Assembly (NCBI GenBank): GCA_030018935.1
Contig: JASEGZ010000002.1
Span: forward strand, 1-59,480
Source of the DNA: Syntrophales bacterium
GTDB lineage: Bacteria; Desulfobacterota; Syntrophia; Syntrophales; CG2-30-49-12
Direction of reading: 5' to 3'
DNA length: 59,480 bases
Part shown: positions 1-59,480 of the stretch, piece by piece
How the letters are laid out: each line of letters opens with the position of its first letter
How positions within the stretch are numbered: position 1 is the first letter of the stretch
Made by a program: the position numbers and the translations under genes
Notes under the pieces: model-generated
What the model was told of the DNA's origin: nothing
The model's input: the letters and a program-made list of their open reading frames with translations, nothing else
The model's database searches: none

Positions 1-972
1 GACTGGAAGCGCGATATAAGAACTACCCTCTCAGAAGGCTCTGAGGGAAAAACCGGGACCCATGCCGTCTTTTTACAGGATGAATGGGACCTGACCTATA
101 AATGGATGCTTTATCTGGGAGGGCGCTACGAGTGGTGGAGAGGCTTTGATGGTAGTAAATCAAAGGATGTCGGTGGATCACGAGTTAAAACTTATCTGGA
201 TGAGAGAGAGGAAGACTATTTTTCCCCCAAGTTTGCCATTACCTACAGGCCTGATGAAAATTGGGATTTCAGGCTTTCGCTGGCCAGGGCCTACAGATTC
301 CCGACCATTGGAGAGCTCTATTATGGAAAGATCACTCCCGCAGGAGACGTGGTTGAGACCAACCCCGACCTGAAAAGTGAAAAGATCTTCGCCAAAGATT
401 TTACCATCACGAGAAGTCTGGACAGGGACGGGAAAGTCAGACTCAGTTTTTTTGAAAACTCCGAAAAGGACGCTATCTTCAGGCAAATTAACATCTATAC
501 AATGGTAACAAATTATCAAAATATAGATGAAATGAGAAAAAGGGGTATTGAATTCAGCGTAGAAAAAAGAAGGTTTCTGATTGACGGGCTTGATGTAATG
601 GGTAACATAGCATATACTTATGCGGAAATCTTAAAGAATACCAATCTCCTCATCTCAGAGGGAAAAACTTTTCCTCGCTGTCCTGAATGGACTGCTAATG
701 CCGTTATATCCTATTCCCCCATAAATGACCTTACTTTAACATTTGGCGGAAGCTATGCCAGCAAGGCATGGAATACTCTTGAAAACAAGGATACCAGAGG
801 AGGATACGGCGGGGTCGACAGGTATCTGGTATTTGACACAAAGCTTATGTATAAATTCCTTAAAAATTGGAAAGCTTCTATGGCTGTCGATAACCTTACT
901 GATGAACTTTACTACGCATCTCACCCCTATCCGAGAAGAACCTTTTTTGCCATGCTCGAGGCCAGTTTTTAA
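1..972 (+). CDS. TonB-dependent outer-membrane receptor, C-terminal part
   Basis: The frame is open from base 1, so the gene starts outside the window; 323 residues remain. It shows the alternating hydrophobic pattern of a beta-barrel, the receptor motif NPDLKSE (about residue 120) and a terminal Phe (EASF), the usual signal for outer-membrane assembly. Such receptors import siderophores, cobalamin or metal chelates using TonB energy. The genes that follow form a Ni/Co uptake locus, so a nickel or cobalt chelate (or corrinoid) is the likely ligand; this is inferred from context. The plug domain, which would help tell the substrate, is outside the window. Confidence 0.9.
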   Translation, partial: DWKRDIRTTLSEGSEGKTGTHAVFLQDEWDLTYKWMLYLGGRYEWWRGFDGSKSKDVGGSRVKTYLDEREEDYFSPKFAITYRPDENWDFRLSLARAYRFPTIGELYYGKITPAGDVVETNPDLKSEKIFAKDFTITRSLDRDGKVRLSFFENSEKDAIFRQINIYTMVTNYQNIDEMRKRGIEFSVEKRRFLIDGLDVMGNIAYTYAEILKNTNLLISEGKTFPRCPEWTANAVISYSPINDLTLTFGGSYASKAWNTLENKDTRGGYGGVDRYLVFDTKLMYKFLKNWKASMAVDNLTDELYYASHPYPRRTFFAMLEASF

Positions 973-1068
973 TAATAGTTTGGCCGGCGTGAAGTATCAG
1001 CTTTAAGTTGTTAAAAAGTCAGTATCGTATGTGGATAGAAAAATTTAAAATTTATGGAGGTGTAGAAG

Positions 1069-1788
1069 ATGAGACACATTTTAATTACCGCAATTGCGCT
1101 AAGTTTTATGATGTTTTCAAATGCCTTTGCCCATGATGTATGGATGGAGAAGAGGAATGGAGACATCGGTGTCCTATATGGACACGGCCTCAAGCTTGAT
1201 CCTTATGACCCGGAAAAGATAAAGGATGTGAAAGGATTTGATAGCAAGGGGAAGGCTGTGAAAGTCGAAATTGTAAAACGAAAAGAGAGCGCCCTAATAT
1301 CCCCAAAAGGAGAGGCCGCAACCATTGGTATGCTCTTTGACGGCGGCTACGGGGTAAAAACAACAGAAGGATCGAAAAAACTTACGAAAAGGGAAGCAAA
1401 GGGGAATTTTGAGATTATAGAGTCCACTAGATCATATAAATATTCTAAAGCCATGGTAGGTCCAAGTGATGTATCCTCGAAGCCTATCGGTTTGAGACTC
1501 GAGATAGTACCTCAGAAAAACCCATTCGCAATCAAGATTGGAGAAACACTCCCAATAAAGGTGTTGTTTGAAGGAAAACCGCTTGAGGGCGCTACAATCA
1601 AAGCTGGATGCACCCACGAAAGAAATCTAAAAGAGTATTCCGCGACAGACAAGGATGGCGTAGCTAACGTTGTTATTGAAAAAGGTTGTAATCAAATAAT
1701 TAATGCAAGTTATAAAACTGCATTAAAAGATGATCCCGATGCAGATCTCCTTTCGATTTCAACAAATATGACTTTTGAGGTTAAATAA
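1069..1788 (+). CDS. DUF4198 family exported protein (NikK-like)
   Basis: 239 residues with a clear signal peptide (to about residue 21, ...SNAFA) so that the mature protein begins with His, a feature expected of a metal-binding periplasmic protein. The body fits the DUF4198 family, which accompanies ECF-type nickel/cobalt transporters where it is called NikK. A good Shine-Dalgarno (GGAGGTG) lies 8 bases before the ATG. The stop overlaps the next start by one base (TAATG), so the two are translationally coupled. A second DUF4198 gene lies at 3172. Role as an accessory of metal uptake is inferred from family and neighbours. Confidence 0.75.
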   Translation: MRHILITAIALSFMMFSNAFAHDVWMEKRNGDIGVLYGHGLKLDPYDPEKIKDVKGFDSKGKAVKVEIVKRKESALISPKGEAATIGMLFDGGYGVKTTEGSKKLTKREAKGNFEIIESTRSYKYSKAMVGPSDVSSKPIGLRLEIVPQKNPFAIKIGETLPIKVLFEGKPLEGATIKAGCTHERNLKEYSATDKDGVANVVIEKGCNQIINASYKTALKDDPDADLLSISTNMTFEVK

Positions 1789-2240
1789 TGTTGAAGGTGC
1801 TTTACCTCGGTTTCATGCTTCTGCTCCTGATGATTTCAGGGGCAGAAGCCCATTCCGTCCATTATCGAGTCGAAAACAAAGGTGTCAGCGTGAGAGTATT
1901 CTATGCGGAGGATGATCCTGCGAGCTACTCCTCTTATGAGATATTCGGTCCGGGAGACAAAATTCCCCATCAGAAAGGGAGAACCGACAGGAATGGTTTT
2001 GTTTCATTCTTACCCGATCGGCGGGGGATATGGATTATAAAGGTCTATGGAGAATCTGAACACGGGATGCACGGCACTCAAGTTGTAGTGAATATCAGCG
2101 AAAATCTCTTTATGGATTCTTTCAAGAAACCTCTCGTCGCACAGTACACAAAAGCCTTTGTTGGTATCAGCTTCCTTCTGGCACTCTTTGGATTATGGGC
2201 ACTTCTAAAGTCGTGGAAAAAGAGAGGTGAAGTTACCTAA
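1788..2240 (+). CDS. NikL-like periplasmic/membrane accessory protein
   Basis: 150 residues: a signal peptide ending ...GAEA, then a mature N-terminus with His (HSVHYRVE), a beta-rich middle with a carboxypeptidase-regulatory-like look (DRNGFVSFLPDRRG) and a C-terminal membrane helix (about 120-142) with a basic tail. This topology is that of NikL/CbiL accessory components of nickel/cobalt ECF transporters. It overlaps the preceding DUF4198 gene by one base. The precise family cannot be fixed without a profile search. A longer protein of the same design follows cbiM at 4547. Confidence 0.65.
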   Translation: MLKVLYLGFMLLLLMISGAEAHSVHYRVENKGVSVRVFYAEDDPASYSSYEIFGPGDKIPHQKGRTDRNGFVSFLPDRRGIWIIKVYGESEHGMHGTQVVVNISENLFMDSFKKPLVAQYTKAFVGISFLLALFGLWALLKSWKKRGEVT

Positions 2241-2289
2241 AAATTTTACCCTTTGGTAACACGAATTTAATTATTGTATTATGAAAATC

Positions 2290-2311
2290 AAAGCCCTCTG
2301 TGGAGGGTTTT
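2290..2311 (+). terminator. terminator-like hairpin in the leader of the next gene
   Basis: Nine-pair stem (AAAGCCCTC with GAGGGTTTT, one G-T pair) closed by TGTG, ending in four T. It lies 50 bases after the stop at 2240 and 25 bases before the ATG at 2337, so it could end or attenuate the upstream transcript. The T run is short, so strength is uncertain. Confidence 0.4.
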
Positions 2312-2336
2312 AAAACTCGTAAGGAGGAAATGCAAG

Positions 2337-3161
2337 ATGTTACAAGGTTCAAAGTTTAAGCGGGGTTTATTGTTCTACGGTTTGTTCTGTACTGTATTAC
2401 TCTTTGTGATGGGTTTAGCTGCTAACTCCTACGCCGCCCATCCGCTTATCACTGATGATGCGGGCACGCAGGGCAAGGGGAAGTTTCAATTGGAGGTAAA
2501 TGGCGAATACAACTATGAAAAGGAGACGGAAGGGGGAGTAACGAAAAAAGAGACAGGCGGTGAAGCGGCAGCTATCCTATCCTATGGGATAGTGGACAGT
2601 CTTGATATTGTCCTCGGTGTTCCCTATCAATGGTTCAGGGTTAAAGAGGAGGGAGATGTAACTTCCAGAGAGGATGGGATATCCGATATGTCGCTGGAGT
2701 TAAAGTGGCGATTTTATGAGAAGGACGGATTAAGCCTTGCCTTGAAGCCGGGAATGACTTTACCGACAGGGGACGAGGAGAAGGAATTAGGGACAGGAAG
2801 AGCAACATACAGTCTGTATTTTATCACCACAAAGGAGATCGAGCCATGGGCATTCCATTTAAATCTCGGTTACACTCGTAATGAATACAAACTTCAAGAA
2901 GACAAAGATGACAACAGAAAAGATATATGGCATGCCTCCCTTGCCGGAGAGGTAGAAGTCGTTAAAAATCTTAAAGTTGTTGCGAACATCGGAGTGGAGA
3001 GAAATGCTGATGAAGCTTCAAGCACCCATCCTGCGTTTATTCTGGGCGGCTTAATCTATTCACTCTCGGAGAATTTTGACATTGATTTCGGCGTTAAAGG
3101 TGGCCTCAATAAACCTGAGACCGACTATTCAATACTTGCAGGGATAGCCCTGAGATTTTAG
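2337..3161 (+). CDS. exported beta-rich protein, outer-membrane 'transporter' type (MetA-pathway-like)
   Basis: 274 residues from the ATG at 2337, chosen because AAGGAGGA lies just before it; an upstream in-frame TTG has no such signal. The signal peptide ends ...NSYAA and the mature protein begins [14 protein letters not shown], typical of the PF13557-like 'phenol MetA degradation' barrel family found in metal-handling loci. Repeated amphipathic strands ([41 protein letters not shown]) and a terminal Phe point to a small outer-membrane barrel. With a TonB receptor and Ni/Co transporter around it, it probably belongs to metal uptake; the exact role is unknown. Confidence 0.65.
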
Positions 3162-3171
3162 GAGGTGGGAG

Positions 3172-3945
3172 ATGAAAAGCTGTAAATTTTTTGTATTAGC
3201 GGTGGTAGTTATGATCCTGATTTCAACCTCAACAGTTTGGGCGCATTTTGGCCTGATCATCCCTTCTGACGACATTGTCTCCAAGGGGGATGAGAAAAAA
3301 ATCGGTCTCCAGATCAAATTCATCCATCCTTTTGAAGGTCAGTACATGAACATGGAAAGACCGAAGGCAGTAGGAGTTATGGTAAACGGTAAGAGAGATG
3401 ACCTCCTTCCGACCCTGAAAAAGAAGGTGGTGAAGGGGTTTTCCACGTGGGAGGCTGAATATAGGATTAAAGGGCCTGGCGACCACATATTCTTTGTTGA
3501 GCCTGAACCATACTGGGAACCTGCAGAGGAGAGCTTCATCATTCATTACACGAAGGTCGTAGTCAGCGCCCTCGGAAGAGAAGAGGGATGGGATAATGAG
3601 GTAGGACTCAAGACCGAGATCGCGCCCCTGACAAGGCCCTATGGCCTATGGGCAGGCAATGTATTTCAGGGGATTGTAAAGGTGGACGGCAAGCCTGTGC
3701 CTTACGCAGAGGTGGAGGTTGAATACTACAACGAAGAGGGGAAGATAAAGCCGCCTGCCGATCCATATATAACCCAGGTCGTAAAGGCCGATGCCGGCGG
3801 CGTCTTCACCTATGCGATGCCGAAGGCTGGGTGGTGGGGATTTGCCGCCCTTAGCACCGCCGATTTCAAATTAAAGTATGAAGGCAGAGAATATCCTGTT
3901 GAGATTGGCGCTGTCCTGTGGGTGAAGACGAGGGAGATGAAATAA
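3172..3945 (+). CDS. DUF4198 family exported protein (NikK-like), second copy
   Basis: 257 residues. Signal peptide to about residue 24 (...STVWA) and a mature start [10 protein letters not shown], the characteristic opening of DUF4198 proteins linked to Ni/Co ECF transporters. The C-terminal third ([38 protein letters not shown]) is an immunoglobulin-like carrier fold. GGAGGTGGGAG lies before the ATG. The stop overlaps the cbiM start by one base (TAATG), tying it to the permease. It is only distantly similar to the copy at 1069, so the two may bind different metals or act at different steps (inference). Confidence 0.8.
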
Positions 3946-4550
3946 TGCATATATCAGAGGGAGTTCTTTCGGCGCCTGTCCTTATGGCAGGCGCCCTGCT
4001 TACCGTGGGCGGAACGGCGCTGGGACTTAAAAAGATGAACTATGAGAGGATACCGGAGGTGGCGGTTTTATCCTCTGCTTTCTTCGTCGCCTCTCTGATT
4101 CATGTGCCGGTAGGTCCATCAAGCGCTCACCTGATCCTCAATGGACTTGTAGGGCTTCTCCTGGGCTGGATGGCCTTCCCCTCCATTCTCGTGGCCTTGG
4201 CGCTTCAGGCGCTTCTCTTCCAGTTCGGCGGGTTTACCACCCTGGGTGTCAATACATTCAATATGGCAGCCCCTGCTATCATTGCCTATTATCTGTTTAA
4301 TCTGCCTGTGCGAAAGGGCAATCACCTTCTGAGCATTATCTCAGGGTTTGCCGCCGGCGCCATAGGTGTCGGTATGGGAGCCCTTCTCGTTGCCCTGACA
4401 CTTGTAAGCACAGGGGAGAGTTTTTTCAATGTGGCAAAATTGGTGGTAGTTGTACACCTGCCGGTGATGGTTATCGAGGGCATCATCACCGCCTTTTGTG
4501 TTGTATTTTTGAAAAGAGTAAAACCGGAAATCCTGGAGGTGAGGGGATGA
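3945..4550 (+). CDS. cbiM: ECF-type cobalt/nickel transporter substrate-binding membrane protein CbiM
   Basis: 201 residues starting MHISEGVLS. The Met-His N-terminus is the metal-binding site of CbiM/NikM proteins, so the ATG at 3945 is preferred over an upstream GTG. Hydrophobic segments occur at about 10-28, 42-60, 64-95, 100-120, 130-158 and 166-190. The HVPVGPSSAHLILNGLVG motif is diagnostic of the family. It is the substrate-capture component working with CbiQ and CbiO encoded downstream. It overlaps the gene before by one base and the gene after by four (ATGA). Cobalt versus nickel cannot be told from sequence alone. Confidence 0.93.
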   Translation: MHISEGVLSAPVLMAGALLTVGGTALGLKKMNYERIPEVAVLSSAFFVASLIHVPVGPSSAHLILNGLVGLLLGWMAFPSILVALALQALLFQFGGFTTLGVNTFNMAAPAIIAYYLFNLPVRKGNHLLSIISGFAAGAIGVGMGALLVALTLVSTGESFFNVAKLVVVVHLPVMVIEGIITAFCVVFLKRVKPEILEVRG

Positions 4551-5233
4551 AAGCAAGGATCAGGAGTCTTATCTTTTGTTTAGTACTCAGTATCTGTTAT
4601 TTGATGCCCGTTTCCGCCCATGCCCATAAGGTAAATATCTATGCCTATGCCGAGGATGGCATGATTCACTCAGAAAGTTATTTTGTTGATGGCACAAAAT
4701 GTAAGAATTCTCTTATCGAGGTCTTTGATGAAAGGGCAGGAACCAGACTATTGGAAGGTAAAACCGACGAAAATGGAAAGTTTTCCTTTAAAATTCCCAA
4801 GGTTACCTCCCTTAAACTGGTCCTCCATGCAAGCATGGGGCATCAGAATGAATACACACTTAGCGAGGATGAGGTCAGGGAGGCAATGGGTGAGGGACAA
4901 CGCCCACAAGGCGCCCGGCAGAGTAAAGAGACCAAGACCGGTAAAGAAACATCTAAATCTTCTTCTCAACCGGAGAGAGTCAGTACAAAGAGCCGTGGAA
5001 AAATGGATAGAGAGGTTACAGACATTGGCAGAGGCATGAGTGAATCAGAGATGGAGGCCCTTATGGAAAGGGTTATTGACCGTAAGTTAAAACCTGTGAT
5101 AGGGATGCTCGTTAAGTTACGGGAAAATAATGAAAAACCTGGTTTCACGGAGATCGTAGGAGGTATAGGTTATATCGTAGGATTGATGGGGGTGGCGATG
5201 TATCTGAAAAGAAGATTTAAGGAACGCAATTAA
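4547..5233 (+). CDS. CbiL/NikL-like exported protein with C-terminal membrane helix
   Basis: 228 residues, start at the ATG overlapping the cbiM stop (ATGA). Signal peptide (to ...VSAHA) leads into a His-containing mature end (HKVNIYAYAEDG) and a carboxypeptidase-regulatory-like domain (EVFDERAGTRLLEGKTDENGK). Then comes a charged, Ser/Lys-rich linker (about 115-165), a short helical part and a C-terminal transmembrane helix (about 200-220) with a basic tail. In Ni/Co ECF systems that lack CbiN, an L component of this design often fills the gap, and no CbiN is visible here. So it is probably an essential partner of CbiM (inference). Confidence 0.75.
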   Translation: MKARIRSLIFCLVLSICYLMPVSAHAHKVNIYAYAEDGMIHSESYFVDGTKCKNSLIEVFDERAGTRLLEGKTDENGKFSFKIPKVTSLKLVLHASMGHQNEYTLSEDEVREAMGEGQRPQGARQSKETKTGKETSKSSSQPERVSTKSRGKMDREVTDIGRGMSESEMEALMERVIDRKLKPVIGMLVKLRENNEKPGFTEIVGGIGYIVGLMGVAMYLKRRFKERN

Positions 5234-5270
5234 CTCCCCTCCGGCAAAACAAGGCGAGGGGGGGACTTTT
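5234..5270 (+). terminator. terminator-like hairpin between cbiL-like gene and cbiQ
   Basis: CTCCCCTC pairs with GAGGGGGG (one wobble) around a 14-base loop and is followed by GACTTTT. It lies between two genes that should be co-expressed, so it may reduce rather than stop transcription. Confidence 0.4.
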
Positions 5271-5287
5271 CATAGATAAGGCAGATT

Positions 5288-6046
5288 ATGCATCTTGAGG
5301 AATTTGCAGAGGGCAATTCTTTTTTACATCGCCTCGATCCGCGGGTTAAGCTTATAACCTTCATACCCTACGTTTTTACTATTGCTTTAATGCGCGACAT
5401 AAATGGTCCGCTCGCCGGACTGTTCATTTCCGCTTCCATGATAACTTTTGCCGGTATCAGTTTCAGGAAACTCTTGGGCAGACTGGTTGTGATAAACACG
5501 TTTATCTTTATGCTCTGGATTTTCCTTCCCGTAAGTTACCCCGGCCAGCCGGTTTTCAGTATCTTCTCTTTAACGGCAACCCGTGAAGGTTTCCTGTATG
5601 CCCTCTCCATTACCCTCAAGGCCAACGCCATTTTTCTGGCAACAATTGCCATCCTCGGCACATCGGAAGTCAACTCCCTTGCCCATGCCCTTGTCCATTT
5701 TAAGATACCTGATAAGCTCGTCTACCTCTTTTTCTTCTTCTACCGCTATATAAGTGTCCTGCACGAGGAGTATGGAAGACTGAAAAACGCGATGGCCATC
5801 AGGTCCTTTCGACCGGGTACGAATATCCATACGTACAGGACATACGGATATCTTGTGGGGATGCTTCTCGTGAGGAGTTATGAGCGGTCTCAGAGGATCT
5901 ACAAGGCAATGCTGTGCCGGGGATCCAACGGTAAGTTCCATATCATGAGCCACTTCAAACTCAAAAAAGGGGATATACTGTTTGGTCTGATCATGACGAT
6001 GATAACATTTATGATATGGCTTGTTGACAGGTATCCCATTTTTTGA
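5288..6046 (+). CDS. cbiQ: ECF transporter transmembrane (T) component CbiQ
   Basis: 252 residues, opening HLEEFAEGNSFLHRLDPRVKL, the standard N-terminus of EcfT/CbiQ proteins. Several long hydrophobic helices are followed by the two cytoplasmic coupling helices with Ala-Arg-x motifs (AMAIRSFRPG near 177 and AMLCRGSNGKF near 210), which contact the ATPase. It couples ATP hydrolysis by CbiO to metal transport by CbiM. The gene is separated from the previous one by 54 bases containing a hairpin. Confidence 0.9.
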   Translation: MHLEEFAEGNSFLHRLDPRVKLITFIPYVFTIALMRDINGPLAGLFISASMITFAGISFRKLLGRLVVINTFIFMLWIFLPVSYPGQPVFSIFSLTATREGFLYALSITLKANAIFLATIAILGTSEVNSLAHALVHFKIPDKLVYLFFFFYRYISVLHEEYGRLKNAMAIRSFRPGTNIHTYRTYGYLVGMLLVRSYERSQRIYKAMLCRGSNGKFHIMSHFKLKKGDILFGLIMTMITFMIWLVDRYPIF

Positions 6047-6053
6047 GGGGGGC

Positions 6054-6098
6054 CGGGGACATGATGCGAAAGTCCGAAGGAAGCGCATCATGTCCCCG
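6054..6098. repeat. 15-bp perfect inverted repeat between cbiQ and cbiO
   Basis: Arms CGGGGACATGATGCG (6054-6068) and its exact complement (6084-6098) with a 15-base loop. The GGGGACA start resembles the ends of small RAYT/IS200-linked palindromes in this window (30791-30817 and 58310-58327). It may be a REP-like relic, or act as an RNA stem between cbiQ and cbiO. Confidence 0.7.
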
Positions 6099-6115
6099 CC
6101 CGGAACAGATCGGCG

Positions 6116-6778
6116 ATGAATCAGGGGGAGACGGTGATAGATATAAAGGATCTCGATTTTAGTTATCCTTACGGAAAAAAGGTATTTGAGGGTCTGAATT
6201 TTTCTCTGAAAAGAGGTGAGACGGTAGGGCTGACAGGCGCCAACGGCGCCGGTAAGACCACGTTGTTCCATCTGATAATGGGGCTTCTGAAACCTGATGC
6301 GGGGGAGATTGCAATATTTGGCAAGGCAAGGAAGGTGGAAAAAGATTTTATGGAGGTGAGGCGAAGGGTCGGTCTTGTATTTCAGGATTCCGATGACCAA
6401 CTCTTCTGTCCAACCGTTGAGGAGGATATTGCCTTCGGACCATTAAACCTTGGGAAATCTCAGGAGGAGGCAAAGGCGATTGTCAGGGAGGTCTGTGAGA
6501 GGTTGGGGCTGAAAGGATTTGAAAGAAAAGTTACTCACCGCCTGTCAGGGGGAGAGAAGAGGCTTGTAGCCCTTGCCACGGCAGCGGCAATGAATCCGGA
6601 ATGTTTCTTATTTGATGAACCGGTAGTCGGGCTCGATGAGGCAACAACAGATAGATTTTTGAGATACCTGAAGGAGTACGGAAAAACTTACGTTATCATC
6701 ACCCATGACCGTGAGTTTTTAAAAAGCGCCGTGGATAAAGTCTATATGCTAAAGGACAGCAAGGTTATTTCCCTTTAA
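6116..6778 (+). CDS. cbiO: ECF transporter ATPase CbiO
   Basis: 220 residues, an ABC ATPase. Walker A GANGAGKT (41-48), Q-loop VFQDSDDQLF (88-97), signature LSGGE (143-147), Walker B FLFDEP (164-169), H-loop ITHDRE (His197). The DSDDQLFCPTVEEDIAFGP stretch is specific to ECF-type A components. It is shorter than many CbiO proteins (about 270) because it lacks the C-terminal extension, but all catalytic motifs are present. It energises Ni/Co uptake with CbiM and CbiQ. Confidence 0.93.
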   Translation: MNQGETVIDIKDLDFSYPYGKKVFEGLNFSLKRGETVGLTGANGAGKTTLFHLIMGLLKPDAGEIAIFGKARKVEKDFMEVRRRVGLVFQDSDDQLFCPTVEEDIAFGPLNLGKSQEEAKAIVREVCERLGLKGFERKVTHRLSGGEKRLVALATAAAMNPECFLFDEPVVGLDEATTDRFLRYLKEYGKTYVIITHDREFLKSAVDKVYMLKDSKVISL

Positions 6779-6789
6779 TGGAGGTAAAT

Positions 6790-6990
6790 ATGAATGAGCT
6801 GGAAAAATTGAAAGTACTGCTTCATCACTGGAAGGAGCACAATAATGAGCATGCTGATGGTTACAGAGGTTGGGCAGAAAAGGCATCATCCCTCGGTAAT
6901 GAAGAGTTATCAAAAACTCTCCTCAGGCTTTATGAGGAGACAAGAAAATTGAATGAGCTTTTTGAGGAAGCCCTAAGGATAATTGGTTGA
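6790..6990 (+). CDS. small helical protein next to cbiO (DUF8180-like)
   Basis: 66 residues, starting MNELEKLKVLLHHW. The start at 6790 is preferred over the ATG at 6778 because GGAGGT lies between the two at correct spacing. The protein is almost wholly helical, with His-rich and acidic faces (HHWKEHNNEHADGYRGW). I recall proteins of this size and opening next to Ni/Co ABC ATPases in archaea and delta-proteobacteria. A metal-handling or transporter-regulating role is a guess based on the neighbours and on five His in the first third. Confidence 0.7.
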   Translation: MNELEKLKVLLHHWKEHNNEHADGYRGWAEKASSLGNEELSKTLLRLYEETRKLNELFEEALRIIG

Positions 6991-7015
6991 AGTTGATCCC
7001 TTTTTAAAAAAGGTA

Positions 7016-7044
7016 TTGACACGTAGAGAAAGAAAAAATATTAA
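7016..7044 (+). promoter_or_regulatory. sigma-70-type promoter for the acyl-CoA ligase/OFOR operon
   Basis: TTGACA (7016-7021), 17-base spacer, TATTAA (7039-7044). It lies after a short AAAAAAGG/CCTTTTT inverted repeat that may end the metal operon, and about 135 bases before the ligase reading frame. No other gene separates it from the ligase. Confidence 0.55.
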
Positions 7045-7178
7045 CTTTCATGCTCAATTTTGGAGGGGGTGGATTTTCCGTTTGAGAGAAAACAATTCCT
7101 GAGGATAAAAGTTATTGTGAGACAGTGAAGGGTTTTTAATGTTTGCATGAATGACCAATAAGCTAAGGAGGTGGCGAT

Positions 7179-8753
7179 ATAGCTGGTACAGATTTAGGTT
7201 TTAAACTCAAGGAAAATGGGGATAAGTTTCCCGCTAAACCTGCCGTTATATTTCAGGATAAAAAGACTTCCTATCGAGTCCTTAATAATAGGGCGGCCAG
7301 GTTTGCAAATGCCATGATCTCCCTGGGACTGAAGTCGAGGGATAAAGTTTCGGTTATCTCTCGCAATTCTACCGAATACGTGGAGATCATTTGCGGCCTG
7401 GTTAAGGCAGGTTTGGTTCATGTCCCTATTAACTGGAGACTTTCCTCTGAAGAAATGGATTATGTTATAAACAACTCCGACTCTGTTGCCGTAGTTTTAA
7501 CCAGAGAGTTTTTAGAGAAGCTAATCCCTATTCAGAAGAGGTTAAAAAATGTACCGGCAGGTAACTATATCCTGATAGATGGCCTTGCAGAAGGTATGAA
7601 GAATTATGAAGAAATGCTTGCCAGCGCCCCCGATACGGAACCATCGGTGGAAAATGGGGAGTTTGCTCCCTATTTTATCGGTTATACCTCAGGTACTACC
7701 GGTAAACCAAAGGGTGCTGTCACCAGGCACGCAAACTGGGAGGTTAAAGCTAAAGGGGTTGAGATGTTAATGGGCATTCAGCCAACACCGGATGAGGTAC
7801 AGCTTTTAACGATGCCTCTTTTCCACATGAACGCCATCAATTCCACGGGGGCAAGTCTATACCTGGGACAGACAGTAGTTATTATGACCCGCTTTGATGC
7901 AGAAGAGGCTTTACGCCTGATCCAGACTTATAAATGCACGTTCTCTTCCATGGTGCCGACCATGTATCACCGCCTAAAGAATCTGCCCGAGGAAATCAAA
8001 AACAGGTATGATACCTCCTCGGTGAAAAGTTTACTTCAATCTTCCGCTCCTCTTCCCTTCTCTACCAAGAAATGGCTCGTTGAGTTTTTCAAGTCCGCGG
8101 GTCTTTACGAGGCCTACGGCGGCACGGAGGCGGGAGGGGCTACCGTTCTCCTTCCTCAGGAGCAGTTAGCCAGACCGGGTTCTGTGGGAAGGCCGCTGCC
8201 CACAACAGAGGTAAAGATTGTTGATGAGGACGGGAAGGAACTTCCTATAGGACAGGTAGGTCAGATCATCTCCCGTTCCCGTTCAGTTGATGGCCCTATT
8301 CCCGCGGTTACTGAATACTATAGGGATCCTGAGGCGACGATAAAGAACTTCAAGGATGGCTGGTTCTACAGCGGCGATATGGGTTACTTTAATGAGGAGG
8401 GCTATCTATATCTCGTAGATAGAAAGTTTGATATGATTATCAGTGGCGGTGAAAACATCTATCCCAAGGAGATAGAAGATGTTTTATATGCCCATCCAAG
8501 CATAGCTGATGTGGCGGTTGTCGGTATCCCGGACGAGGAGTGGGGAGAAGCTGTAAAGGCCGTGGTAACCTTAAAGGAAGGTGCAACTGCCACGGAAAAA
8601 GAGCTTATTGAAATTTGTAAAGGTTGCCTTGGTAAATATAAGACGCCGAAATCCGTAGATTTTGTGGATGATCTCCCCAAGACGGAAACCGGTAAAATCT
8701 TGAGAAGAGTGGTTAAAGAGCCGTACTGGAAGGGACGGGAGAAGAGAATTTAG
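7179..8753 (+). CDS. AMP-forming acyl-CoA ligase, apparent ATA start
   Basis: An ANL-family ligase that activates a carboxylic acid as acyl-AMP and then acyl-CoA. Motifs: P-loop YTSGTTGKPKGA, YGGTEAGG, YSGDMGYF, SGGENIYPKEIE and the catalytic Lys region KTETGKILRR. From the ATA at 7179 the product is 524 residues, a normal length. Homology-like sequence (GFKLKENGDKFPAKPAVIF) precedes the first ATG at 7314, yet no ATG, GTG or TTG is available in that frame after the TAA at 7164. A strong AAGGAGGT sits 6-7 bases before the ATA. Either ATA is used, the start has mutated, or a base is wrong in the assembly. It heads an operon with ferredoxin and OFOR genes, so it probably makes an acyl-CoA that they also handle; substrate unknown. 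Confidence 0.85.
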   Translation: MAGTDLGFKLKENGDKFPAKPAVIFQDKKTSYRVLNNRAARFANAMISLGLKSRDKVSVISRNSTEYVEIICGLVKAGLVHVPINWRLSSEEMDYVINNSDSVAVVLTREFLEKLIPIQKRLKNVPAGNYILIDGLAEGMKNYEEMLASAPDTEPSVENGEFAPYFIGYTSGTTGKPKGAVTRHANWEVKAKGVEMLMGIQPTPDEVQLLTMPLFHMNAINSTGASLYLGQTVVIMTRFDAEEALRLIQTYKCTFSSMVPTMYHRLKNLPEEIKNRYDTSSVKSLLQSSAPLPFSTKKWLVEFFKSAGLYEAYGGTEAGGATVLLPQEQLARPGSVGRPLPTTEVKIVDEDGKELPIGQVGQIISRSRSVDGPIPAVTEYYRDPEATIKNFKDGWFYSGDMGYFNEEGYLYLVDRKFDMIISGGENIYPKEIEDVLYAHPSIADVAVVGIPDEEWGEAVKAVVTLKEGATATEKELIEICKGCLGKYKTPKSVDFVDDLPKTETGKILRRVVKEPYWKGREKRI

Positions 8754-8838
8754 CGTTCAATTATATTCTAATATATTCTGATGCTCTCGTGAAAAGTCAG
8801 AAATGACGTTAAAAAAAGCTGGAAAGGAGATTGGTTTT

Positions 8839-9087
8839 ATGGCCAGAAAAGGTGAGGTAGTTATTGATGAAGGCACCTGTTTGGGTTGCGGGTATTGTGA
8901 GATGTTCTGTCCAAAAAAATGCATCGAAATATCGCAAGAAAAATTTAATCCCCTGGGCTATCCCCTGGCGGTTTTCAGTAACCCTGAAGAATGCAATGCC
9001 TGTGGAAGTTGTGTCATCATGTGTCCTCAATTTGCCATTGAAGCCTACGCTGTTGTTAATAAAGGGAAAGGTAAGGAGAGATCTTAA
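8839..9087 (+). CDS. 2x[4Fe-4S] ferredoxin, OFOR delta-type subunit
   Basis: 82 residues. Two clusters: CLGCGYCEMFCPKKC and CNACGSCVIMCPQ. This is the KorD-type electron-accepting subunit of 2-oxoacid:ferredoxin oxidoreductases. The ATG at 8839 is chosen because GGAG lies about 10 bases before it; an in-frame ATG at 8803 has no Shine-Dalgarno. The stop overlaps the next start (TAATG). It resembles the ferredoxin at 22482, which belongs to the second Kor set. Confidence 0.88.
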   Translation: MARKGEVVIDEGTCLGCGYCEMFCPKKCIEISQEKFNPLGYPLAVFSNPEECNACGSCVIMCPQFAIEAYAVVNKGKGKERS

Positions 9088-10190
9088 TGGTAGAGATTAT
9101 GGAGGGCAATCATGCCCTGGGATGGGGGGCCTTAGATGCCGGCTGTGACGCTTACTGTTCCTATCCGGTAACTCCCCAGAATGAGGTGGTGGAATGGTTT
9201 GCCCGTGAATTTCCTCCGAGAGGGAAAATTTTCCTTCAGTCAACTTCTGAGATTGAATCAACATTTCTCTGCATGGGTTTTGTCGCGGGAGGGGCCAGGA
9301 CAATGACCTCGACAGCCAGCCCCGGTTGGGGGCTTTATCCGGAGGGGATGTCTCACATTGTTGCCGCTGAGCTTCCTCTGGTCGTTGCCCTCCTGATGAG
9401 GGGAGGACCGGGACAGGGCACCACCCGTCAGTCTCAGATGGATTATACCTCGGCAACCTCCCCGGGAGGTCAGGGAGGTTACAAAAATATCGTTATTGCC
9501 CCTTATTCATGCCAGGAATGCTATGATTTTGTTCAGCTTGCCTTTTATCTCTCTGAAAAATACCGAAACCCGGTAATCCTGCTCACTGAACCTAATGTAA
9601 CCAGGGTGCTGGAACTGATGGAAAGAAGGCCGCTGAAATTTGACTATCCTTCCCGGAAAAAATGGGCATTAAAGGGTAAAGCAAGGCACAGCGATGGGAA
9701 GTCCCGTCTTGTAACTTCGGGGTACGGGTTGACATCTACGGAAGAACATCCTTCCTACCTCTCCTATCTTAGACACCTCCGTGATAAGTTCGAGCAGATG
9801 AGAGAATCTGAAATTAGGTATGAACAGTACGAGATAGAAGACGCCGACGTAGTTCTTGTGGCTTATGGTTATACGGCAAGGGTTTCCCGTGAGGTGGTAA
9901 AACAGGCAAGGGCGGAAGGAATCAAGGCGGGTCTTATACGTCCTGTAACTTTATGGCCTTTTCCCGCGGAACCGATAAGTAAGAAAGCGGAAGCGGGGGC
10001 AAAATTCCTGGTGGTGGAAGATAGCTTGGGAGAGATGGGAGGTTTGAGTGACGATGTGAGACTTGCCGTAGCGGGGAGGGCGGAGATCAGACTGGTAACT
10101 GCTCTTGACCGGCATGATCCGGGTGAGGGTGGCTCGATATATCCGGGAAAGGTTTTAGAAAAGTTGAAAAAGATAAAGGGGATGGGCTAA
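9087..10190 (+). CDS. 2-oxoacid:ferredoxin oxidoreductase alpha subunit (alpha1, canonical motif)
   Basis: 367 residues: pyrimidine-binding domain (1-180) followed by the transketolase-C-like domain (about 240-360). It carries the substrate motif SYPVTPQNE (Tyr26, Thr29, Pro30) and TSTASPGWGL, both standard for KorA. Together with a TPP-binding beta subunit it decarboxylates a 2-oxoacid to acyl-CoA, reducing ferredoxin. It overlaps both neighbours by one base. No gamma subunit is encoded in this operon; the nearest is korC at 17733. Substrate (2-oxoglutarate, branched-chain or aryl-pyruvate) cannot be read from sequence. Confidence 0.9.
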   Translation: MVEIMEGNHALGWGALDAGCDAYCSYPVTPQNEVVEWFAREFPPRGKIFLQSTSEIESTFLCMGFVAGGARTMTSTASPGWGLYPEGMSHIVAAELPLVVALLMRGGPGQGTTRQSQMDYTSATSPGGQGGYKNIVIAPYSCQECYDFVQLAFYLSEKYRNPVILLTEPNVTRVLELMERRPLKFDYPSRKKWALKGKARHSDGKSRLVTSGYGLTSTEEHPSYLSYLRHLRDKFEQMRESEIRYEQYEIEDADVVLVAYGYTARVSREVVKQARAEGIKAGLIRPVTLWPFPAEPISKKAEAGAKFLVVEDSLGEMGGLSDDVRLAVAGRAEIRLVTALDRHDPGEGGSIYPGKVLEKLKKIKGMG

Positions 10191-10933
10191 TGGTAAAGGA
10201 AGTGGTCTGTGGTAAACCCAGGCTTTGGCGATACCGTTCCGCGTCGTTGCCTTTTTGTTCTGGTTGTCAGCTTGGAGTGGGAATAAGAGTGATTCTCGAA
10301 GCGATAGAAGAATTGGGGATTGAGGGGAAGACCATTTTTCTTGGGGGTGGAGGTTGTGCATATCCCCTCCCTTCGCTGCTCGATCTCGATGCCATGCAGT
10401 GCCCCAATGGGCGCGCAGCGAGCATAGGATCTGCCATAAAACGCCTCCATGGCAGAGAAACAGTGATCATTACTTATCAGGACGATAACGACGCCCTGGC
10501 CGTCGGTACGGAACCTTTGATTCATGCCGCCCTGAGAGGCGATGCCATCACGGTCATTATGGCGAATAACGCCAGCTACGGCAGTACCGGCTGGCAGATG
10601 GCGCCCGCAGGGGACAGTCCAATCTCACCAGAAATGGACAAACCGAACCCTTCATTCCCCCTGAACATTATTGAATTGCTTGCTGAATTCGAGGGGGTTT
10701 CCTATCTGGCCCGGGGTGCGGTGAGTTCCGCGGAGGATTTTGAGGACACAAAAGGGTACATAAAAAAGGCGATCCAGAAGCAGATGACCAGCGCCGGATT
10801 TAATCTGGTGGAAATTCTGATGGCCTGTCCTACCAGGTGGCATCTTACCCCGCAAGAGAGTTTGAAATGGATCAGGGAAGTGATGGTTGCCCAGCTTCCC
10901 TTGGGTGAGTTCAAAATGGGGGGAGGGATCTAA
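10190..10933 (+). CDS. 2-oxoacid:ferredoxin oxidoreductase beta subunit (beta1, altered TPP site)
   Basis: 247 residues, KorB-like, with the CxxC at Cys23/Cys26. The Mg-TPP motif normally written GDGD is DDND here (98-101), the HGR motif is NGR (73-75), and the TGGQ that follows the conserved NN is TGWQ (133-136). The Asp that should bind Mg and the NN pair are kept, but both glycines are gone. The reading frame is intact and tightly coupled to its neighbours, so it looks expressed rather than decayed. It may be a structural, non-catalytic or substrate-shifted subunit (inference). Confidence 0.88.
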   Translation: MVKEVVCGKPRLWRYRSASLPFCSGCQLGVGIRVILEAIEELGIEGKTIFLGGGGCAYPLPSLLDLDAMQCPNGRAASIGSAIKRLHGRETVIITYQDDNDALAVGTEPLIHAALRGDAITVIMANNASYGSTGWQMAPAGDSPISPEMDKPNPSFPLNIIELLAEFEGVSYLARGAVSSAEDFEDTKGYIKKAIQKQMTSAGFNLVEILMACPTRWHLTPQESLKWIREVMVAQLPLGEFKMGGGI

Positions 10934-10935
10934 GA

Positions 10936-12048
10936 ATGGAACAGAAAATACTGGCCCGGGGTTTTGAGGCAATAGGATGGGGTGCGCTGGCGGCTGATTG
11001 TCAGCTCTTTGTTGGTTGTCCCACCAGCCCGGATGATGAAGCCTTTACCTGGCTTGCCCAGGAATTTCCTAAAAACGGCAGGCATTTTGTACGGGCCTCT
11101 TCGGAAGTAAGCGCGATAAATATCGCCTATGGAAGCGCCGGCGCTGGCGGAAGGACAATGGTTGTCGTTGCCAGTACCGGCTGGGGATTGATACAGGAGA
11201 CGATGTCTCACCTGGTCAATTCCTTTTTACCTGTAGTGGTAGTGCTAATCCAGAGAGGCGGGCCGGGAGCAGGCTCGCTACGGCACGCCCAGATGGATTA
11301 CCTGGCCATTACCCGTGATGCCGGGCAGGGAAACTACAGGGTAATTTCCCTGGCGCCTGTTTCCGTTCAGGAAACTTACGAAGCGACGCAACTTGCCTTC
11401 CACCTGGCAGATAAGTGGCTTAATCCGGTGATCGTAGCGATTGATGCAATTGTCGCCGGGATGACGGAGCCTATCGCATTAAAAACTATAAAATTCGACC
11501 CTCTGCCTGAAAAGGACTGGGCAGTAAAAGGAAGGGGACATCAGCCGGATGGAATGCGCCGGTTTATTTCCAGCGCTCAGGGCTTTATTCCCACCCGTGA
11601 TTTTCCCACTTACCTAAGTTTTTTAAAGGGGCTTAATGAAAAAGTATTGAAAATGCGGGAAGAGGAAGTAAGGTATGAAAGCTATGAGTTGGAGGATGCA
11701 GAGATAGTCCTGGTTGCCTATGGTTATTCCGCCCGTGTTTGTCAGGAGGCTTTGCTGATGGCACGTGCCGAGGGGATCAAGGCCGGGCTTGTGAGGCCTG
11801 TCACTCTATGGCCTTTTCCCGGGGATGTCTTGAAAAAGAAGGCCCGGCAAGGCGCTAAGTTCCTGACCGTTGAAGATGGCCTGGGAGGGTTGCGGGAAGA
11901 TGTGATGCTTGCCTTAGAGGGACAGGCCGAAGTTGAAACGGTAGATGCCCTGGATCGAAATGATCCCGGTGCCGGAGGGGCGATCTATCCGGGCAAAGTC
12001 TTAGAAAAAATGAAAAAATTGGAAGTGACTAAAGTTGGAAGTGACTAA
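10936..12048 (+). CDS. 2-oxoacid:ferredoxin oxidoreductase alpha subunit (alpha2, altered substrate motif)
   Basis: 370 residues, clearly paralogous to the gene at 9087 (shared LVRPVTLWPFP, GAKFLTVEDGLGG, YPGKVLEKMKK). The YPITP-type motif is replaced by GCPTSPDDE (28-32: C-P-T-S-P), losing the Tyr and changing Thr to Ser, and STASPGW becomes VVASTGW. The last ten codons (LEVTKVGSD) are built from the short repeat that continues into the intergenic region, so the C-terminus has been remodelled by a repeat. It starts two bases after the beta1 stop. Confidence 0.88.
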   Translation: MEQKILARGFEAIGWGALAADCQLFVGCPTSPDDEAFTWLAQEFPKNGRHFVRASSEVSAINIAYGSAGAGGRTMVVVASTGWGLIQETMSHLVNSFLPVVVVLIQRGGPGAGSLRHAQMDYLAITRDAGQGNYRVISLAPVSVQETYEATQLAFHLADKWLNPVIVAIDAIVAGMTEPIALKTIKFDPLPEKDWAVKGRGHQPDGMRRFISSAQGFIPTRDFPTYLSFLKGLNEKVLKMREEEVRYESYELEDAEIVLVAYGYSARVCQEALLMARAEGIKAGLVRPVTLWPFPGDVLKKKARQGAKFLTVEDGLGGLREDVMLALEGQAEVETVDALDRNDPGAGGAIYPGKVLEKMKKLEVTKVGSD

Positions 12049-12120
12049 AGTTAAGGTAAGATTTTTTAACTTTAGTCACTTTAGTCACTTTAGTCACTTT
12101 AGCTCACTTTAGGCACTTTA
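12023..12120. repeat. period-9/16 short repeats with a 14-bp stem, alpha2/beta2 junction
   Basis: Two copies of AGTGACTAAAGTT in the alpha2 3' end are followed by an inverted block of ACTTTAGTC units (three in a row, then variants ACTTTAGCTC and ACTTTAGGC). Arms 12041-12054 and 12066-12079 are perfect complements (14 bp, 11-base loop), so a strong hairpin forms at the alpha2 stop codon. An 11-base piece (ACTTTAGGCAC, 12106-12116) recurs inverted twice in the dsrA leader. Confidence 0.85.
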
Positions 12121-12142
12121 TTAAAAGGAGGTAAAAGCTATC

Positions 12143-12919
12143 GTGGAACAGGCCGTAACGAGAAAAAAAGCCGCTGGCACTCCACGCCTGAGATTTCCCA
12201 TTAAATCTCCTATTGCCTTTTGTCAAGGTTGCCTTCATCCTCTGGTCGGCAGGATAATTGCTGAAAATGTAGAGGAGTTGGGAATCGAGGGAGATACTGT
12301 GTTGGTAGGTGGAGTAGGGTGCCACGCTGTCATCGTTGGGCACTTAAATCTTGATGTTCTCCTGCCGGGGGCTGCCCATGGTCGCGCACCGGATGTGGCG
12401 ACAGGGGCAAAAAGAATCCTCGGTAAGAGAGCTATTCTGATAACTATTCAGGGTGACGGGGACGCCATGGCCATCGGTACGGAACCTTTAATCCAGGCTG
12501 CCGCCCGGGGTGAGAGGATAACGGTGATCATGATCAATAATCAGGTTTATGGGACCACAGGCGGGCAGCTTGCCCCAACCACTATCATCGGGCATCCGAC
12601 TACCACCACCGCCGGGGGGAGAAAATCGGAAGAGGGATATCCTGTCCACACCGCCGAACTCCTTGCGAAGTTACATGGCGTTGTTTATTCTGCCCGTGGC
12701 GCCCTTAACAGCGTTCGTAATCTTCAGCGCACCAAAAAGTATGTGAAGGCCGCCATTGCCAAACAAATGGATGATCGGGGATTCAGCTTTGTGGAGATTC
12801 TGGGAAACTGCCCGGTTAACTGGAGGATGACCCCTATAAATTCTGTAAAGTATATAGAGGAAAAGCTAATACCCGAGTTCCCCCTGGGGGAGTTTAAAAA
12901 TATTAAAGAGGTAAACTGA
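12143..12919 (+). CDS. 2-oxoacid:ferredoxin oxidoreductase beta subunit (beta2, canonical TPP site)
   Basis: 258 residues, GTG start with AAAGGAGGT upstream. It has the full KorB set: CQGC (27-30), AAHGRAP, QGDGD (103-107), NN and YGTTGGQLAPTT. It should bind Mg-TPP normally. Unlike beta1 it is separated from its alpha partner by about 95 bases of repeats. With canonical alpha1 and canonical beta2 at opposite ends of the set, and altered beta1 and alpha2 between, the four subunits may form one mixed enzyme. Confidence 0.9.
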   Translation: MEQAVTRKKAAGTPRLRFPIKSPIAFCQGCLHPLVGRIIAENVEELGIEGDTVLVGGVGCHAVIVGHLNLDVLLPGAAHGRAPDVATGAKRILGKRAILITIQGDGDAMAIGTEPLIQAAARGERITVIMINNQVYGTTGGQLAPTTIIGHPTTTTAGGRKSEEGYPVHTAELLAKLHGVVYSARGALNSVRNLQRTKKYVKAAIAKQMDDRGFSFVEILGNCPVNWRMTPINSVKYIEEKLIPEFPLGEFKNIKEVN

Positions 12920-13132
12920 TAGTAAGCGTTCAGCTATCAGCCTTCAGTTTTCGGTAATGACCCTCATTGCCTTTGCCAAAGAATACCGTCTGATGCTTTC
13001 TTTATATGATCGATACTCAGGAATCGTGGTTGGCCGAACCTCTGGTGGAAAGGAAGGGTCACTACCTAGTGATTTAGATATTAGAATTTAGAGTTTGATT
13101 TATGTCAACTTATTTATGACTTTCATTATACC

Positions 13133-13774
13133 ATGAAGGTGAATAGACTGACAGACAAGAATTTCGGGCAGAATTTTCGAGCCAGCGGCGCAAGACAGCC
13201 TGATGTGCCTTATCTAATTGAAGCGATGCTTGAAGAAAGGGAAAAGAATCCCGAGCTAAAGAAAAAATTCAAAGAAGTTGTAGAAACTGTAAAGGTTCCC
13301 GTTGTTGCAGGTGGCGGAATCTGTGATGGTAAGGGGTTCGCAGCAGCTTTGGCCCTTGGAGCTCAAGGGGTGTACATGGCCAGCAGGTTTATACCGACCA
13401 AAGAGATGACGGCTCATCAAAACGTTAAAAAATATTTCATCAAAGCGGGAGAAAAATACCGAAGAGAAGCGGCTACCATAGTTACAGAGGGGCTGTATGG
13501 TCCCTGCCGGCACGTGAAAAACAAATACGCCTTGGAGCTTTATGAATTAACGGAGAAAGAAAGAAGGGGAGAGGCAACCTTGGAGGATGTCTTGAGATAC
13601 GAGACGCCCCGCATGTTTCGCGCGGCAGGCGACGGGGAAGTGGACGAAGGCCCTATATGGGGGAGTGAGGTGGCCAGAAGGGTCCATAAGATACAAGAAA
13701 CAAAAGAGGTTATTGAAGAAATAATACGGGAAGCCTCGGAGGTAATAAAAGGTTTACAAGGTTTAGTAAAATAA
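13133..13774 (+). pseudogene. C-terminal part of an NAD(P)H-dependent flavin oxidoreductase (nitronate monooxygenase family)
   Basis: 213 residues. VPVVAGGGICDGKGFAAALA and LGAQGVYMASRF form the phosphate-binding end of the FMN TIM barrel found in 2-nitropropane dioxygenase/FabK-type flavoproteins, followed by a helical tail (RHVKNKYALELYELTEKER). The family is normally about 310-370 residues; the N-terminal half with the FMN-pyrimidine site is missing and no remnant is visible in the 213 bases upstream. There is no good Shine-Dalgarno. I call it a 5'-truncated relic, though a short expressed protein cannot be excluded. Confidence 0.6.
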
Positions 13775-14234
13775 GGTGCAACCTGATAAGGAAAAAAAGA
13801 GGGGGGGTAATGGCAGTGGCAAGGGGCAAATAGCGACAGTCTGCAACTACGTGTCAGCATGCCAGCGGAGACCTTTGAAAATTGACTTCATCAGGGCTCA
13901 AAATCTTTTGACGATTATGCATCATTTAGTTTCGCTGCCAGGGCAAAACTCAGGCTTCGCCTTCAAACAGTCGCCCTGGCGGGCGCTTCGCTGCGATGGC
14001 AGAGCCCCCCTCCCCGAAAAAATCTTTGATTCGCCCTTCACAAAGCCAATTTTCAGTTTTTCAAAGGTCTCTTGCTCCAATAGGTGGGAAACAGGTATAG
14101 TATCTTGGCTACATTTGCTATTGACAAACAAGATAAGGATAAGTAAGTGTTATTCAAGTATCGAATTTCATCCTCAAAAATATGAGGTTGATGTCTAAAG
14201 ATTATCTCGATTTTAAAACTGAACTTATAGGGAG
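13775..14234. other. 460-base gap with a nested hairpin, no convincing gene
   Basis: The only long frame here (13776-14198) has no family-like sequence. The notable structure is GCCAGGGC (13937-13944) paired with GCCCTGGC (13973-13980), enclosing a small AGGC-TTC-GCCT hairpin (13952-13962). It could be a repeat-derived RNA stem; I see no promoter or terminator that would make it an RNA gene. Confidence 0.4.
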
Positions 14235-14537
14235 ATGGACTGTTTGATCAACAAGTACAGATGTAAAAAAAGGGGGCATCTGATATCTGGGGTCTGTCAA
14301 GAAATGACCTGCGAATGGCGTCTCAAGAATGAAACATTTTTAAATTGTACCTGGGTTGCCTGTAATTACGGTCCCTTTACCCTTGAGGAGGTTGGTGAAA
14401 TGATGGGGGTAACGAGGGAAAGAATAAGACAGATAGAAGCCAAGGCACTCAAGAAATTGCAGCATAAGAAGAGAAGCGACCAATTAAAGGATTTTGCCGT
14501 CTCCGGCAGTGAGCGGGATAGTAGCTATAATACTTAG
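14235..14537 (+). CDS. small Cys-rich protein with sigma-70 region 4-like helix-turn-helix
   Basis: 100 residues; ATG preceded by AGGGAG. The N-terminal half has six Cys (3, 10, 21, 26, 38, 43) spaced like a metal- or redox-binding domain ([16 protein letters not shown]). The C-terminal half, [29 protein letters not shown], is a textbook sigma factor region 4 recognition helix set. Too short to be a sigma factor: no region 2. It is probably a DNA-binding regulator; I recall similar small proteins in delta-proteobacteria without a known function. The tail (about 85-100) may be poorly conserved. Confidence 0.75.
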
Positions 14538-14602
14538 CCCCGTAACCTCCTGTAAAACCCGACCGCAGGGGCAGAAAACCTTTTACGGGACAACAAAAAG
14601 TT

Positions 14603-14887
14603 TCATGGTCCATGTTGAACCATTTCTCTGAGTTCTTTACCCACTTTAAAAAAAGCTACCTTTCGTGGAGGAATTTGGACAGTTTTACCAGTCTTGGGAT
14701 TCCTTCCCCATCTGAACTTCCGATTTCTAACCGTAAAATTCCCCAACCCCCTGATCTCTATCCGTTCATTTCTCTTCAAGGCCATTTTCATTGCCTCGAA
14801 GATCACATTAACTGCGTAAGACACATCACGGAGAGGGTAATCTCTCAGGGTTACCTGAACCTGTCTGATTAAATCATTTTTTGTCAT
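14603..14887 (-). CDS. ihfA: integration host factor / HU family DNA-binding protein
   Basis: 94 residues from the ATG at 14887 (preceded on its strand by AGGTGG); an in-frame GTG 12 bases upstream is less likely. It has the HU/IHF fold: two helices, then GLGNFTVRNRKFRWGRNPKTGKTVQIPPRKVAFFKVGKEL, including the beta-arm with the Pro that intercalates DNA. It bends DNA as a homo- or heterodimer. It follows sppA and rpsA on the same strand, the usual rpsA-ihf neighbourhood of proteobacteria. Whether it is the alpha or beta type cannot be fixed here. Confidence 0.88.
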   Translation of the reverse strand: MTKNDLIRQVQVTLRDYPLRDVSYAVNVIFEAMKMALKRNERIEIRGLGNFTVRNRKFRWGRNPKTGKTVQIPPRKVAFFKVGKELREMVQHGP

Positions 14888-14899
14888 TACCAAAACCAC

Positions 14900-15811
14900 C
14901 TAAGAGGAGCTAAAGCTTGCCAGCCGCGGGCACAGGTAATTAACACCGTAAGATCCTGTTTCTTTTTCTCTGTATCCACCGAGAAAGGATGAGACCATCT
15001 CCTGTAAAATAAACTTCCAAAAACTAACTTTCTTCCTCTTAGGATATACCACATCTGGCTTACCCTTGATACCGGACATCTCTCCCGCTAAACGAATAGC
15101 ATAACCCCTATCACCAAGAAAATCAACCAGTCCCAGTTTCTGCGCCTGCCTGCCTGAAAAGACCCTCCCATCGGCTATTCTCCTCAGCTTTTCTCCGGAG
15201 ATTTTCCTCTCCCGAATTACCACTTCAAGAAACTGCTCGTATATATCGTCAACCAGACCCTGAATCAGGGCCTTTTCATCCTCTGTCATCGCCCTGACAG
15301 GCGATCCTATGTCTTTGTACTTGCCACTTTTAATAACAGAGGATTTTAGCCCGATCTTCTTTAACAATTCTTCCGCATTGGCGAAATGCATGACAGCGGA
15401 AATACTGCCGGTAATGGTACCCGGGTTGGCCACAATCTTATCGGCGGCACAGGCAATCAGGTACCCACCAGAAGCAGCCACAGAGCCCATGGAGGCAACC
15501 ACTCTTTTCTTTTTCCTCAAGTTAAAAACAGCTTCGTATATCTCCTGTGAAGGAGCTACACCCCCACCAGGTGAATCAATCCTCAGAACAACCGCCTTTA
15601 TCCTGTCATCCTTGGTAAATTCATCCAACTGTTCGACAACACCTTGTGAATCAGTGATAATCCCCTCGATCATCACAACTCCGACTTTATCACTTAGTGT
15701 AAACACATGGTGATCCCCACCAATAGAACTTAACCCGTAAACAAAGAGAAAAAAAACCGCCCCGATAAGAAATAAAAGTAATACTCCGAAGATGACAGGA
15801 TGCCTTCTCAT
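14900..15811 (-). CDS. sppA: signal peptide peptidase SppA, short form (S49 family)
   Basis: 303 residues with an N-terminal membrane anchor (about 7-29). The catalytic serine is Ser114 in MGSVAASGGY and the general-base lysine lies in KSGKYKDIGSP (161-171), the Ser-Lys dyad of S49 peptidases. The length matches the short bacterial SppA type. It degrades signal peptides left in the inner membrane, facing the periplasm. It sits ten bases downstream of rpsA and 12 bases before the IHF gene, so the three are probably one transcript. Confidence 0.92.
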   Translation of the reverse strand: MRRHPVIFGVLLLFLIGAVFFLFVYGLSSIGGDHHVFTLSDKVGVVMIEGIITDSQGVVEQLDEFTKDDRIKAVVLRIDSPGGGVAPSQEIYEAVFNLRKKKRVVASMGSVAASGGYLIACAADKIVANPGTITGSISAVMHFANAEELLKKIGLKSSVIKSGKYKDIGSPVRAMTEDEKALIQGLVDDIYEQFLEVVIRERKISGEKLRRIADGRVFSGRQAQKLGLVDFLGDRGYAIRLAGEMSGIKGKPDVVYPKRKKVSFWKFILQEMVSSFLGGYREKETGSYGVNYLCPRLASFSSS

Positions 15812-15820
15812 GACCAGATA

Positions 15821-17590
15821 TTATCCTCTATCCTTCAGTGCTTGAAATTTTACTTCAGCTAAGGCTTCTCTAAGATTGTAGCCCACATTTTCGGTGTTAT
15901 TAAGATACCGATTGCTATGCCTCTCAGAAGAAGATTCGTAGTCTTTTATGCTCAACCGGATCTTTCTGTTTTTTACATCCATACTTTTAACAACCACAGA
16001 CACAGCGTCGCCAACGGCAAACAACTCCGAAATCGTCTTTACCCTCTTCTGGCTCAACTCCGAAATATGAACCAGTCCTTCTATTCCTTCCTCTATCTCA
16101 ACAAAAACGCCAAAGTCAGTAACGTTTGTGACCTTTCCGGTAACAACTGAGCCTGGTGTATATTTCAAGCTCATCTCTTCCCAGGGATTATTTTCAATCT
16201 GTTTGATGCCGAGAGAAAATTTTTCCTTTTCTACATCAACATTTAAGACAATAGCCTCGATCTCCTGGCCTTTCTGAAAGAATTCAGAGGGGTGTTTCAC
16301 CCGCTGCTTCCAGGAAATATCAGAGATATGTATCAGACCGTCTATTCCATCTTCGATACCTACGAAGACCCCAAAATTCGTAATATTCTTGATCACACCT
16401 TTTATGACAGTCCCCTCGGGATACTTTTGTTTTAAGCTTTCCCATGGATTAGGGGTAGTCTGTTTCAAGCTGAGGGAAATCCGTCTCGTATCCGGATTAG
16501 TGTCGAGGACCATAACCTCAATTATCTCTCCGAGAGATAAAACCTTCGCTGGATGCTTAATCTCTCTCGTCCAGAATATCTCTGAGATATGTATAAGACC
16601 TTCCACACCAGGTTCAAGTTCCACAAAAACTCCATAATTCGCCAGGTTGACAACCTTCCCCTTTACAAGAGAACCAACAGGGTATCTCTCGATAATCGTA
16701 TCCCAGGGATTGTCCGTCAGTTGTTTGAAACCGAGGGAAACCCTTTCCTTTTCGCGATCGAAGGAAAGGACCTTCACGGTGATCTTATCCCCTCTAGAAA
16801 AATTGTTTGGCGGACGCGTTATCCTACCCCATGATATATCGGAAACATGAAGCAACCCGTCAATACCTCCCAGGTCGATGAAAAGACCATAATCAGTTAT
16901 ATTCTTAATTACCCCTTCCATGATTTTTCCTACCTCTATCCTCTCAAGAGCATCTCTCTTCTGGGCCTCTCTTTCCTGCTCCAATATTGATCTCCTCGAT
17001 AAAACGACGTTATTCCTCTTCCTATCGCACTTGAGGACATTAAACATCAATGTCTGGCCTACATATTTATCAAGGTCCCTCACCGGACGGATATCAACCT
17101 GGGAGCCGGGAAGAAAGGCCAAAACACCAATATCCACAGAAAGTCCACCCTTCACCCTTTCTATAACAGTCCCTTTTATAGTCGTGTTTTGCTCACAGGC
17201 ATTTTTTATGTCATCCCATACCTTAATTTTAGCGGCTTTATCCTTTGACAGAATCAGATTACCATCTCCATCTCTTCTATCAACAAGGATTTCAATCTCA
17301 TCGCCAACGGCAACGGTGATTTTCCCTTCATTATCTTTAAGTTCCCCAATGGGGATATACCCTTCCGTCTTCCAGCCCACATCTACCATAACCACTTCAC
17401 TGCCCATCTGTACTACTTTTCCCGTCATAATCTCACCAAATTGCACATCCTGCCGGCTTTGTTCATAGAGCTCCTTAAAACCTACCTCTTCTTCCATCTC
17501 GTGGACCTGTTCACCTTCCCCATTTCTCACAAGGGAACTACCTTCTACCTCTTTACCCTGTTTTGAAATTAAGTTGTCACCGTTAACCAT
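15821..17590 (-). CDS. rpsA: 30S ribosomal protein S1
   Basis: 589 residues with six S1 RNA-binding repeats; the later four carry the repeated core GxxVKxxxxxGVFVxxxxGxxGLIHISDI. It helps the ribosome load mRNA. An acidic N-terminal extension (about 1-45) precedes the first repeat. The Shine-Dalgarno GGGAGGGGGAGG is strong, and the 142-base AT-rich leader (17591-17732) probably holds its promoter. In many proteobacteria cmk lies directly upstream; here a Kor/AOR block separates them. Confidence 0.96.
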   Translation of the reverse strand: MVNGDNLISKQGKEVEGSSLVRNGEGEQVHEMEEEVGFKELYEQSRQDVQFGEIMTGKVVQMGSEVVMVDVGWKTEGYIPIGELKDNEGKITVAVGDEIEILVDRRDGDGNLILSKDKAAKIKVWDDIKNACEQNTTIKGTVIERVKGGLSVDIGVLAFLPGSQVDIRPVRDLDKYVGQTLMFNVLKCDRKRNNVVLSRRSILEQEREAQKRDALERIEVGKIMEGVIKNITDYGLFIDLGGIDGLLHVSDISWGRITRPPNNFSRGDKITVKVLSFDREKERVSLGFKQLTDNPWDTIIERYPVGSLVKGKVVNLANYGVFVELEPGVEGLIHISEIFWTREIKHPAKVLSLGEIIEVMVLDTNPDTRRISLSLKQTTPNPWESLKQKYPEGTVIKGVIKNITNFGVFVGIEDGIDGLIHISDISWKQRVKHPSEFFQKGQEIEAIVLNVDVEKEKFSLGIKQIENNPWEEMSLKYTPGSVVTGKVTNVTDFGVFVEIEEGIEGLVHISELSQKRVKTISELFAVGDAVSVVVKSMDVKNRKIRLSIKDYESSSERHSNRYLNNTENVGYNLREALAEVKFQALKDRG

Positions 17591-17732
17591 TAAACAATTA
17601 CCTCCCCCTCCCGGAAAATTTTATAAAACTTATTTTGGATAACGATTAACATACTCATTACAAAATATCAAGCTAATTCAGAATATACGGCTCACATAAA
17701 AATTTAAAATATCAAACGCAGACACTCAATAC

Positions 17733-18296
17733 CTATTTGCCAAGTTCTAACCCGGCGAGGAATGCCTCTTTACAGGTTGAAACTACTTTATCCTTTCCTT
17801 TCCCACCGAATCTGGCCTCAATCTCCTCTAAAAGGAACTCCCTTAAACTCAAATTTTTTGCGCCCACATAGGCCCCCAGGATGACCAGATTTGCATTCTT
17901 TATACTTCCCAGTTTTTTCGCTTCCTCAATTGCGGCCACATACCTCACATCCACGTCCTCTCTTCTCACCCTGTTATCTTCGTTTACTCCTGTGGACTCT
18001 ATTAACATTAGTCCACCGGGCTTTACTCTATCTTCAAAAGCCTTTATCCTCGAAGCCCCCAACACCATTACACTGGAGGCCATGTATATTATTGGTGAAG
18101 ATATCCTTTCCTGAGAGAATATTACACAACATTCACTTTCACCCCCGCGCATCATGGTCGCATAACTGGGAAACCAAGCAACATTCTTATATTTCTTGAG
18201 AGCGGCCTTGGCCAGGAGATCCCCTATGGTCACAATACCCCATCCACCAACACCGGCGATTAATAGTTCTTCTTTACTATCTTTTCCATGCTCCAT
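17733..18296 (-). CDS. korC: 2-oxoglutarate/2-oxoacid:ferredoxin oxidoreductase gamma subunit
   Basis: 187 residues with the gamma-subunit signature ELLIAGVGGWGIVTIGDLLAKAA at the start and a Rossmann-like fold thereafter (PSYATMMRGGESECCVIFS). The gamma subunit completes the alpha-beta-gamma-delta enzyme with korA, korB upstream on the same strand and the ferredoxin at 22482. It is the only gamma subunit in the window, so it might also serve the second OFOR set at 9-13 kb (inference). Confidence 0.92.
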   Translation of the reverse strand: MEHGKDSKEELLIAGVGGWGIVTIGDLLAKAALKKYKNVAWFPSYATMMRGGESECCVIFSQERISSPIIYMASSVMVLGASRIKAFEDRVKPGGLMLIESTGVNEDNRVRREDVDVRYVAAIEEAKKLGSIKNANLVILGAYVGAKNLSLREFLLEEIEARFGGKGKDKVVSTCKEAFLAGLELGK

Positions 18297-18327
18297 CTCT
18301 TCTCCTCCTGATCTGTCCTGATATCCT

Positions 18328-19104
18328 TCAATCGAGGGCTTCTACATTCTTGAATTCACCGAGAGGATACTCGGCAATCACTTCTTTTAACCGTTTCATC
18401 GCCTTTGGGGGATCCAGATGCCAATTTACTGGACAGGCAACCAATATCTCTACAAAACTGAACCCCACCCCGTCTATCTGTTTTTGCAATGCGGATTTTA
18501 CATACTTTTTTGTGCGCTGGTAGTTGGCAAAGTTATTTATTGCCCCGCGAGCGCTGTAAGCGACTCCTTTAATCGTAGTCAGCATTTCCGCTATATGAAG
18601 CGGATATCCATGGGACACAGAAGTTCTCCCTCCGGGAGTGGTTGTCGTTACCTGGCCGAGGAGTGTCGTGGGAGCCATCTGTCCCCCTGTGGTCCCATAA
18701 TTAGTATTGTTCAACATAAACACGGTAATCTTGTCCCCCCTGGCCGCAGAATTAACAAGATAACCCGCCCCGATGGCCGCACAATCACCGTCACCCTGAA
18801 CGGTAAAGACTATGACATCATCGTAATTGGCCTGCTTTATCCCCAAAGCCACAGAAGGGGAAGGCCCATGGGCACACAAGGTCATATCCATCTTTGCCCG
18901 GAAAAATCCCATACCGGCACAGCCAACACCGATGACAACTACTGCCCTTTCAACCACTTCCAATTCCTCAAGGACCTCCATGATAATTTTACATGCTAGG
19001 GGACTACCGCAACCGGGACAGGAGGGCAACGGTAAATTCACCAGGTAAGGCGATGGACCATAAATTTTTTCCTTAACTACAGGACCACTCTGATTAACCA
19101 TCAT
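18328..19104 (-). CDS. korB: 2-oxoacid:ferredoxin oxidoreductase beta subunit, TPP-binding
   Basis: 258 residues with CPGC near residue 29, AHGPSPSVALG, QGDGDCAAIG, NN and YGTTGGQMAPTT, a complete Mg-TPP site. It overlaps korA by four bases (ATGA) and is followed by korC after 31 bases. It catalyses oxidative decarboxylation of a 2-oxoacid to acyl-CoA, or the reverse, with korA. Canonical in every motif, unlike the beta1 paralogue at 10190. Confidence 0.93.
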   Translation of the reverse strand: MMVNQSGPVVKEKIYGPSPYLVNLPLPSCPGCGSPLACKIIMEVLEELEVVERAVVVIGVGCAGMGFFRAKMDMTLCAHGPSPSVALGIKQANYDDVIVFTVQGDGDCAAIGAGYLVNSAARGDKITVFMLNNTNYGTTGGQMAPTTLLGQVTTTTPGGRTSVSHGYPLHIAEMLTTIKGVAYSARGAINNFANYQRTKKYVKSALQKQIDGVGFSFVEILVACPVNWHLDPPKAMKRLKEVIAEYPLGEFKNVEALD

Positions 19105-20165
19105 ATCAGCCTCTTAACCTCCTCAAAAATAGTCTCCGGAAAGATCATCCCCAACTCACCAGCCACGTGCCTAAAAGACAACCCCAAAAAAGCGATACAG
19201 CTTTTACCCTCCACGCCGAGCCTCACATCCTCTAATAGCTGACCCATACTGTCCTCGACAACTAAAAATCTGCATCCGGAGGAGGCCTTCTGCGCCATAA
19301 TTTCATAGGGAAATGGCCAGAGGGTTACAGGCTGGAGCATGCCCACCTTTAATCCTTTGCTGCGGGCCATGTTTACAGCTTCCTCGCAACAACGGGCCAC
19401 GTAGCCATAAGCTACCAACAGTAATTCGGCATCATCGGCCTGATAGGTCTTGAACCTTACCTCAGCTTCGGCTATCTTTCTATATTTTTCATGCATCTGG
19501 ACAATAACGTCCCTGTAAACGGGGGGCATGATACCTCTTATTGAATGGATATAATCGAATCTCCCCCCTTTTTTAGCCATGCCCCTCAACGCCCAATCCT
19601 TCGGTGGTAAGGGACCGAAGTCTATACACTTAACATCAATTTGCTCGGCTATCTGGATGAGTATGCCATCTGTTAGGACCACCACTAAAATTCGATACTT
19701 GTCTGCCAGATAAAAGGCAAGCTGCATCAGATCATGACATTCCTGAACCGATGAGGGGGCAAGAACGATACTCTTATATCCTCCCTGTCCCCCTCCCCGT
19801 GTTGCTGACAGGTAGTCGGTTTGGGCATGGCGGGTGGTACCCTGGCCGGGCCCCCCCCTCTGAACGTTAACAACAACACAGGGGAGTTCACACATACTGA
19901 TATGGGAGAGTATTTCCTGCATCAATCCCCAACCGGGGCTTGCGGTAGAGGTCATCACCCGGACCCCTGCCAGCGCCGCCCCAAAAACCATGGAGGCGGA
20001 TGACAATTCACTCTCGGACTGGACAAAACGCCCCCCTCTCTGGGGTAATTCACGGGCAAAAAACTCGGTAATCTCGTTTTGCGGCGTAATTGGATAACCA
20101 AAAAAATGCGTACAACCGGCATTCAGGGCTCCACGCCCCACAGCCTCGTAACCATGAATAAACAT
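19101..20165 (-). CDS. korA: 2-oxoacid:ferredoxin oxidoreductase alpha subunit
   Basis: 354 residues with the substrate motif GYPITPQNE (Tyr24, Thr27) and TSTASPGWGL. The C-terminal domain has AYGYVARCCEEA and VTLWPFP. It lies between the aldehyde oxidoreductase gene (38 bases upstream) and korB, so AOR, KorA, KorB and KorC form one operon. An AOR paired with a Kor enzyme suggests interconversion of acids, aldehydes and 2-oxoacids with ferredoxin. Confidence 0.93.
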   Translation of the reverse strand: MFIHGYEAVGRGALNAGCTHFFGYPITPQNEITEFFARELPQRGGRFVQSESELSSASMVFGAALAGVRVMTSTASPGWGLMQEILSHISMCELPCVVVNVQRGGPGQGTTRHAQTDYLSATRGGGQGGYKSIVLAPSSVQECHDLMQLAFYLADKYRILVVVLTDGILIQIAEQIDVKCIDFGPLPPKDWALRGMAKKGGRFDYIHSIRGIMPPVYRDVIVQMHEKYRKIAEAEVRFKTYQADDAELLLVAYGYVARCCEEAVNMARSKGLKVGMLQPVTLWPFPYEIMAQKASSGCRFLVVEDSMGQLLEDVRLGVEGKSCIAFLGLSFRHVAGELGMIFPETIFEEVKRLI

Positions 20166-20202
20166 CTTACCTCCTCCTAAACTCTAAATCGTCAATCTTA
20201 TT

Positions 20203-22206
20203 CTATTCTGGATCCTGACTTCTGAGACACTCCTCATAATATTCTCCCAGAGACAATTCCCTCAGCTTCTCCTCCGATGGTATCCCTGTTTCCTCATCCC
20301 AGCCCATTTCCCTGAAGTACTCTGTTTTCAGTGTCTCTATGTCAATGGTAATCCCCTTGAGGGGACCATCGGAAAGGGGAGGACTACCGATAATCCTTTC
20401 GGGTAAGACAAAGTCTTGAGGAGAAATTCCCTCTCTAATATTGAAGAGATGTCTTAATGTCTGGATTCTCATCCCCGTTGTAATCAATTCTTTTAGAGTA
20501 AGATCCCACCCTGTCGCCACCCTTAGATAATCGAGAAGCGGATATGTCGGGACAATGAAGAAATGGAACAGACAGAGACCGCTACAATTAATTATCTGGC
20601 CATAACTACTTACTAGGACATTTTTCCTCCCCTTGTGATGGTATTCGTACTTTTTTTGCTTTGGCAGATTGTACTGAGATAGAAGCTTTTCATTCATAAT
20701 TCCCAGTCCCATCTCCTCGAATCCCAGACCAGCCTGGGTATGTCTGGCAGGAGTTGGATCAGCAACATAAGTGGCCCCAAAACCCGGATTAAGCCTCGGA
20801 TCATGCATCGGTACCTCCTGTCCCCCCACATGCATGGCATATCTTTCTGCTCCTCTGGCCACCTTTTCTGCCGCGACCTTACAGCCATCCGCCAGCAGAT
20901 CGCCAAACCCTTCCCTCTTTATCATCTTATCCAGCATTTCCAAGATAGCATCCTGGGCTCCCCACTTCAGTTCGATCCCACCGGTATCTTCTCTGGTGAT
21001 TAAACCATTCTCATAACATTCGATAGCAAAGGCAATAGTTCCTCCTGCAGAGATGGTATCCATTCCCGCCCTGTTACACATATCATTCGCCATCAGGATA
21101 GATTCTATATCATCATTGAGGATCATACTTCCAAAAGCGGCGATCGTTTCATACTCCGGCTTATGGGATTCTTTAACGCTGTACATCCCTTCTTTTAATT
21201 CCATAATCCCACCGCAACCTACAGGACAACTGCTACAGGCAAATCTCCTTTTCATGTACTTTACAACATTATCGTCGCTTATCTTTGAGGACTTACTCCT
21301 CATGGGGAAATCTTTATAGGCAATACCTGACCAATTCTTTATCGGAGAATCCTGCATTTCCGATGATGAAGCGACAAAACTACATGTTCCATAATCAGAA
21401 AAAAGCCGGGCAACCAGTTTTTGATCGGGCGGGGGGAGGGGAACCTTCAACCTTACAAAATATGGAAGCAGAGGGGTCAATGCATTCGTTAGAAAACTTT
21501 GGAGCTTTGAAGGGCGGAATCCGTACATCGGTCTTATCTCTGCGTTGAGTTTTTTCAATCCATCCGGATCTGCTACGGAAACCTTATGTTGCCCCTTAAC
21601 TGCCACCGCCTTTAGATTCTTTGCACCCATCACGGCGCCGAGCCCCGACCTGGCAGCGATTCGCCCTTTATCATTCACGATACCGGCAATCAGGGATAGT
21701 TTCTCACCGGCCGGTCCGATGCAGGCCACACTGAATCTCCTGTCTCCCAGTTCCTTCAAGATTAAATCCTCTGTCTCTATAGTATCTTTTCCCCATATGT
21801 GGCCGGCATCTCTCAGCTCTCGTATCTCATCACTCAACACCAAGTACACCGGTTTTTCAGATTTCCCGGTGAAGAATATGGCATCGTATCCCGCTTGTTT
21901 TACTGCCTCAGCGAAGTGCCCACCGGAGTTGGCATCACCCCACCCACCGGTTAAAGGGGATTTGCCCACCACCATATACCTGCCACTGCCCATGGCGCCG
22001 GTACCATTCAAGGCGCCGGTCACAAATCCCAAAATATTCTCCGGCCCTAAAGGATCAACACCGGCCTTGACATTTTCATATAACACCTTTACCCCCAAGC
22101 CATATCCACCTATATACTTTCGGTAGATCTCTTCCCGGACTTCTTCCTCCCGGAACTCACCCTTTGTCAAATCTACAAACAGGAGTTTACCCGCATAACT
22201 GTACAC
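20203..22206 (-). CDS. aor: tungsten-dependent aldehyde:ferredoxin oxidoreductase
   Basis: 667 residues, the AOR length. The N-terminal pterin-binding domain has GKLLFVDLTKGEF, SGRYMVVGKSPLTGGWGDANSGG and ARSGLGAVMGAKNLKA. The [4Fe-4S] ligands are in CSSCPVGC (324, 327, 331) with the fourth Cys in the INCSGLC segment (541 or 545). It oxidises aldehydes to acids, or reduces acids, with ferredoxin, using a W-bis-pterin. A tungstate-binding protein gene lies 1.8 kb away, which fits. It heads the operon with korABC and is transcribed away from the ferredoxin at 22482. Confidence 0.95.
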   Translation of the reverse strand: MYSYAGKLLFVDLTKGEFREEEVREEIYRKYIGGYGLGVKVLYENVKAGVDPLGPENILGFVTGALNGTGAMGSGRYMVVGKSPLTGGWGDANSGGHFAEAVKQAGYDAIFFTGKSEKPVYLVLSDEIRELRDAGHIWGKDTIETEDLILKELGDRRFSVACIGPAGEKLSLIAGIVNDKGRIAARSGLGAVMGAKNLKAVAVKGQHKVSVADPDGLKKLNAEIRPMYGFRPSKLQSFLTNALTPLLPYFVRLKVPLPPPDQKLVARLFSDYGTCSFVASSSEMQDSPIKNWSGIAYKDFPMRSKSSKISDDNVVKYMKRRFACSSCPVGCGGIMELKEGMYSVKESHKPEYETIAAFGSMILNDDIESILMANDMCNRAGMDTISAGGTIAFAIECYENGLITREDTGGIELKWGAQDAILEMLDKMIKREGFGDLLADGCKVAAEKVARGAERYAMHVGGQEVPMHDPRLNPGFGATYVADPTPARHTQAGLGFEEMGLGIMNEKLLSQYNLPKQKKYEYHHKGRKNVLVSSYGQIINCSGLCLFHFFIVPTYPLLDYLRVATGWDLTLKELITTGMRIQTLRHLFNIREGISPQDFVLPERIIGSPPLSDGPLKGITIDIETLKTEYFREMGWDEETGIPSEEKLRELSLGEYYEECLRSQDPE

Positions 22207-22339
22207 TGTATAGCCCCCCCTTCGATGCTGAAAGCTGAAATTTAATTTTGATGAGAGAAAGAATAAATTATCTCTCGAGAATAACCCCAGAGCAGACCAT
22301 AAAAATCTATCCTCCAGCTAATCCAGAACAGCACCGATC

Positions 22340-22422
22340 ACTTAATCTTTTTGAGCTAATCATGTCAAGTATTTTTAGCCAAAGCTAAAAATACTTGACT
22401 TATTCCACAGTATCTTTATAGT
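22340..22422. promoter_or_regulatory. divergent promoters sharing a perfect palindromic operator
   Basis: A perfect 16-bp inverted repeat (22364-22379 and 22384-22399, loop CAAA) begins GTCAAGTATTTTTAGC. Its outer ends form -35 boxes on both strands. On + there is TTGACT (22395-22400), 16 bases, TATAGT (22417-22422) towards the ferredoxin. On - there is TTGACA (22368-22363), 17 bases, TTAAGT (22345-22340) towards aor-korABC. A dimeric repressor or activator bound here would control both directions at once; the regulator is not identified. Confidence 0.6.
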
Positions 22423-22481
22423 TCAGAGAAGTTTAAGAATGATTCTCAATGGCGTAAAAAATTAACCAAGGAGCTAAAATT

Positions 22482-22709
22482 GTGGGAAAAAATAGAGGGG
22501 AAATAGTGATCAACGAACAGTTTTGTAAAGGTTGTGGTTTTTGTGTAGAGTTTTGCCCTAAAGACTGTCTTATTATAGGAAATGAGCTCAACTCTGAAGG
22601 ATACCAGTTACCAAACTTTATAAACGAGGAAAACTGCACGGCGTGTACCATATGTGGCAGGATGTGCCCCGAAAGCGCAATTGAGGTATATAAATATATC
22701 TCCTCGTAA
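22482..22709 (+). CDS. korD: 2x[4Fe-4S] ferredoxin, Kor delta-type
   Basis: 75 residues, GTG start with AAGGAG 8 bases before it. Clusters CKGCGFCVEFCPKDC and CTACTICGRMCPE. It is the electron-carrying delta subunit expected for KorABC, whose genes run the other way from a shared control region. Its stop codon lies within a period-7 repeat array, where the convergent cmk gene also ends. Confidence 0.88.
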   Translation: MGKNRGEIVINEQFCKGCGFCVEFCPKDCLIIGNELNSEGYQLPNFINEENCTACTICGRMCPESAIEVYKYISS

Positions 22710-22754
22710 GTCGTATGTCTTATGACGTATGACTTATGACGTACGACGTACGAT
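22706..22754. repeat. period-7 repeat array between korD and cmk
   Basis: Seven consecutive 7-base units: GTAAGTC, GTATGTC, TTATGAC, GTATGAC, TTATGAC, GTACGAC, GTACGAT. The stops of the convergent genes korD (22709) and cmk (22734) both fall inside it, so the last cmk codons (RRTS) are repeat-derived. Similar arrays occur at 36354, 44905 and 48934. Confidence 0.9.
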
Positions 22755-23408
22755 TGTCACCATTTTCTCGACAATTTCAGAAACTGTCATGTTTGTGGAA
22801 TCAATGATGATGGCATCCCTGGATACTTGAAGAGGAGCTGTTTTTCTTTCGCGATCCTGTCTGTCCCTGATAAGTAAATCCCTTTCAACATCACGGTAAT
22901 CGCGGTGCACCCCTCTCATGACTAATTCATTGTATCGTCTCTTAACCCTCTCTTCAACACTGGCATCTAAAAAAAACTTGCAATCAGCATCAGGGAAGAC
23001 CACCGTTCCCATGTCCCTCCCTTCAGCAACAATACCCCCCTCTTTACCCATTTCCCGCTGAATTGAAAGCAACGCATTTCTGACAAGAGGAATCGCAGAA
23101 ACCTTTGACGCGAGAAGTCCTGTTTTCTCGGTCTTGATCTTTTCCGTTACATCTTCGTCATTAACAAAGACCTTGATGGTACGACCATCCATGTTTCTAA
23201 GAAAAATCTTTGTTCTCCCTAACAGGTTCGAGAGGCAGTTCTCATTATCTGGAGATATTCCCTCTTTGGCCACTGTATAGGCAACAGCCCGGTAAAGAGC
23301 ACCGGTGTCCAGATAGATATAGGACATACGTTCTGCAAGAACCTTGCTGACCGTGCTTTTCCCTGCTCCGGCCGGCCCATCAATGGTAATCACCAGTTTT
23401 TCCCTCAT
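22734..23408 (-). CDS. cmk: cytidylate kinase
   Basis: 224 residues from the ATG at 23408 (a TTG 33 bases upstream is less likely, since the family starts just before the P-loop). P-loop TIDGPAGAGKST, then YLDTGALYRAVAY, GRDMGTVVFPDADCKFFLDA and the lid RDRQDRERKTAPL, all diagnostic of CMP kinase. It phosphorylates CMP/dCMP. It belongs with rpsA-sppA-ihf on the same strand but is cut off from them by the Kor/AOR block. Confidence 0.95.
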   Translation of the reverse strand: MREKLVITIDGPAGAGKSTVSKVLAERMSYIYLDTGALYRAVAYTVAKEGISPDNENCLSNLLGRTKIFLRNMDGRTIKVFVNDEDVTEKIKTEKTGLLASKVSAIPLVRNALLSIQREMGKEGGIVAEGRDMGTVVFPDADCKFFLDASVEERVKRRYNELVMRGVHRDYRDVERDLLIRDRQDRERKTAPLQVSRDAIIIDSTNMTVSEIVEKMVTIVRRTS

Positions 23409-23761
23409 ACCGTAAACCACACATTTCTGGAAAGGTTGCACTTCAAAAGAATCACCGTGAACGCCTTTTTACCTGGCACGATTTCAGCATAACAGAAAGC
23501 GTCTTGTCAGAAAAGTATAAATCTCACACTTTGAGTGAAACGTTTCCTTGCCATTGCCCCTTAAAAAGATATTATTACAAAAAGTTCTATCTCTCAGGGA
23601 AAAGAGGGTGTGCTAATACTACTACGTTACATTGATGCGCGCAAAATCATGAGGTGCCCAATTTTACTGGGCCTTTAATAGGTTTTAAGTTTACTTATCA
23701 GTTTACTTAAAAAGAGCCTGAAACCCTTGATAATACTGGTTCCACATTTTGGACTTAACGA
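23409..23761. other. 350-base gap upstream of cmk
   Basis: No gene seen. It holds a weak hairpin GCCCA/TGGGC (23656-23672) followed by CTTT and a 10-base direct repeat AGTTTACTTA (23688-23697 and 23700-23709), which could be a protein-binding site. The cmk promoter on the - strand should lie here but I cannot choose a convincing one. Confidence 0.35.
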
Positions 23762-24004
23762 AGTAGTGTTAGTTTGTTGGTGTTTGTCTTTACCATTGCC
23801 ACAGCAAAACTCTTAGGACTGTCATTTATTTCCATTACCAGGGAAAGTTTCGGCATGCTCCTCGACCAGTTCACTTTTTTCGAAAAGGGTGTACAGGCTT
23901 TTATCGAGATTCTGAATGCAAAAGAATTCCGCAGCAGGGCGGAATGGGTGGGAGGCTACGACTTTGAAGATTCAGGCAAAATCCGCTATTCTGTAGGTTC
24001 ATGA
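23762..24004 (+). pseudogene. remnant of a molybdate/tungstate-binding (COG1910-type PBP) domain
   Basis: About 80 codons, beginning after a TAA with only a TTG as start. The sequence AKLLGLSFISITRESFGMLL...VQAFIEILNAKEFRSRA...GGYDFEDSGKI matches the pattern of the C-terminal end of the periplasmic-binding-like domain that is fused to HTH or MoeA domains in Mo/W regulators (COG1910). The usual 150 residues before it are absent. It ends 13 bases before tupA, where a Mo/W-sensing regulator would be expected. I read it as the tail of a deleted gene. Confidence 0.55.
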
Positions 24005-24017
24005 AAGGAAAAAATAC

Positions 24018-24878
24018 ATGAAAAGAAGGATAGTTGTATCTATTCTCCTGTGGTTAATCGTTCTCCTGGGGGCATTTCCCGGATTATCACCCGCGGGGCA
24101 GAAGAGTATCATCCTGGCCACGACCACCAGCACACAGGATTCCGGTCTTCTCGATGTTCTCATCCCGATCTTTGAAAGGAAGACCGGCTATTTTGTAAAG
24201 ACGATCGCTGTGGGCTCCGGACAGGCCATGACCATGGGACAAAGGGGAGATGCCGACTTGTTGCTGGTGCACTCGCCCGAGGCTGAGAAAAAGTTTGTGG
24301 CTGAAGGGTATGGGATAAATCGAAGAATCGTTATGCACAACGACTTTATCGTGGTAGGGCCTCCGGAGGATCCAGCTAAGCTCAAGGGCACAATATCCGC
24401 TGTGGAATCTTTTAAAAGGATCGCCTCCAGGGGGGCCATGTTTCTCTCCCGGGGCGATAACTCAGGAACTCATGCCAAGGAAAAGGCCATCTGGAAGGCT
24501 TGCGGAATCAATCCCGAAGAAAAAAGATGGTATCAGCAGACGGGCCTGGGAATGGGGATGACCCTCAATGTCGCCTCAGAGAAAAAAGGCTATACCCTTA
24601 CCGATCGGGGAACGTACCTGGCCCTGAAGAAAAATCTCCGTTTGGACATCTTAGTAGAGGGGTATCCCCTCCTCCTGAATATCTATCATGTCATTGAGGT
24701 CAACCCGAAAAAATGGCCCAGAATAAACGCTGCCGGGGCAAGGGCACTGGCTGATTTCATGGTTTCCAGGAAGGCCCAGAACATTATCAGGGGCTTTGGA
24801 GTGGACAAGTTCGGCTCTCCTCTTTTCTTCCCCGACGCTGGTAAAAAAGAGGAGGAGTTGGGGAAAGGCAGACGATAA
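24018..24878 (+). CDS. tupA: tungstate ABC transporter substrate-binding protein
   Basis: 286 residues, signal peptide to about residue 27 (LSPAGQK). The TupA hallmark TTTSTQDSGLLDVLIPIFE follows, then GSGQAMTMGQRGDADLLLVHSPEAEKKF, FLSRGDNSGTHAKEK and GYTLTDRGTYLA, all typical of high-affinity tungstate binders. It delivers tungstate in the periplasm to a TupB/TupC ABC transporter. Those two genes are not downstream, where the next real gene runs the other way, so it is an orphan here. Tungsten would feed the AOR encoded at 20203. Confidence 0.92.
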   Translation: MKRRIVVSILLWLIVLLGAFPGLSPAGQKSIILATTTSTQDSGLLDVLIPIFERKTGYFVKTIAVGSGQAMTMGQRGDADLLLVHSPEAEKKFVAEGYGINRRIVMHNDFIVVGPPEDPAKLKGTISAVESFKRIASRGAMFLSRGDNSGTHAKEKAIWKACGINPEEKRWYQQTGLGMGMTLNVASEKKGYTLTDRGTYLALKKNLRLDILVEGYPLLLNIYHVIEVNPKKWPRINAAGARALADFMVSRKAQNIIRGFGVDKFGSPLFFPDAGKKEEELGKGRR

Positions 24879-24890
24879 GGAGAAATTTAT

Positions 24891-24920
24891 ATGAGGGGAT
24901 TATATTTTTTTCGGATCTGA
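24891..24920 (+). pseudogene. possible start of a deleted tupB
   Basis: A good AAGGAGA at 24877 is followed at 24891 by ATG and eight further codons (MRGLYFFRI), then TGA. This is where tupB normally starts after tupA. Its shortness and the loss of everything beyond suggest a deletion that left the ribosome-binding site and first codons; this is inference and could be chance. Confidence 0.3.
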
Positions 24921-24930
24921 CCTCCGGTTC

Positions 24931-26271
24931 TTACAGTTTGGCCACTCCATTTTCCGCCGCATTCACAATGGGGTAGGCGAGAGGCGATGGAGTAAGGAGA
25001 GGGTGGGTGCCGCACTGGAAGGTAGCGATCTCATCTGCCGTTGTTTTCCTTTGAATTAAGGCGGCAAGGATGTTGGTTGTCTCTCCGACGATGACACCAC
25101 CGCAAAGCTGAGCCCCTAAAATATCACCGGATGCCCTCTCAAAAATAAGCTTTACTTTAATTTCTCTCGTATCAGGTATGGTACCGGGGTGTTTGTCCGT
25201 AGCCGCAGCCTCTCCTGTAACACAGTCGAAGCCTGCTTCTCTTGCCGCTTTTTTCGTAAGCCCCACCTGCCCTAAGGCCAGATCTCCTATCATCGTACTA
25301 AAAGTTCCCAATGCCCCTGCATTTCTCCTCTTTATCACAAACAGATTGGCGCCGACAATCCTGGCCTCCATTGCAGCAATGGAGGCAATTCTCAAGGCCG
25401 AAGGTCTTTTGGTAAAAAAGGATACCTTTTCGGTACAATCCCCTGCCGCAAAGATGTCCCTATCACTCGTCCTTCCATATTCATCAACCCATATCCCGCC
25501 GGTTTCCCCTATCTTAAGTCCTGCTTTCTGTGCCAGGAGAGTATTGGGACGCACCCCTACCCCCAAAAACACAAGATCCGCTCTTATCTGTTCTTTTCCC
25601 GCAAGCTGTAAACCCTCAGCCTTTTCCTTCCCTAAGATAGCCTCTACCCGCGTATCTGTCCTGATCTCAACCCCCCTCTCCCTTAATTTTTTTTCTGTCA
25701 GGATACAGAACTCTTCATCGAAGACAAGCTGAAGACAATGGGGTAAAACTTCCACCACGGTTACATTCAATCCCCTCTTCCTGAATTCATCGGCAAACTC
25801 AAGACCGATGAACCCCCCACCGATAATGGCCGCATCCTTCACACCATTTAACGTCTTTAGCAACCCATTGAGATAATCTAAATCCTTTTGGGCGCAGAAG
25901 ACATTTTTCAAATCCGCCCCCTGTACGGGAGGAACAACGGGCATTGACCCGGTAGCCAGTACCAGCTTTTCGTATCCGAGGGACTTACCCCCTGAGGTGG
26001 TAACATTCCTTGACTCCGGATCTATACTGGTTATCTCGTCAACTATCAGATCGAGGTTATTCCGGGTGATCAGTTCTTCAGGAATTATATTTTTCTCCGG
26101 TGTTCCGAGGGTGCCGAAGATATAGGGGATGCCGCACGGAACCAGAACCTGTCCCCTCTTTTCCCTTCGGACGATGGTAATCTTAGCCTCCCGGTAGTGC
26201 CTCCTCGCAGTTATACCGGCAACGAGACCGGCAGCACTGCCACCAATGATCAATACATCCGCCTTTTCCAT
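24931..26271 (-). CDS. FAD-dependent NADH oxidase / CoA-disulfide reductase-like flavoprotein
   Basis: 446 residues of the pyridine nucleotide-disulfide oxidoreductase family. FAD motif DVLIIGGSAAGLVAGITA at the start, a single redox Cys in VPCGIPYIFG (near 47), NAD motif AIIGGGFIGLEFADEF, and FAD motif DIFAAGDCTE. The single Cys pattern is that of NADH oxidases, CoA-disulfide and persulfide reductases, not of true disulfide reductases. In a sulfate reducer it may reduce CoA-disulfide, polysulfide or oxygen; sequence alone does not choose. It converges with tupA. Confidence 0.85.
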   Translation of the reverse strand: MEKADVLIIGGSAAGLVAGITARRHYREAKITIVRREKRGQVLVPCGIPYIFGTLGTPEKNIIPEELITRNNLDLIVDEITSIDPESRNVTTSGGKSLGYEKLVLATGSMPVVPPVQGADLKNVFCAQKDLDYLNGLLKTLNGVKDAAIIGGGFIGLEFADEFRKRGLNVTVVEVLPHCLQLVFDEEFCILTEKKLRERGVEIRTDTRVEAILGKEKAEGLQLAGKEQIRADLVFLGVGVRPNTLLAQKAGLKIGETGGIWVDEYGRTSDRDIFAAGDCTEKVSFFTKRPSALRIASIAAMEARIVGANLFVIKRRNAGALGTFSTMIGDLALGQVGLTKKAAREAGFDCVTGEAAATDKHPGTIPDTREIKVKLIFERASGDILGAQLCGGVIVGETTNILAALIQRKTTADEIATFQCGTHPLLTPSPLAYPIVNAAENGVAKL

Positions 26272-26544
26272 TTTTCCCCCTTTCTGATTTTGACCTTTTA
26301 AACTCTTCTATCCTCTAACCAGCCAACCACTTTCCCTCTGATCAAATTAAGGAACTGTAATATTATACTTCCCCCTTAATTCATTTACAACTATAGATTG
26401 TTACCGGAGTTTTGCCCTGGACATATTGTTCAAACATCTTGCATCTGGTAATATAAAAAAGTATTTTCGTGGAGCTTTGTTAAGGGTAACCGAGGTATTG
26501 ATGCTTTTCCATCACCCTGTAAAAACTTGGGGCGGGCAGGTATA

Positions 26545-27423
<879 letters not shown>

Positions 27424-27444
27424 GGACAAGTTTTACACCTCCCC

Positions 27445-29844
27445 CTACTTAAGACGAATGAACATGACCGCTGACAGGAGATAAAACGCCAGGGCAGCAA
27501 ACAGCACGGATCTGAAGCCCCACCCTATGGCGACCAATACCGTTGCCGAACTTCCCATTACGGAGAAAAAGCCGTTTATACCCCAGGCCCAGGGGATGAT
27601 CTCTTCCCCCCTTTTCCTTAATTCACTGAGGCCAGAGGGGAAGGGGATGCCCATGGGTATGGCAAGTGGGCCAATGAGTAAACTGCAAACAAACATCCGT
27701 ATCCATAAGGACAGGCCGGCCAGGACGTCTTGCAACCACCAGTCAAAAGTCGAGAAAACGATTACCATGACACCAATACAGGATATACACCCCCAGATAT
27801 GCCTTGATGTTACTTTGCCGATTCTCCCGGCAAGCAGACTCCCGATCCCTGAATATACAAGAAATGAACCGATAACAACACTTGCCGAAAAGACAGGGTC
27901 GTAGAGATAGCGGATGAATTGCTGCAGGATAGACATTTCGAGAAACATGTAGGCCATCCCCAGGGCGCCAAAATAGGTAAAAACAGGCACAAGACCTCCG
28001 GAAGGGTGGCGTATGAGACGAATGGGGGCCAGGATGAAGATCATACCGAGAAGAAAGAGGATGGCCGCCGTGATGAAGACCAGGATATAGCCCCAATCCA
28101 TAAAGGGAATCCACTGGCGGCCGAATGCGCCAAGGTATCGCTTCAGCATCTCAATCTTGAAGAAGTGAGAAAAGAAGGGCCTGTCGTCCGTAGCAGGCCG
28201 AACATAGAAGGGATATTCTCTGTAAAACTGTTCCCTTGCAGCGGGTGAGAGAAGTTGGACCGCGGCAAGGTAGAACGAACTTTTCTCTAACTTGTTGAAA
28301 ATATTTGTTTCTTCTTTCTTTACCCCCGGGTAGTAGCAGAGATCGAAAAGGCGGCTTTTACAGAAGGATTTGACGGCTTCAATCTCCTCATGATGAAAGT
28401 TTCCGTTTTTGATCAGGATTGTTGCTGTCTGCCAGCTTCTGACCATGATAATTGAGCGGGAAGGTGCGCTTTTCCCGTGGGCCTCAATGGCCTCTATGGC
28501 CATGGCCAGGAGTTTGATATTGTCCCGCGGGGGATTTTTGATCCACCGGGAGATGCTCAATATCCCCTCCGGCTTGAGACGCTTGAGACAGGTCTCCAGC
28601 GCCTCCGTGGTAAAGAGATAATTCTCGTTGAGGGAATAGACGCCTGCCGAAGCCGAGCTCATAGATTCCAACAGACTGATCTGGATCAGATCAAATGACT
28701 GTTTTGTTCTTTCCAGGTATCCCCTGCCTTCCTCGATAAAGACACGGGAAAATCCGGGATGATAGATGTCTCCACCGAAGCTCCGGTAATGTCCCCTCAT
28801 CAGGGCGACAATATCTCCGTTCATCTCCACGACGGAGACGGTTCGCGCCAGGTGGCGCCTGGCATTGAGTATCTCTGTCCCTGAACCCCCGCCTATAATC
28901 AAAACCTCCGGGTGAGGGAGGATTTTATAGGCGAGTGAGCTGGTACGGTAGTCCAGGAAACACATATCCTCTAAATTGCCGTTAAACCGGTTAATTGCGC
29001 CGACGGTGTTACCGTCGAGAAAGAGACCCTTCTGACGTGGTAACGGGCAGGGACAGTTCAGACTCAGGTCAGGCAGGTAATGGAAGGCCGGACTATCCAG
29101 AACTGTCACCAGCCCAAGGGGTCCAAATATTTCCCTTTCTTTTTTCGCTCCCGTGAGATTGGCGGCCTGGGAGAGGTCTTTAAATTTACTCATTTCGAGA
29201 GGCGTATGACGTAAGAGGAGGAAATAGAGCAGTACCGCGGATGCCATAATAATGCCGCTCACCAGTTTCCGGATTCGGCTGTTACTCATGATCAGGCTTG
29301 TACCGACCGTGATCATCGAGATAATAAGGATAATTTCGTGGGGACCAAGACGGAGAACGGTCAATAAGACGATAAGACTCCCCAGTCCGGAACCGGTTAA
29401 ATTGACAAAATAGATCCTGTAAGCATGATCCGCAAAAACTGAAAAATTGAGGCCAATATAGAGGGCGCCGAGGAAAAAGGGGATGAAGATGGAAAGACAG
29501 AGATAGAGGAGATTTAAGATTTCGTGCCTGAGCCAGATGATCATCAGGGGGTTGAATTCGATTGTCCGTAGAAGGTAGATATTTGCCCATATCGCGGATG
29601 TCAGGAGAAGGGGCAGGGTAAAGAGAACCACGGAAAGGTGATTTTTTAACCACCCTTTAAAAATAAAGACAAAAGTGCCGCTCGTTCCAAACCCTAACAG
29701 GGCAATGCTGATGATTAAATAGGAGAAATGGTACCAGTACTGGATTGAAAGTAGTTTAACCAGGAGGATCTGATAGGCGATCAGGACAGAGGAGATAAGG
29801 AAGATCGAACTCTGGATGCGCCTTAATGAGGGGTGGGATACCAT
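27445..29844 (-). CDS. membrane protein with spermidine-synthase-like methyltransferase domain
   Basis: 799 residues. About six to seven N-terminal membrane helices (about 12-215), then a soluble Rossmann domain with the AdoMet/decarboxy-AdoMet motif LIIGGGSGTEILNARRHLA and VVEMNGDIVALMRGHYRS, then a C-terminal set of about five membrane helices (600-795). This architecture is known for fused spermidine synthase-like membrane proteins of unknown substrate. Start ATG at 29844 just inside the end of the PCMT gene, implying coupling. An in-frame TTG six bases upstream is less likely. Confidence 0.8.
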   Translation of the reverse strand: MVSHPSLRRIQSSIFLISSVLIAYQILLVKLLSIQYWYHFSYLIISIALLGFGTSGTFVFIFKGWLKNHLSVVLFTLPLLLTSAIWANIYLLRTIEFNPLMIIWLRHEILNLLYLCLSIFIPFFLGALYIGLNFSVFADHAYRIYFVNLTGSGLGSLIVLLTVLRLGPHEIILIISMITVGTSLIMSNSRIRKLVSGIIMASAVLLYFLLLRHTPLEMSKFKDLSQAANLTGAKKEREIFGPLGLVTVLDSPAFHYLPDLSLNCPCPLPRQKGLFLDGNTVGAINRFNGNLEDMCFLDYRTSSLAYKILPHPEVLIIGGGSGTEILNARRHLARTVSVVEMNGDIVALMRGHYRSFGGDIYHPGFSRVFIEEGRGYLERTKQSFDLIQISLLESMSSASAGVYSLNENYLFTTEALETCLKRLKPEGILSISRWIKNPPRDNIKLLAMAIEAIEAHGKSAPSRSIIMVRSWQTATILIKNGNFHHEEIEAVKSFCKSRLFDLCYYPGVKKEETNIFNKLEKSSFYLAAVQLLSPAAREQFYREYPFYVRPATDDRPFFSHFFKIEMLKRYLGAFGRQWIPFMDWGYILVFITAAILFLLGMIFILAPIRLIRHPSGGLVPVFTYFGALGMAYMFLEMSILQQFIRYLYDPVFSASVVIGSFLVYSGIGSLLAGRIGKVTSRHIWGCISCIGVMVIVFSTFDWWLQDVLAGLSLWIRMFVCSLLIGPLAIPMGIPFPSGLSELRKRGEEIIPWAWGINGFFSVMGSSATVLVAIGWGFRSVLFAALAFYLLSAVMFIRLK

Positions 29845-29846
29845 AG

Positions 29847-30611
29847 TCAATCATGCTTGCCGGTTAAGGGGACGAAACGGACCGGCAGTAGATTCTGGGT
29901 GGTAATCTTCCCCTCGTTATCCTTCACGACCAGGACGAGATTCTGAACCATAAAGGCGCCCCCCACAGGGATGACCAGGCGACCGCCATTTTTAAGTTGT
30001 TTGAGCAGGGGTGGCGGGATATGACCGGCCGCGGCGGTGACAATGATGGCATCGAAAGGGGCACGGTCGGCCCAACCGTAATAGCCATCGCCCGTTGCGC
30101 ATTCGATATTGTTGTAGCCCGGTTTTTTCAGGTGAGTCGCTGCCACCCTGGCCAGTTCCGGGATGATCTCAATGGTATATACTTTGTTGACTAAGGGGGA
30201 GAGAATGGCAGCCTGGTAGCCCGATCCCGTTCCGACTTCAAGAACTGTATTTTCCTTCTTCAGGTTCAGGACTTCTGTCATGTACGCCACGATGTATGGC
30301 TGGGAAATTGTCTGTCCATGTCCAATGGGTAATGGTGTATCATTGTAGGCTGAGGAGATGTACCTTTTCGGTACGAAATGGTGGCGGGGGACATGCATCA
30401 TGGCCTGGATTACGTTTCGATCTTCAATACCTCTCTGGATAATCTGCTCGTAAACCATTGTCCTTCTTAGGGACAGAAAGTGCGCATCATTCTGGTCTGC
30501 CGCCAGGACCTGTTTCCCGGTTATATGGATCGTCGCCATGGCTAAGATGAAAAATAGCGGTAACAAACCGGGCAAAGTTGTTGTTGAATTTTTCTTCCAC
30601 TCTCTTATCAT
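29847..30611 (-). CDS. pcm: protein-L-isoaspartate O-methyltransferase, exported form
   Basis: 254 residues from the ATG at 30611 (a longer GTG start at 30665 is possible). A hydrophobic N-terminal segment ending ...GKQVLAADQND looks like a signal peptide. The catalytic domain has HVPRHHFVPKRYISSAYNDTPLPIGHGQTISQPYIVAYM and the AdoMet motif VLEVGTGSGYQAAIL, classic for PCMT. It repairs isoaspartyl damage; the signal suggests a periplasmic location. Followed closely by the membrane spermidine-synthase-like gene. Confidence 0.9.
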   Translation of the reverse strand: MIREWKKNSTTTLPGLLPLFFILAMATIHITGKQVLAADQNDAHFLSLRRTMVYEQIIQRGIEDRNVIQAMMHVPRHHFVPKRYISSAYNDTPLPIGHGQTISQPYIVAYMTEVLNLKKENTVLEVGTGSGYQAAILSPLVNKVYTIEIIPELARVAATHLKKPGYNNIECATGDGYYGWADRAPFDAIIVTAAAGHIPPPLLKQLKNGGRLVIPVGGAFMVQNLVLVVKDNEGKITTQNLLPVRFVPLTGKHD

Positions 30612-30665
30612 AATCTGGTCCAGAAGGATAAGGTTTGGAAAAATTTCGGGGGAACAAAACGTCAC

Positions 30666-31098
30666 TTTCCTTTGCTTAATCTATATCAGTCCTTTTGAGT
30701 TAATGCCACCTGAAATTTTAAAGTGAATATCAAAACGAAGGTCAAATATTTTTTGTAACTACTCAGGTTAATAGGGGCAAGGGCACATATTGGGGACAGA
30801 TTTGAAATCTGTCCCCACGTCTTGCCATTTACTGCTTAACTTCCTGATTAGACTGCTAAGCATTGTGCCTTTGCCCCTCTCAAGCCTACCTGAAATGACG
30901 GTAGCTTTTAGAGATATAAACTTTGTAATTATTTTTGCAATACTTAGCCAATTGTGCTAAGAAAAAGCCTTACCGCTATCCCCAATAGTCACTTCGCACA
31001 ATAAGAGCACAAACAGCTAACGCTAAAACCTGAGAACTTCGTTTGTGCTGGAGTGGTTAGGACCCAAACTAAAGTAAGAGTTTTACCAGGAGGTTTCG
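30666..31098. other. 433-base divergent intergenic region with nested inverted repeats
   Basis: No gene seen. It separates pcm (-) from the CGGC gene (+) and must contain both promoters, but I cannot select clear boxes. It contains the nested repeats listed at 30774-30877 and a second inverted repeat, AGCACAAAC (31006-31014) with GTTTGTGCT (31041-31049), 50 bases before the CGGC start, which could be an operator or leader hairpin. Confidence 0.5.
30774..30877. repeat. nested inverted repeats (REP-like)
   Basis: Outer arms GGGGCAAGGGCACA (30774-30787) and TGTGCCTTTGCCCC (30864-30877) pair with one mismatch. Inside is a perfect hairpin TGGGGACAGATTT / AAATCTGTCCCCA (30791-30817). The 27 bases 30863-30889 recur inverted with 25 identities at 57098-57124, between qmoB and qmoC. 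Confidence 0.8.
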
Positions 31099-31443
31099 AT
31101 GAAGAAAGTTATTGTTGTCGGTTGCAGCGCCTATATGGACAGTGGTTACGGTTGCCCCGGTGAATGGCGATGCCTGAAGGCGGCAGCGCTCGGGGAAGGT
31201 AATTTCGATGAGCCCTCGCAGGTGATAGCCTTTATCCGGTGTGAATGTCCTGGGCGCACCATTGTGCCGAACATAGGTATGGCTATGAGATTATCCGAAA
31301 TTAAACCGGATGTTATTTACCTTAGCTCATGTCTGGCAACCGCCAAACCGGCATGCCCCTACGTCAGTGCCGAGGAAGCAGCTAAGATCATAGAGAACAA
31401 AACGAATATCAAAGTGGTATTGGGAACACACGATTATCATTAG
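31099..31443 (+). CDS. CGGC-domain protein
   Basis: 114 residues with a strong AGGAGG before the ATG. Cys motifs VVGCSAYMD, CPGEWRCLKA, FIRCECPGR and LSSCLATAKPACPYV place it in the CGGC domain family, small anaerobe proteins thought to bind metal or act in redox sensing; no function is proven to my knowledge. It lies immediately before the sensor kinase gene and could supply a signal to it (inference). Confidence 0.75.
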   Translation: MKKVIVVGCSAYMDSGYGCPGEWRCLKAAALGEGNFDEPSQVIAFIRCECPGRTIVPNIGMAMRLSEIKPDVIYLSSCLATAKPACPYVSAEEAAKIIENKTNIKVVLGTHDYH

Positions 31444-31508
31444 GGGATACTCGTCCGATATAGTTTTGAACGCCCTAATCACTGATTCCCTTTTTGAGAG
31501 AATGTCAT

Positions 31509-33032
31509 ATGCCTTTCTTTTCTTCCTTTTTTACTTTTCAAAAAAAAGGGTGGAATCTGAAGACGAAATTCTACCTCATCTCCGGTTTTCTCATTTTAAT
31601 GATGATGTTGATCATAGCTTTTTCTATTTATCGAGAGTATCGTTTAACTACAGAAGATTCAGAACGGCAGAAGAAGGAGCTGGCAGAGGTGTTTGCTATT
31701 CCTATTACTAATGCCTTGATCTCTTCTAAAGAGTTGGATCCGGTGCAGGGGGAAAGTTTACTTGATAACTATATTGCCCGTATAATGGCTAACAAAAACT
31801 TGAAAATCGGGTATGTTATCGTTACCGATATATCGGGTAAGATAATAAGAGAGAGTCATTTACAGAGATACAGGAGAAATTATCCGGACAGGATTTCTTT
31901 ACAATCTGCCGCCGTTGATAAAACAATCATCCGGAGGTACAAAGGTACCGATGAGATTATAGAAGTTTCTACCCCCCTGACCGGACGATTTGAGAAACTG
32001 GGCACTCTGAGAATTGGATTCTCTCTGGAGAGTCTGCAGAGCAGGCTGTTTGAACGGTACCTGGTTAAACGGTATAAAGAGATGATCCTCATATCTGTTG
32101 GGTTGATAGCCCTTAATTTCATCGTTGTCCACGCCTTAATCCTGAATATTATCAAACCTATCCTGAAATTAACCGATGACCTGAGAGAGGTGAGCAGGGG
32201 AAATCTATCCATCCGTTCTACCATCAGCCACAGGAATGAAATAGGTTTTCTTAGTCAGGCCTTCAATTCCATGATGGATAGCCTCAATCAGGCAAGAAAA
32301 GAGATCGAGCGTACCCATGCCCACATGCTTCAAACGGAGAAGATGGCAGCTATGGGGAAGCTGGCGGCTGGCCTGGCCCATGAAATCAATAATCCCCTGG
32401 GAGGTGTCCTTACCTGCCTTGAAACCCTCAGACAAAACTTCCAGGATGAACAGATGAGGGCCAAATACCTTGATCTTATCCATTCGGGCCTGGAACGGAT
32501 ACGAAGAACCGTCAAGCAACTTTTGAATTTCGGTAAGCAGAGGAGTTTTCAGCTCGAGCCCACGGATATTAATGCCTTGATGAACCGGACACTGGAGGTA
32601 ACTTCCCATCAACTTTCTTCAAATAACATCTCCCTCCATAGAGACCTTGATCAAAGTCTTTCCAGAATCATGGTGGATCCCCATCAGTTGCTCCAGGTCT
32701 TTGTGAATCTTATCTTAAATGCCATCCAGGCTATGCCGGAGGGGGGGGATCTCTGGATTAAAACCGCCCAGGAAAACGGGAGAGTAAAGATTGCGATAAG
32801 GGATAATGGATGCGGAATCCCGGAAGAGAACCTGGACCGGATATTTGATCCCTTTTTCAGCACAAAAGATCCGGGACAGGGAACCGGGCTTGGCCTTTCC
32901 GTCAGTTACGGTATCATTCATGACCACGGTGGTAAGATCGAGGTGGAAAGCGAAAAAGGTATGGGAAGCGAATTTACCATTCTTTTACCCCTCGATTATC
33001 TGGAGGAGAAAGTTCAGCAATCGTCTTCTTAA
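31509..33032 (+). CDS. membrane sensor histidine kinase (NtrB-like, HAMP)
   Basis: 507 residues from the ATG at 31509. Transmembrane helix 1 (about 21-40), periplasmic sensor domain (41-190, single-Cache/PAS-like: [16 protein letters not shown]), helix 2 (about 191-215), HAMP (215-265), HisKA with His291 in [12 protein letters not shown], and HATPase with [38 protein letters not shown]. It phosphorylates the NtrC-type regulator encoded 15 bases downstream. The ligand is unknown; location next to the dsr operon suggests a sulfur or redox signal. Confidence 0.92.
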
Positions 33033-33047
33033 GGAGGCCTATCTGGT

Positions 33048-34424
33048 ATGGAGAAGGGAAGGATTTTGCTTATAGATGATGAACCTATCTTACTGGTGAC
33101 CGTCTCCGATGCCCTGGCCAAAGCGGGATATAAGGTTGAGGTGGCGGAGTCCGGCCAAAAAGGACTTGCGATATTTCAAGGGGAATCCTTTGACATGGTA
33201 ATAGTTGACATGGTTCTGCCGGACATATCGGGGATAAATATACTTAAAGAGATAAAAAGCCTCTCCCCGGAAACCATGGTAGTTATGATTACCGCTTATG
33301 GCACGGTAGAGAAGGCTGTAGAGGCTATGAAGTTGGGGGCACACGACTTTATTACCAAACCCTTTTCTCTTGATGAACTGGTTTTGAAGATCCGGAATAT
33401 CAACATTTTTCAGTGTTTGAAAGATGAGAATATCTATCTCCGTCAACAAGTGGAGGAAAAATACCATTTTGGCAACCTTATAGGTAAAAGCCATAAGATG
33501 CAGGATATCTACGAACGTATCCAGATAGTAGCGGAAACAGACACTACCGTTTTGATTCAAGGTGAGAGTGGTACAGGAAAAGAGTTGGTTGCTAACGCTA
33601 TTCATTATAACAGCCGTCGCAAAAGTGGTCCGTTCATTAAGGTAAGCTGTGCTGCCCTGTCGGAGACAATCCTCGAGTCAGAGCTCTTTGGCCATGAAAG
33701 AGGGGCCTTTACCGGCGCCATCCGAAGAAAACCTGGCCGATTTGAACTGGCAGATCAGGGGACACTCTTTCTGGATGAAATCGGTGACATATCGCCTGCC
33801 GTCCAGGTCAAACTTCTACGTGTCCTTCAGGAAAGAGAATTTGAGAGAGTCGGCGGTTCCAAAACCATCCATGTGGATGTAAGGATAATCAGCGCCACAA
33901 GATACGACATCCAGACAGTAAAGAGCGAACGTCTTCGAGAGGATATGTACTATCGTTTGAACACAATTAAGATCCAACTCCCCTCTCTCCGTGAACGTAA
34001 GGAAGATATCCCTCTTCTCGCCAAATATTTTTTGCATGAGTTTAAGATGAAGACTGCCAAAAATATCCTTGGGTTCACGGAAGGCGCTCTGGATCTGCTT
34101 GAACAATACGAATGGCCCGGGAACGTTCGGGAGTTGAGAAATGTTGTGGAGAGGGCGGTAGCTTTCTGTCGGACAGAGAAGATACAGATCGCCGATCTTA
34201 CTAAGGACATTCGGGAGATTTGCTTGAAGAAAAAGAAGTATCTTGATCGCCGGGTTGAAACCCTCGATGAAGTTTTAAAGGCCGTGGAAAAGGAGCATCT
34301 CAGGAAGATACTTGAGGAGGCGCAGGGCCGAAAGAGTAAGGCGGCAGAACTTTTAGGGATAAGTCGCAAGACTCTCTGGGAAAAAATGAAAGAACACCAA
34401 ATTGTTGAGAGTGCCACCTCTTGA
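33048..34424 (+). CDS. NtrC-family sigma-54-dependent response regulator
   Basis: 458 residues. Receiver domain with phospho-acceptor Asp54 (IVDMVLPD), AAA+ domain with Walker A GESGTGKE (172-179), the sigma-54 contact loop GAFTGA (219-224), GTLFLDEIGD, and a C-terminal Fis-type helix-turn-helix (RKSKAAELLGISRKTLWEKM). AAGGAGGCC precedes the start. It activates sigma-54 promoters on phosphorylation by the adjacent kinase. A sigma-54 promoter lies 260 bases downstream, making the ferredoxin-led operon a likely target. Confidence 0.95.
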   Translation: MEKGRILLIDDEPILLVTVSDALAKAGYKVEVAESGQKGLAIFQGESFDMVIVDMVLPDISGINILKEIKSLSPETMVVMITAYGTVEKAVEAMKLGAHDFITKPFSLDELVLKIRNINIFQCLKDENIYLRQQVEEKYHFGNLIGKSHKMQDIYERIQIVAETDTTVLIQGESGTGKELVANAIHYNSRRKSGPFIKVSCAALSETILESELFGHERGAFTGAIRRKPGRFELADQGTLFLDEIGDISPAVQVKLLRVLQEREFERVGGSKTIHVDVRIISATRYDIQTVKSERLREDMYYRLNTIKIQLPSLRERKEDIPLLAKYFLHEFKMKTAKNILGFTEGALDLLEQYEWPGNVRELRNVVERAVAFCRTEKIQIADLTKDIREICLKKKKYLDRRVETLDEVLKAVEKEHLRKILEEAQGRKSKAAELLGISRKTLWEKMKEHQIVESATS

Positions 34425-34517
34425 CCTTACTTAAATATTAAGGATAAACCTTTTACGTTACCTTCTCGTAACATTTCTTAAACATAACTTAATCTCCTTA
34501 AAAGAACAGAGAAATTT

Positions 34518-34538
34518 TCCATTTTCAAGGAAAATGGA
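34518..34538. promoter_or_regulatory. perfect palindrome, candidate activator-binding site
   Basis: TCCATTTTC (34518-34526) and its complement GAAAATGGA (34530-34538) around AAG. It lies about 150-170 bases upstream of the sigma-54 promoter, the usual distance for an NtrC-type enhancer site. It could also be an RNA hairpin. Confidence 0.4.
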
Positions 34539-34686
34539 CGTTAAATGGTGTTACTTTTTCTTCCCATTTAGGCCTGTTTTCCCCAGGATTTTTTGTTCTA
34601 TAGTGTAAATGATCCTGACTTGGATATATCCGGAAAGCCCTGCCTTGGGTACGGGGGAAGTTTCTCCTCCCATCCATATATTTTTC

Positions 34687-34702
34687 TGGTATAGTTTTTG
34701 CT
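34687..34702 (+). promoter_or_regulatory. sigma-54 (-24/-12) promoter
   Basis: TGGTATAGTTTTTGCT: GG at 34688-34689 and GC at 34700-34701 with exactly ten bases between, and the TTGC block of the -12 element intact. It lies 66 bases before the ferredoxin start and just downstream of the gene for an NtrC-type activator. Confidence 0.65.
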
Positions 34703-34767
34703 TCGTATGGGGAGGTTTTTCTCACGGCCTGAGTTAGTGAGGGAAAGTATCTGCCGGGTAATGCCCC

Positions 34768-34980
34768 ATGTTCCGTATCCAGATAGACGAGGCGATGTGT
34801 AATTGTTGTGGGTTATGCGCAGAGGTATGCCCCAATGATGTGTTGATTAAAAGAAGGGATGGATGTTCACCGGCTATTGGCGATAGAGAATGTGTTGGAT
34901 GTGAAAATTGTGTGGTAGTCTGTGAAACCGGGGCATTAAAAATTATCAAAGAAGATGATGAAGTTTCCGTAGGGTGTTAG
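34768..34980 (+). CDS. 2x[4Fe-4S] ferredoxin
   Basis: 70 residues with CNCCGLCAEVCPND and CVGCENCVVVCETG. The first cluster binding site has an extra Cys (C-N-C-C). It is the first gene after the sigma-54 promoter and starts the short operon that leads to dsrA. It probably carries electrons for sulfite reduction or a linked step; partner unknown. The Shine-Dalgarno is weak. Confidence 0.85.
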   Translation: MFRIQIDEAMCNCCGLCAEVCPNDVLIKRRDGCSPAIGDRECVGCENCVVVCETGALKIIKEDDEVSVGC

Positions 34981-35010
34981 GATTAATTTTACAAACAGGA
35001 GGTACCTTAG

Positions 35011-35334
35011 ATGGCAGATTATTACATTAACGTCTTCCTCGATGATGAGAAACTCAAAAAGATTCAAGGCGCCGGATTGGCCGGCGAAATTAAGGAAATT
35101 GACGGTAAAAAGGCGGTTCAGGTTGGTCTTACCGGCAAGGAACAGAAGAAACTCGTCAAGGGTTTCCCGGAATTGGCCTTCGATTCTTCCAACGCCTGCG
35201 TAATTCCCGAGCAGGCGGAGAATATCCTGATGAATTTTATCCTGGATATGAAGACCTTAGATGTTATGAAGGTAGCCATTATGAAACTCTACAACCCCCT
35301 TGCGGGTAAGGATCTTCGTGCAAAGGTATTCTAA
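35011..35334 (+). CDS. unrecognised small protein, paralogue of the gene at 49029
   Basis: 107 residues, AGGAGGTACC before the ATG. I do not recognise the family. It shares with the protein at 49029 the pattern INxxxxxExxxKIxxAGLAxxxxE at the start, FPxxxFDS in the middle and KxxDVM near the end, so the two are paralogues. Both sit at the edges of sulfate-reduction gene modules (before dsrA; between sat and aprB). Soluble, mixed alpha/beta, one Cys, no signal peptide. A role as accessory or regulator of sulfate respiration is inferred from position only. Confidence 0.8.
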   Translation: MADYYINVFLDDEKLKKIQGAGLAGEIKEIDGKKAVQVGLTGKEQKKLVKGFPELAFDSSNACVIPEQAENILMNFILDMKTLDVMKVAIMKLYNPLAGKDLRAKVF

Positions 35335-35376
35335 CAACAAGGCTATGCCCTGACATAGGAAGGGTGACATTTTTAA

Positions 35377-35718
35377 GTGTCTGAACTTACCCCTGAAGAG
35401 GAAAAGAGGAAGAAGGCTATCTTTGAGAGCATGTCGGCAAGAAGCCGGAAGAGGATCCTCGATAAGGGATACGAGAGCTGGGACCCTTTCCTTATGCCGA
35501 ATGACCCCATTGACATCAGGATGGCCGGACAAAGGGAGACAGCTTCGGCGCTGGTAAGGAAGTTTCTACAAACATGCCGTCAAGAAGAGTACAGTAATGC
35601 TTACGGTCAAGGGGCGTGGGAAATCTGCGTAGGAATTATTGGCAACAACGACCGCTACAGGGGGATGTACGAGTTTTCCTGCTGGTACGGAAAGATATTG
35701 AAAAATGGTGAGTTATGA
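35377..35718 (+). CDS. unrecognised protein with WDPFxxPNDPIDIR motif
   Basis: 113 residues, GTG start. I do not recognise a Pfam family. Noted features: a charged N-terminal helix (ELTPEEEKRKKAIFESMSARSRKRI), a motif WDPFLMPNDPIDIR (about 31-44) that looks functional, and a helical part with two Cys (TCRQEE and WEICVG) and aromatic residues (YGQGAWEICVGIIGN). No signal peptide or membrane helix. It overlaps the TPR gene by four bases (ATGA), so the two are co-translated. Context points to sulfate reduction. Confidence 0.75.
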   Translation: MSELTPEEEKRKKAIFESMSARSRKRILDKGYESWDPFLMPNDPIDIRMAGQRETASALVRKFLQTCRQEEYSNAYGQGAWEICVGIIGNNDRYRGMYEFSCWYGKILKNGEL

Positions 35719-36338
35719 AGGAAGAGGTGTCCACTGAAGAGTACATCAGGGAACTGAAGCAGAGATCGGGAGATGACCCGGGATGTGCACTTACCCATTA
35801 CAACTTGGGGATTGCGCTTATAAAGCAGCATAAGTGGGATGAGGCAATATCCGAGTTTGAAGAGGCGATAGTAGAGAGTCCGCGCCTGGCAGAGGCATAC
35901 ATCAACCTGAGTGGGATATACTTCCAGAGGGGAGATCTGGAAAAGGGGATTGACATCTGCAGGAAAGTCATAGAGTTCAGGTCGGATTTTGCTATTCCCT
36001 ATGGCAATATAGGCTTTGCCTATCTGCAGATGGGGGAGGTTGAAAAGGCGATTGATATGCTCAAGAAGGCGGTTAAAAAAGACCCTGTGTTCGTTCAGGC
36101 CTTCAGCTCCCTGGGGAGCGCCTATTTTTGTCAGGGAAAGATTGAAGAGTGTATTGAAAACAATGAAAAGGCCATTGGAATTGCACCAAATTTTGCGGTT
36201 GCCCATAACAACCTCGCTGTTGCCTATTTCGAGAAGGGAGAATTCAAGAAGGCGATCCATCATTGTGACAGGGCGATAGAGTATGGGTATGAGGTATCCC
36301 CCGAACTTTTGGAGGAACTGAGAGCATTCCAGGAATAG
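35715..36338 (+). CDS. tetratricopeptide-repeat protein
   Basis: 207 residues made of about four to five TPR units (for example ALTHYNLGIALIKQHKWDEAISEFEEAI, AYINLSGIYFQRGDLEKGIDICRKVI, AYGNIGFAYLQMG-type, AHNNLAVAYFEKGEFKKAIHHCDRAIE). No signal peptide, so cytoplasmic. TPR proteins act as scaffolds; being co-translated with the 35377 gene and ahead of dsrA, it may help assemble or regulate the Dsr or ferredoxin complex (inference). Confidence 0.88.
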   Translation: MKEEVSTEEYIRELKQRSGDDPGCALTHYNLGIALIKQHKWDEAISEFEEAIVESPRLAEAYINLSGIYFQRGDLEKGIDICRKVIEFRSDFAIPYGNIGFAYLQMGEVEKAIDMLKKAVKKDPVFVQAFSSLGSAYFCQGKIEECIENNEKAIGIAPNFAVAHNNLAVAYFEKGEFKKAIHHCDRAIEYGYEVSPELLEELRAFQE

Positions 36339-36353
36339 TTTCCGCTAAAAACA

Positions 36354-36409
36354 AGTCGTATGTCGTAAGTCGTAAGTCGTAAGTCGTAAAACATAAGACG
36401 TATGACGAG
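36354..36409. repeat. period-7 repeat array in the dsrA leader region
   Basis: Eight 7-base units in exact register: AGTCGTA, TGTCGTA, AGTCGTA three times, AAACATA, AGACGTA, TGACGAG. Only 15 bases after the TPR gene stop. Confidence 0.9.
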
Positions 36410-36427
36410 AGATATTTTAATAAGAGC

Positions 36428-36454
36428 TTGACAGACGGGAGATATTGTTATAGT
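36428..36454 (+). promoter_or_regulatory. possible sigma-70 promoter of dsrA
   Basis: TTGACA (36428-36433), 15-base spacer, TATAGT (36449-36454) with TGT just before it, forming an extended -10. Spacing is two bases short of optimal, which the extended -10 may offset. It implies a 170-base leader before dsrA. Confidence 0.45.
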
Positions 36455-36533
36455 TAGCCTGCGGGTTTGACTGATTTTGAGGTTCTTGGGGAGGGGGTGA
36501 ACAGAGCAACAGTCCAGAAGATCGGGGATTTCA

Positions 36534-36578
36534 AGTTAAGTGCCTAAAGTGATCTAAAGTTTAAGGTGCCTAAAGTTA
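36534..36578. repeat. short repeats in the dsrA leader
   Basis: GTGCCTAAAGT occurs at 36540-36550 and 36566-36576, with a related GATCTAAAGT between. It is the exact complement of ACTTTAGGCAC in the OFOR-operon repeat at 12106-12116. Confidence 0.75.
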
Positions 36579-36630
36579 TAAAAGGGAAATTCCTAAGAGT
36601 ATTAAATCACTTAAGAATGGAGGTATTTTG

Positions 36631-37938
36631 ATGGCAAAGCGTAAGACTCCTATGCTTGATGAGTTAGAGAAGGGAAGGTGGCCGAGTTTTGTCTCTGATA
36701 TGAAACAGGAGGCCGCTGCAAGAGAAAAAACGAAAGTTGATTTGCAAACACCGCGGGAGGCTTGTGATGATCTCCTCAGTCTTATGGAGCTCTCCTACGA
36801 AGATAAGGTAGGGCACTGGAAACATGGCGGTATCGTAGGTGTCTTCGGGTATGGTGGCGGTGTTATTGGCAGGTATTGTGACCAGCCCGAACAATTTCCG
36901 GCGGTGCGAGATTTTCATACCATGCGCGTAAATCAACCTTCCAGTTATTTTTATACCACGGAGCACTTAAGAAAAATATGTGATTTGTGGGAGAGACGGG
37001 GTAGCGGCCTCACCAACATGCATGGTTCCACCGGGGATATGATCTTACTGGGGACAACCACACCGCAGTTAGAAGAGATATTCTGGGAGCTTACCCATGA
37101 CCTCAAACAGGATCTCGGCGGTTCAGGCTCCAATCTCAGGACACCGAATTGCTGTATAGGAAAGGCCCGCTGTGAGTTTGCCTGCTACGATACCCAGCAT
37201 CTGTGTCATTCCTTTACCATGGAATATCAGGACGAGTTACACAGACCCGCATTTCCGTATAAATTCAAGTTTAAGTTTGATGGTTGTCCCAACGGCTGTG
37301 TGGCCTCTATCGCCAGGGCGGACATGTCGGTTATCGGCACCTGGCGGGATGACATCCGCATTGACCAGGAAGCGGTGAGGGCGTATGTAGGAGGCGACTT
37401 CAAGCCTAATGCCGGAGCCCATGCCGGTCGGAACTGGGGACCTTTCGATATTGAGAAAGAGGTGATTCATCTCTGCCCCACTCATTGCATGGCCTGGGAT
37501 GGGAAAAATCTCAAGATCAATAATAAGGAGTGCATTCGGTGTATGCACTGTATCAATACGATGCCCAGGGCCCTGAGGATTGGAGAGGATACCGGAGCAT
37601 CTATCCTATTTGGCGCCAAGGCCCCAATCTTAGAAGGCGCCCAGCTTTCCACATTAGTTGTTCCGTTTATGAAGATCGAGGAACCGTACGATGAGCTCAA
37701 GGAGTTGATTGAAAATGTATGGGATTGGTGGTCTGAAGGGGGGAAAAACCGTGAGCGCCTCGGTGAAATGATGCAGAGAGAGGGTCTCGGGAAACTTATG
37801 GAGGTTTGTGGGTTAAAGGCAGATCCTCGATCAATTAAGGAACCAAGATCTAACCCTTACATCTTCTGGAAGGAAGAGGACGTTGCCGGGGGATGGGAGC
37901 GGGATATTAAAGAATACAGGAAAAAACACCAGAAATAG
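36631..37938 (+). CDS. dsrA: dissimilatory sulfite reductase alpha subunit
   Basis: 435 residues from the ATG at 36631 (GGAGG seven bases before; a TTG at 36628 is less likely). The siroheme-[4Fe-4S] ligands appear as CCIGKARCEFAC (174, 175, 181, 185) and CPNGC (219-223). A ferredoxin domain follows with CPTHC (282-286) and CIRCMHC (301-307). With DsrB it reduces sulfite, passing the product sulfur to DsrC. Length and order of domains are those of reductive-type DsrA. It begins the main sulfate-respiration block. Confidence 0.98.
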   Translation: MAKRKTPMLDELEKGRWPSFVSDMKQEAAAREKTKVDLQTPREACDDLLSLMELSYEDKVGHWKHGGIVGVFGYGGGVIGRYCDQPEQFPAVRDFHTMRVNQPSSYFYTTEHLRKICDLWERRGSGLTNMHGSTGDMILLGTTTPQLEEIFWELTHDLKQDLGGSGSNLRTPNCCIGKARCEFACYDTQHLCHSFTMEYQDELHRPAFPYKFKFKFDGCPNGCVASIARADMSVIGTWRDDIRIDQEAVRAYVGGDFKPNAGAHAGRNWGPFDIEKEVIHLCPTHCMAWDGKNLKINNKECIRCMHCINTMPRALRIGEDTGASILFGAKAPILEGAQLSTLVVPFMKIEEPYDELKELIENVWDWWSEGGKNRERLGEMMQREGLGKLMEVCGLKADPRSIKEPRSNPYIFWKEEDVAGGWERDIKEYRKKHQK

Positions 37939-37950
37939 GAGGTCTTAAAA

Positions 37951-39066
37951 ATGGCTTATAATCCAAGTGATCCGATGAAGGATAGAATCACCGATATCGG
38001 CCCGCGAAACTATGAAGATTTTTTGCCCCCCGTAATCAAGAGGAATTTTGGAAGGTGGTTGTACCATGACATCCTGGAACCAGGTGTGCTTGTGCATGTT
38101 TCCGAGACGGGTGAGAAGGTCTACACGGTAAGGGTGGGCGGCGCGCGGCTGATGGGTGTCCAGCATATCCGTGAGATATGCGATATTGCCGATAAACACT
38201 GTGATGGGCACGTAAGATGGACTACCCGTAATAACATCGAGTTTATGGTTGATGCCGAGGCAAAATTGAAGCCCCTGATGGAAGACCTTGAGAAGAGGAA
38301 ATTTGCCGGTGGCTCGCATAAGTTTCCCCGTGGTGGCACCGGCGCCGGTCTCACCAACATTGTTCACACCCAGGGGTGGATCCACTGCCATACTCCGGCT
38401 ACAGATGCCTCGGGTGTGGTAAAGGCTGTGATGGATGAATTATACGACGACTTTCAGAAGATGAGATTTCCTGCTCAGGTCCGGATATCACTGGCCTGTT
38501 GCCTCAATATGTGCGGCGCTGTCCACTGTTCTGATATTGCCATTTTGGGTATTCACCGCATGCCTCCCATGATTGACCATGAGAATCTGGGAAATATGTG
38601 CGAGATTCCTTTAGCCATTGCTGCGTGTCCTACGGGAGCCATCAAGCCGACTACGGTGGACGGCAAAAAGAGTGTTGAGGTTAAGAATGAGAGGTGTATG
38701 TTCTGCGGTAATTGTTATACGATGTGTCCCTGTATGCCCTTAGCGGATGAAGTGGGAAGTGGTATCGCCCTTTTGGTGGGGGGTAAACTTTCGAACAGGA
38801 TAAGTCCCCCGATGTTTTCCAAGGTTGTGGTTCCCTTCCTTCCCAATGAGCCCCCCCGCTGGCCGCAGACGGTCGAGGCAATCAAAAAAATCCTCTATAC
38901 CTATATGGAAGATGCAAAGAAATATGAACGTCTCGGTAATTGGGCTCAGAGGATCGGCTGGGAGAGGTTCTTTGAGAAGACGGGGTTGCCGTTTACAGAG
39001 CATCTTATTGACGATTACCGTTTTGCCTACACAACCTGGCGTACCAGCACACAGTTTAAATTTTAA
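37951..39066 (+). CDS. dsrB: dissimilatory sulfite reductase beta subunit
   Basis: 371 residues, GGAGGTC before the ATG, 12 bases after dsrA. Siroheme-cluster Cys are Cys146 (IHCHTP) and [11 protein letters not shown] (183, 184, 188, 193). The ferredoxin domain has CPTGA and [13 protein letters not shown]. DsrB carries the catalytically active siroheme in the alpha2-beta2 enzyme. It is followed by dsrD as in nearly all sulfate reducers. Confidence 0.98.
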
Positions 39067-39099
39067 AGAAAAGAGGAAAGTTTTATAAGGAGAGAAGAG

Positions 39100-39345
39100 A
39101 TGGGCATAGAAGAGGATAAGCAGCTTATCGTCGAGACACTGAAGGGAAAGAAGGCAAAAACGAAGTTCTATTTGAGTGACTTCAATCATATCTTTCCTGA
39201 CAGAAAACCGAGGGAAGTAAAGAAGATTGTCAATGAGATGGTAGCTGAAGGTATCCTTGAGTACTGGTCAAGTGGCTCTACTACAATGATCGGTCTTAAG
39301 GGCGCAGGTGTGCAACACGGGGCAGAGGCCAGGGAAGAAGAGTAG
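39100..39345 (+). CDS. dsrD: DsrD winged-helix protein
   Basis: 81 residues, AGGAGAGAAG before the ATG. Conserved core KTKFYLSDFNHIFPDRKPRE and VNEMVAEGILEYWSSGSTTM form the winged helix. DsrD is known to raise DsrAB activity and is a marker for reductive (not oxidative) Dsr pathways, so this cluster most likely reduces sulfate or sulfite. Confidence 0.96.
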   Translation: MGIEEDKQLIVETLKGKKAKTKFYLSDFNHIFPDRKPREVKKIVNEMVAEGILEYWSSGSTTMIGLKGAGVQHGAEAREEE

Positions 39346-39348
39346 AAG

Positions 39349-40845
39349 ATGGTTATTGTCTGTCCAAGGGTGGTCTTCTCCGCCTTGCGGGGGAACTCAG
39401 GTAAGACCTTTTTGACGGTAGGCGTGGGGGCTTGCCTTCGCCATAGGGGGAAGAGAATAGCTCCTTTTAAAAAGGGTCCCGATTATATAGATGCCGCCTG
39501 GCTTGGGATGGTTACCGGTCGCCCCTGTTACAATCTGGATGTCTTCCTGATGGAAAGGGAAGGGGTCCTCTCTTCCTTTTTAACCCGTGTGCAGCAGACA
39601 GATGGCGCCCTGGTGGAGGGTAACAGAGGTCTTTTCGATGGGATGAACCGGGAGGGAAGTTACAGCACGGCGGAGCTTGCCAAGATGCTCCAGATGCCGG
39701 TAATTTTAATTATGGACTGCTCTATGACGACACGCACCGCAGCCGCCATGCTCCTCGGCTGTCAACATTTCGATCCGGAGGTTGCCATAAAAGGCGTTAT
39801 TCTGAATCGGATCGGGGGGACACGCCACGAGACGATTGTGCGTTCTGCCATAGAAGATAGTTGTGGAGTGCCTGTATTAGGGGCCGTTCCCAGGATAGCC
39901 GGGGGAGCCTTTCCGGAAAGACATATGGGGCTGGTGCCACCTCCGGAACACCCGGGAGCTTCCCGGGCCATAGATGAAGCTGCCCGAATCGCAGCCAGAT
40001 ATATTGACATAGATAGATTGTGGGAGATTGCTGAGGGGTCTCCTCCCCTGGACCTTCCTGACCTGAAGGGGGAGGAAAAGGTCTGGTCCGGCTGGCCATC
40101 GGGACAGCCGCGGATCGGTTTCATCAGGGATTCTGCCTTCTGGTTCTACTATCCGGATAACCTGGAAGCCCTCGTAAGACTGGGGGCGTCTCTGGTAGAG
40201 TGCAGCGCCCTTCATGATGAGGAACTTCCTCCCGTAGATGCCCTTTACATTGGAGGGGGGTTTCCTGAGACCCATGCCGGGTCTTTAGCTGCTAACGCCG
40301 GTTTCCGGAGGTCTCTCCATGAGGCTGTGGAGAGAGGACTTCCCGTTTATGCAGAGTGCGGCGGGCTGATGTATCTGGGGGAAAAGCTGATTGTGGGGGA
40401 GAGGACGTTTCCCATGGTGGGGGTTTTCCCTTTGGATTTTGTTCTGGACAGAATACCGCAGGGCCATGGGTACACAATCCTCGAGGTTGATCAGCCCAAT
40501 CCTTATTTTCCGACAGGAGAAATCCTGCACGGTCATGAATTTCATTACTCTCACATCCTCGATGGGAAGGAGGAGGGGCTTACTTTAGCTCTTAATGTCA
40601 GGCGGGGATATGGTATCAATGGAAGAAGGGATGGTCTGTGCTATAAGAATGTCCTAGCCACATATTCTCACCTCCACGCCTCGGGGGCGAAGGGATGGGC
40701 CAGGTCCTTATTTGATCATGCCCTTTTTTATAAAGATAGGGAGGATAGGTTGTCTTGGGTAGGGCGATCCACCGTAGTAAACAATGTCCCGGTTGTCACA
40801 GGCAATTCGGAAAGGCCGGCTGCTTGTTCTCGCCAGACCCTATAA
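39349..40845 (+). CDS. dsrN: DsrN, cobyrinate a,c-diamide synthase-like siroheme amidase
   Basis: 498 residues of the CobB/CbiA family: P-loop ALRGNSGKTFLTVG, DYIDAAWLG, and a C-terminal class I glutamine amidotransferase domain with YIGGGFPETHA and the nucleophile Cys in YAECGGLMYLG. In dsr operons this protein is thought to amidate siroheme to siroamide for DsrAB. The gene begins three bases after dsrD. The last 35 residues (after about 460) look unlike the family core and may be a variable tail. Confidence 0.93.
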   Translation: MVIVCPRVVFSALRGNSGKTFLTVGVGACLRHRGKRIAPFKKGPDYIDAAWLGMVTGRPCYNLDVFLMEREGVLSSFLTRVQQTDGALVEGNRGLFDGMNREGSYSTAELAKMLQMPVILIMDCSMTTRTAAAMLLGCQHFDPEVAIKGVILNRIGGTRHETIVRSAIEDSCGVPVLGAVPRIAGGAFPERHMGLVPPPEHPGASRAIDEAARIAARYIDIDRLWEIAEGSPPLDLPDLKGEEKVWSGWPSGQPRIGFIRDSAFWFYYPDNLEALVRLGASLVECSALHDEELPPVDALYIGGGFPETHAGSLAANAGFRRSLHEAVERGLPVYAECGGLMYLGEKLIVGERTFPMVGVFPLDFVLDRIPQGHGYTILEVDQPNPYFPTGEILHGHEFHYSHILDGKEEGLTLALNVRRGYGINGRRDGLCYKNVLATYSHLHASGAKGWARSLFDHALFYKDREDRLSWVGRSTVVNNVPVVTGNSERPAACSRQTL

Positions 40846-40897
40846 GTTTTGTATTAGTGAAATCAGCAAAAAATAAAAAGAAGGAGGTAGTAAAGAC

Positions 40898-41218
40898 ATG
40901 CCGCAGTTAGAAATTGGAGGAAAGGCTTACGAGGTTGATGAGGATGGTTTCCTTCAGGAGCTTGATAAATGGAGTAGGGATTTTGCGCAGGGTTACGCCG
41001 GCATAGAAGGTATCGAAGGGGAACTTACCGCAGACCATTGGAAGCTTATAGATTACATCAGGGACTACTATACCCAGTATGGCATTGCTCCCATGATCAG
41101 AAAGCTGTGTAAGGATTGTGGCTTTAGCCTGAAGTATATATACGAAATGTTTCCTTCAGGGCCGGCAAAAGGCGCCTGTAAACTGGCGGGACTTTCCAAG
41201 CCTACAGGGTGCGTATAA
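40898..41218 (+). CDS. dsrC: DsrC sulfur carrier protein
   Basis: 106 residues, AAGGAGGTAG before the ATG. The mobile C-terminal arm keeps both active cysteines, Cys94 (GACKLAG) and the next-to-last Cys105 (PTGCV), eleven residues apart, as required to hold the trisulfide made by DsrAB. It is the substrate of DsrMKJOP. Canonical reductive DsrC. Confidence 0.98.
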   Translation: MPQLEIGGKAYEVDEDGFLQELDKWSRDFAQGYAGIEGIEGELTADHWKLIDYIRDYYTQYGIAPMIRKLCKDCGFSLKYIYEMFPSGPAKGACKLAGLSKPTGCV

Positions 41219-41234
41219 ATTCCAAAGGGAAGTT

Positions 41235-41627
41235 ATGGATCTCATTTCTATAAAACATGAAAGTGGGCTCTGTTTTTCGGTCAGTGTTCGTGGTCATCGG
41301 TTTCTTGTGGATATGGGAGAAGATGCCGGTGGCGCTGATCAGGGTCCTTCGCCGGCGGAGATTCTCGTGGCATCCCTCGGATCGTGTGTTGGCGCTCACA
41401 TCGTCAGGTACTGTCAGACATCTAAGATCCCTTACGAGGGAATGGAATTGAATTTGACCTTTCAAATTGCCGATGAGGGAAACAGGAAAAGAATCTCCAA
41501 TATTGTGGGAGATATTTCTCTCCCCCAGGATTCGGGGCCGCGCTCTTCCGCTGTGTTGAGAGCAGGGCAGAACTGTATTGTCAGAAATACCCTGGCCCGG
41601 GGGCCGGAGATTGATCTCGACATTTAA
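41235..41627 (+). CDS. OsmC/Ohr-like protein in the dsr operon
   Basis: 130 residues with the OsmC layout: GADQGPSPAEILVASLGSCVGAHI (Cys about 51) and a second Cys near the end (GQNCIV), the pair that reduces hydroperoxides in OsmC/Ohr. No signal peptide. It starts 17 bases after dsrC, so it is co-expressed with it. Protection of sulfur enzymes from peroxide, or a thiol/persulfide function, are both possible; not established. Confidence 0.82.
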   Translation: MDLISIKHESGLCFSVSVRGHRFLVDMGEDAGGADQGPSPAEILVASLGSCVGAHIVRYCQTSKIPYEGMELNLTFQIADEGNRKRISNIVGDISLPQDSGPRSSAVLRAGQNCIVRNTLARGPEIDLDI

Positions 41628-41644
41628 GTTGCAAGTTGTAGGGT

Positions 41645-42229
41645 ATGGGGTTGAAGAATCTCCTGATACAGAAAAAAGCCGTCATATTGAAAAGATGGTG
41701 CGATATGATCTTAGAGACTTATCCTCCCGATGCGGCAGAGTTTTTCAAGCAGGAAGGTAGCCGCTTTGCCAATCCGGTGGGATATACGATCCTGCGGGAG
41801 ATAGAGTCCCTCTATGGAGAGCTCCTTGAAGGGGTAGATGCTGATAAAATATCTCCCTTCCTGGACAGAATTATCAGAATCAGGGCAATCCAGGATTTTT
41901 CTCCCTCAGAGGCCGTGGCGTTTGTCTACTTTTTAAAGAAGGTGATCAGGGAGGAGTTGGCTGGCGAGATTCACGAAAGACGATTCTATGAGGATCTCCT
42001 GAAATTTGATTCCCGGATAGATGAACTTGCCCTTCTTGCTTTCGACACCTATATGCAGTGTCGGGAGAAGATATATGAAATCAGGGTAGATGAAGTGAGA
42101 AACAGGGTCTTTAGTTTGCTTAAAAGGGCAAATCTGATATGTGATGTTTCAGAGGAGGCTTCTGAGCTGGACACGGGCAGTCATGACAGGCGAGACGCCT
42201 GTCCTACCATGGGTGGTGATTTTATATAA
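41645..42229 (+). CDS. RsbRD_N-domain protein of the dsr operon
   Basis: 194 residues. The first about 170 match the globin-like RsbRD N-terminal domain pattern (KKAVILKRWCDMILETYPP, NPVGYTILREIESLYGELL, RIRAIQDFSPSEAVAFVYFLKKVIREEL), a sensor module known to occur in dsr operons of Desulfobacterota. The last about 20 residues (DTGSHDRRDACPTMGGDFI) are encoded by the first arm of the repeat at 42184, so the original end was probably near ...ANLICDVSEE. May sense a small molecule for DsrMKJOP; function unknown. Confidence 0.8.
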   Translation: MGLKNLLIQKKAVILKRWCDMILETYPPDAAEFFKQEGSRFANPVGYTILREIESLYGELLEGVDADKISPFLDRIIRIRAIQDFSPSEAVAFVYFLKKVIREELAGEIHERRFYEDLLKFDSRIDELALLAFDTYMQCREKIYEIRVDEVRNRVFSLLKRANLICDVSEEASELDTGSHDRRDACPTMGGDFI

Positions 42230-42256
42230 CCAAGAGGACAGGCGTCTCGCCTGTCA
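42184..42256. repeat. long inverted repeat with palindromic arms, upstream of dsrM
   Basis: Arm 1 (42185-42203) is GACAGGCGAGACGCCTGTC, itself a palindrome, and arm 2 (42237-42255) is its exact complement. Flanks extend the match to 22 bases. It overlaps the 3' end of the RsbRD_N gene and ends 19 bases before the dsrM ATG, so dsrM translation may be affected by the hairpin. Confidence 0.85.
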
Positions 42257-42274
42257 AATGTGAGGTCTTGGCAA

Positions 42275-43267
42275 ATGGCTTTATGGTTTTCTCTCTTTGC
42301 GGTGGTGATACTTACTTTTGTTGTTTTTATGGGTGTAGAAATGGGAAAGCTACAAGTCCTCTTTGGTGTTATCATACCCTATGCGGCTTTGGCGATCTTT
42401 ATTGTGGGGGTTATTAGTCGTGTCTTGAGATGGGCGAGATCGCCTGTCCCCTTCCGAATAACTACAACTTGCGGACAGCAGAAATCCCTACCGTGGATCA
42501 AGTCAAACAATATTGAGAGTCCGCACAACACCATGGGTGTTATCGTGAGGATGGCGCTGGAGGTGCTTCTGTTTCGCTCCCTCTTCAGAAACACAAAAGT
42601 TGAATTGAGGAATGATCCCAGACTCGTATACGGTGGAGCCAAGTGGCTCTGGCTGGCCGGACTTGCCTTTCATTGGTCGTTTCTTGTCATTCTCATCAGA
42701 CACTTGAGGTTTTTTACCGAGCCGGTGCCGCGCCTGGTAGGGCTTTTTGCCGGTATTGACGGGGTTTTCGAGATAGGAGTACCCGCTCTTTACATAAGCG
42801 GTTTAATCATGCTCGTCTCTGTAACCTACCTCTTCCTCAGGCGGGTTTTTATCCCCCAGGTCCGCTACATCTCCCTTGCCGCTGACTACTTTCCATTGTT
42901 TCTGATTATTGGTGTTGGTCTGTCCGGTCTCCTGATGCGGCATTTTTTCAAGGTGGATCTCTTGAAGGTAAAGGAATTGGTTATGGGATTGGTCAGTTTT
43001 CATCCTGTTGTTCCCACTGGGATAGGGATTCCCTTTTACATTCATCTGTTTTTAGTCAGTGTCCTGCTCGTGTACTTTCCCTTCAGCAAGCTGATGCACC
43101 TAACAGGGGTTTTCTTCAGTCCTACGAGGAATCTGGCGAATAACAATCGTGTGAAAAGGCATATCAATCCATGGGATTACCCTGTGAAGGTTCATACGTA
43201 CGAGGAATATGAGGACGAATTTAGAGATAGAATGAAAGAGGCTGGAATACCAGTGGAAAAGGAGTAG
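42275..43267 (+). CDS. dsrM: DsrM, membrane cytochrome b subunit
   Basis: 330 residues. ATG at 42275 chosen because GAGG lies upstream; a GTG 15 bases earlier is possible. About six membrane helices with His ligands for b hemes in NarI-like positions (AFHWSFLVILIRHLRFF, FYIHLFLVSVLLVYFPFSKLMH). The cytoplasmic loop PVPFRITTTCGQQKSLPWIK is conserved in DsrM. It passes electrons between menaquinone and DsrK. Confidence 0.94.
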   Translation: MALWFSLFAVVILTFVVFMGVEMGKLQVLFGVIIPYAALAIFIVGVISRVLRWARSPVPFRITTTCGQQKSLPWIKSNNIESPHNTMGVIVRMALEVLLFRSLFRNTKVELRNDPRLVYGGAKWLWLAGLAFHWSFLVILIRHLRFFTEPVPRLVGLFAGIDGVFEIGVPALYISGLIMLVSVTYLFLRRVFIPQVRYISLAADYFPLFLIIGVGLSGLLMRHFFKVDLLKVKELVMGLVSFHPVVPTGIGIPFYIHLFLVSVLLVYFPFSKLMHLTGVFFSPTRNLANNNRVKRHINPWDYPVKVHTYEEYEDEFRDRMKEAGIPVEKE

Positions 43268-43269
43268 AG

Positions 43270-44979
43270 ATGTCATCATCAGAGCTGCCGTCATCATCAG
43301 AGCTGTCTAACATCCCTGAACCGGATGAATTCATGCGAGTCGTCCATAAGCCGCCGCGAAAGGGGTGGATGGATACCCCCGTTGAATTCAAGCGGGGAAC
43401 CTATTGCTTTCCGGGAAAGGCCAAAAATCTTAAGATCCTTGATATGCCAAATCCGAGGGAATGGTCACCTACCGATGAGGACTGGAAACTGCCGGAAAAC
43501 TGGAAGGAGATCATCAGGGAAGGATTCAAGGATCGTCTTGAGAAGTACCGTTCCTTTAAACTCTTCATGGATATCTGTGTGAGATGCGGCGCCTGCGCCG
43601 ACAAGTGCCATTTCTTCATCGGTTCCGGAGACCCCAAGAATATGCCGGTCCTCAGGGCGGAACTTCTCAGGTCGGTATATCGTAATGATTTCACCACGGC
43701 AGGCAAGCTCTTAGGAAGGCTTGCCGGGGCAAGAGAACTTACTGAGGATGTAATAAAAGAATGGTTCTACTACTTTTACCAGTGTACCGAGTGCCGCCGC
43801 TGTTCGGTCTTCTGCCCCTACGGGATTGATACCGCGGAGATCACGATGATGGGCAGGGAACTCCTCCATCTGTTAGGTTTGGGTATCAACTGGGCCATGG
43901 AGCCGGTGGCGAATTGCTTCAGGACAGGGAATCATCTGGGGATTCGGCCCCATGGATTCAAGGATACCCTCGAATTTTTTGCGGATGATATAGAAAATGT
44001 AACGGGTATCAGAATAGATGTGCCACTTAATAAAAAGGGCGCCGAGATCCTCTTTGTCGTGCCTTCTGGTGATTACTTTGGCGATCCGGGTACTTACACC
44101 TGCATGGGGTACATGATGCTCTTCCATGAACTGGGCATTGACTATACCTGGAGCACATACGCCTCCGAGGGGGGAAACTTCGGTTTATTTACCTCCCATG
44201 AGATGATTAAGAGGCTCAATGCCAAGATCTACACCGAGGCGAAGAGGTTGGGGGTAAAATGGATCCTCGGCGGGGAATGTGGCCACATGTGGAGGGTCAT
44301 GCATCAGTATATGGATACAATGAACGGTCCGGCCGATTTTCTCGAGGAGCCGGTCTCTCCTATTACGGGCACAAAGTTTGAGAATGCAAAGTCCACGAAG
44401 ATGGTGCATATCATGGAATTTACCGCCGATCTCATCAGGCACAATAAATTGAGATTGGATCTCGGGAGAAATGATGACCTGATTGTGACCTTCCATGACT
44501 CCTGCAATCCCGCAAGGGCCATGGGGATATTTGAGGAACCGCGGTATGTTATCCGGAATGTGTGTAACCATTTCTATGATATGCCGGAGGGTACCATCAG
44601 GGAACAGACATTCTGCTGTGGGGGCGGGGCCGGCCTGGGCACTGACGAAAACCTGGATATGAGGTTACGTGGGGGGTTCCCGAGGGGAAACGCCGTCAGA
44701 TATGTCCAGGAGAAATACGGGGTGAACCGCCTTGCCTGTATGTGTGCAATTGACAGGGCTACTCTTATTCCTCTCTGCGACTACTGGGCTCCGGGGGTGC
44801 TCGTTACCGGTATCCATGAGATGGTGGCGAATGCACTAATAATGAAAGGTGAGAAAGAGAGAACCATCAATCTTCGGGGTGAACCGCTACCAGGAAGTAA
44901 AAATCAGTCGTCAGTCGTCAGTCATAGAAACTGGAGACAGGCAGACAGGCGACTGGAGACAGGCAGAGAAGGAGAATAA
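43270..44979 (+). CDS. dsrK: DsrK, HdrD-like iron-sulfur subunit
   Basis: 569 residues. Two [4Fe-4S] sites (CVRCGACADKC, CTECRRCSVFC) and two CCG-type motifs, the second as FCCGGGAGLG, which bind the special non-cubane cluster. It reduces the DsrC trisulfide. The N-terminus has a tandem SSSELP/SSSELS repeat (15 bases doubled in DNA). The last about 25 codons (NQSSVVSHRNWRQADRRLETG...) come from short repeats (44905-44967) and are probably not part of the conserved protein. Confidence 0.96.
   Translation: MSSSELPSSSELSNIPEPDEFMRVVHKPPRKGWMDTPVEFKRGTYCFPGKAKNLKILDMPNPREWSPTDEDWKLPENWKEIIREGFKDRLEKYRSFKLFMDICVRCGACADKCHFFIGSGDPKNMPVLRAELLRSVYRNDFTTAGKLLGRLAGARELTEDVIKEWFYYFYQCTECRRCSVFCPYGIDTAEITMMGRELLHLLGLGINWAMEPVANCFRTGNHLGIRPHGFKDTLEFFADDIENVTGIRIDVPLNKKGAEILFVVPSGDYFGDPGTYTCMGYMMLFHELGIDYTWSTYASEGGNFGLFTSHEMIKRLNAKIYTEAKRLGVKWILGGECGHMWRVMHQYMDTMNGPADFLEEPVSPITGTKFENAKSTKMVHIMEFTADLIRHNKLRLDLGRNDDLIVTFHDSCNPARAMGIFEEPRYVIRNVCNHFYDMPEGTIREQTFCCGGGAGLGTDENLDMRLRGGFPRGNAVRYVQEKYGVNRLACMCAIDRATLIPLCDYWAPGVLVTGIHEMVANALIMKGEKERTINLRGEPLPGSKNQSSVVSHRNWRQADRRLETGREGE
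44905..44967. repeat. short repeats inside the dsrK 3' end
   Basis: CAGTCGT, CAGTCGT, CAGTCAT in register at 44905-44925, again period 7, then ACTGGAGACAGGCAGA at 44930-44945 and 44952-44967. They lie in the dsrK frame without stopping it. Confidence 0.85.
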
Positions 44980-44985
44980 AGGCGA

Positions 44986-45372
44986 ATGTACGATACAGCT
45001 AAGATCATGGCAGGAATAATTATCTTCCTGTCTTTAATAACCTTTCCTGTCTGGTACAATGTAGTGGGAGGAAAGGCCGCGTATATACCTGACCTCAAGA
45101 TTGTCACCCAGGAGAAGCAGTGTGTAGAGTCCACAGGGTACATGAGGACCAATCACATGCAGTTACTCAATGAATGGAGAAATACCGTTGTTCGAGAGGG
45201 CAACAGGGTATATGTGGCTTCTAATGGAAAGAAGTATGATATGAATCTGTCCAGGACATGCCTGAAATGTCATCTGAACAAGGCTGATTTTTGCGATAAG
45301 TGTCACAACTACGTGGAGGTGACGCCTACCTGCTTCAATTGCCACGTCGTCCCGGAGGAGAGAAACTCATGA
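44986..45372 (+). CDS. dsrJ: DsrJ, triheme cytochrome c
   Basis: 128 residues with an uncleaved signal anchor (about 5-25). Three heme motifs: CLKCH (92-96), CDKCH (103-107), CFNCH (116-120). Cys46 in KQCVEST is the conserved residue that can ligate one heme in DsrJ. It faces the periplasm in the DsrMKJOP complex. The gene overlaps dsrO by four bases. Confidence 0.95.
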   Translation: MYDTAKIMAGIIIFLSLITFPVWYNVVGGKAAYIPDLKIVTQEKQCVESTGYMRTNHMQLLNEWRNTVVREGNRVYVASNGKKYDMNLSRTCLKCHLNKADFCDKCHNYVEVTPTCFNCHVVPEERNS

Positions 45373-46130
45373 AGACCGACAGAAGAGGATTCTTAAAGAT
45401 AGGAGGCATTGGGATATTGGGTTTTGCTGCCAGGCCTCTTATGGATGTCCTTTTAAAAGGTGATCTGGTAGAAGCTTCACCCGAAGCTGATGCTCTAACG
45501 GGGAAAAGATGGGCCATGGCCGTCAATGTGAACAAGTGCAAGGAAGGATGCCGGGACTGTATCGCCGCCTGCCACAGTGTCCACAATGTCCCCGATTTGG
45601 GCAATCCCAAGGATGAGGTCAAGTGGATATGGACTGAGCCCTATAAGAAGGTATTTCCCGAGCAGGAGCAGGAATTTAGCACCAGAGGTAATAAGCCCGT
45701 TGTTGTATTGTGCAACCACTGTGACAACCCTCCCTGTGTAAGGGTTTGTCCCACAAAGGCCACCTTTAAGAGAAGAGACGGGATTGTCATGATGGACTAT
45801 CATCGGTGTATCGGCTGCAGATTCTGTATGGCTGCATGTCCGTATGGCTCAAGGAGTTTAAACTGGAGGGACCCCCGGCCTTTTATTAAGAAGATTAATC
45901 CGGACTTTCCCACGAGGATGAGGGGGGTTGTAGAAAAATGCGATTTTTGTGGGGAGCGCATCGCCAAGGGTCTTATCCCGGCGTGTGTAGAAGCGTGTAA
46001 GGAAAAGGCATTGGTTTTTGGTAATCTGAAGGACTCCGGTGCGGAAGTAAGAGAGGTTCTCCGTGCAAGTCACACCATCCGAAGAAGGCCAGAGCTGGGT
46101 ACAGGACCACAAATCTACTATCTTGTGTGA
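45369..46130 (+). CDS. dsrO: DsrO, periplasmic iron-sulfur subunit
   Basis: 253 residues. The ATG at 45369 overlaps the dsrJ stop (ATGA). Tat signal DRRGFLKIGGIG at the start sends the folded protein across the membrane. Several [4Fe-4S] motifs follow (CKEGCRDCIAAC, CNHCDNPPCVRVCP, CIGCRFCMAACPYG, CDFCGERIAKG), the NrfC/HybA-type pattern. It works with DsrJ and DsrP on the periplasmic side. Confidence 0.95.
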   Translation: MKTDRRGFLKIGGIGILGFAARPLMDVLLKGDLVEASPEADALTGKRWAMAVNVNKCKEGCRDCIAACHSVHNVPDLGNPKDEVKWIWTEPYKKVFPEQEQEFSTRGNKPVVVLCNHCDNPPCVRVCPTKATFKRRDGIVMMDYHRCIGCRFCMAACPYGSRSLNWRDPRPFIKKINPDFPTRMRGVVEKCDFCGERIAKGLIPACVEACKEKALVFGNLKDSGAEVREVLRASHTIRRRPELGTGPQIYYLV

Positions 46131-46136
46131 GGGGTT

Positions 46137-47294
46137 ATGTTAGAGAAGGCGCTCATTGGAAGTAAGAAGTACTATGGATTGGTTATTCTGCTGCTCATTA
46201 TTATCGGAGGGGGATTTTATTTTTACCTCAGGCAATTGACTTACGGCCTGGGGATAACCGGAATGAGCAGGGATGTTTCTTGGGGTCTCTATATTGCCCA
46301 GTTTACCTTCCTGGTGGGTGTTGCCGCTTCAGCGGTGATGGTGGTTTTGCCCTATTATCTGCATAACTACAAGGCATTCGGGAGGATTACCATCTTAGGG
46401 GAGTTTCTGGCCGTGGCCTGTGTGGCGATGTGCCTGACGTTCATTATTGTAGATCTCGGGCAGCCGGCACGGGCGTTTAATGTATTGCTCTACCCATCTC
46501 CCAGTTCAATCCTCTTCTGGGATATGGTTGTTTTGAATGGTTACCTTCTCCTGAATATCGTGATTGGCTGGACTGTATTAGCCTCTGAGCGCAAATCAGT
46601 GCCACCACCTACCTGGGTGAAACCTTTGATATATATCTCTATCCCCTTGGCCGTTAGTATCCATACAGTTACCGCCTTTATTTACGCCGGTCTTCCGGGG
46701 AGGGGTTTCTGGCTCACTGCCATTATGGCCCCTCGCTTCCTGGCCTCGGCATTTGCTTCCGGGCCGGCCCTTCTCATCCTGATGTGCTTTATTATAAGGA
46801 GGTTTACCAGATTTGATCCGGGGAAGGAGGCCATGCAGAATCTCGCCAGGATTGTTACCTATGCCATGGCGGTCAGTGTATTTTTCGTGCTGCTTGAGAT
46901 CTTTACCGTCTTCTACAGTCAGATACCGGAACACATGCACCCATTCGAGTACCTCTTTGCCGGCCTGGAGGGGCATGAAAAGCTTGTGCCATGGATGTGG
47001 ACTTCTGCCATACTTGCCATTGCCTCTCTCATCCTCCTGATTAACCCTGTCACACGGAGGAAGGAAGGTATCCTGGCCGTGGCCTGTGTGGCGGTATTTG
47101 CCTCCCTCTGGATAGAGAAGGGACTTGGTCTCGTGATCACCGGGTTTATCCCCTCTTCCTTGGGCAGGGTATTTGAGTATTCGCCCACGGGACCTGAGGT
47201 AATAATTACCCTCGGAGTCTGGGCAATGGGTTTTCTGATACTCACCGTTCTTTATAAGATAGCTGTTACAGTTAAAGAGGAGATAGCGGCATAG
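46137..47294 (+). CDS. dsrP: DsrP, NrfD-like membrane subunit
   Basis: 385 residues, about ten membrane helices, NrfD/PsrC family (GMSRDVSWGLYIAQFTFLVGVAASAVMV, DLGQPARAFNVLLYP, PGRGFWLTAIMAPRFLASAFASG). It binds quinone and links the DsrJO module to the membrane. It starts six bases after dsrO and ends the dsrMKJOP set. Confidence 0.95.
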   Translation: MLEKALIGSKKYYGLVILLLIIIGGGFYFYLRQLTYGLGITGMSRDVSWGLYIAQFTFLVGVAASAVMVVLPYYLHNYKAFGRITILGEFLAVACVAMCLTFIIVDLGQPARAFNVLLYPSPSSILFWDMVVLNGYLLLNIVIGWTVLASERKSVPPPTWVKPLIYISIPLAVSIHTVTAFIYAGLPGRGFWLTAIMAPRFLASAFASGPALLILMCFIIRRFTRFDPGKEAMQNLARIVTYAMAVSVFFVLLEIFTVFYSQIPEHMHPFEYLFAGLEGHEKLVPWMWTSAILAIASLILLINPVTRRKEGILAVACVAVFASLWIEKGLGLVITGFIPSSLGRVFEYSPTGPEVIITLGVWAMGFLILTVLYKIAVTVKEEIAA

Positions 47295-47403
47295 GGAGAG
47301 GGAAAAGAGAAATAATCGAGAAGGGAGGAAAGGAAGGGAAGAAGCAGTTTTTAATTTAGCTGATGGGGTTTATTACAGATTACATAAGGGGGTGAAAGAG
47401 GAA

Positions 47404-47595
47404 ATGGCGTATGTGGTAAAGGTTGATAAGGAAAAGTGTGACGGAGATGGTGCATGTGTTGAGAATTGCCCGGTAGAGGTCTTTGTGATCGGTGATGATG
47501 GTAAATCAGATCCGGTCAATGAGGATGAGTGCATCGGCTGTGACACATGCGTGGAAGTGTGTGAAAAGGGAGCCATTACCATTGAGGAGGTGTAA
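47404..47595 (+). CDS. 2x[4Fe-4S] ferredoxin between dsrP and sat
   Basis: 63 residues from the ATG at 47404 (a GTG 12 bases earlier is in frame). CDGDGACVENCPVE and CIGCDTCVEVCEKG. The first site has CxGDGACVxxCP, typical of small ferredoxins in dsr loci. It may donate electrons to DsrAB or AprBA; unproven. Confidence 0.88.
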   Translation: MAYVVKVDKEKCDGDGACVENCPVEVFVIGDDGKSDPVNEDECIGCDTCVEVCEKGAITIEEV

Positions 47596-47667
47596 AACAT
47601 CTTCATTTTCCTGAGGGATCCAGGGACGAGGGATTATGGTGAGAATGTTGAGGAAAGGAGATAAAAT

Positions 47668-48933
47668 ATGAGTAATATAGGATATGGCGGCAAAGAGATT
47701 GTGGAAAGGATCTTAGAACCAAAGGAAGCTGCCCAAAAGATTAAAGGGCCTGGTATGAGAGCGGTTCCCATTGGAAGCCAGATGGCAAATGAGGTTATAA
47801 ACATTGCCTACGGTTGGTTCACACCTCTCGAAGGTTTTATGGGTAAGGCCGATGTAGATTCCGTATGCAAGAAGATGAGACTGGCGAACGGTGTGGTCTG
47901 GAGTATTCCGATCGTCTTTGATATCTCGGCAGGAGAAATATCCGACTATGGGATAAGAGAAAAGGGGAGTGTGCTTCTCACCTACGATAACAATCCCATG
48001 GCGATCTTCGAGGTAGAGGAGATATTCGATTACGACAGGAAGGAGATGTGTCAGGCCATATACGGGACGACCGATGAAAAGCATCCGGGTTGTGCAAGGA
48101 CTTATAAGTATAAGGATAAATTCATCGGCGGTAAAATCACCCTCGTCAGCAGGCCGAAGATCAATCCTCCCTTTGAGGAGTACTTTATACCGCCCTTAGA
48201 GATGAGAAAGAGGTTTAAAGAGAAGGGCTGGGTAAGGGTTGTTGCCCATCAGACGAGAAACGTGCCCCATACAGGGCATGAATGGCTCATGAAGGGGGCC
48301 TGGTTCCAGACATACGGTGAACTCCCCATTGAGAAACCCTTAGTCGGGGTGCTGGTTAATGCGATCATTGGGGAAAAACGGAAGGGCGATTATATTGATG
48401 AGGCTATCATCCTGACCCAGGATGAATTGAGGAAGGCCGGTTATTTTGGGGATCATAACCACATGACCTCCCTTACCTTCTGGGATATGCGTTATGCAGG
48501 ACCGAAGGAGGCGGTATTCCATGCGATGCTGAGGACCAATCTCGGTCTCACTCATCACATGTACGGGCGGGACCACGCGGGGGTTGGAACATACTATGGT
48601 ACGTACGATGCTCACTACCTGCTCGAAAGCATAAAGAATGAGCTGAGTATTGCTTCCGTCTATTCCATGGACTGGTTGTACTGCCCCCACTGTGGGGAAG
48701 TCGCCTCGGAGGGTCTCTGCAACCACAGGAAGGAGTGGCAGAAATTTAGCGGCACCCTCATCAGGAGCATTGTGGATGACGGGGTAAAGCCGCCGCGTTT
48801 GATATTCAGGCCCGAGGTCTTTGATCTGGTGATGGAATGTGCTGAAAAATATGGTTTTGGTTCTCCCTTTGTTACAGATGAGTATCTGAAAAAGAGAACG
48901 CCTGTTTTCACGATTCCACCATTGAGCGCTTAA
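47668..48933 (+). CDS. sat: sulfate adenylyltransferase (ATP sulfurylase)
   Basis: 421 residues, AGGAGATAAA before the ATG. Motifs QTRN (195-198), HTGH (201-204) and GRDHAGVG (300-307) form the active site. CPHC (339-342) plus CNH (351-353) make the zinc site of the prokaryotic dissimilatory form. It makes APS from sulfate and ATP. It is the first step of the pathway and sits between dsrMKJOP and aprBA. Confidence 0.98.
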   Translation: MSNIGYGGKEIVERILEPKEAAQKIKGPGMRAVPIGSQMANEVINIAYGWFTPLEGFMGKADVDSVCKKMRLANGVVWSIPIVFDISAGEISDYGIREKGSVLLTYDNNPMAIFEVEEIFDYDRKEMCQAIYGTTDEKHPGCARTYKYKDKFIGGKITLVSRPKINPPFEEYFIPPLEMRKRFKEKGWVRVVAHQTRNVPHTGHEWLMKGAWFQTYGELPIEKPLVGVLVNAIIGEKRKGDYIDEAIILTQDELRKAGYFGDHNHMTSLTFWDMRYAGPKEAVFHAMLRTNLGLTHHMYGRDHAGVGTYYGTYDAHYLLESIKNELSIASVYSMDWLYCPHCGEVASEGLCNHRKEWQKFSGTLIRSIVDDGVKPPRLIFRPEVFDLVMECAEKYGFGSPFVTDEYLKKRTPVFTIPPLSA

Positions 48934-49007
48934 TACGTCGTCATACGTCATATGTCTTTCGACTTTCGACTTTCGACTTTCGACATACGACATATGACAT
49001 ACGACTA
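48934..49007. repeat. period-7 repeat array after sat
   Basis: About ten 7-base units including TCATACG, TCATATG, ACTTTCG three times, ACATACG, ACATATG, ACATACG. The ends are roughly complementary, so it can fold into a hairpin and may act as the sat terminator. The best example of the period-7 family in the window. Confidence 0.9.
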
Positions 49008-49028
49008 ATGTTTTGAGGAGGTGATGTT

Positions 49029-49331
49029 ATGACTGAAGAGAAGTATCCCATCAATATCTGGGTAAATGAGGAGAGGTATGAAAAAATTAGAAGTGCCGGT
49101 CTGGCAGACCTGTGTGAGGAGATGCTGGCTGGCTTAAAAGTGATAAGGGCCTACGCCAACGATGCACAGAAGGATAAGATACTTTCGCTTTTTCCTACGG
49201 CAAAATTCGACAGTGCCACGACCAAAAGTATCGAGCTTCTTCCCAGGGAGGTAAAGGATAAGATATTTGATCTGATCGTGGAGAAAAAGAAAGTGGACGT
49301 TATGGAAGAGTTCTTGAAGCAACAGGGGTAA
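49029..49331 (+). CDS. unrecognised small protein, paralogue of the gene at 35011
   Basis: 100 residues, TTGAGGAGGTG before the ATG. It shares with the 35011 protein INIWVNEExxxKIxxAGLA at the start, FPTAKFDS in the middle and KKVDVMEEFL near the end. One Cys, soluble, no signal peptide. It sits between sat and aprB, the two enzymes that make and use APS. Function unknown. Confidence 0.8.
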   Translation: MTEEKYPINIWVNEERYEKIRSAGLADLCEEMLAGLKVIRAYANDAQKDKILSLFPTAKFDSATTKSIELLPREVKDKIFDLIVEKKKVDVMEEFLKQQG

Positions 49332-49458
49332 ACGGTGGAGGATAAAGTAAAATCTGAAGGGAGGTGGTAAAGGGGGTAAATGGTAATCGGCAGGAGTAAA
49401 CAAAATACGGTATGACCAGTAGTGGTAAGAAGAAACTATTTGAAGGAGGTAAAAAATT

Positions 49459-49905
49459 ATGCCAAGTTATGTCATTACGGAGAAGTGTGACGGCTGCAAA
49501 GGGCAGGATAAGACGGCATGTATGCATATCTGCCCCAACGATTTAATGGTCTTGAACAAAGAGACAATGAAGGCCTACAATCAGGAGCCTACCTATTGCT
49601 GGGAGTGTTATTGTTGTGTGAAGATATGTCCACAGCAGGCTATGGATGTAAGGGGGTACGCAGACTTTATGCCCCTTGGCGCTGCCTCAACCCCCCTGAG
49701 AGGATCAGAGGACATCATGTGGACAATCACATTCAGGGACGGGAGGATAAAGAGGTTTAAGTATGCCATCAGGACGACACCGGAGGGTTCAATAAAGCCA
49801 TTCGAGGGATTTCCCGAGGCAAAGGCAGCAGATTTGAACAATCACTTACTTCTCGGAGAACCCGACATAATGGGAGTAAAAGATCTCCCAACAAAGAAAA
49901 AATAG
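49459..49905 (+). CDS. aprB: adenylylsulfate reductase beta subunit
   Basis: 148 residues, AAGGAGG before the ATG. Cluster ligands CDGCKGQDKTACMHICPND and CWECYCCVKICPQQAMDVRGYADF, the AprB pattern of two [4Fe-4S] clusters with very different potentials. The C-terminal tail (about 105-148) wraps AprA. It passes electrons from QmoABC to the FAD of AprA. Confidence 0.98.
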   Translation: MPSYVITEKCDGCKGQDKTACMHICPNDLMVLNKETMKAYNQEPTYCWECYCCVKICPQQAMDVRGYADFMPLGAASTPLRGSEDIMWTITFRDGRIKRFKYAIRTTPEGSIKPFEGFPEAKAADLNNHLLLGEPDIMGVKDLPTKKK

Positions 49906-49921
49906 GAAGGGAGGAATGACC

Positions 49922-51838
49922 ATGAGAGAGTTTAAAACAGAAGTTGTGGAGACTGATGTATTGATACTCGGTGGAGGAATGGCCGGCTGTGGCGCTGCAG
50001 TAGAGGCTGCATACTGGGCAAAGCCACTGGGTTTAAAGGTAACCCTTGTAGAAAAGGCTGCCATTGACAGAAGTGGTCCTGTTGCCATGGGACTTTCTGC
50101 CATTAATACATACATGGGAATGGATGGAAAGGTAACTGAGAATCCCCGTATGCCGGAAAGATTTGTTGAATATGTGACGAATGACCAGTGTGGTCTGGCA
50201 AGACAGGACATGGTCTATGATGTCGCAAGACATGTGGACTCAACCGTCAGACACTTCGATAAATGGGGTCTTCCTATATGGAAGGATGAGGCAGGAAACT
50301 ATCGAAAATCAGGTGAATGGCAGGTGATGATATCCGGCGAGAGTTACAAGGTCGTCGTGGCAGAGGCAGCAAAGAACGCTATGGCCACTCTTGGTGATAA
50401 AGGTCAGATAATTGAGAGGGTTATGATTACGCATCTACTCAAGGATGAAAAGGAACCCGACAGGGTATGTGGTGCAATTGGCTTTAGCGTCAGGGAAGAG
50501 ACGATCTATGTGTTTAAGGCTAAGGCAACTATCGCTCTGATGGGTGGTGCAGTCCATGTATTCAGGCCAAGGTCTCAGGGTGAAGGCTTTGGCAGGTCAT
50601 GGATGCCGCCCTTTGTTAGCGGATCAATCTATGCCCTTGTACTCCAGGCAGGTGGTGAGCTTACACAGATGGATGTGACATTTGTCCCTCCGAGGTTCAA
50701 GGATTCTTATGGTCCTGTGGGCACATTCTTCCTGCTCTTTAAGACACCGGCAACAAATGCCTATGACGGGCCATACGTTGGTGCATATCCATCCGAGTTA
50801 GACAAGTGGGCGCCTTATTCAAATGCAAAGCCCTGTCCAACTGCTTTGAGAAACTATGAGATGATACTCTGCGCGAAGGAAGGCAAAACACCATACCTCA
50901 TGCACACAAACAGGGTGGTAGAAAGGTTTCAGAAGGAGATAACAGATCCAAAGGAGCTGAAGAAGAAGATAAGAGAGTATGAAAGCGAAGCTTGGGAAGA
51001 CTTCCTCGATATGACGATCTCAGGCGCCACCAACTGGGCTTCCCATAATGTTGACCCAATGGAAAAAGCGATGGAGCTTCAGCTGTCAGACACTGTCTTC
51101 ATAGGTTCACATGCCTGCTCTTGTGGTTCCTGGACCTGTGGTCCTGAAGATCTAATGCCAAAAGAATATGCCGATGCATTCCCTGAGCAGTATAACTGTA
51201 TGACCACTGTCAAGGGTCTATTTACAGCAGGTTGCGGAGTAGGCGCATGTGCCCATAAGTTTTCAAGTGGCTCACACGTACAGGGAAGGATTGCAGCAAA
51301 GTCTGCCCTGAAGTATGCCAATGACAGGAAGGACTATACGCCAACGCTGTCTGATGCTACGATAGGTAAATTCAAGGAAACAATATTGAGACCACTTGCC
51401 CTCTATGAAGAAAAAGCCACATATACAGTGAGTCCCGATGTGAATCCTAACTATATCTCTCCGCATAATTTCCTGTTCAGGCTGCAGAAGATAATGGGAG
51501 AATACTGCGGTGGATGGGAGACGTTGTATGGGACATCTGACAAGATGCTTGAGGCCGCCCTCTGGAAATTAGGGTTCTGCGGAGAGGATATAGAGAAGAT
51601 TGCCGCCAAAGACCTTCATGAGCTACTGAGGGCATGGGAGAGTGTCCACAGGTACTATGTTGGTGAGGCATGTGCAAGGACAAGGCTTGCGAGGAAGGAG
51701 TCAAGATGGCCCGGATACTACTATAAATTCGATTACCTAAAACTGGATGAGGGTCAGAAGAAGTTTATAAATGTGAAGTACGATGTGGATAAGAAGGAAT
51801 GGAAGGTAATTGAAAGGCCGATGATCCCTATCATGTAA
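49922..51838 (+). CDS. aprA: adenylylsulfate reductase alpha subunit
   Basis: 638 residues. ATG at 49922 chosen because GGAGG stands seven bases before it; the ATG at 49916 is too close. FAD motif VLILGGGMAGCGAAVEAAYW, active-site segments HVFRPRSQGEGFGRSW and ACSCGSWTCGPEDLMP. It reduces APS to sulfite and AMP. Third-position choices look more A/T-rich (gca, cca, aca, ggt) than in qmoA or dsrA, by eye. A strong terminator follows. Confidence 0.98.
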   Translation: MREFKTEVVETDVLILGGGMAGCGAAVEAAYWAKPLGLKVTLVEKAAIDRSGPVAMGLSAINTYMGMDGKVTENPRMPERFVEYVTNDQCGLARQDMVYDVARHVDSTVRHFDKWGLPIWKDEAGNYRKSGEWQVMISGESYKVVVAEAAKNAMATLGDKGQIIERVMITHLLKDEKEPDRVCGAIGFSVREETIYVFKAKATIALMGGAVHVFRPRSQGEGFGRSWMPPFVSGSIYALVLQAGGELTQMDVTFVPPRFKDSYGPVGTFFLLFKTPATNAYDGPYVGAYPSELDKWAPYSNAKPCPTALRNYEMILCAKEGKTPYLMHTNRVVERFQKEITDPKELKKKIREYESEAWEDFLDMTISGATNWASHNVDPMEKAMELQLSDTVFIGSHACSCGSWTCGPEDLMPKEYADAFPEQYNCMTTVKGLFTAGCGVGACAHKFSSGSHVQGRIAAKSALKYANDRKDYTPTLSDATIGKFKETILRPLALYEEKATYTVSPDVNPNYISPHNFLFRLQKIMGEYCGGWETLYGTSDKMLEAALWKLGFCGEDIEKIAAKDLHELLRAWESVHRYYVGEACARTRLARKESRWPGYYYKFDYLKLDEGQKKFINVKYDVDKKEWKVIERPMIPIM

Positions 51839-51851
51839 GCCAGATGTATCC

Positions 51852-51888
51852 ATGGGGGCGATCTTTCCGGTCGCCCCCATATTTTATT
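51852..51888 (+). terminator. rho-independent terminator of aprBA
   Basis: Perfect 10-bp stem ATGGGGGCGA / TCGCCCCCAT (51852-51861 and 51871-51880), 9-base loop, then ATTTTATT. It begins 14 bases after the aprA stop. Confidence 0.85.
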
Positions 51889-51900
51889 AGAGAATGGCCT

Positions 51901-52686
51901 ATGAATGAAGAGTATGCTGAAAAACGCCGAAGGCTCTCTCTGGATGGCAGATTCAGATTTTCATGTCACAATGGACTTTTCTGTTTTAACACCTGCTGCG
52001 CTGATATAAATATCTTTCTCACACCTTATGATTTCCTGAGGATGAGAAGGGCTACGGGGTTGTCTTCGGGAGAATTCTTAAAGGGATATACCATCCCACT
52101 CTTAGGCGAGGAGAGGTTACCTCTGGTTGTGCTTAAGATGAAGGAGGACGAAAATAAGAGCTGTCCTTTTGTTACCCAAGAGGGTTGCAGTATATACCAG
52201 GACAGACCATGGTCATGCAGGATGTATCCCATATTCCCCTCTTCTTCAAAAGAAGAAGAATTTTTTATAGAGGAAGGGAGCTCATGCCTTGGATTTAAAG
52301 AGGAAAAATGGTGGACAATACAAGAGTGGAAGAAGGGTCATGGGATCGATATCTATGATAAAATGAATGAATCTTATAAGGAGATTACCTTCCATGATTA
52401 TTTCCTGAAGGGGAATAAACTTGATCCAGGAAGGTCGAAGATGCTTTATATGGCCTGTTACGACCTGGATGAGTTTAACAGATTTCTTTTTGAAACCAGG
52501 TTTTTTGATATTTATGATGTGGAGAGGGAGACTATTGAAAGAATAAAAGAAGACGAGGAAGAACTCCTAAGTTTTGGATATAGATGGGTAAGATTCAATT
52601 TCTTTGGGGAAGATACATTAAGACTCAAAGATAAGACTTTTGAGAAGATTTTGCAGGCCAAGAGGAAGGAATCTCTAAAGGATTAA
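51901..52686 (+). CDS. YkgJ-like Cys-cluster protein, copy 1
   Basis: 261 residues from the ATG at 51901 (an upstream ATG at 51844 lies before the terminator and is not used). YkgJ/UPF0153 pattern: FSCHNGLFCFNTCC near the start, CPFVTQEGCSIYQDRPWSCRMYPI in the middle and CLGF later. These Cys bind Zn or an iron-sulfur cluster. The C-terminal half is helical and charged. Between AprBA and Qmo, it may help assemble or connect them, but the function is not known. Confidence 0.8.
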   Translation: MNEEYAEKRRRLSLDGRFRFSCHNGLFCFNTCCADINIFLTPYDFLRMRRATGLSSGEFLKGYTIPLLGEERLPLVVLKMKEDENKSCPFVTQEGCSIYQDRPWSCRMYPIFPSSSKEEEFFIEEGSSCLGFKEEKWWTIQEWKKGHGIDIYDKMNESYKEITFHDYFLKGNKLDPGRSKMLYMACYDLDEFNRFLFETRFFDIYDVERETIERIKEDEEELLSFGYRWVRFNFFGEDTLRLKDKTFEKILQAKRKESLKD

Positions 52687-52714
52687 GAGAGACAAGCAAA
52701 GAAAGGATTAATCC

Positions 52715-53503
52715 ATGTTAATGGATATGGGTGTCGTGGAACCTGTTAAGCGCACACTGGATTCCAAATTCAAATTCGGATGTCATAATGATATCAGCTG
52801 CTTTACTAGCTGTTGTAGCCGTACAAGTATAATTCTTACCCCCTATGACATCGTAAGGATAAAAAATAGGTTGGGAATCTCTTCAGGAGATTTCCTCGAG
52901 AAATACACCTACACCTATATTGATGAAGAGAACTCACATCCTTATGCAGTGCTTAAGGTGATGGATGATAATAAAGGGGGATGTCCCTTTGTTACACCTG
53001 AGGGCTGCAGTATTTATGAAGACCGGCCTTCTAACTGTCGCTATTATCCTGTCGGTCAAGGTCTCATGATAATTGGCTCAGAGGAAGGGCCGGTAAATGA
53101 AGAATTTTACTTCTTTATAAGAGATCCAAATTGTCTTGGTTATCAGGAGGGCAGAGAGTGGACAATAGAGAGTTGGAGGATCAACCAGGGAGCTGACATT
53201 TATGATGATATGACAAGGGAGTGGATGGAGATCCAGTTGAGGAGAAACCCATCTGAGCAGTCCAAACTCGACTCGAAGAAACAGGCCATGCTTTACATGG
53301 CAAGCTATGATTTAGATAAGTTCAAAAGATTTATTTCTGAGAGTAAACTTCTCGATATCCTTGAGATTGATAAGGTGGAGGTCGAAAAGATAAAAACTGA
53401 TGAAATAGCGCTGATGAAGTTTGGATTCAAATACCTGAAATACATCCTGATGCTTGAGGAAACGTTGAAAGTAAAAAAAGAATCATTGCCGTCCCAACGT
53501 TAG
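52715..53503 (+). CDS. YkgJ-like Cys-cluster protein, copy 2
   Basis: 262 residues, tandem paralogue of the previous gene with the same Cys layout (FGCHNDISCFTSCC, CPFVTPEGCSIYEDRPSNCRYYP, CLGY) and the same C-terminal design (LYMASYDLDKFKRF). The ATG at 52715 is preceded by AAAGGA. The two have drifted well apart, suggesting an old duplication or separate jobs. Tandem YkgJ proteins here suggest a dimeric or two-part factor. Confidence 0.8.
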   Translation: MLMDMGVVEPVKRTLDSKFKFGCHNDISCFTSCCSRTSIILTPYDIVRIKNRLGISSGDFLEKYTYTYIDEENSHPYAVLKVMDDNKGGCPFVTPEGCSIYEDRPSNCRYYPVGQGLMIIGSEEGPVNEEFYFFIRDPNCLGYQEGREWTIESWRINQGADIYDDMTREWMEIQLRRNPSEQSKLDSKKQAMLYMASYDLDKFKRFISESKLLDILEIDKVEVEKIKTDEIALMKFGFKYLKYILMLEETLKVKKESLPSQR

Positions 53504-53540
53504 TCAAATAAATTAATTTCTGAGGGAATAATAAAAGGAG

Positions 53541-53560
53541 GGACGCGCTCTGTCGCGTCC
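53541..53560 (+). promoter_or_regulatory. hairpin in the qmoABC leader
   Basis: GGACGCG (53541-53547) pairs with CGCGTCC (53554-53560), six-base loop, 16 bases before the qmoA ATG and just before AAGGAGGAAAC. No T run, so it may affect the ribosome site rather than stop transcription. Confidence 0.5.
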
Positions 53561-53576
53561 AAAGTAAGGAGGAAAC

Positions 53577-54839
53577 ATGGCGGATACAAAGGTTTCTGAC
53601 GGAGATGTTTTTGTTATCGGAGGAGGGATCAGTGGGCTCACCACGGCCGTCGAAGCTGCGGAAGCGGGGTGCAGGGTCATCCTCGTGGAGAAAGAGCCTT
53701 TTCTCGGGGGAAGGGTGGCCAGGAACAACAAGTACTATACCAAGCTCTGCCCTCCATCTTGTGGACTGGAAATAAACTTCAAGAGGATAAAGAAAAATCC
53801 CAATATTCAGTGTCTCACACTGTCGGAGGTAGAAGCGATCTCCGGTGGGGAGGGGAATTACGAGGCAACCATCAGGGTAAATCCCCGGTACGTTAATGAG
53901 AACTGTACCGCCTGCGGAAAATGCGCCGAGGTGTGTGTTACAGAGATACCAAATGAGTTCAACCTTGGGATGGATAAAATCAGAGCTGCTTACCTTCCCT
54001 ATCCGATGGCGTTTCCCATGAGATATGTGATAGCTCCGGAAATTATCGGTACGGAAGAAGCGAAGAAGTGTCTCGAGGCATGTAAATACAACGCCATTGA
54101 TCTTACGATGAAGCAGGAGACCGTCAAGGTGAAAGTTGGGGCGATAGTTGTCGCTACAGGCTGGGATCCTTATGATGCGGCAAAAATTGACAACCTTGGT
54201 TTTGGTAAATGCAGGAATGTGATCACCAATGTAATGATGGAAAGGCTGGCATCTCCTTCCGGACCGACAAAGGGGAGGATAGTCAGGCCTTCTGACGGGA
54301 AAGAGGTGAAAACTGTTATCTTTGCCCAGTGTGCCGGCTCCCGGGATGAGAATCATCTTGCCTACTGTTCAGGTGTGTGCTGTCTCGCTTCCCTCAAACA
54401 GGCCACCTATGTGAGAGAACAGTATCCGGATGCAAAGGCGACGATCTTTTACATAGACATCAGGGCCCTCGGTAAGTTTGAAGACTTCTACACGAAAGTG
54501 GCAATGGACGAGAATATATCCCTTATCAAGGGAAAGGCAGCCAGGGTAGAAGAGGACCCGGCCACTGCCGACGTGGTGGTGGAAGTGGAAGACACGCTGA
54601 CAGGCGATAAGATCAAAGTTAGGGCTGACATGGTTGTTTTAGCCACGGGAATGGTTCCCCGTCCACTGGGGAGTAACATCGCCGTAACGTATGACGAGTT
54701 TGGATTTATTGTCTCTGATCCGTCCAAAAGAGGCATATATGGCGTCGGCTGCGCCAGGAGACCTACAGGGGTTGCGCAATCGGTTCAGGATGCCACAGGG
54801 GCAGCGCTAAAAGCTATGCAGAGTATGGTAAGGAGGTAA
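53577..54839 (+). CDS. qmoA: QmoA, HdrA-like flavoprotein
   Basis: 420 residues, AAGGAGG before the ATG. FAD motif VFVIGGGISGLTTAVEAAEAG, PSCGLEINFKRI (replaces the HdrA Cys cluster site), CTACGKCAEVC and CAGSRDENHLAYCSGVCC near the C-terminus. It forms QmoABC with the next two genes and delivers quinol electrons to AprBA. Shorter than QmoB as expected. Confidence 0.97.
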   Translation: MADTKVSDGDVFVIGGGISGLTTAVEAAEAGCRVILVEKEPFLGGRVARNNKYYTKLCPPSCGLEINFKRIKKNPNIQCLTLSEVEAISGGEGNYEATIRVNPRYVNENCTACGKCAEVCVTEIPNEFNLGMDKIRAAYLPYPMAFPMRYVIAPEIIGTEEAKKCLEACKYNAIDLTMKQETVKVKVGAIVVATGWDPYDAAKIDNLGFGKCRNVITNVMMERLASPSGPTKGRIVRPSDGKEVKTVIFAQCAGSRDENHLAYCSGVCCLASLKQATYVREQYPDAKATIFYIDIRALGKFEDFYTKVAMDENISLIKGKAARVEEDPATADVVVEVEDTLTGDKIKVRADMVVLATGMVPRPLGSNIAVTYDEFGFIVSDPSKRGIYGVGCARRPTGVAQSVQDATGAALKAMQSMVRR

Positions 54840-54844
54840 CTACG

Positions 54845-57088
54845 ATGGATAAGAAGGTCGGGGTTTATATATGCACTGGTTGTGAAATTGGGGAATCTCT
54901 TGATGTTCCCGCCCTTTCTAAGGTGGCAACTTCTGAATACAAAGTTCCCATATGTAAAAACAACCCGATGTTATGCGGTAAGGAAGGTTCTTCCCTCGTC
55001 ACTGCCGATATGGAGAAGGAAGGGGTCAATACGGTAGTTATCGCTGCCTGTTCACCGAGAGAAAAAACCGATGTCTTCATGTACGATCCCACCTCTGTCT
55101 GTATGGAAAGGGTAAACATTAGGGAACATGTTGTCTGGTGCCATTCCTCTCAGGATGAAGATACCCAGATGCTGGCGGAAGACTACCTGAGAATGGGGAT
55201 CGCTAAGGCCCAGAAGATGGCCCCCCTGGAACCTTTCAATGAGCAGATAGATAAGACCATCCTTGTCGTGGGTGGTGGGATAACGGGGATGACATCGGCC
55301 ATCGAGGCGGCAAAGGCCGGATACGATGTTATTCTCGTCGAGAAGGCCCCTGAATTAGGGGGATGGATGAAGAAGCTTTGGAAACAGTATCCGAAGATCC
55401 CCCCTTACCTGGAACTCCAGCCTACAGGAGTTGATGAAAAGATCAAAGAGGTGATGTCCCATACGAAAATCAAGGTGTATACAGGGGCTAAGATAGAAAA
55501 AACAACAGGCGCCCCCGGTCTCTTTGATGTTGTTGTCAGTCAGAACGGGAAATCGGAGACGGTAAGGGTAGGGGCAATCGTGGAGGCTGCCGGCTGGCAA
55601 CCGTATGATGCCACGAAGCTCGGTTCTTTAGGTTTTGGCAAATATGCAAATGTCGTGACCGGGATCATGGTGGAGGAGATGGCGGCAGGGGGGAAATTTA
55701 CGCGTCCCTCTGATGGAAAAGAGGCAAAGAGCGTGGCCTTCATCCAGTGTGCCGGCTCCCGGGACAAAGATCACCTCCCCTACTGTTCCTCTTACTGTTG
55801 CCTTGCCTCGTTGAAACAGGCTAAGTATATAAGGGAAAAGGACAGTGACGCAAAGGTTTACATCCTCTACAAGGATATAAGGACCGTCGGTCAGTATGAG
55901 ATCTTTTACAAAAAGGTCCAGGAAGACCCCGGCATCTTCCTGACGAAGGGTGAGGTTGCCGGCATCTCTGAGGATGCTGAGAAGAATCTTGTTATTGACG
56001 TGGATAACACCCTCTTGGGTGAGAAGATACAGGTAAAGGCGGAGATGGTCGTCCTGGCAACGGGGATGGTTCCCACGGCGGGGATTGAGGCGAGAGAACC
56101 GATAGTATCACCGGAAGAGGCAGAGAAGACCTGTGAGGAGAAAAAGGAAGAGGAAAAAGACCTCCCCGCGGATACTATTATCCCATCGGATATTCTGAAC
56201 CTCGAATACAGACAAGGACCGGAACCACCCGCCCTGAGATATGGGTTCCCCGATTCACACTATATATGTTTTCCCTATGAGACACGCAGAACGGGCATTT
56301 ACGCCGCTGGATGCGTAAGACAACCGATGGATAGCGCCGCCTGCATGGATGATGCGGGAGGAGCTGCATTGAAGGCTATACAGTGCGTTGAACTTACCGC
56401 CCAGGGGAAAGCGGTCCATCCGAGAGCGGGGGATATGAGCTATCCGGAATTATACATGTCGCGGTGTACCCAGTGCAAGAGGTGCACGGAGGAGTGCCCA
56501 TTTGGTGTGTACAACGAAGATGAAAAGGCCAATCCATTGCCCAACCCCACCAGATGTCGCAGGTGTGGTATCTGCATGGGGTCATGTCCCGAGAGGATCA
56601 TCTCTTTCAAGGACTATTCCGTGGACATTATCGGGTCCATGGTAAAGGCGATAGATGTCCCCGAAGAGGACGAGGAAAAACCGAGGGTTGTAGCCTTTCT
56701 CTGCGAGAACGACGCCTATCCTTCCATGGATATCGTAGGCCAAAAACGTCTCTCCTACAATCCCTATGTAAGGGTTATCCCCTTGAGGTGCCTGGGTAAT
56801 GTTAATCTCGTATGGATCGCCGATGCCCTCTCCAAGGGTATAGATGGGATTCTCCTGATAGGGTGCAAATACGGTGATGATTATCAATGTCACTTCATCA
56901 AGGGAAGCGAACTGGCGAACTACAGGATGGAAAAGATCAAGGAGACGCTGGACAGGCTTCGCCTTGAATCTGACAGGATACGCATCCTGGAGCTTTCGCT
57001 CGACGAATACGATAAACTACCGGGGATCTTCGACGATTTCCTCGCAAAAATAGAAGAGCTTGGTCCAAACCCGTATAAGGGTCTTTAG
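54845..57088 (+). CDS. qmoB: QmoB, HdrA-MvhD-like flavoprotein
   Basis: 747 residues. N-terminal HdrA-like half with CTGCEIGESLDVPAL, VVGGGITGMTSAIEAAKAG and CAGSRDKDHLPYCSSYCC. Two [4Fe-4S] sites (CTQCKRCTEECPFG, CRRCGICMGSCPERI) follow, then an MvhD-like C-terminal domain (VAFLCENDAYPSMDIVG, CKYGDDYQCHFIKGS). It binds FAD and carries electrons between QmoC and AprBA. Five bases after qmoA. Confidence 0.97.
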   Translation: MDKKVGVYICTGCEIGESLDVPALSKVATSEYKVPICKNNPMLCGKEGSSLVTADMEKEGVNTVVIAACSPREKTDVFMYDPTSVCMERVNIREHVVWCHSSQDEDTQMLAEDYLRMGIAKAQKMAPLEPFNEQIDKTILVVGGGITGMTSAIEAAKAGYDVILVEKAPELGGWMKKLWKQYPKIPPYLELQPTGVDEKIKEVMSHTKIKVYTGAKIEKTTGAPGLFDVVVSQNGKSETVRVGAIVEAAGWQPYDATKLGSLGFGKYANVVTGIMVEEMAAGGKFTRPSDGKEAKSVAFIQCAGSRDKDHLPYCSSYCCLASLKQAKYIREKDSDAKVYILYKDIRTVGQYEIFYKKVQEDPGIFLTKGEVAGISEDAEKNLVIDVDNTLLGEKIQVKAEMVVLATGMVPTAGIEAREPIVSPEEAEKTCEEKKEEEKDLPADTIIPSDILNLEYRQGPEPPALRYGFPDSHYICFPYETRRTGIYAAGCVRQPMDSAACMDDAGGAALKAIQCVELTAQGKAVHPRAGDMSYPELYMSRCTQCKRCTEECPFGVYNEDEKANPLPNPTRCRRCGICMGSCPERIISFKDYSVDIIGSMVKAIDVPEEDEEKPRVVAFLCENDAYPSMDIVGQKRLSYNPYVRVIPLRCLGNVNLVWIADALSKGIDGILLIGCKYGDDYQCHFIKGSELANYRMEKIKETLDRLRLESDRIRILELSLDEYDKLPGIFDDFLAKIEELGPNPYKGL

Positions 57089-57097
57089 ACGTTTTAA

Positions 57098-57124
57098 GTA
57101 GGCTTGAGAGGGACAGAGGCACAA
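57098..57124. repeat. 27-base repeat at the qmoB/qmoC junction
   Basis: Matches the complement of 30863-30889 at 25 of 27 positions (opening GTAGGCTTGAGAGGG). The continuation AGGCACAAAGGCACAGAG is a short tandem. It separates qmoB from qmoC by 61 bases in an otherwise tight operon. Confidence 0.8.
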
Positions 57125-57149
57125 AGGCACAGAGAAAAGAGGTGGAAAA

Positions 57150-58289
57150 ATGGTGGATAGACAACTCATAGAACCTGATATGGATTTTGTTAAGAAAATG
57201 GAAGGTCTTGGAGGGAACACACTGAAAAAGTGTTTTCAATGTGCGACATGTTCTGTTGTATGCAATCTGACCCCGGAAAAGAAGCCTTTCCCAAGAAAAG
57301 AGATGATCTGGGCTTCTTGGGGGCTGAAGGAGAGGCTCCTGGGCGACCCCGATGTATGGCTCTGCCATCAGTGTAATGATTGTTCCACCTACTGTCCCCG
57401 GGGGGCGAAACCCGGGGATGTCCTTGCAGCGGTGAGAAACTATAGTTTTATGCACTACGCCTCTCCGCAATTTTTGGGCAAGGCCCTCGGCAAAGCAACG
57501 TATCTCCCCTTCCTCTTGGCCTTTCCGGTTATCCTTCTTCTCTTTCTTATGGGGATTACAGGCCATCTTGCGATACCGGAGGGTGAAATCGTATTTGCCA
57601 AATTTATTCCCCATACCATTGTAGACCCTGTCTTTATGGCCGTTTCCATTCTGGTCGTTATATCCATTGTAAGGGGGATATCGCGATTCTGGAATGGCCT
57701 TAAAGTCGGTGTCCATCCCTTAAGCTCTCAGAATATATCCGGGGGAGATCTTGTAAAGTTACATGTAATTCCTACCCTGGTGGAGATATTAAAGCATTCC
57801 CGATTTAAGAAATGTGAGAGAAGCAGCTTCAGGTATCTTGCCCACCTGTTGATCTTTTACGGGTTTATCGCCCTGGCGGCGGTAACGGGACTGATATTTT
57901 TAGGGACGTACCTGCTTGGCACAGAACTTCCTCTTTCCATGTATAACCCGGTAAAGATCCTGGCCAACCTGGGGGCAGCATCCCTTTTTATCGGTTGCAC
58001 GATAGTAATTTCCAACAGATTAAAGGAAACGGAGGATAAAAGCAGGAGCGCATATTTCGACTGGGTATTTATCATCATGGTCTATCTGGTGACAATTTCT
58101 GGTATACTTACCGAGGTCACGAGACTTGAGCGTTTTGCCGTCTTAGCCTACTGGCTCTATTTTATCCATCTTGTCCTGGTATTTTATCTTCTCGCCTATC
58201 TGCCATTTTCCAAGTTTGCCCACCTGATCTACAGGACAGTTGCCATGGTCTATGCAAGCTATTCACAGAGGGAAATAGAGCTGCCCTAA
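57150..58289 (+). CDS. qmoC: QmoC, HdrC/HdrE-like membrane subunit
   Basis: 379 residues. N-terminal HdrC part with CFQCATCSVVCNLTP and CHQCNDCSTYCPRG, then a C-terminal cytochrome-b-type membrane part with about six helices (LFLMGITGHLA, FYGFIALAAVTGLIF, LVLVFYLLAYLPFSKFAHLIYR). It oxidises menaquinol and feeds QmoB/QmoA. AGAGGTGG precedes the ATG. Last gene of the sulfate block. Confidence 0.97.
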   Translation: MVDRQLIEPDMDFVKKMEGLGGNTLKKCFQCATCSVVCNLTPEKKPFPRKEMIWASWGLKERLLGDPDVWLCHQCNDCSTYCPRGAKPGDVLAAVRNYSFMHYASPQFLGKALGKATYLPFLLAFPVILLLFLMGITGHLAIPEGEIVFAKFIPHTIVDPVFMAVSILVVISIVRGISRFWNGLKVGVHPLSSQNISGGDLVKLHVIPTLVEILKHSRFKKCERSSFRYLAHLLIFYGFIALAAVTGLIFLGTYLLGTELPLSMYNPVKILANLGAASLFIGCTIVISNRLKETEDKSRSAYFDWVFIIMVYLVTISGILTEVTRLERFAVLAYWLYFIHLVLVFYLLAYLPFSKFAHLIYRTVAMVYASYSQREIELP

Positions 58290-58309
58290 CTGCCTGCTGG
58301 AAGGAGAAG

Positions 58310-59405
58310 GGGGACGCCCTTAAATAAATAAGCAACTCATTTAAATGAGCTGATAACTATTTTCCTGAGCAATGGCCTCCCCTCTCTGAACTGCATATCC
58401 TACACCAGGCGGACTCATCCCTAACCGTCTGGCCAAGTCGGCTAGGGAAATCCCCAACTCCCGCACCGCCCAGAAGCAAAAAAGGCTCCGCGCATTAACC
58501 CGCTGCTGCTGGCGACCCCTCGCCAAAACTTCTCCCACATCCATCCGGTAGATCTCTGCAACCCTTTTCGCAATTTGCTCCAGACTATAACCGCGCCTTC
58601 TCAACTCGCATTGGCGCGTGCAGTACTCGTTAGCTCTGGCAAGGACTGAATCCACAAAATCTGAATCCCCCAATATCCGCTCATCACTCTTTATATGCTC
58701 CAGACCCTTTAACCTTAATTTCTTTGCCTCCGCCCAGCCTCCAAGAGTACGAACTAGCCCACCCCCAATGAGGTCCTCTCGACGTCCTTGCTCAAGCCCA
58801 GCCTCTACATAAGAAAAATACGCCCTCCTGGCACTATGAACCGTTTTACCAAAAGGATGTAGAACATAATCTACATCCTGCCAAGAGCATTCCTTCTTGC
58901 CCATCAAGGTGCTATGCCCGCAATAGAAATAACTGTTTAGATCGGCTAAATTAGAAACAATTCCGGCTCGGAGAGGGTTCAGGTGAATATAGCGAACCAG
59001 CTCCTGGAAATATTTCTCTTCCTGGCACACAATTGATTTGTACCGGTTTTGTAACAGATGGCCATGCCGCTTGTGGCGACGGTTAAAGCTGACCACGTAT
59101 CCGGTAAGTAATCTCCTCATCAAAGTAGCGATGGAGATTTCACCTGTGCGGAAGAGAAAGTGAGCATGATTCGGTAGAAAGGCCCAGGCATAACAAACCG
59201 TCCTGGTTTCCAGCAGAAGTCTCCCCAGCCGTTCAAGAAGATTCTCACGATCTTGATTATCCCTGAAGATGTTTCGATGCTCAATGCCCCTGATGATGAT
59301 GTGGTGTACCACTCCGGGAGCGTCAAGGCGAGCTGATCTTGGCATAGTCTCTTGTCTATCATGCCAGCCCGCTCTCTGTCAACTGAATTATTTAAGGGCG
59401 TCCCC
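58310..59405. mobile_element. RAYT-type (Y1 transposase) element with 18-bp terminal inverted repeats
   Basis: GGGGACGCCCTTAAATAA at 58310-58327 is the exact complement of 59388-59405. The transposase gene fills the space between. The left end starts 20 bases after the qmoC stop. A 55-base copy of the right end follows at 59426-59480. Confidence 0.8.
58341..59345 (-). CDS. REP-associated tyrosine transposase with DnaA-C-like tail
   Basis: 334 residues. Y1/IS200-like HUH domain with the HxH motif in LPNHAHFLFRTG and the typical opening LDAPGVVHHIIIRGIEHRNIF, RNRYKSIVCQEEKYFQELVRYIHLNPLRAG with the expected catalytic Tyr region. The C-terminal part (GYSLEQIAKRVAEIYRMDVGEVL ... LADLARRLGMSPPGVGYAVQRG) resembles a DnaA C-terminal helix-turn-helix. 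It acts on single-strand palindromic ends, matching the inverted repeats around it. It runs against the sulfate operon. Confidence 0.92.
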   Translation of the reverse strand: MPRSARLDAPGVVHHIIIRGIEHRNIFRDNQDRENLLERLGRLLLETRTVCYAWAFLPNHAHFLFRTGEISIATLMRRLLTGYVVSFNRRHKRHGHLLQNRYKSIVCQEEKYFQELVRYIHLNPLRAGIVSNLADLNSYFYCGHSTLMGKKECSWQDVDYVLHPFGKTVHSARRAYFSYVEAGLEQGRREDLIGGGLVRTLGGWAEAKKLRLKGLEHIKSDERILGDSDFVDSVLARANEYCTRQCELRRRGYSLEQIAKRVAEIYRMDVGEVLARGRQQQRVNARSLFCFWAVRELGISLADLARRLGMSPPGVGYAVQRGEAIAQENSYQLI

Positions 59406-59480
59406 ATCATCATCCATCATCATCCTAGTCTCTTGTCTATCATGCCAGCCCGCTCTCTGTCAACTGAATTATTTAAGGGC
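59345..59480. repeat. 55-bp direct repeat of the element's right end
   Basis: 59345-59399 and 59426-59480 are identical over 55 bases (TAGTCTCTTGTCTATC ... TTTAAGGGC) with 26 bases between, rich in CATCAT. The second copy runs to the window edge, so it may continue. Confidence 0.9.

Follow-up and report, generated by a model that had tools for sequence, protein, structure and literature searches.

The window, by which we mean the whole stretch of 59,480 nucleotides analysed from contig JASEGZ010000002.1 of a Syntrophales bacterium, carries an island with the order histidine kinase and sigma-54 activator, ferredoxin, the small gene at 35011, orf113, TPR protein, dsrABDN, dsrC, OsmC-like protein, RsbRD_N protein, dsrMKJOP, ferredoxin, sat, the small gene at 49029, aprBA, two YkgJ-like genes and qmoABC. 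Part of these genes were assigned with Pfam and NCBIfam, and the names dsrMKJOP, apr, qmo, OsmC and YkgJ come from a reading of the sequence. The features that concern us here are the following, types I and III being subfamilies defined below:

34687..34702, + strand: -24/-12 promoter motif of the sigma-54 type, TGGTATAGTTTTTGCT; no second exact match to the consensus in the window, found exactly also in L032, L033 and L227
34768..34980, + strand: 2x4Fe-4S ferredoxin, whose gene precedes that of type III; Pfam Fer4, conserved neighbour
35011..35334, + strand: DUF6955 type III protein, 107 aa, Dsr-locus subfamily; PF22271 88.1 bits; same place before orf113-TPR-dsrA in relatives
35377..35718, + strand: orf113, 113 aa, regular type III neighbour; no Pfam or NCBIfam match
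35715..36338, + strand: TPR protein, regular type III neighbour before dsrA; Pfam TPR
36628..37938, + strand: dsrA; TIGR02064 605 bits
47668..48933, + strand: sat, encoding an ATP sulfurylase that belongs to the DUF6955-linked clade and has the motif RNVPHTGHE, an insert near 213-222 and a C-terminal tail that runs to 421; NCBIfam NF003166/TIGR00339 over cut-off, assigned by clade and features
48938..49006, + strand: hairpin of heptamer repeats in the gap that separates sat from the type I gene; -23.4 kcal/mol, z -3.7, tandem repeats
49029..49331, + strand: DUF6955 type I protein, 100 aa, Sat-linked subfamily; PF22271 114.9 bits; directly after sat in 76/80 loci
49459..49905, + strand: aprB, which follows type I in the window and not in most loci; order conserved in part of the loci only

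Both small open reading frames were confirmed, each behind a clear Shine-Dalgarno sequence. As an earlier note on this DNA had described, they encode paralogous proteins (30% identity over 88 aligned residues, E 1e-12 in a single comparison), one between the ferredoxin gene and orf113-TPR-dsrA and the other between sat and aprB. The motifs which that note had named as shared are present, but the central loop differs, reading FDSATTKSIELLP in 49029 and FDSSNACVIP in 35011, and this difference separates subfamilies. The note had recognised no known family. This holds insofar as no family of known function was found; the family itself is already catalogued in Pfam as PF22271 (DUF6955), an entry whose name gives no function. 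Both proteins are full-length members which cover all 91 positions of the profile and score far above the gathering cut-off of 27 bits (whole-protein score), and no third copy was found in the genome of the window. Neither protein matched the DsrD profile (PF08679) at E values up to 1, and the island has its own dsrD at 39100. NCBIfam and PHROGs gave nothing of weight for the two, a search of solved-structure sequences for function returned no match apart from one chance hit to a uridylate kinase (E 1.7), and the name DUF6955 occurred in no paper found in our literature search.

What we add to the Pfam entry is a division into three subfamilies, of which types I and II are tied to one Sat clade and type III to a Dsr locus. 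The division was made by sequence, with relatives from 247 genomes of the window's phylum and additional fetched loci; hits in which a wrong-frame sat reading frame was fused to a DUF frame (L019/L055) were excluded from the sequence set. Type I proteins have about 100 aa and the loop FDSATTKSIELLP. Type II proteins, which are absent from the window, have about 118-136 aa, the loop IDSRGAITDVP and usually a tail like KESEYLPPPDIE. Type III proteins comprise about 107 aa with the loop DSSNACVLP, whose cysteine was invariant in 11 sequences, and the tail MKLYNPLAGKxxR. The protein at 49029 belongs to type I by its FDSATTKSIELLP-like loop and because its gene comes immediately behind that of a Sat of the RNVPHxGHE clade. 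The protein at 35011, with its FDSSNACVIP loop and its place in the Dsr locus, falls outside type I and was assigned to type III.

Structure prediction was of little help for the function. AlphaFold2 gave a confident monomer model for 49029 (pLDDT 95.1, pTM 0.87) in the order beta-alpha-beta-beta-alpha, a short beta region and two helices, and a weaker one for 35011 (80.5), which was folded on a mostly type I alignment. A Foldseek search against the PDB returned nothing significant; among the weak top matches (E 0.46 or worse, TM about 0.25) were PII, HisG, NusG and ACT-like domains, which are ferredoxin-like folds. VIA-align among 698 chains reached a Z of at most 2.3, and neither model had a fold match of weight in these comparisons. 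As modelled, the fold of DUF6955 gives no functional clue, and a claim to a new fold does not follow from it.

The gene neighbourhood was more informative. A scan of genome contigs with the type I alignment left 80 named loci, which, with groups named as in the record titles, span Thermodesulfobacteriota, Nitrospirota, Bacillota, Chloroflexota, Aerophobetes, Armatimonadetes and others. In 76 of them sat is the gene immediately upstream of the type I gene and shares its strand, with a median gap of 15 bp; in the window this gap holds the hairpin, whereas elsewhere it is usually about 15 bp long. Where at least 6 kb were available on both sides (38 loci), sat was present in 38, aprA in 15 and dsr genes in 0. 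The type II gene likewise adjoins sat in every locus that reaches the sat side (L054 ends too near the contig edge), and the Sats concerned are 35-39% identical to that of the window. No fusion of Sat with DUF6955 was seen.

Four loci depart from sat adjacency, namely L111, whose contig is truncated, L119, and two from Aerophobetes. In one of the latter (L136), two genes, a sulfatase and a PAPS-reductase-like one, intervene between sat and the type I gene; in the other (L138), no recognised sat was found in the genome assembly, and the neighbours are by sequence PAPS-reductase-domain genes, together with adenylate kinase. In L119 (positions 2890-4869) the type I gene has a GTG start and lies 408 bp after a Sat gene of another clade, between aprBA-sat and qmoA. 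This is the only Sat found in that genome; possibly, a Sat was displaced in place and its partner left behind. A further locus, L131 (5975-8977), has two tandem sat genes of different clades with DUF6955 after the second only, and represents a natural case of replacement or duplication. Moreover, the nearest named relative of the window, Syntrophaceae bacterium CG2_30_49_12, is 85-97% identical in the island genes compared, and 94% in the type I protein but only 81% in Sat. Sat and its partner thus need not move together, and the sequences hint that sat has had a history of its own in one of the two genomes.

To place these enzymes, a tree of 78 Sats was built by a quick method from DUF-positive loci and 60 places lacking a type I or II neighbour. 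The DUF-linked Sats formed one clade (SH-aLRT 100) that is split by type I versus type II partner, and it contained none of the Sats without a DUF neighbour that the Sat profile had retrieved. Sampling bias is a concern in this comparison, since the search for DUF-linked Sats started from the DUF gene; the DUF-negative Sats were all drawn from a single phylum. The DUF label changed 3 times on the tree, compared with a mean of about 26 after shuffling. Two of the three changes concern L119, whose Sat truly belongs to another clade, and L131, whose tandem Sats were mislabelled by the distance rule. We rejected L131 as an exception, as the DUF-adjacent one of its two sat genes is of the right kind. 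Members of the clade carry QTRNVPHxGHE in place of the QxRNPxHxxHE of other Sats; the C-terminal tail is conserved across the clade, and most type I Sats have an insert near 213-222.

The earlier note had proposed partners of Dsr and of Sat/Apr. The second half of this proposal reduces to Sat, which is the neighbour with or without aprBA nearby. In 23 loci with Sat, type I protein and AprA, a partial Mantel test related DUF6955 distances to Sat given AprA at 0.64, with 0/2000 permutations as high, and to AprA given Sat at only 0.09 (251/2000); as linked genes share their history, this result is support and not proof.

The closest solved Sat to that of the window is MtATPS of Methanothermococcus thermolithotrophicus (PDB 8a8d/8a8g). 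Both have the QTRNVPHxGHE motif, but MtATPS is shorter, lacks the insert, and its alignment ends before the C-terminal tail. In the accessible part of its description, MtATPS has a zinc-binding domain III and is a homodimer, and no small partner is mentioned there (PMC10322725). A sulfurylase with a dedicated second subunit is known from CysD-CysN, which the same part describes as a catalytic subunit and a regulatory GTPase subunit (PMC10322725). A DUF6955 partnership might work alike, although DUF6955 has only about 100 aa, did not match a GTPase and would pair with a homo-oligomeric Sat and not with CysD. Besides, an operon Sat-ORF2-AprAB was described for Archaeoglobus fulgidus, which in the portion of the literature available to us was the only mention of a sat-ORF2 operon (PMC3949148). 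ORF2 has the same position between sat and aprBA as the type I gene, and we liken the two by position alone.

It had also been suggested that the family has a dedicated role in sulfate respiration, with its members serving as partners of Dsr and Sat/Apr. In the window's phylum dsrA was present in 47 of 48 DUF6955 genomes (Fisher p 2e-16), the order sat-DUF-aprBA-qmo is common and type III is linked to Dsr; so far, a strong co-occurrence with dsrA was borne out, as was the linkage of one copy to Sat and the other to Dsr. However, the profile search also showed that DUF6955 occurred in just 47 of the 120 dsrA genomes of this phylum and was lacking in 73. Furthermore, the Sat-linked type was found where neither dsrA nor aprA was detected. 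Three Dehalococcoidia/Chloroflexi loci (L129, L135 and L142) show the order cysC-sat-DUF, accompanied in at least two cases by a sulfotransferase-like gene (the sulfotransferase and APS kinase were checked with Pfam on L129). In the genomes of all three, dsrA was not matched and no aprA exceeded the cut-off. With PAPS-reductase-like neighbours, sat-DUF6955 was seen in Aerophobetes and one Syntrophaceae MAG; the genomes of L126 and L136, which have PAPS-reductase-domain genes nearby, likewise had no dsrA or aprA over the cut-off. Since part of these MAGs are incomplete, such absences are suggestive and not proof. Other genomes (L140, L219 and L220) have a partial dsr and/or apr set.

Outside the window's phylum the family is rare, with 2 positives among 400 genomes for the phylum of L129 and 5 among 398 for that of L128, in all cases next to sat. 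Sulfolobus acidocaldarius, included as a control, has a DUF6955 copy and a Sat and is not known to have dsrAB, which also argues against a partner dedicated to sulfate respiration. Given this match we considered the Hyp protein of the sHdr complex (gene order hdrC1B1A-hyp-hdrC2B2), and set the idea aside when the linkage to sat had become apparent. Wide occurrence in organisms without sulfur metabolism, which would have spoken against any role of this kind, was not found in the genomes searched. On the evidence of sequence and gene order, types I and II follow a Sat class and not sulfate respiration, and this companionship apparently holds even where sulfate is not respired. We consider a dedicated partner of sulfate respiration quite unlikely, and a DUF6955 gene is unsuitable as a marker of that metabolism.

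We instead propose that the protein at 49029 is a small non-catalytic accessory subunit or a tightly bound regulator of one homo-oligomeric Sat class, and that 35011 encodes a paralogue which has diverged and now works at the Dsr step; our confidence in this reading is evenly divided. We favour a subunit or regulator because the gene is small and fixed behind one enzyme class, its sequence follows that of the enzyme, and its other company changes. Encoded directly behind Sat, the type I protein would act with Sat at the APS-forming step. It probably docks on a feature unique to its Sat class, and we guess that this may be the C-terminal tail KYGFGSPFVTxEYLxKRxPVF, because tail and partner co-occur. 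The likely effect would be that Sat is stabilised or its activity tuned, whether the APS is passed to Apr, APS kinase or PAPS reductase.

That APS is common to all contexts, namely sat-DUF-aprBA, cysC-sat-DUF and sat with PAPS-reductase-like genes, would also suit a type I protein which is not a subunit of Sat but carries or channels APS from Sat to Apr, APS kinase or PAPS reductase, and in L042 a type III gene adjoins genes for APS kinase and an inositol-monophosphatase-family protein. We regard such a carrier as unlikely, since the gene follows one Sat clade only while Sats without DUF6955 also serve dsrA-bearing genomes, since the sequence distances track Sat and not AprA, and since no nucleotide-binding motif was recognised in the type I protein. 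It is also conceivable that the type I gene is a housekeeping hitch-hiker kept beside sat by operon inheritance, as L119, where the Sat gene differs and the DUF gene stays, might be taken to indicate. Yet adjacency over several phyla with varied surroundings on the other side would be hard to keep without a functional tie, and two diverged subfamilies both retain it, which makes mere hitch-hiking very improbable.

With regard to the second half of the proposed reading, 35011, which shows an N-x-C-[VT]-[LI]-P loop and the C-terminal MKLYNPLAGKxxR tail where the Sat-type loop SATTKSIELLP is missing, would be a paralogue of long standing. Going by linkage alone, it may serve the Dsr step in a ferredoxin-DUF-orf113-TPR-dsrABD locus. 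Among 155 genomes searched in the window's class, type III was found in 13 (E up to 1e-15), and orf113, TPR and/or dsrA lie beside it in 12 of the 13 loci, the window included. In six genomes of one family (f41) the order is ferredoxin-III-orf113-TPR-dsrA-dsrB-dsrD-dsrN; the Sat genes of these genomes have no DUF neighbour, and type III is therefore independent of a partner-type Sat. A distant type III copy (38%) was found directly after a dsrP-like gene in L238. Other settings in the phylum were a locus with nothing telling (L036) and one near putative methylene-THF reductase genes (L038).

The position of 35011 at the start of its operon also fits a sensor or regulator that works with the sigma-54 system and the ferredoxin and is not a partner of Dsr. 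The exact sigma-54 motif sits upstream of the ferredoxin gene, between the activator/kinase pair and the ferredoxin-DUF6955-orf113-TPR-dsr genes (near-matches in the whole window numbered 8 against a shuffle mean of 2.7), so that 35011 is the second gene after it; dsrA follows 1.3 kb beyond 35011, behind a 290-bp gap. This order is kept in relatives, and three of the six f41 genomes also carry the kinase and the activator upstream, within the limits of the sequence available. However, many relatives show DUF-orf113-TPR-dsrA with no activator or ferredoxin gene detected in the short stretches available, and no DNA-binding or sensory domain was matched in Pfam or NCBIfam. A regulatory role of type III thus appears improbable to us.

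Taken further, the proposed Sat partnership would define a two-component class of ATP sulfurylase over several bacterial phyla and possibly archaea, composed of Sat and an obligate DUF6955 subunit of 100 residues without a fold match in the PDB, in a family that was re-targeted to the sulfite-reductase step via a different central loop and C-terminus. We put this forward tentatively and consider it rather doubtful in this general form. In these organisms every route of sulfate use begins with ATP sulfurylase, and a second component on one Sat class, if true, would alter how the enzyme is purified, assayed and modelled. A bound partner, if true, might also explain the different substrate motif and the extra tail of this Sat class. 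It would also offer a testable function to a family so far listed only as DUF6955.

Two further observations were made in the window. The genes that separate aprA from qmoA (51844-53503) encode two cysteine-rich YkgJ-like proteins in tandem, and several relatives (L118, L124 and L125) keep them with 66-77% identity. In addition, short arrays of CGTATGA/AAGTCGT/CTTTCGA-like heptamers lie in intergenic gaps of the window at 48938-49006, 36346-36404 and 22712-22750, and the heptamers of the three arrays look related to each other.
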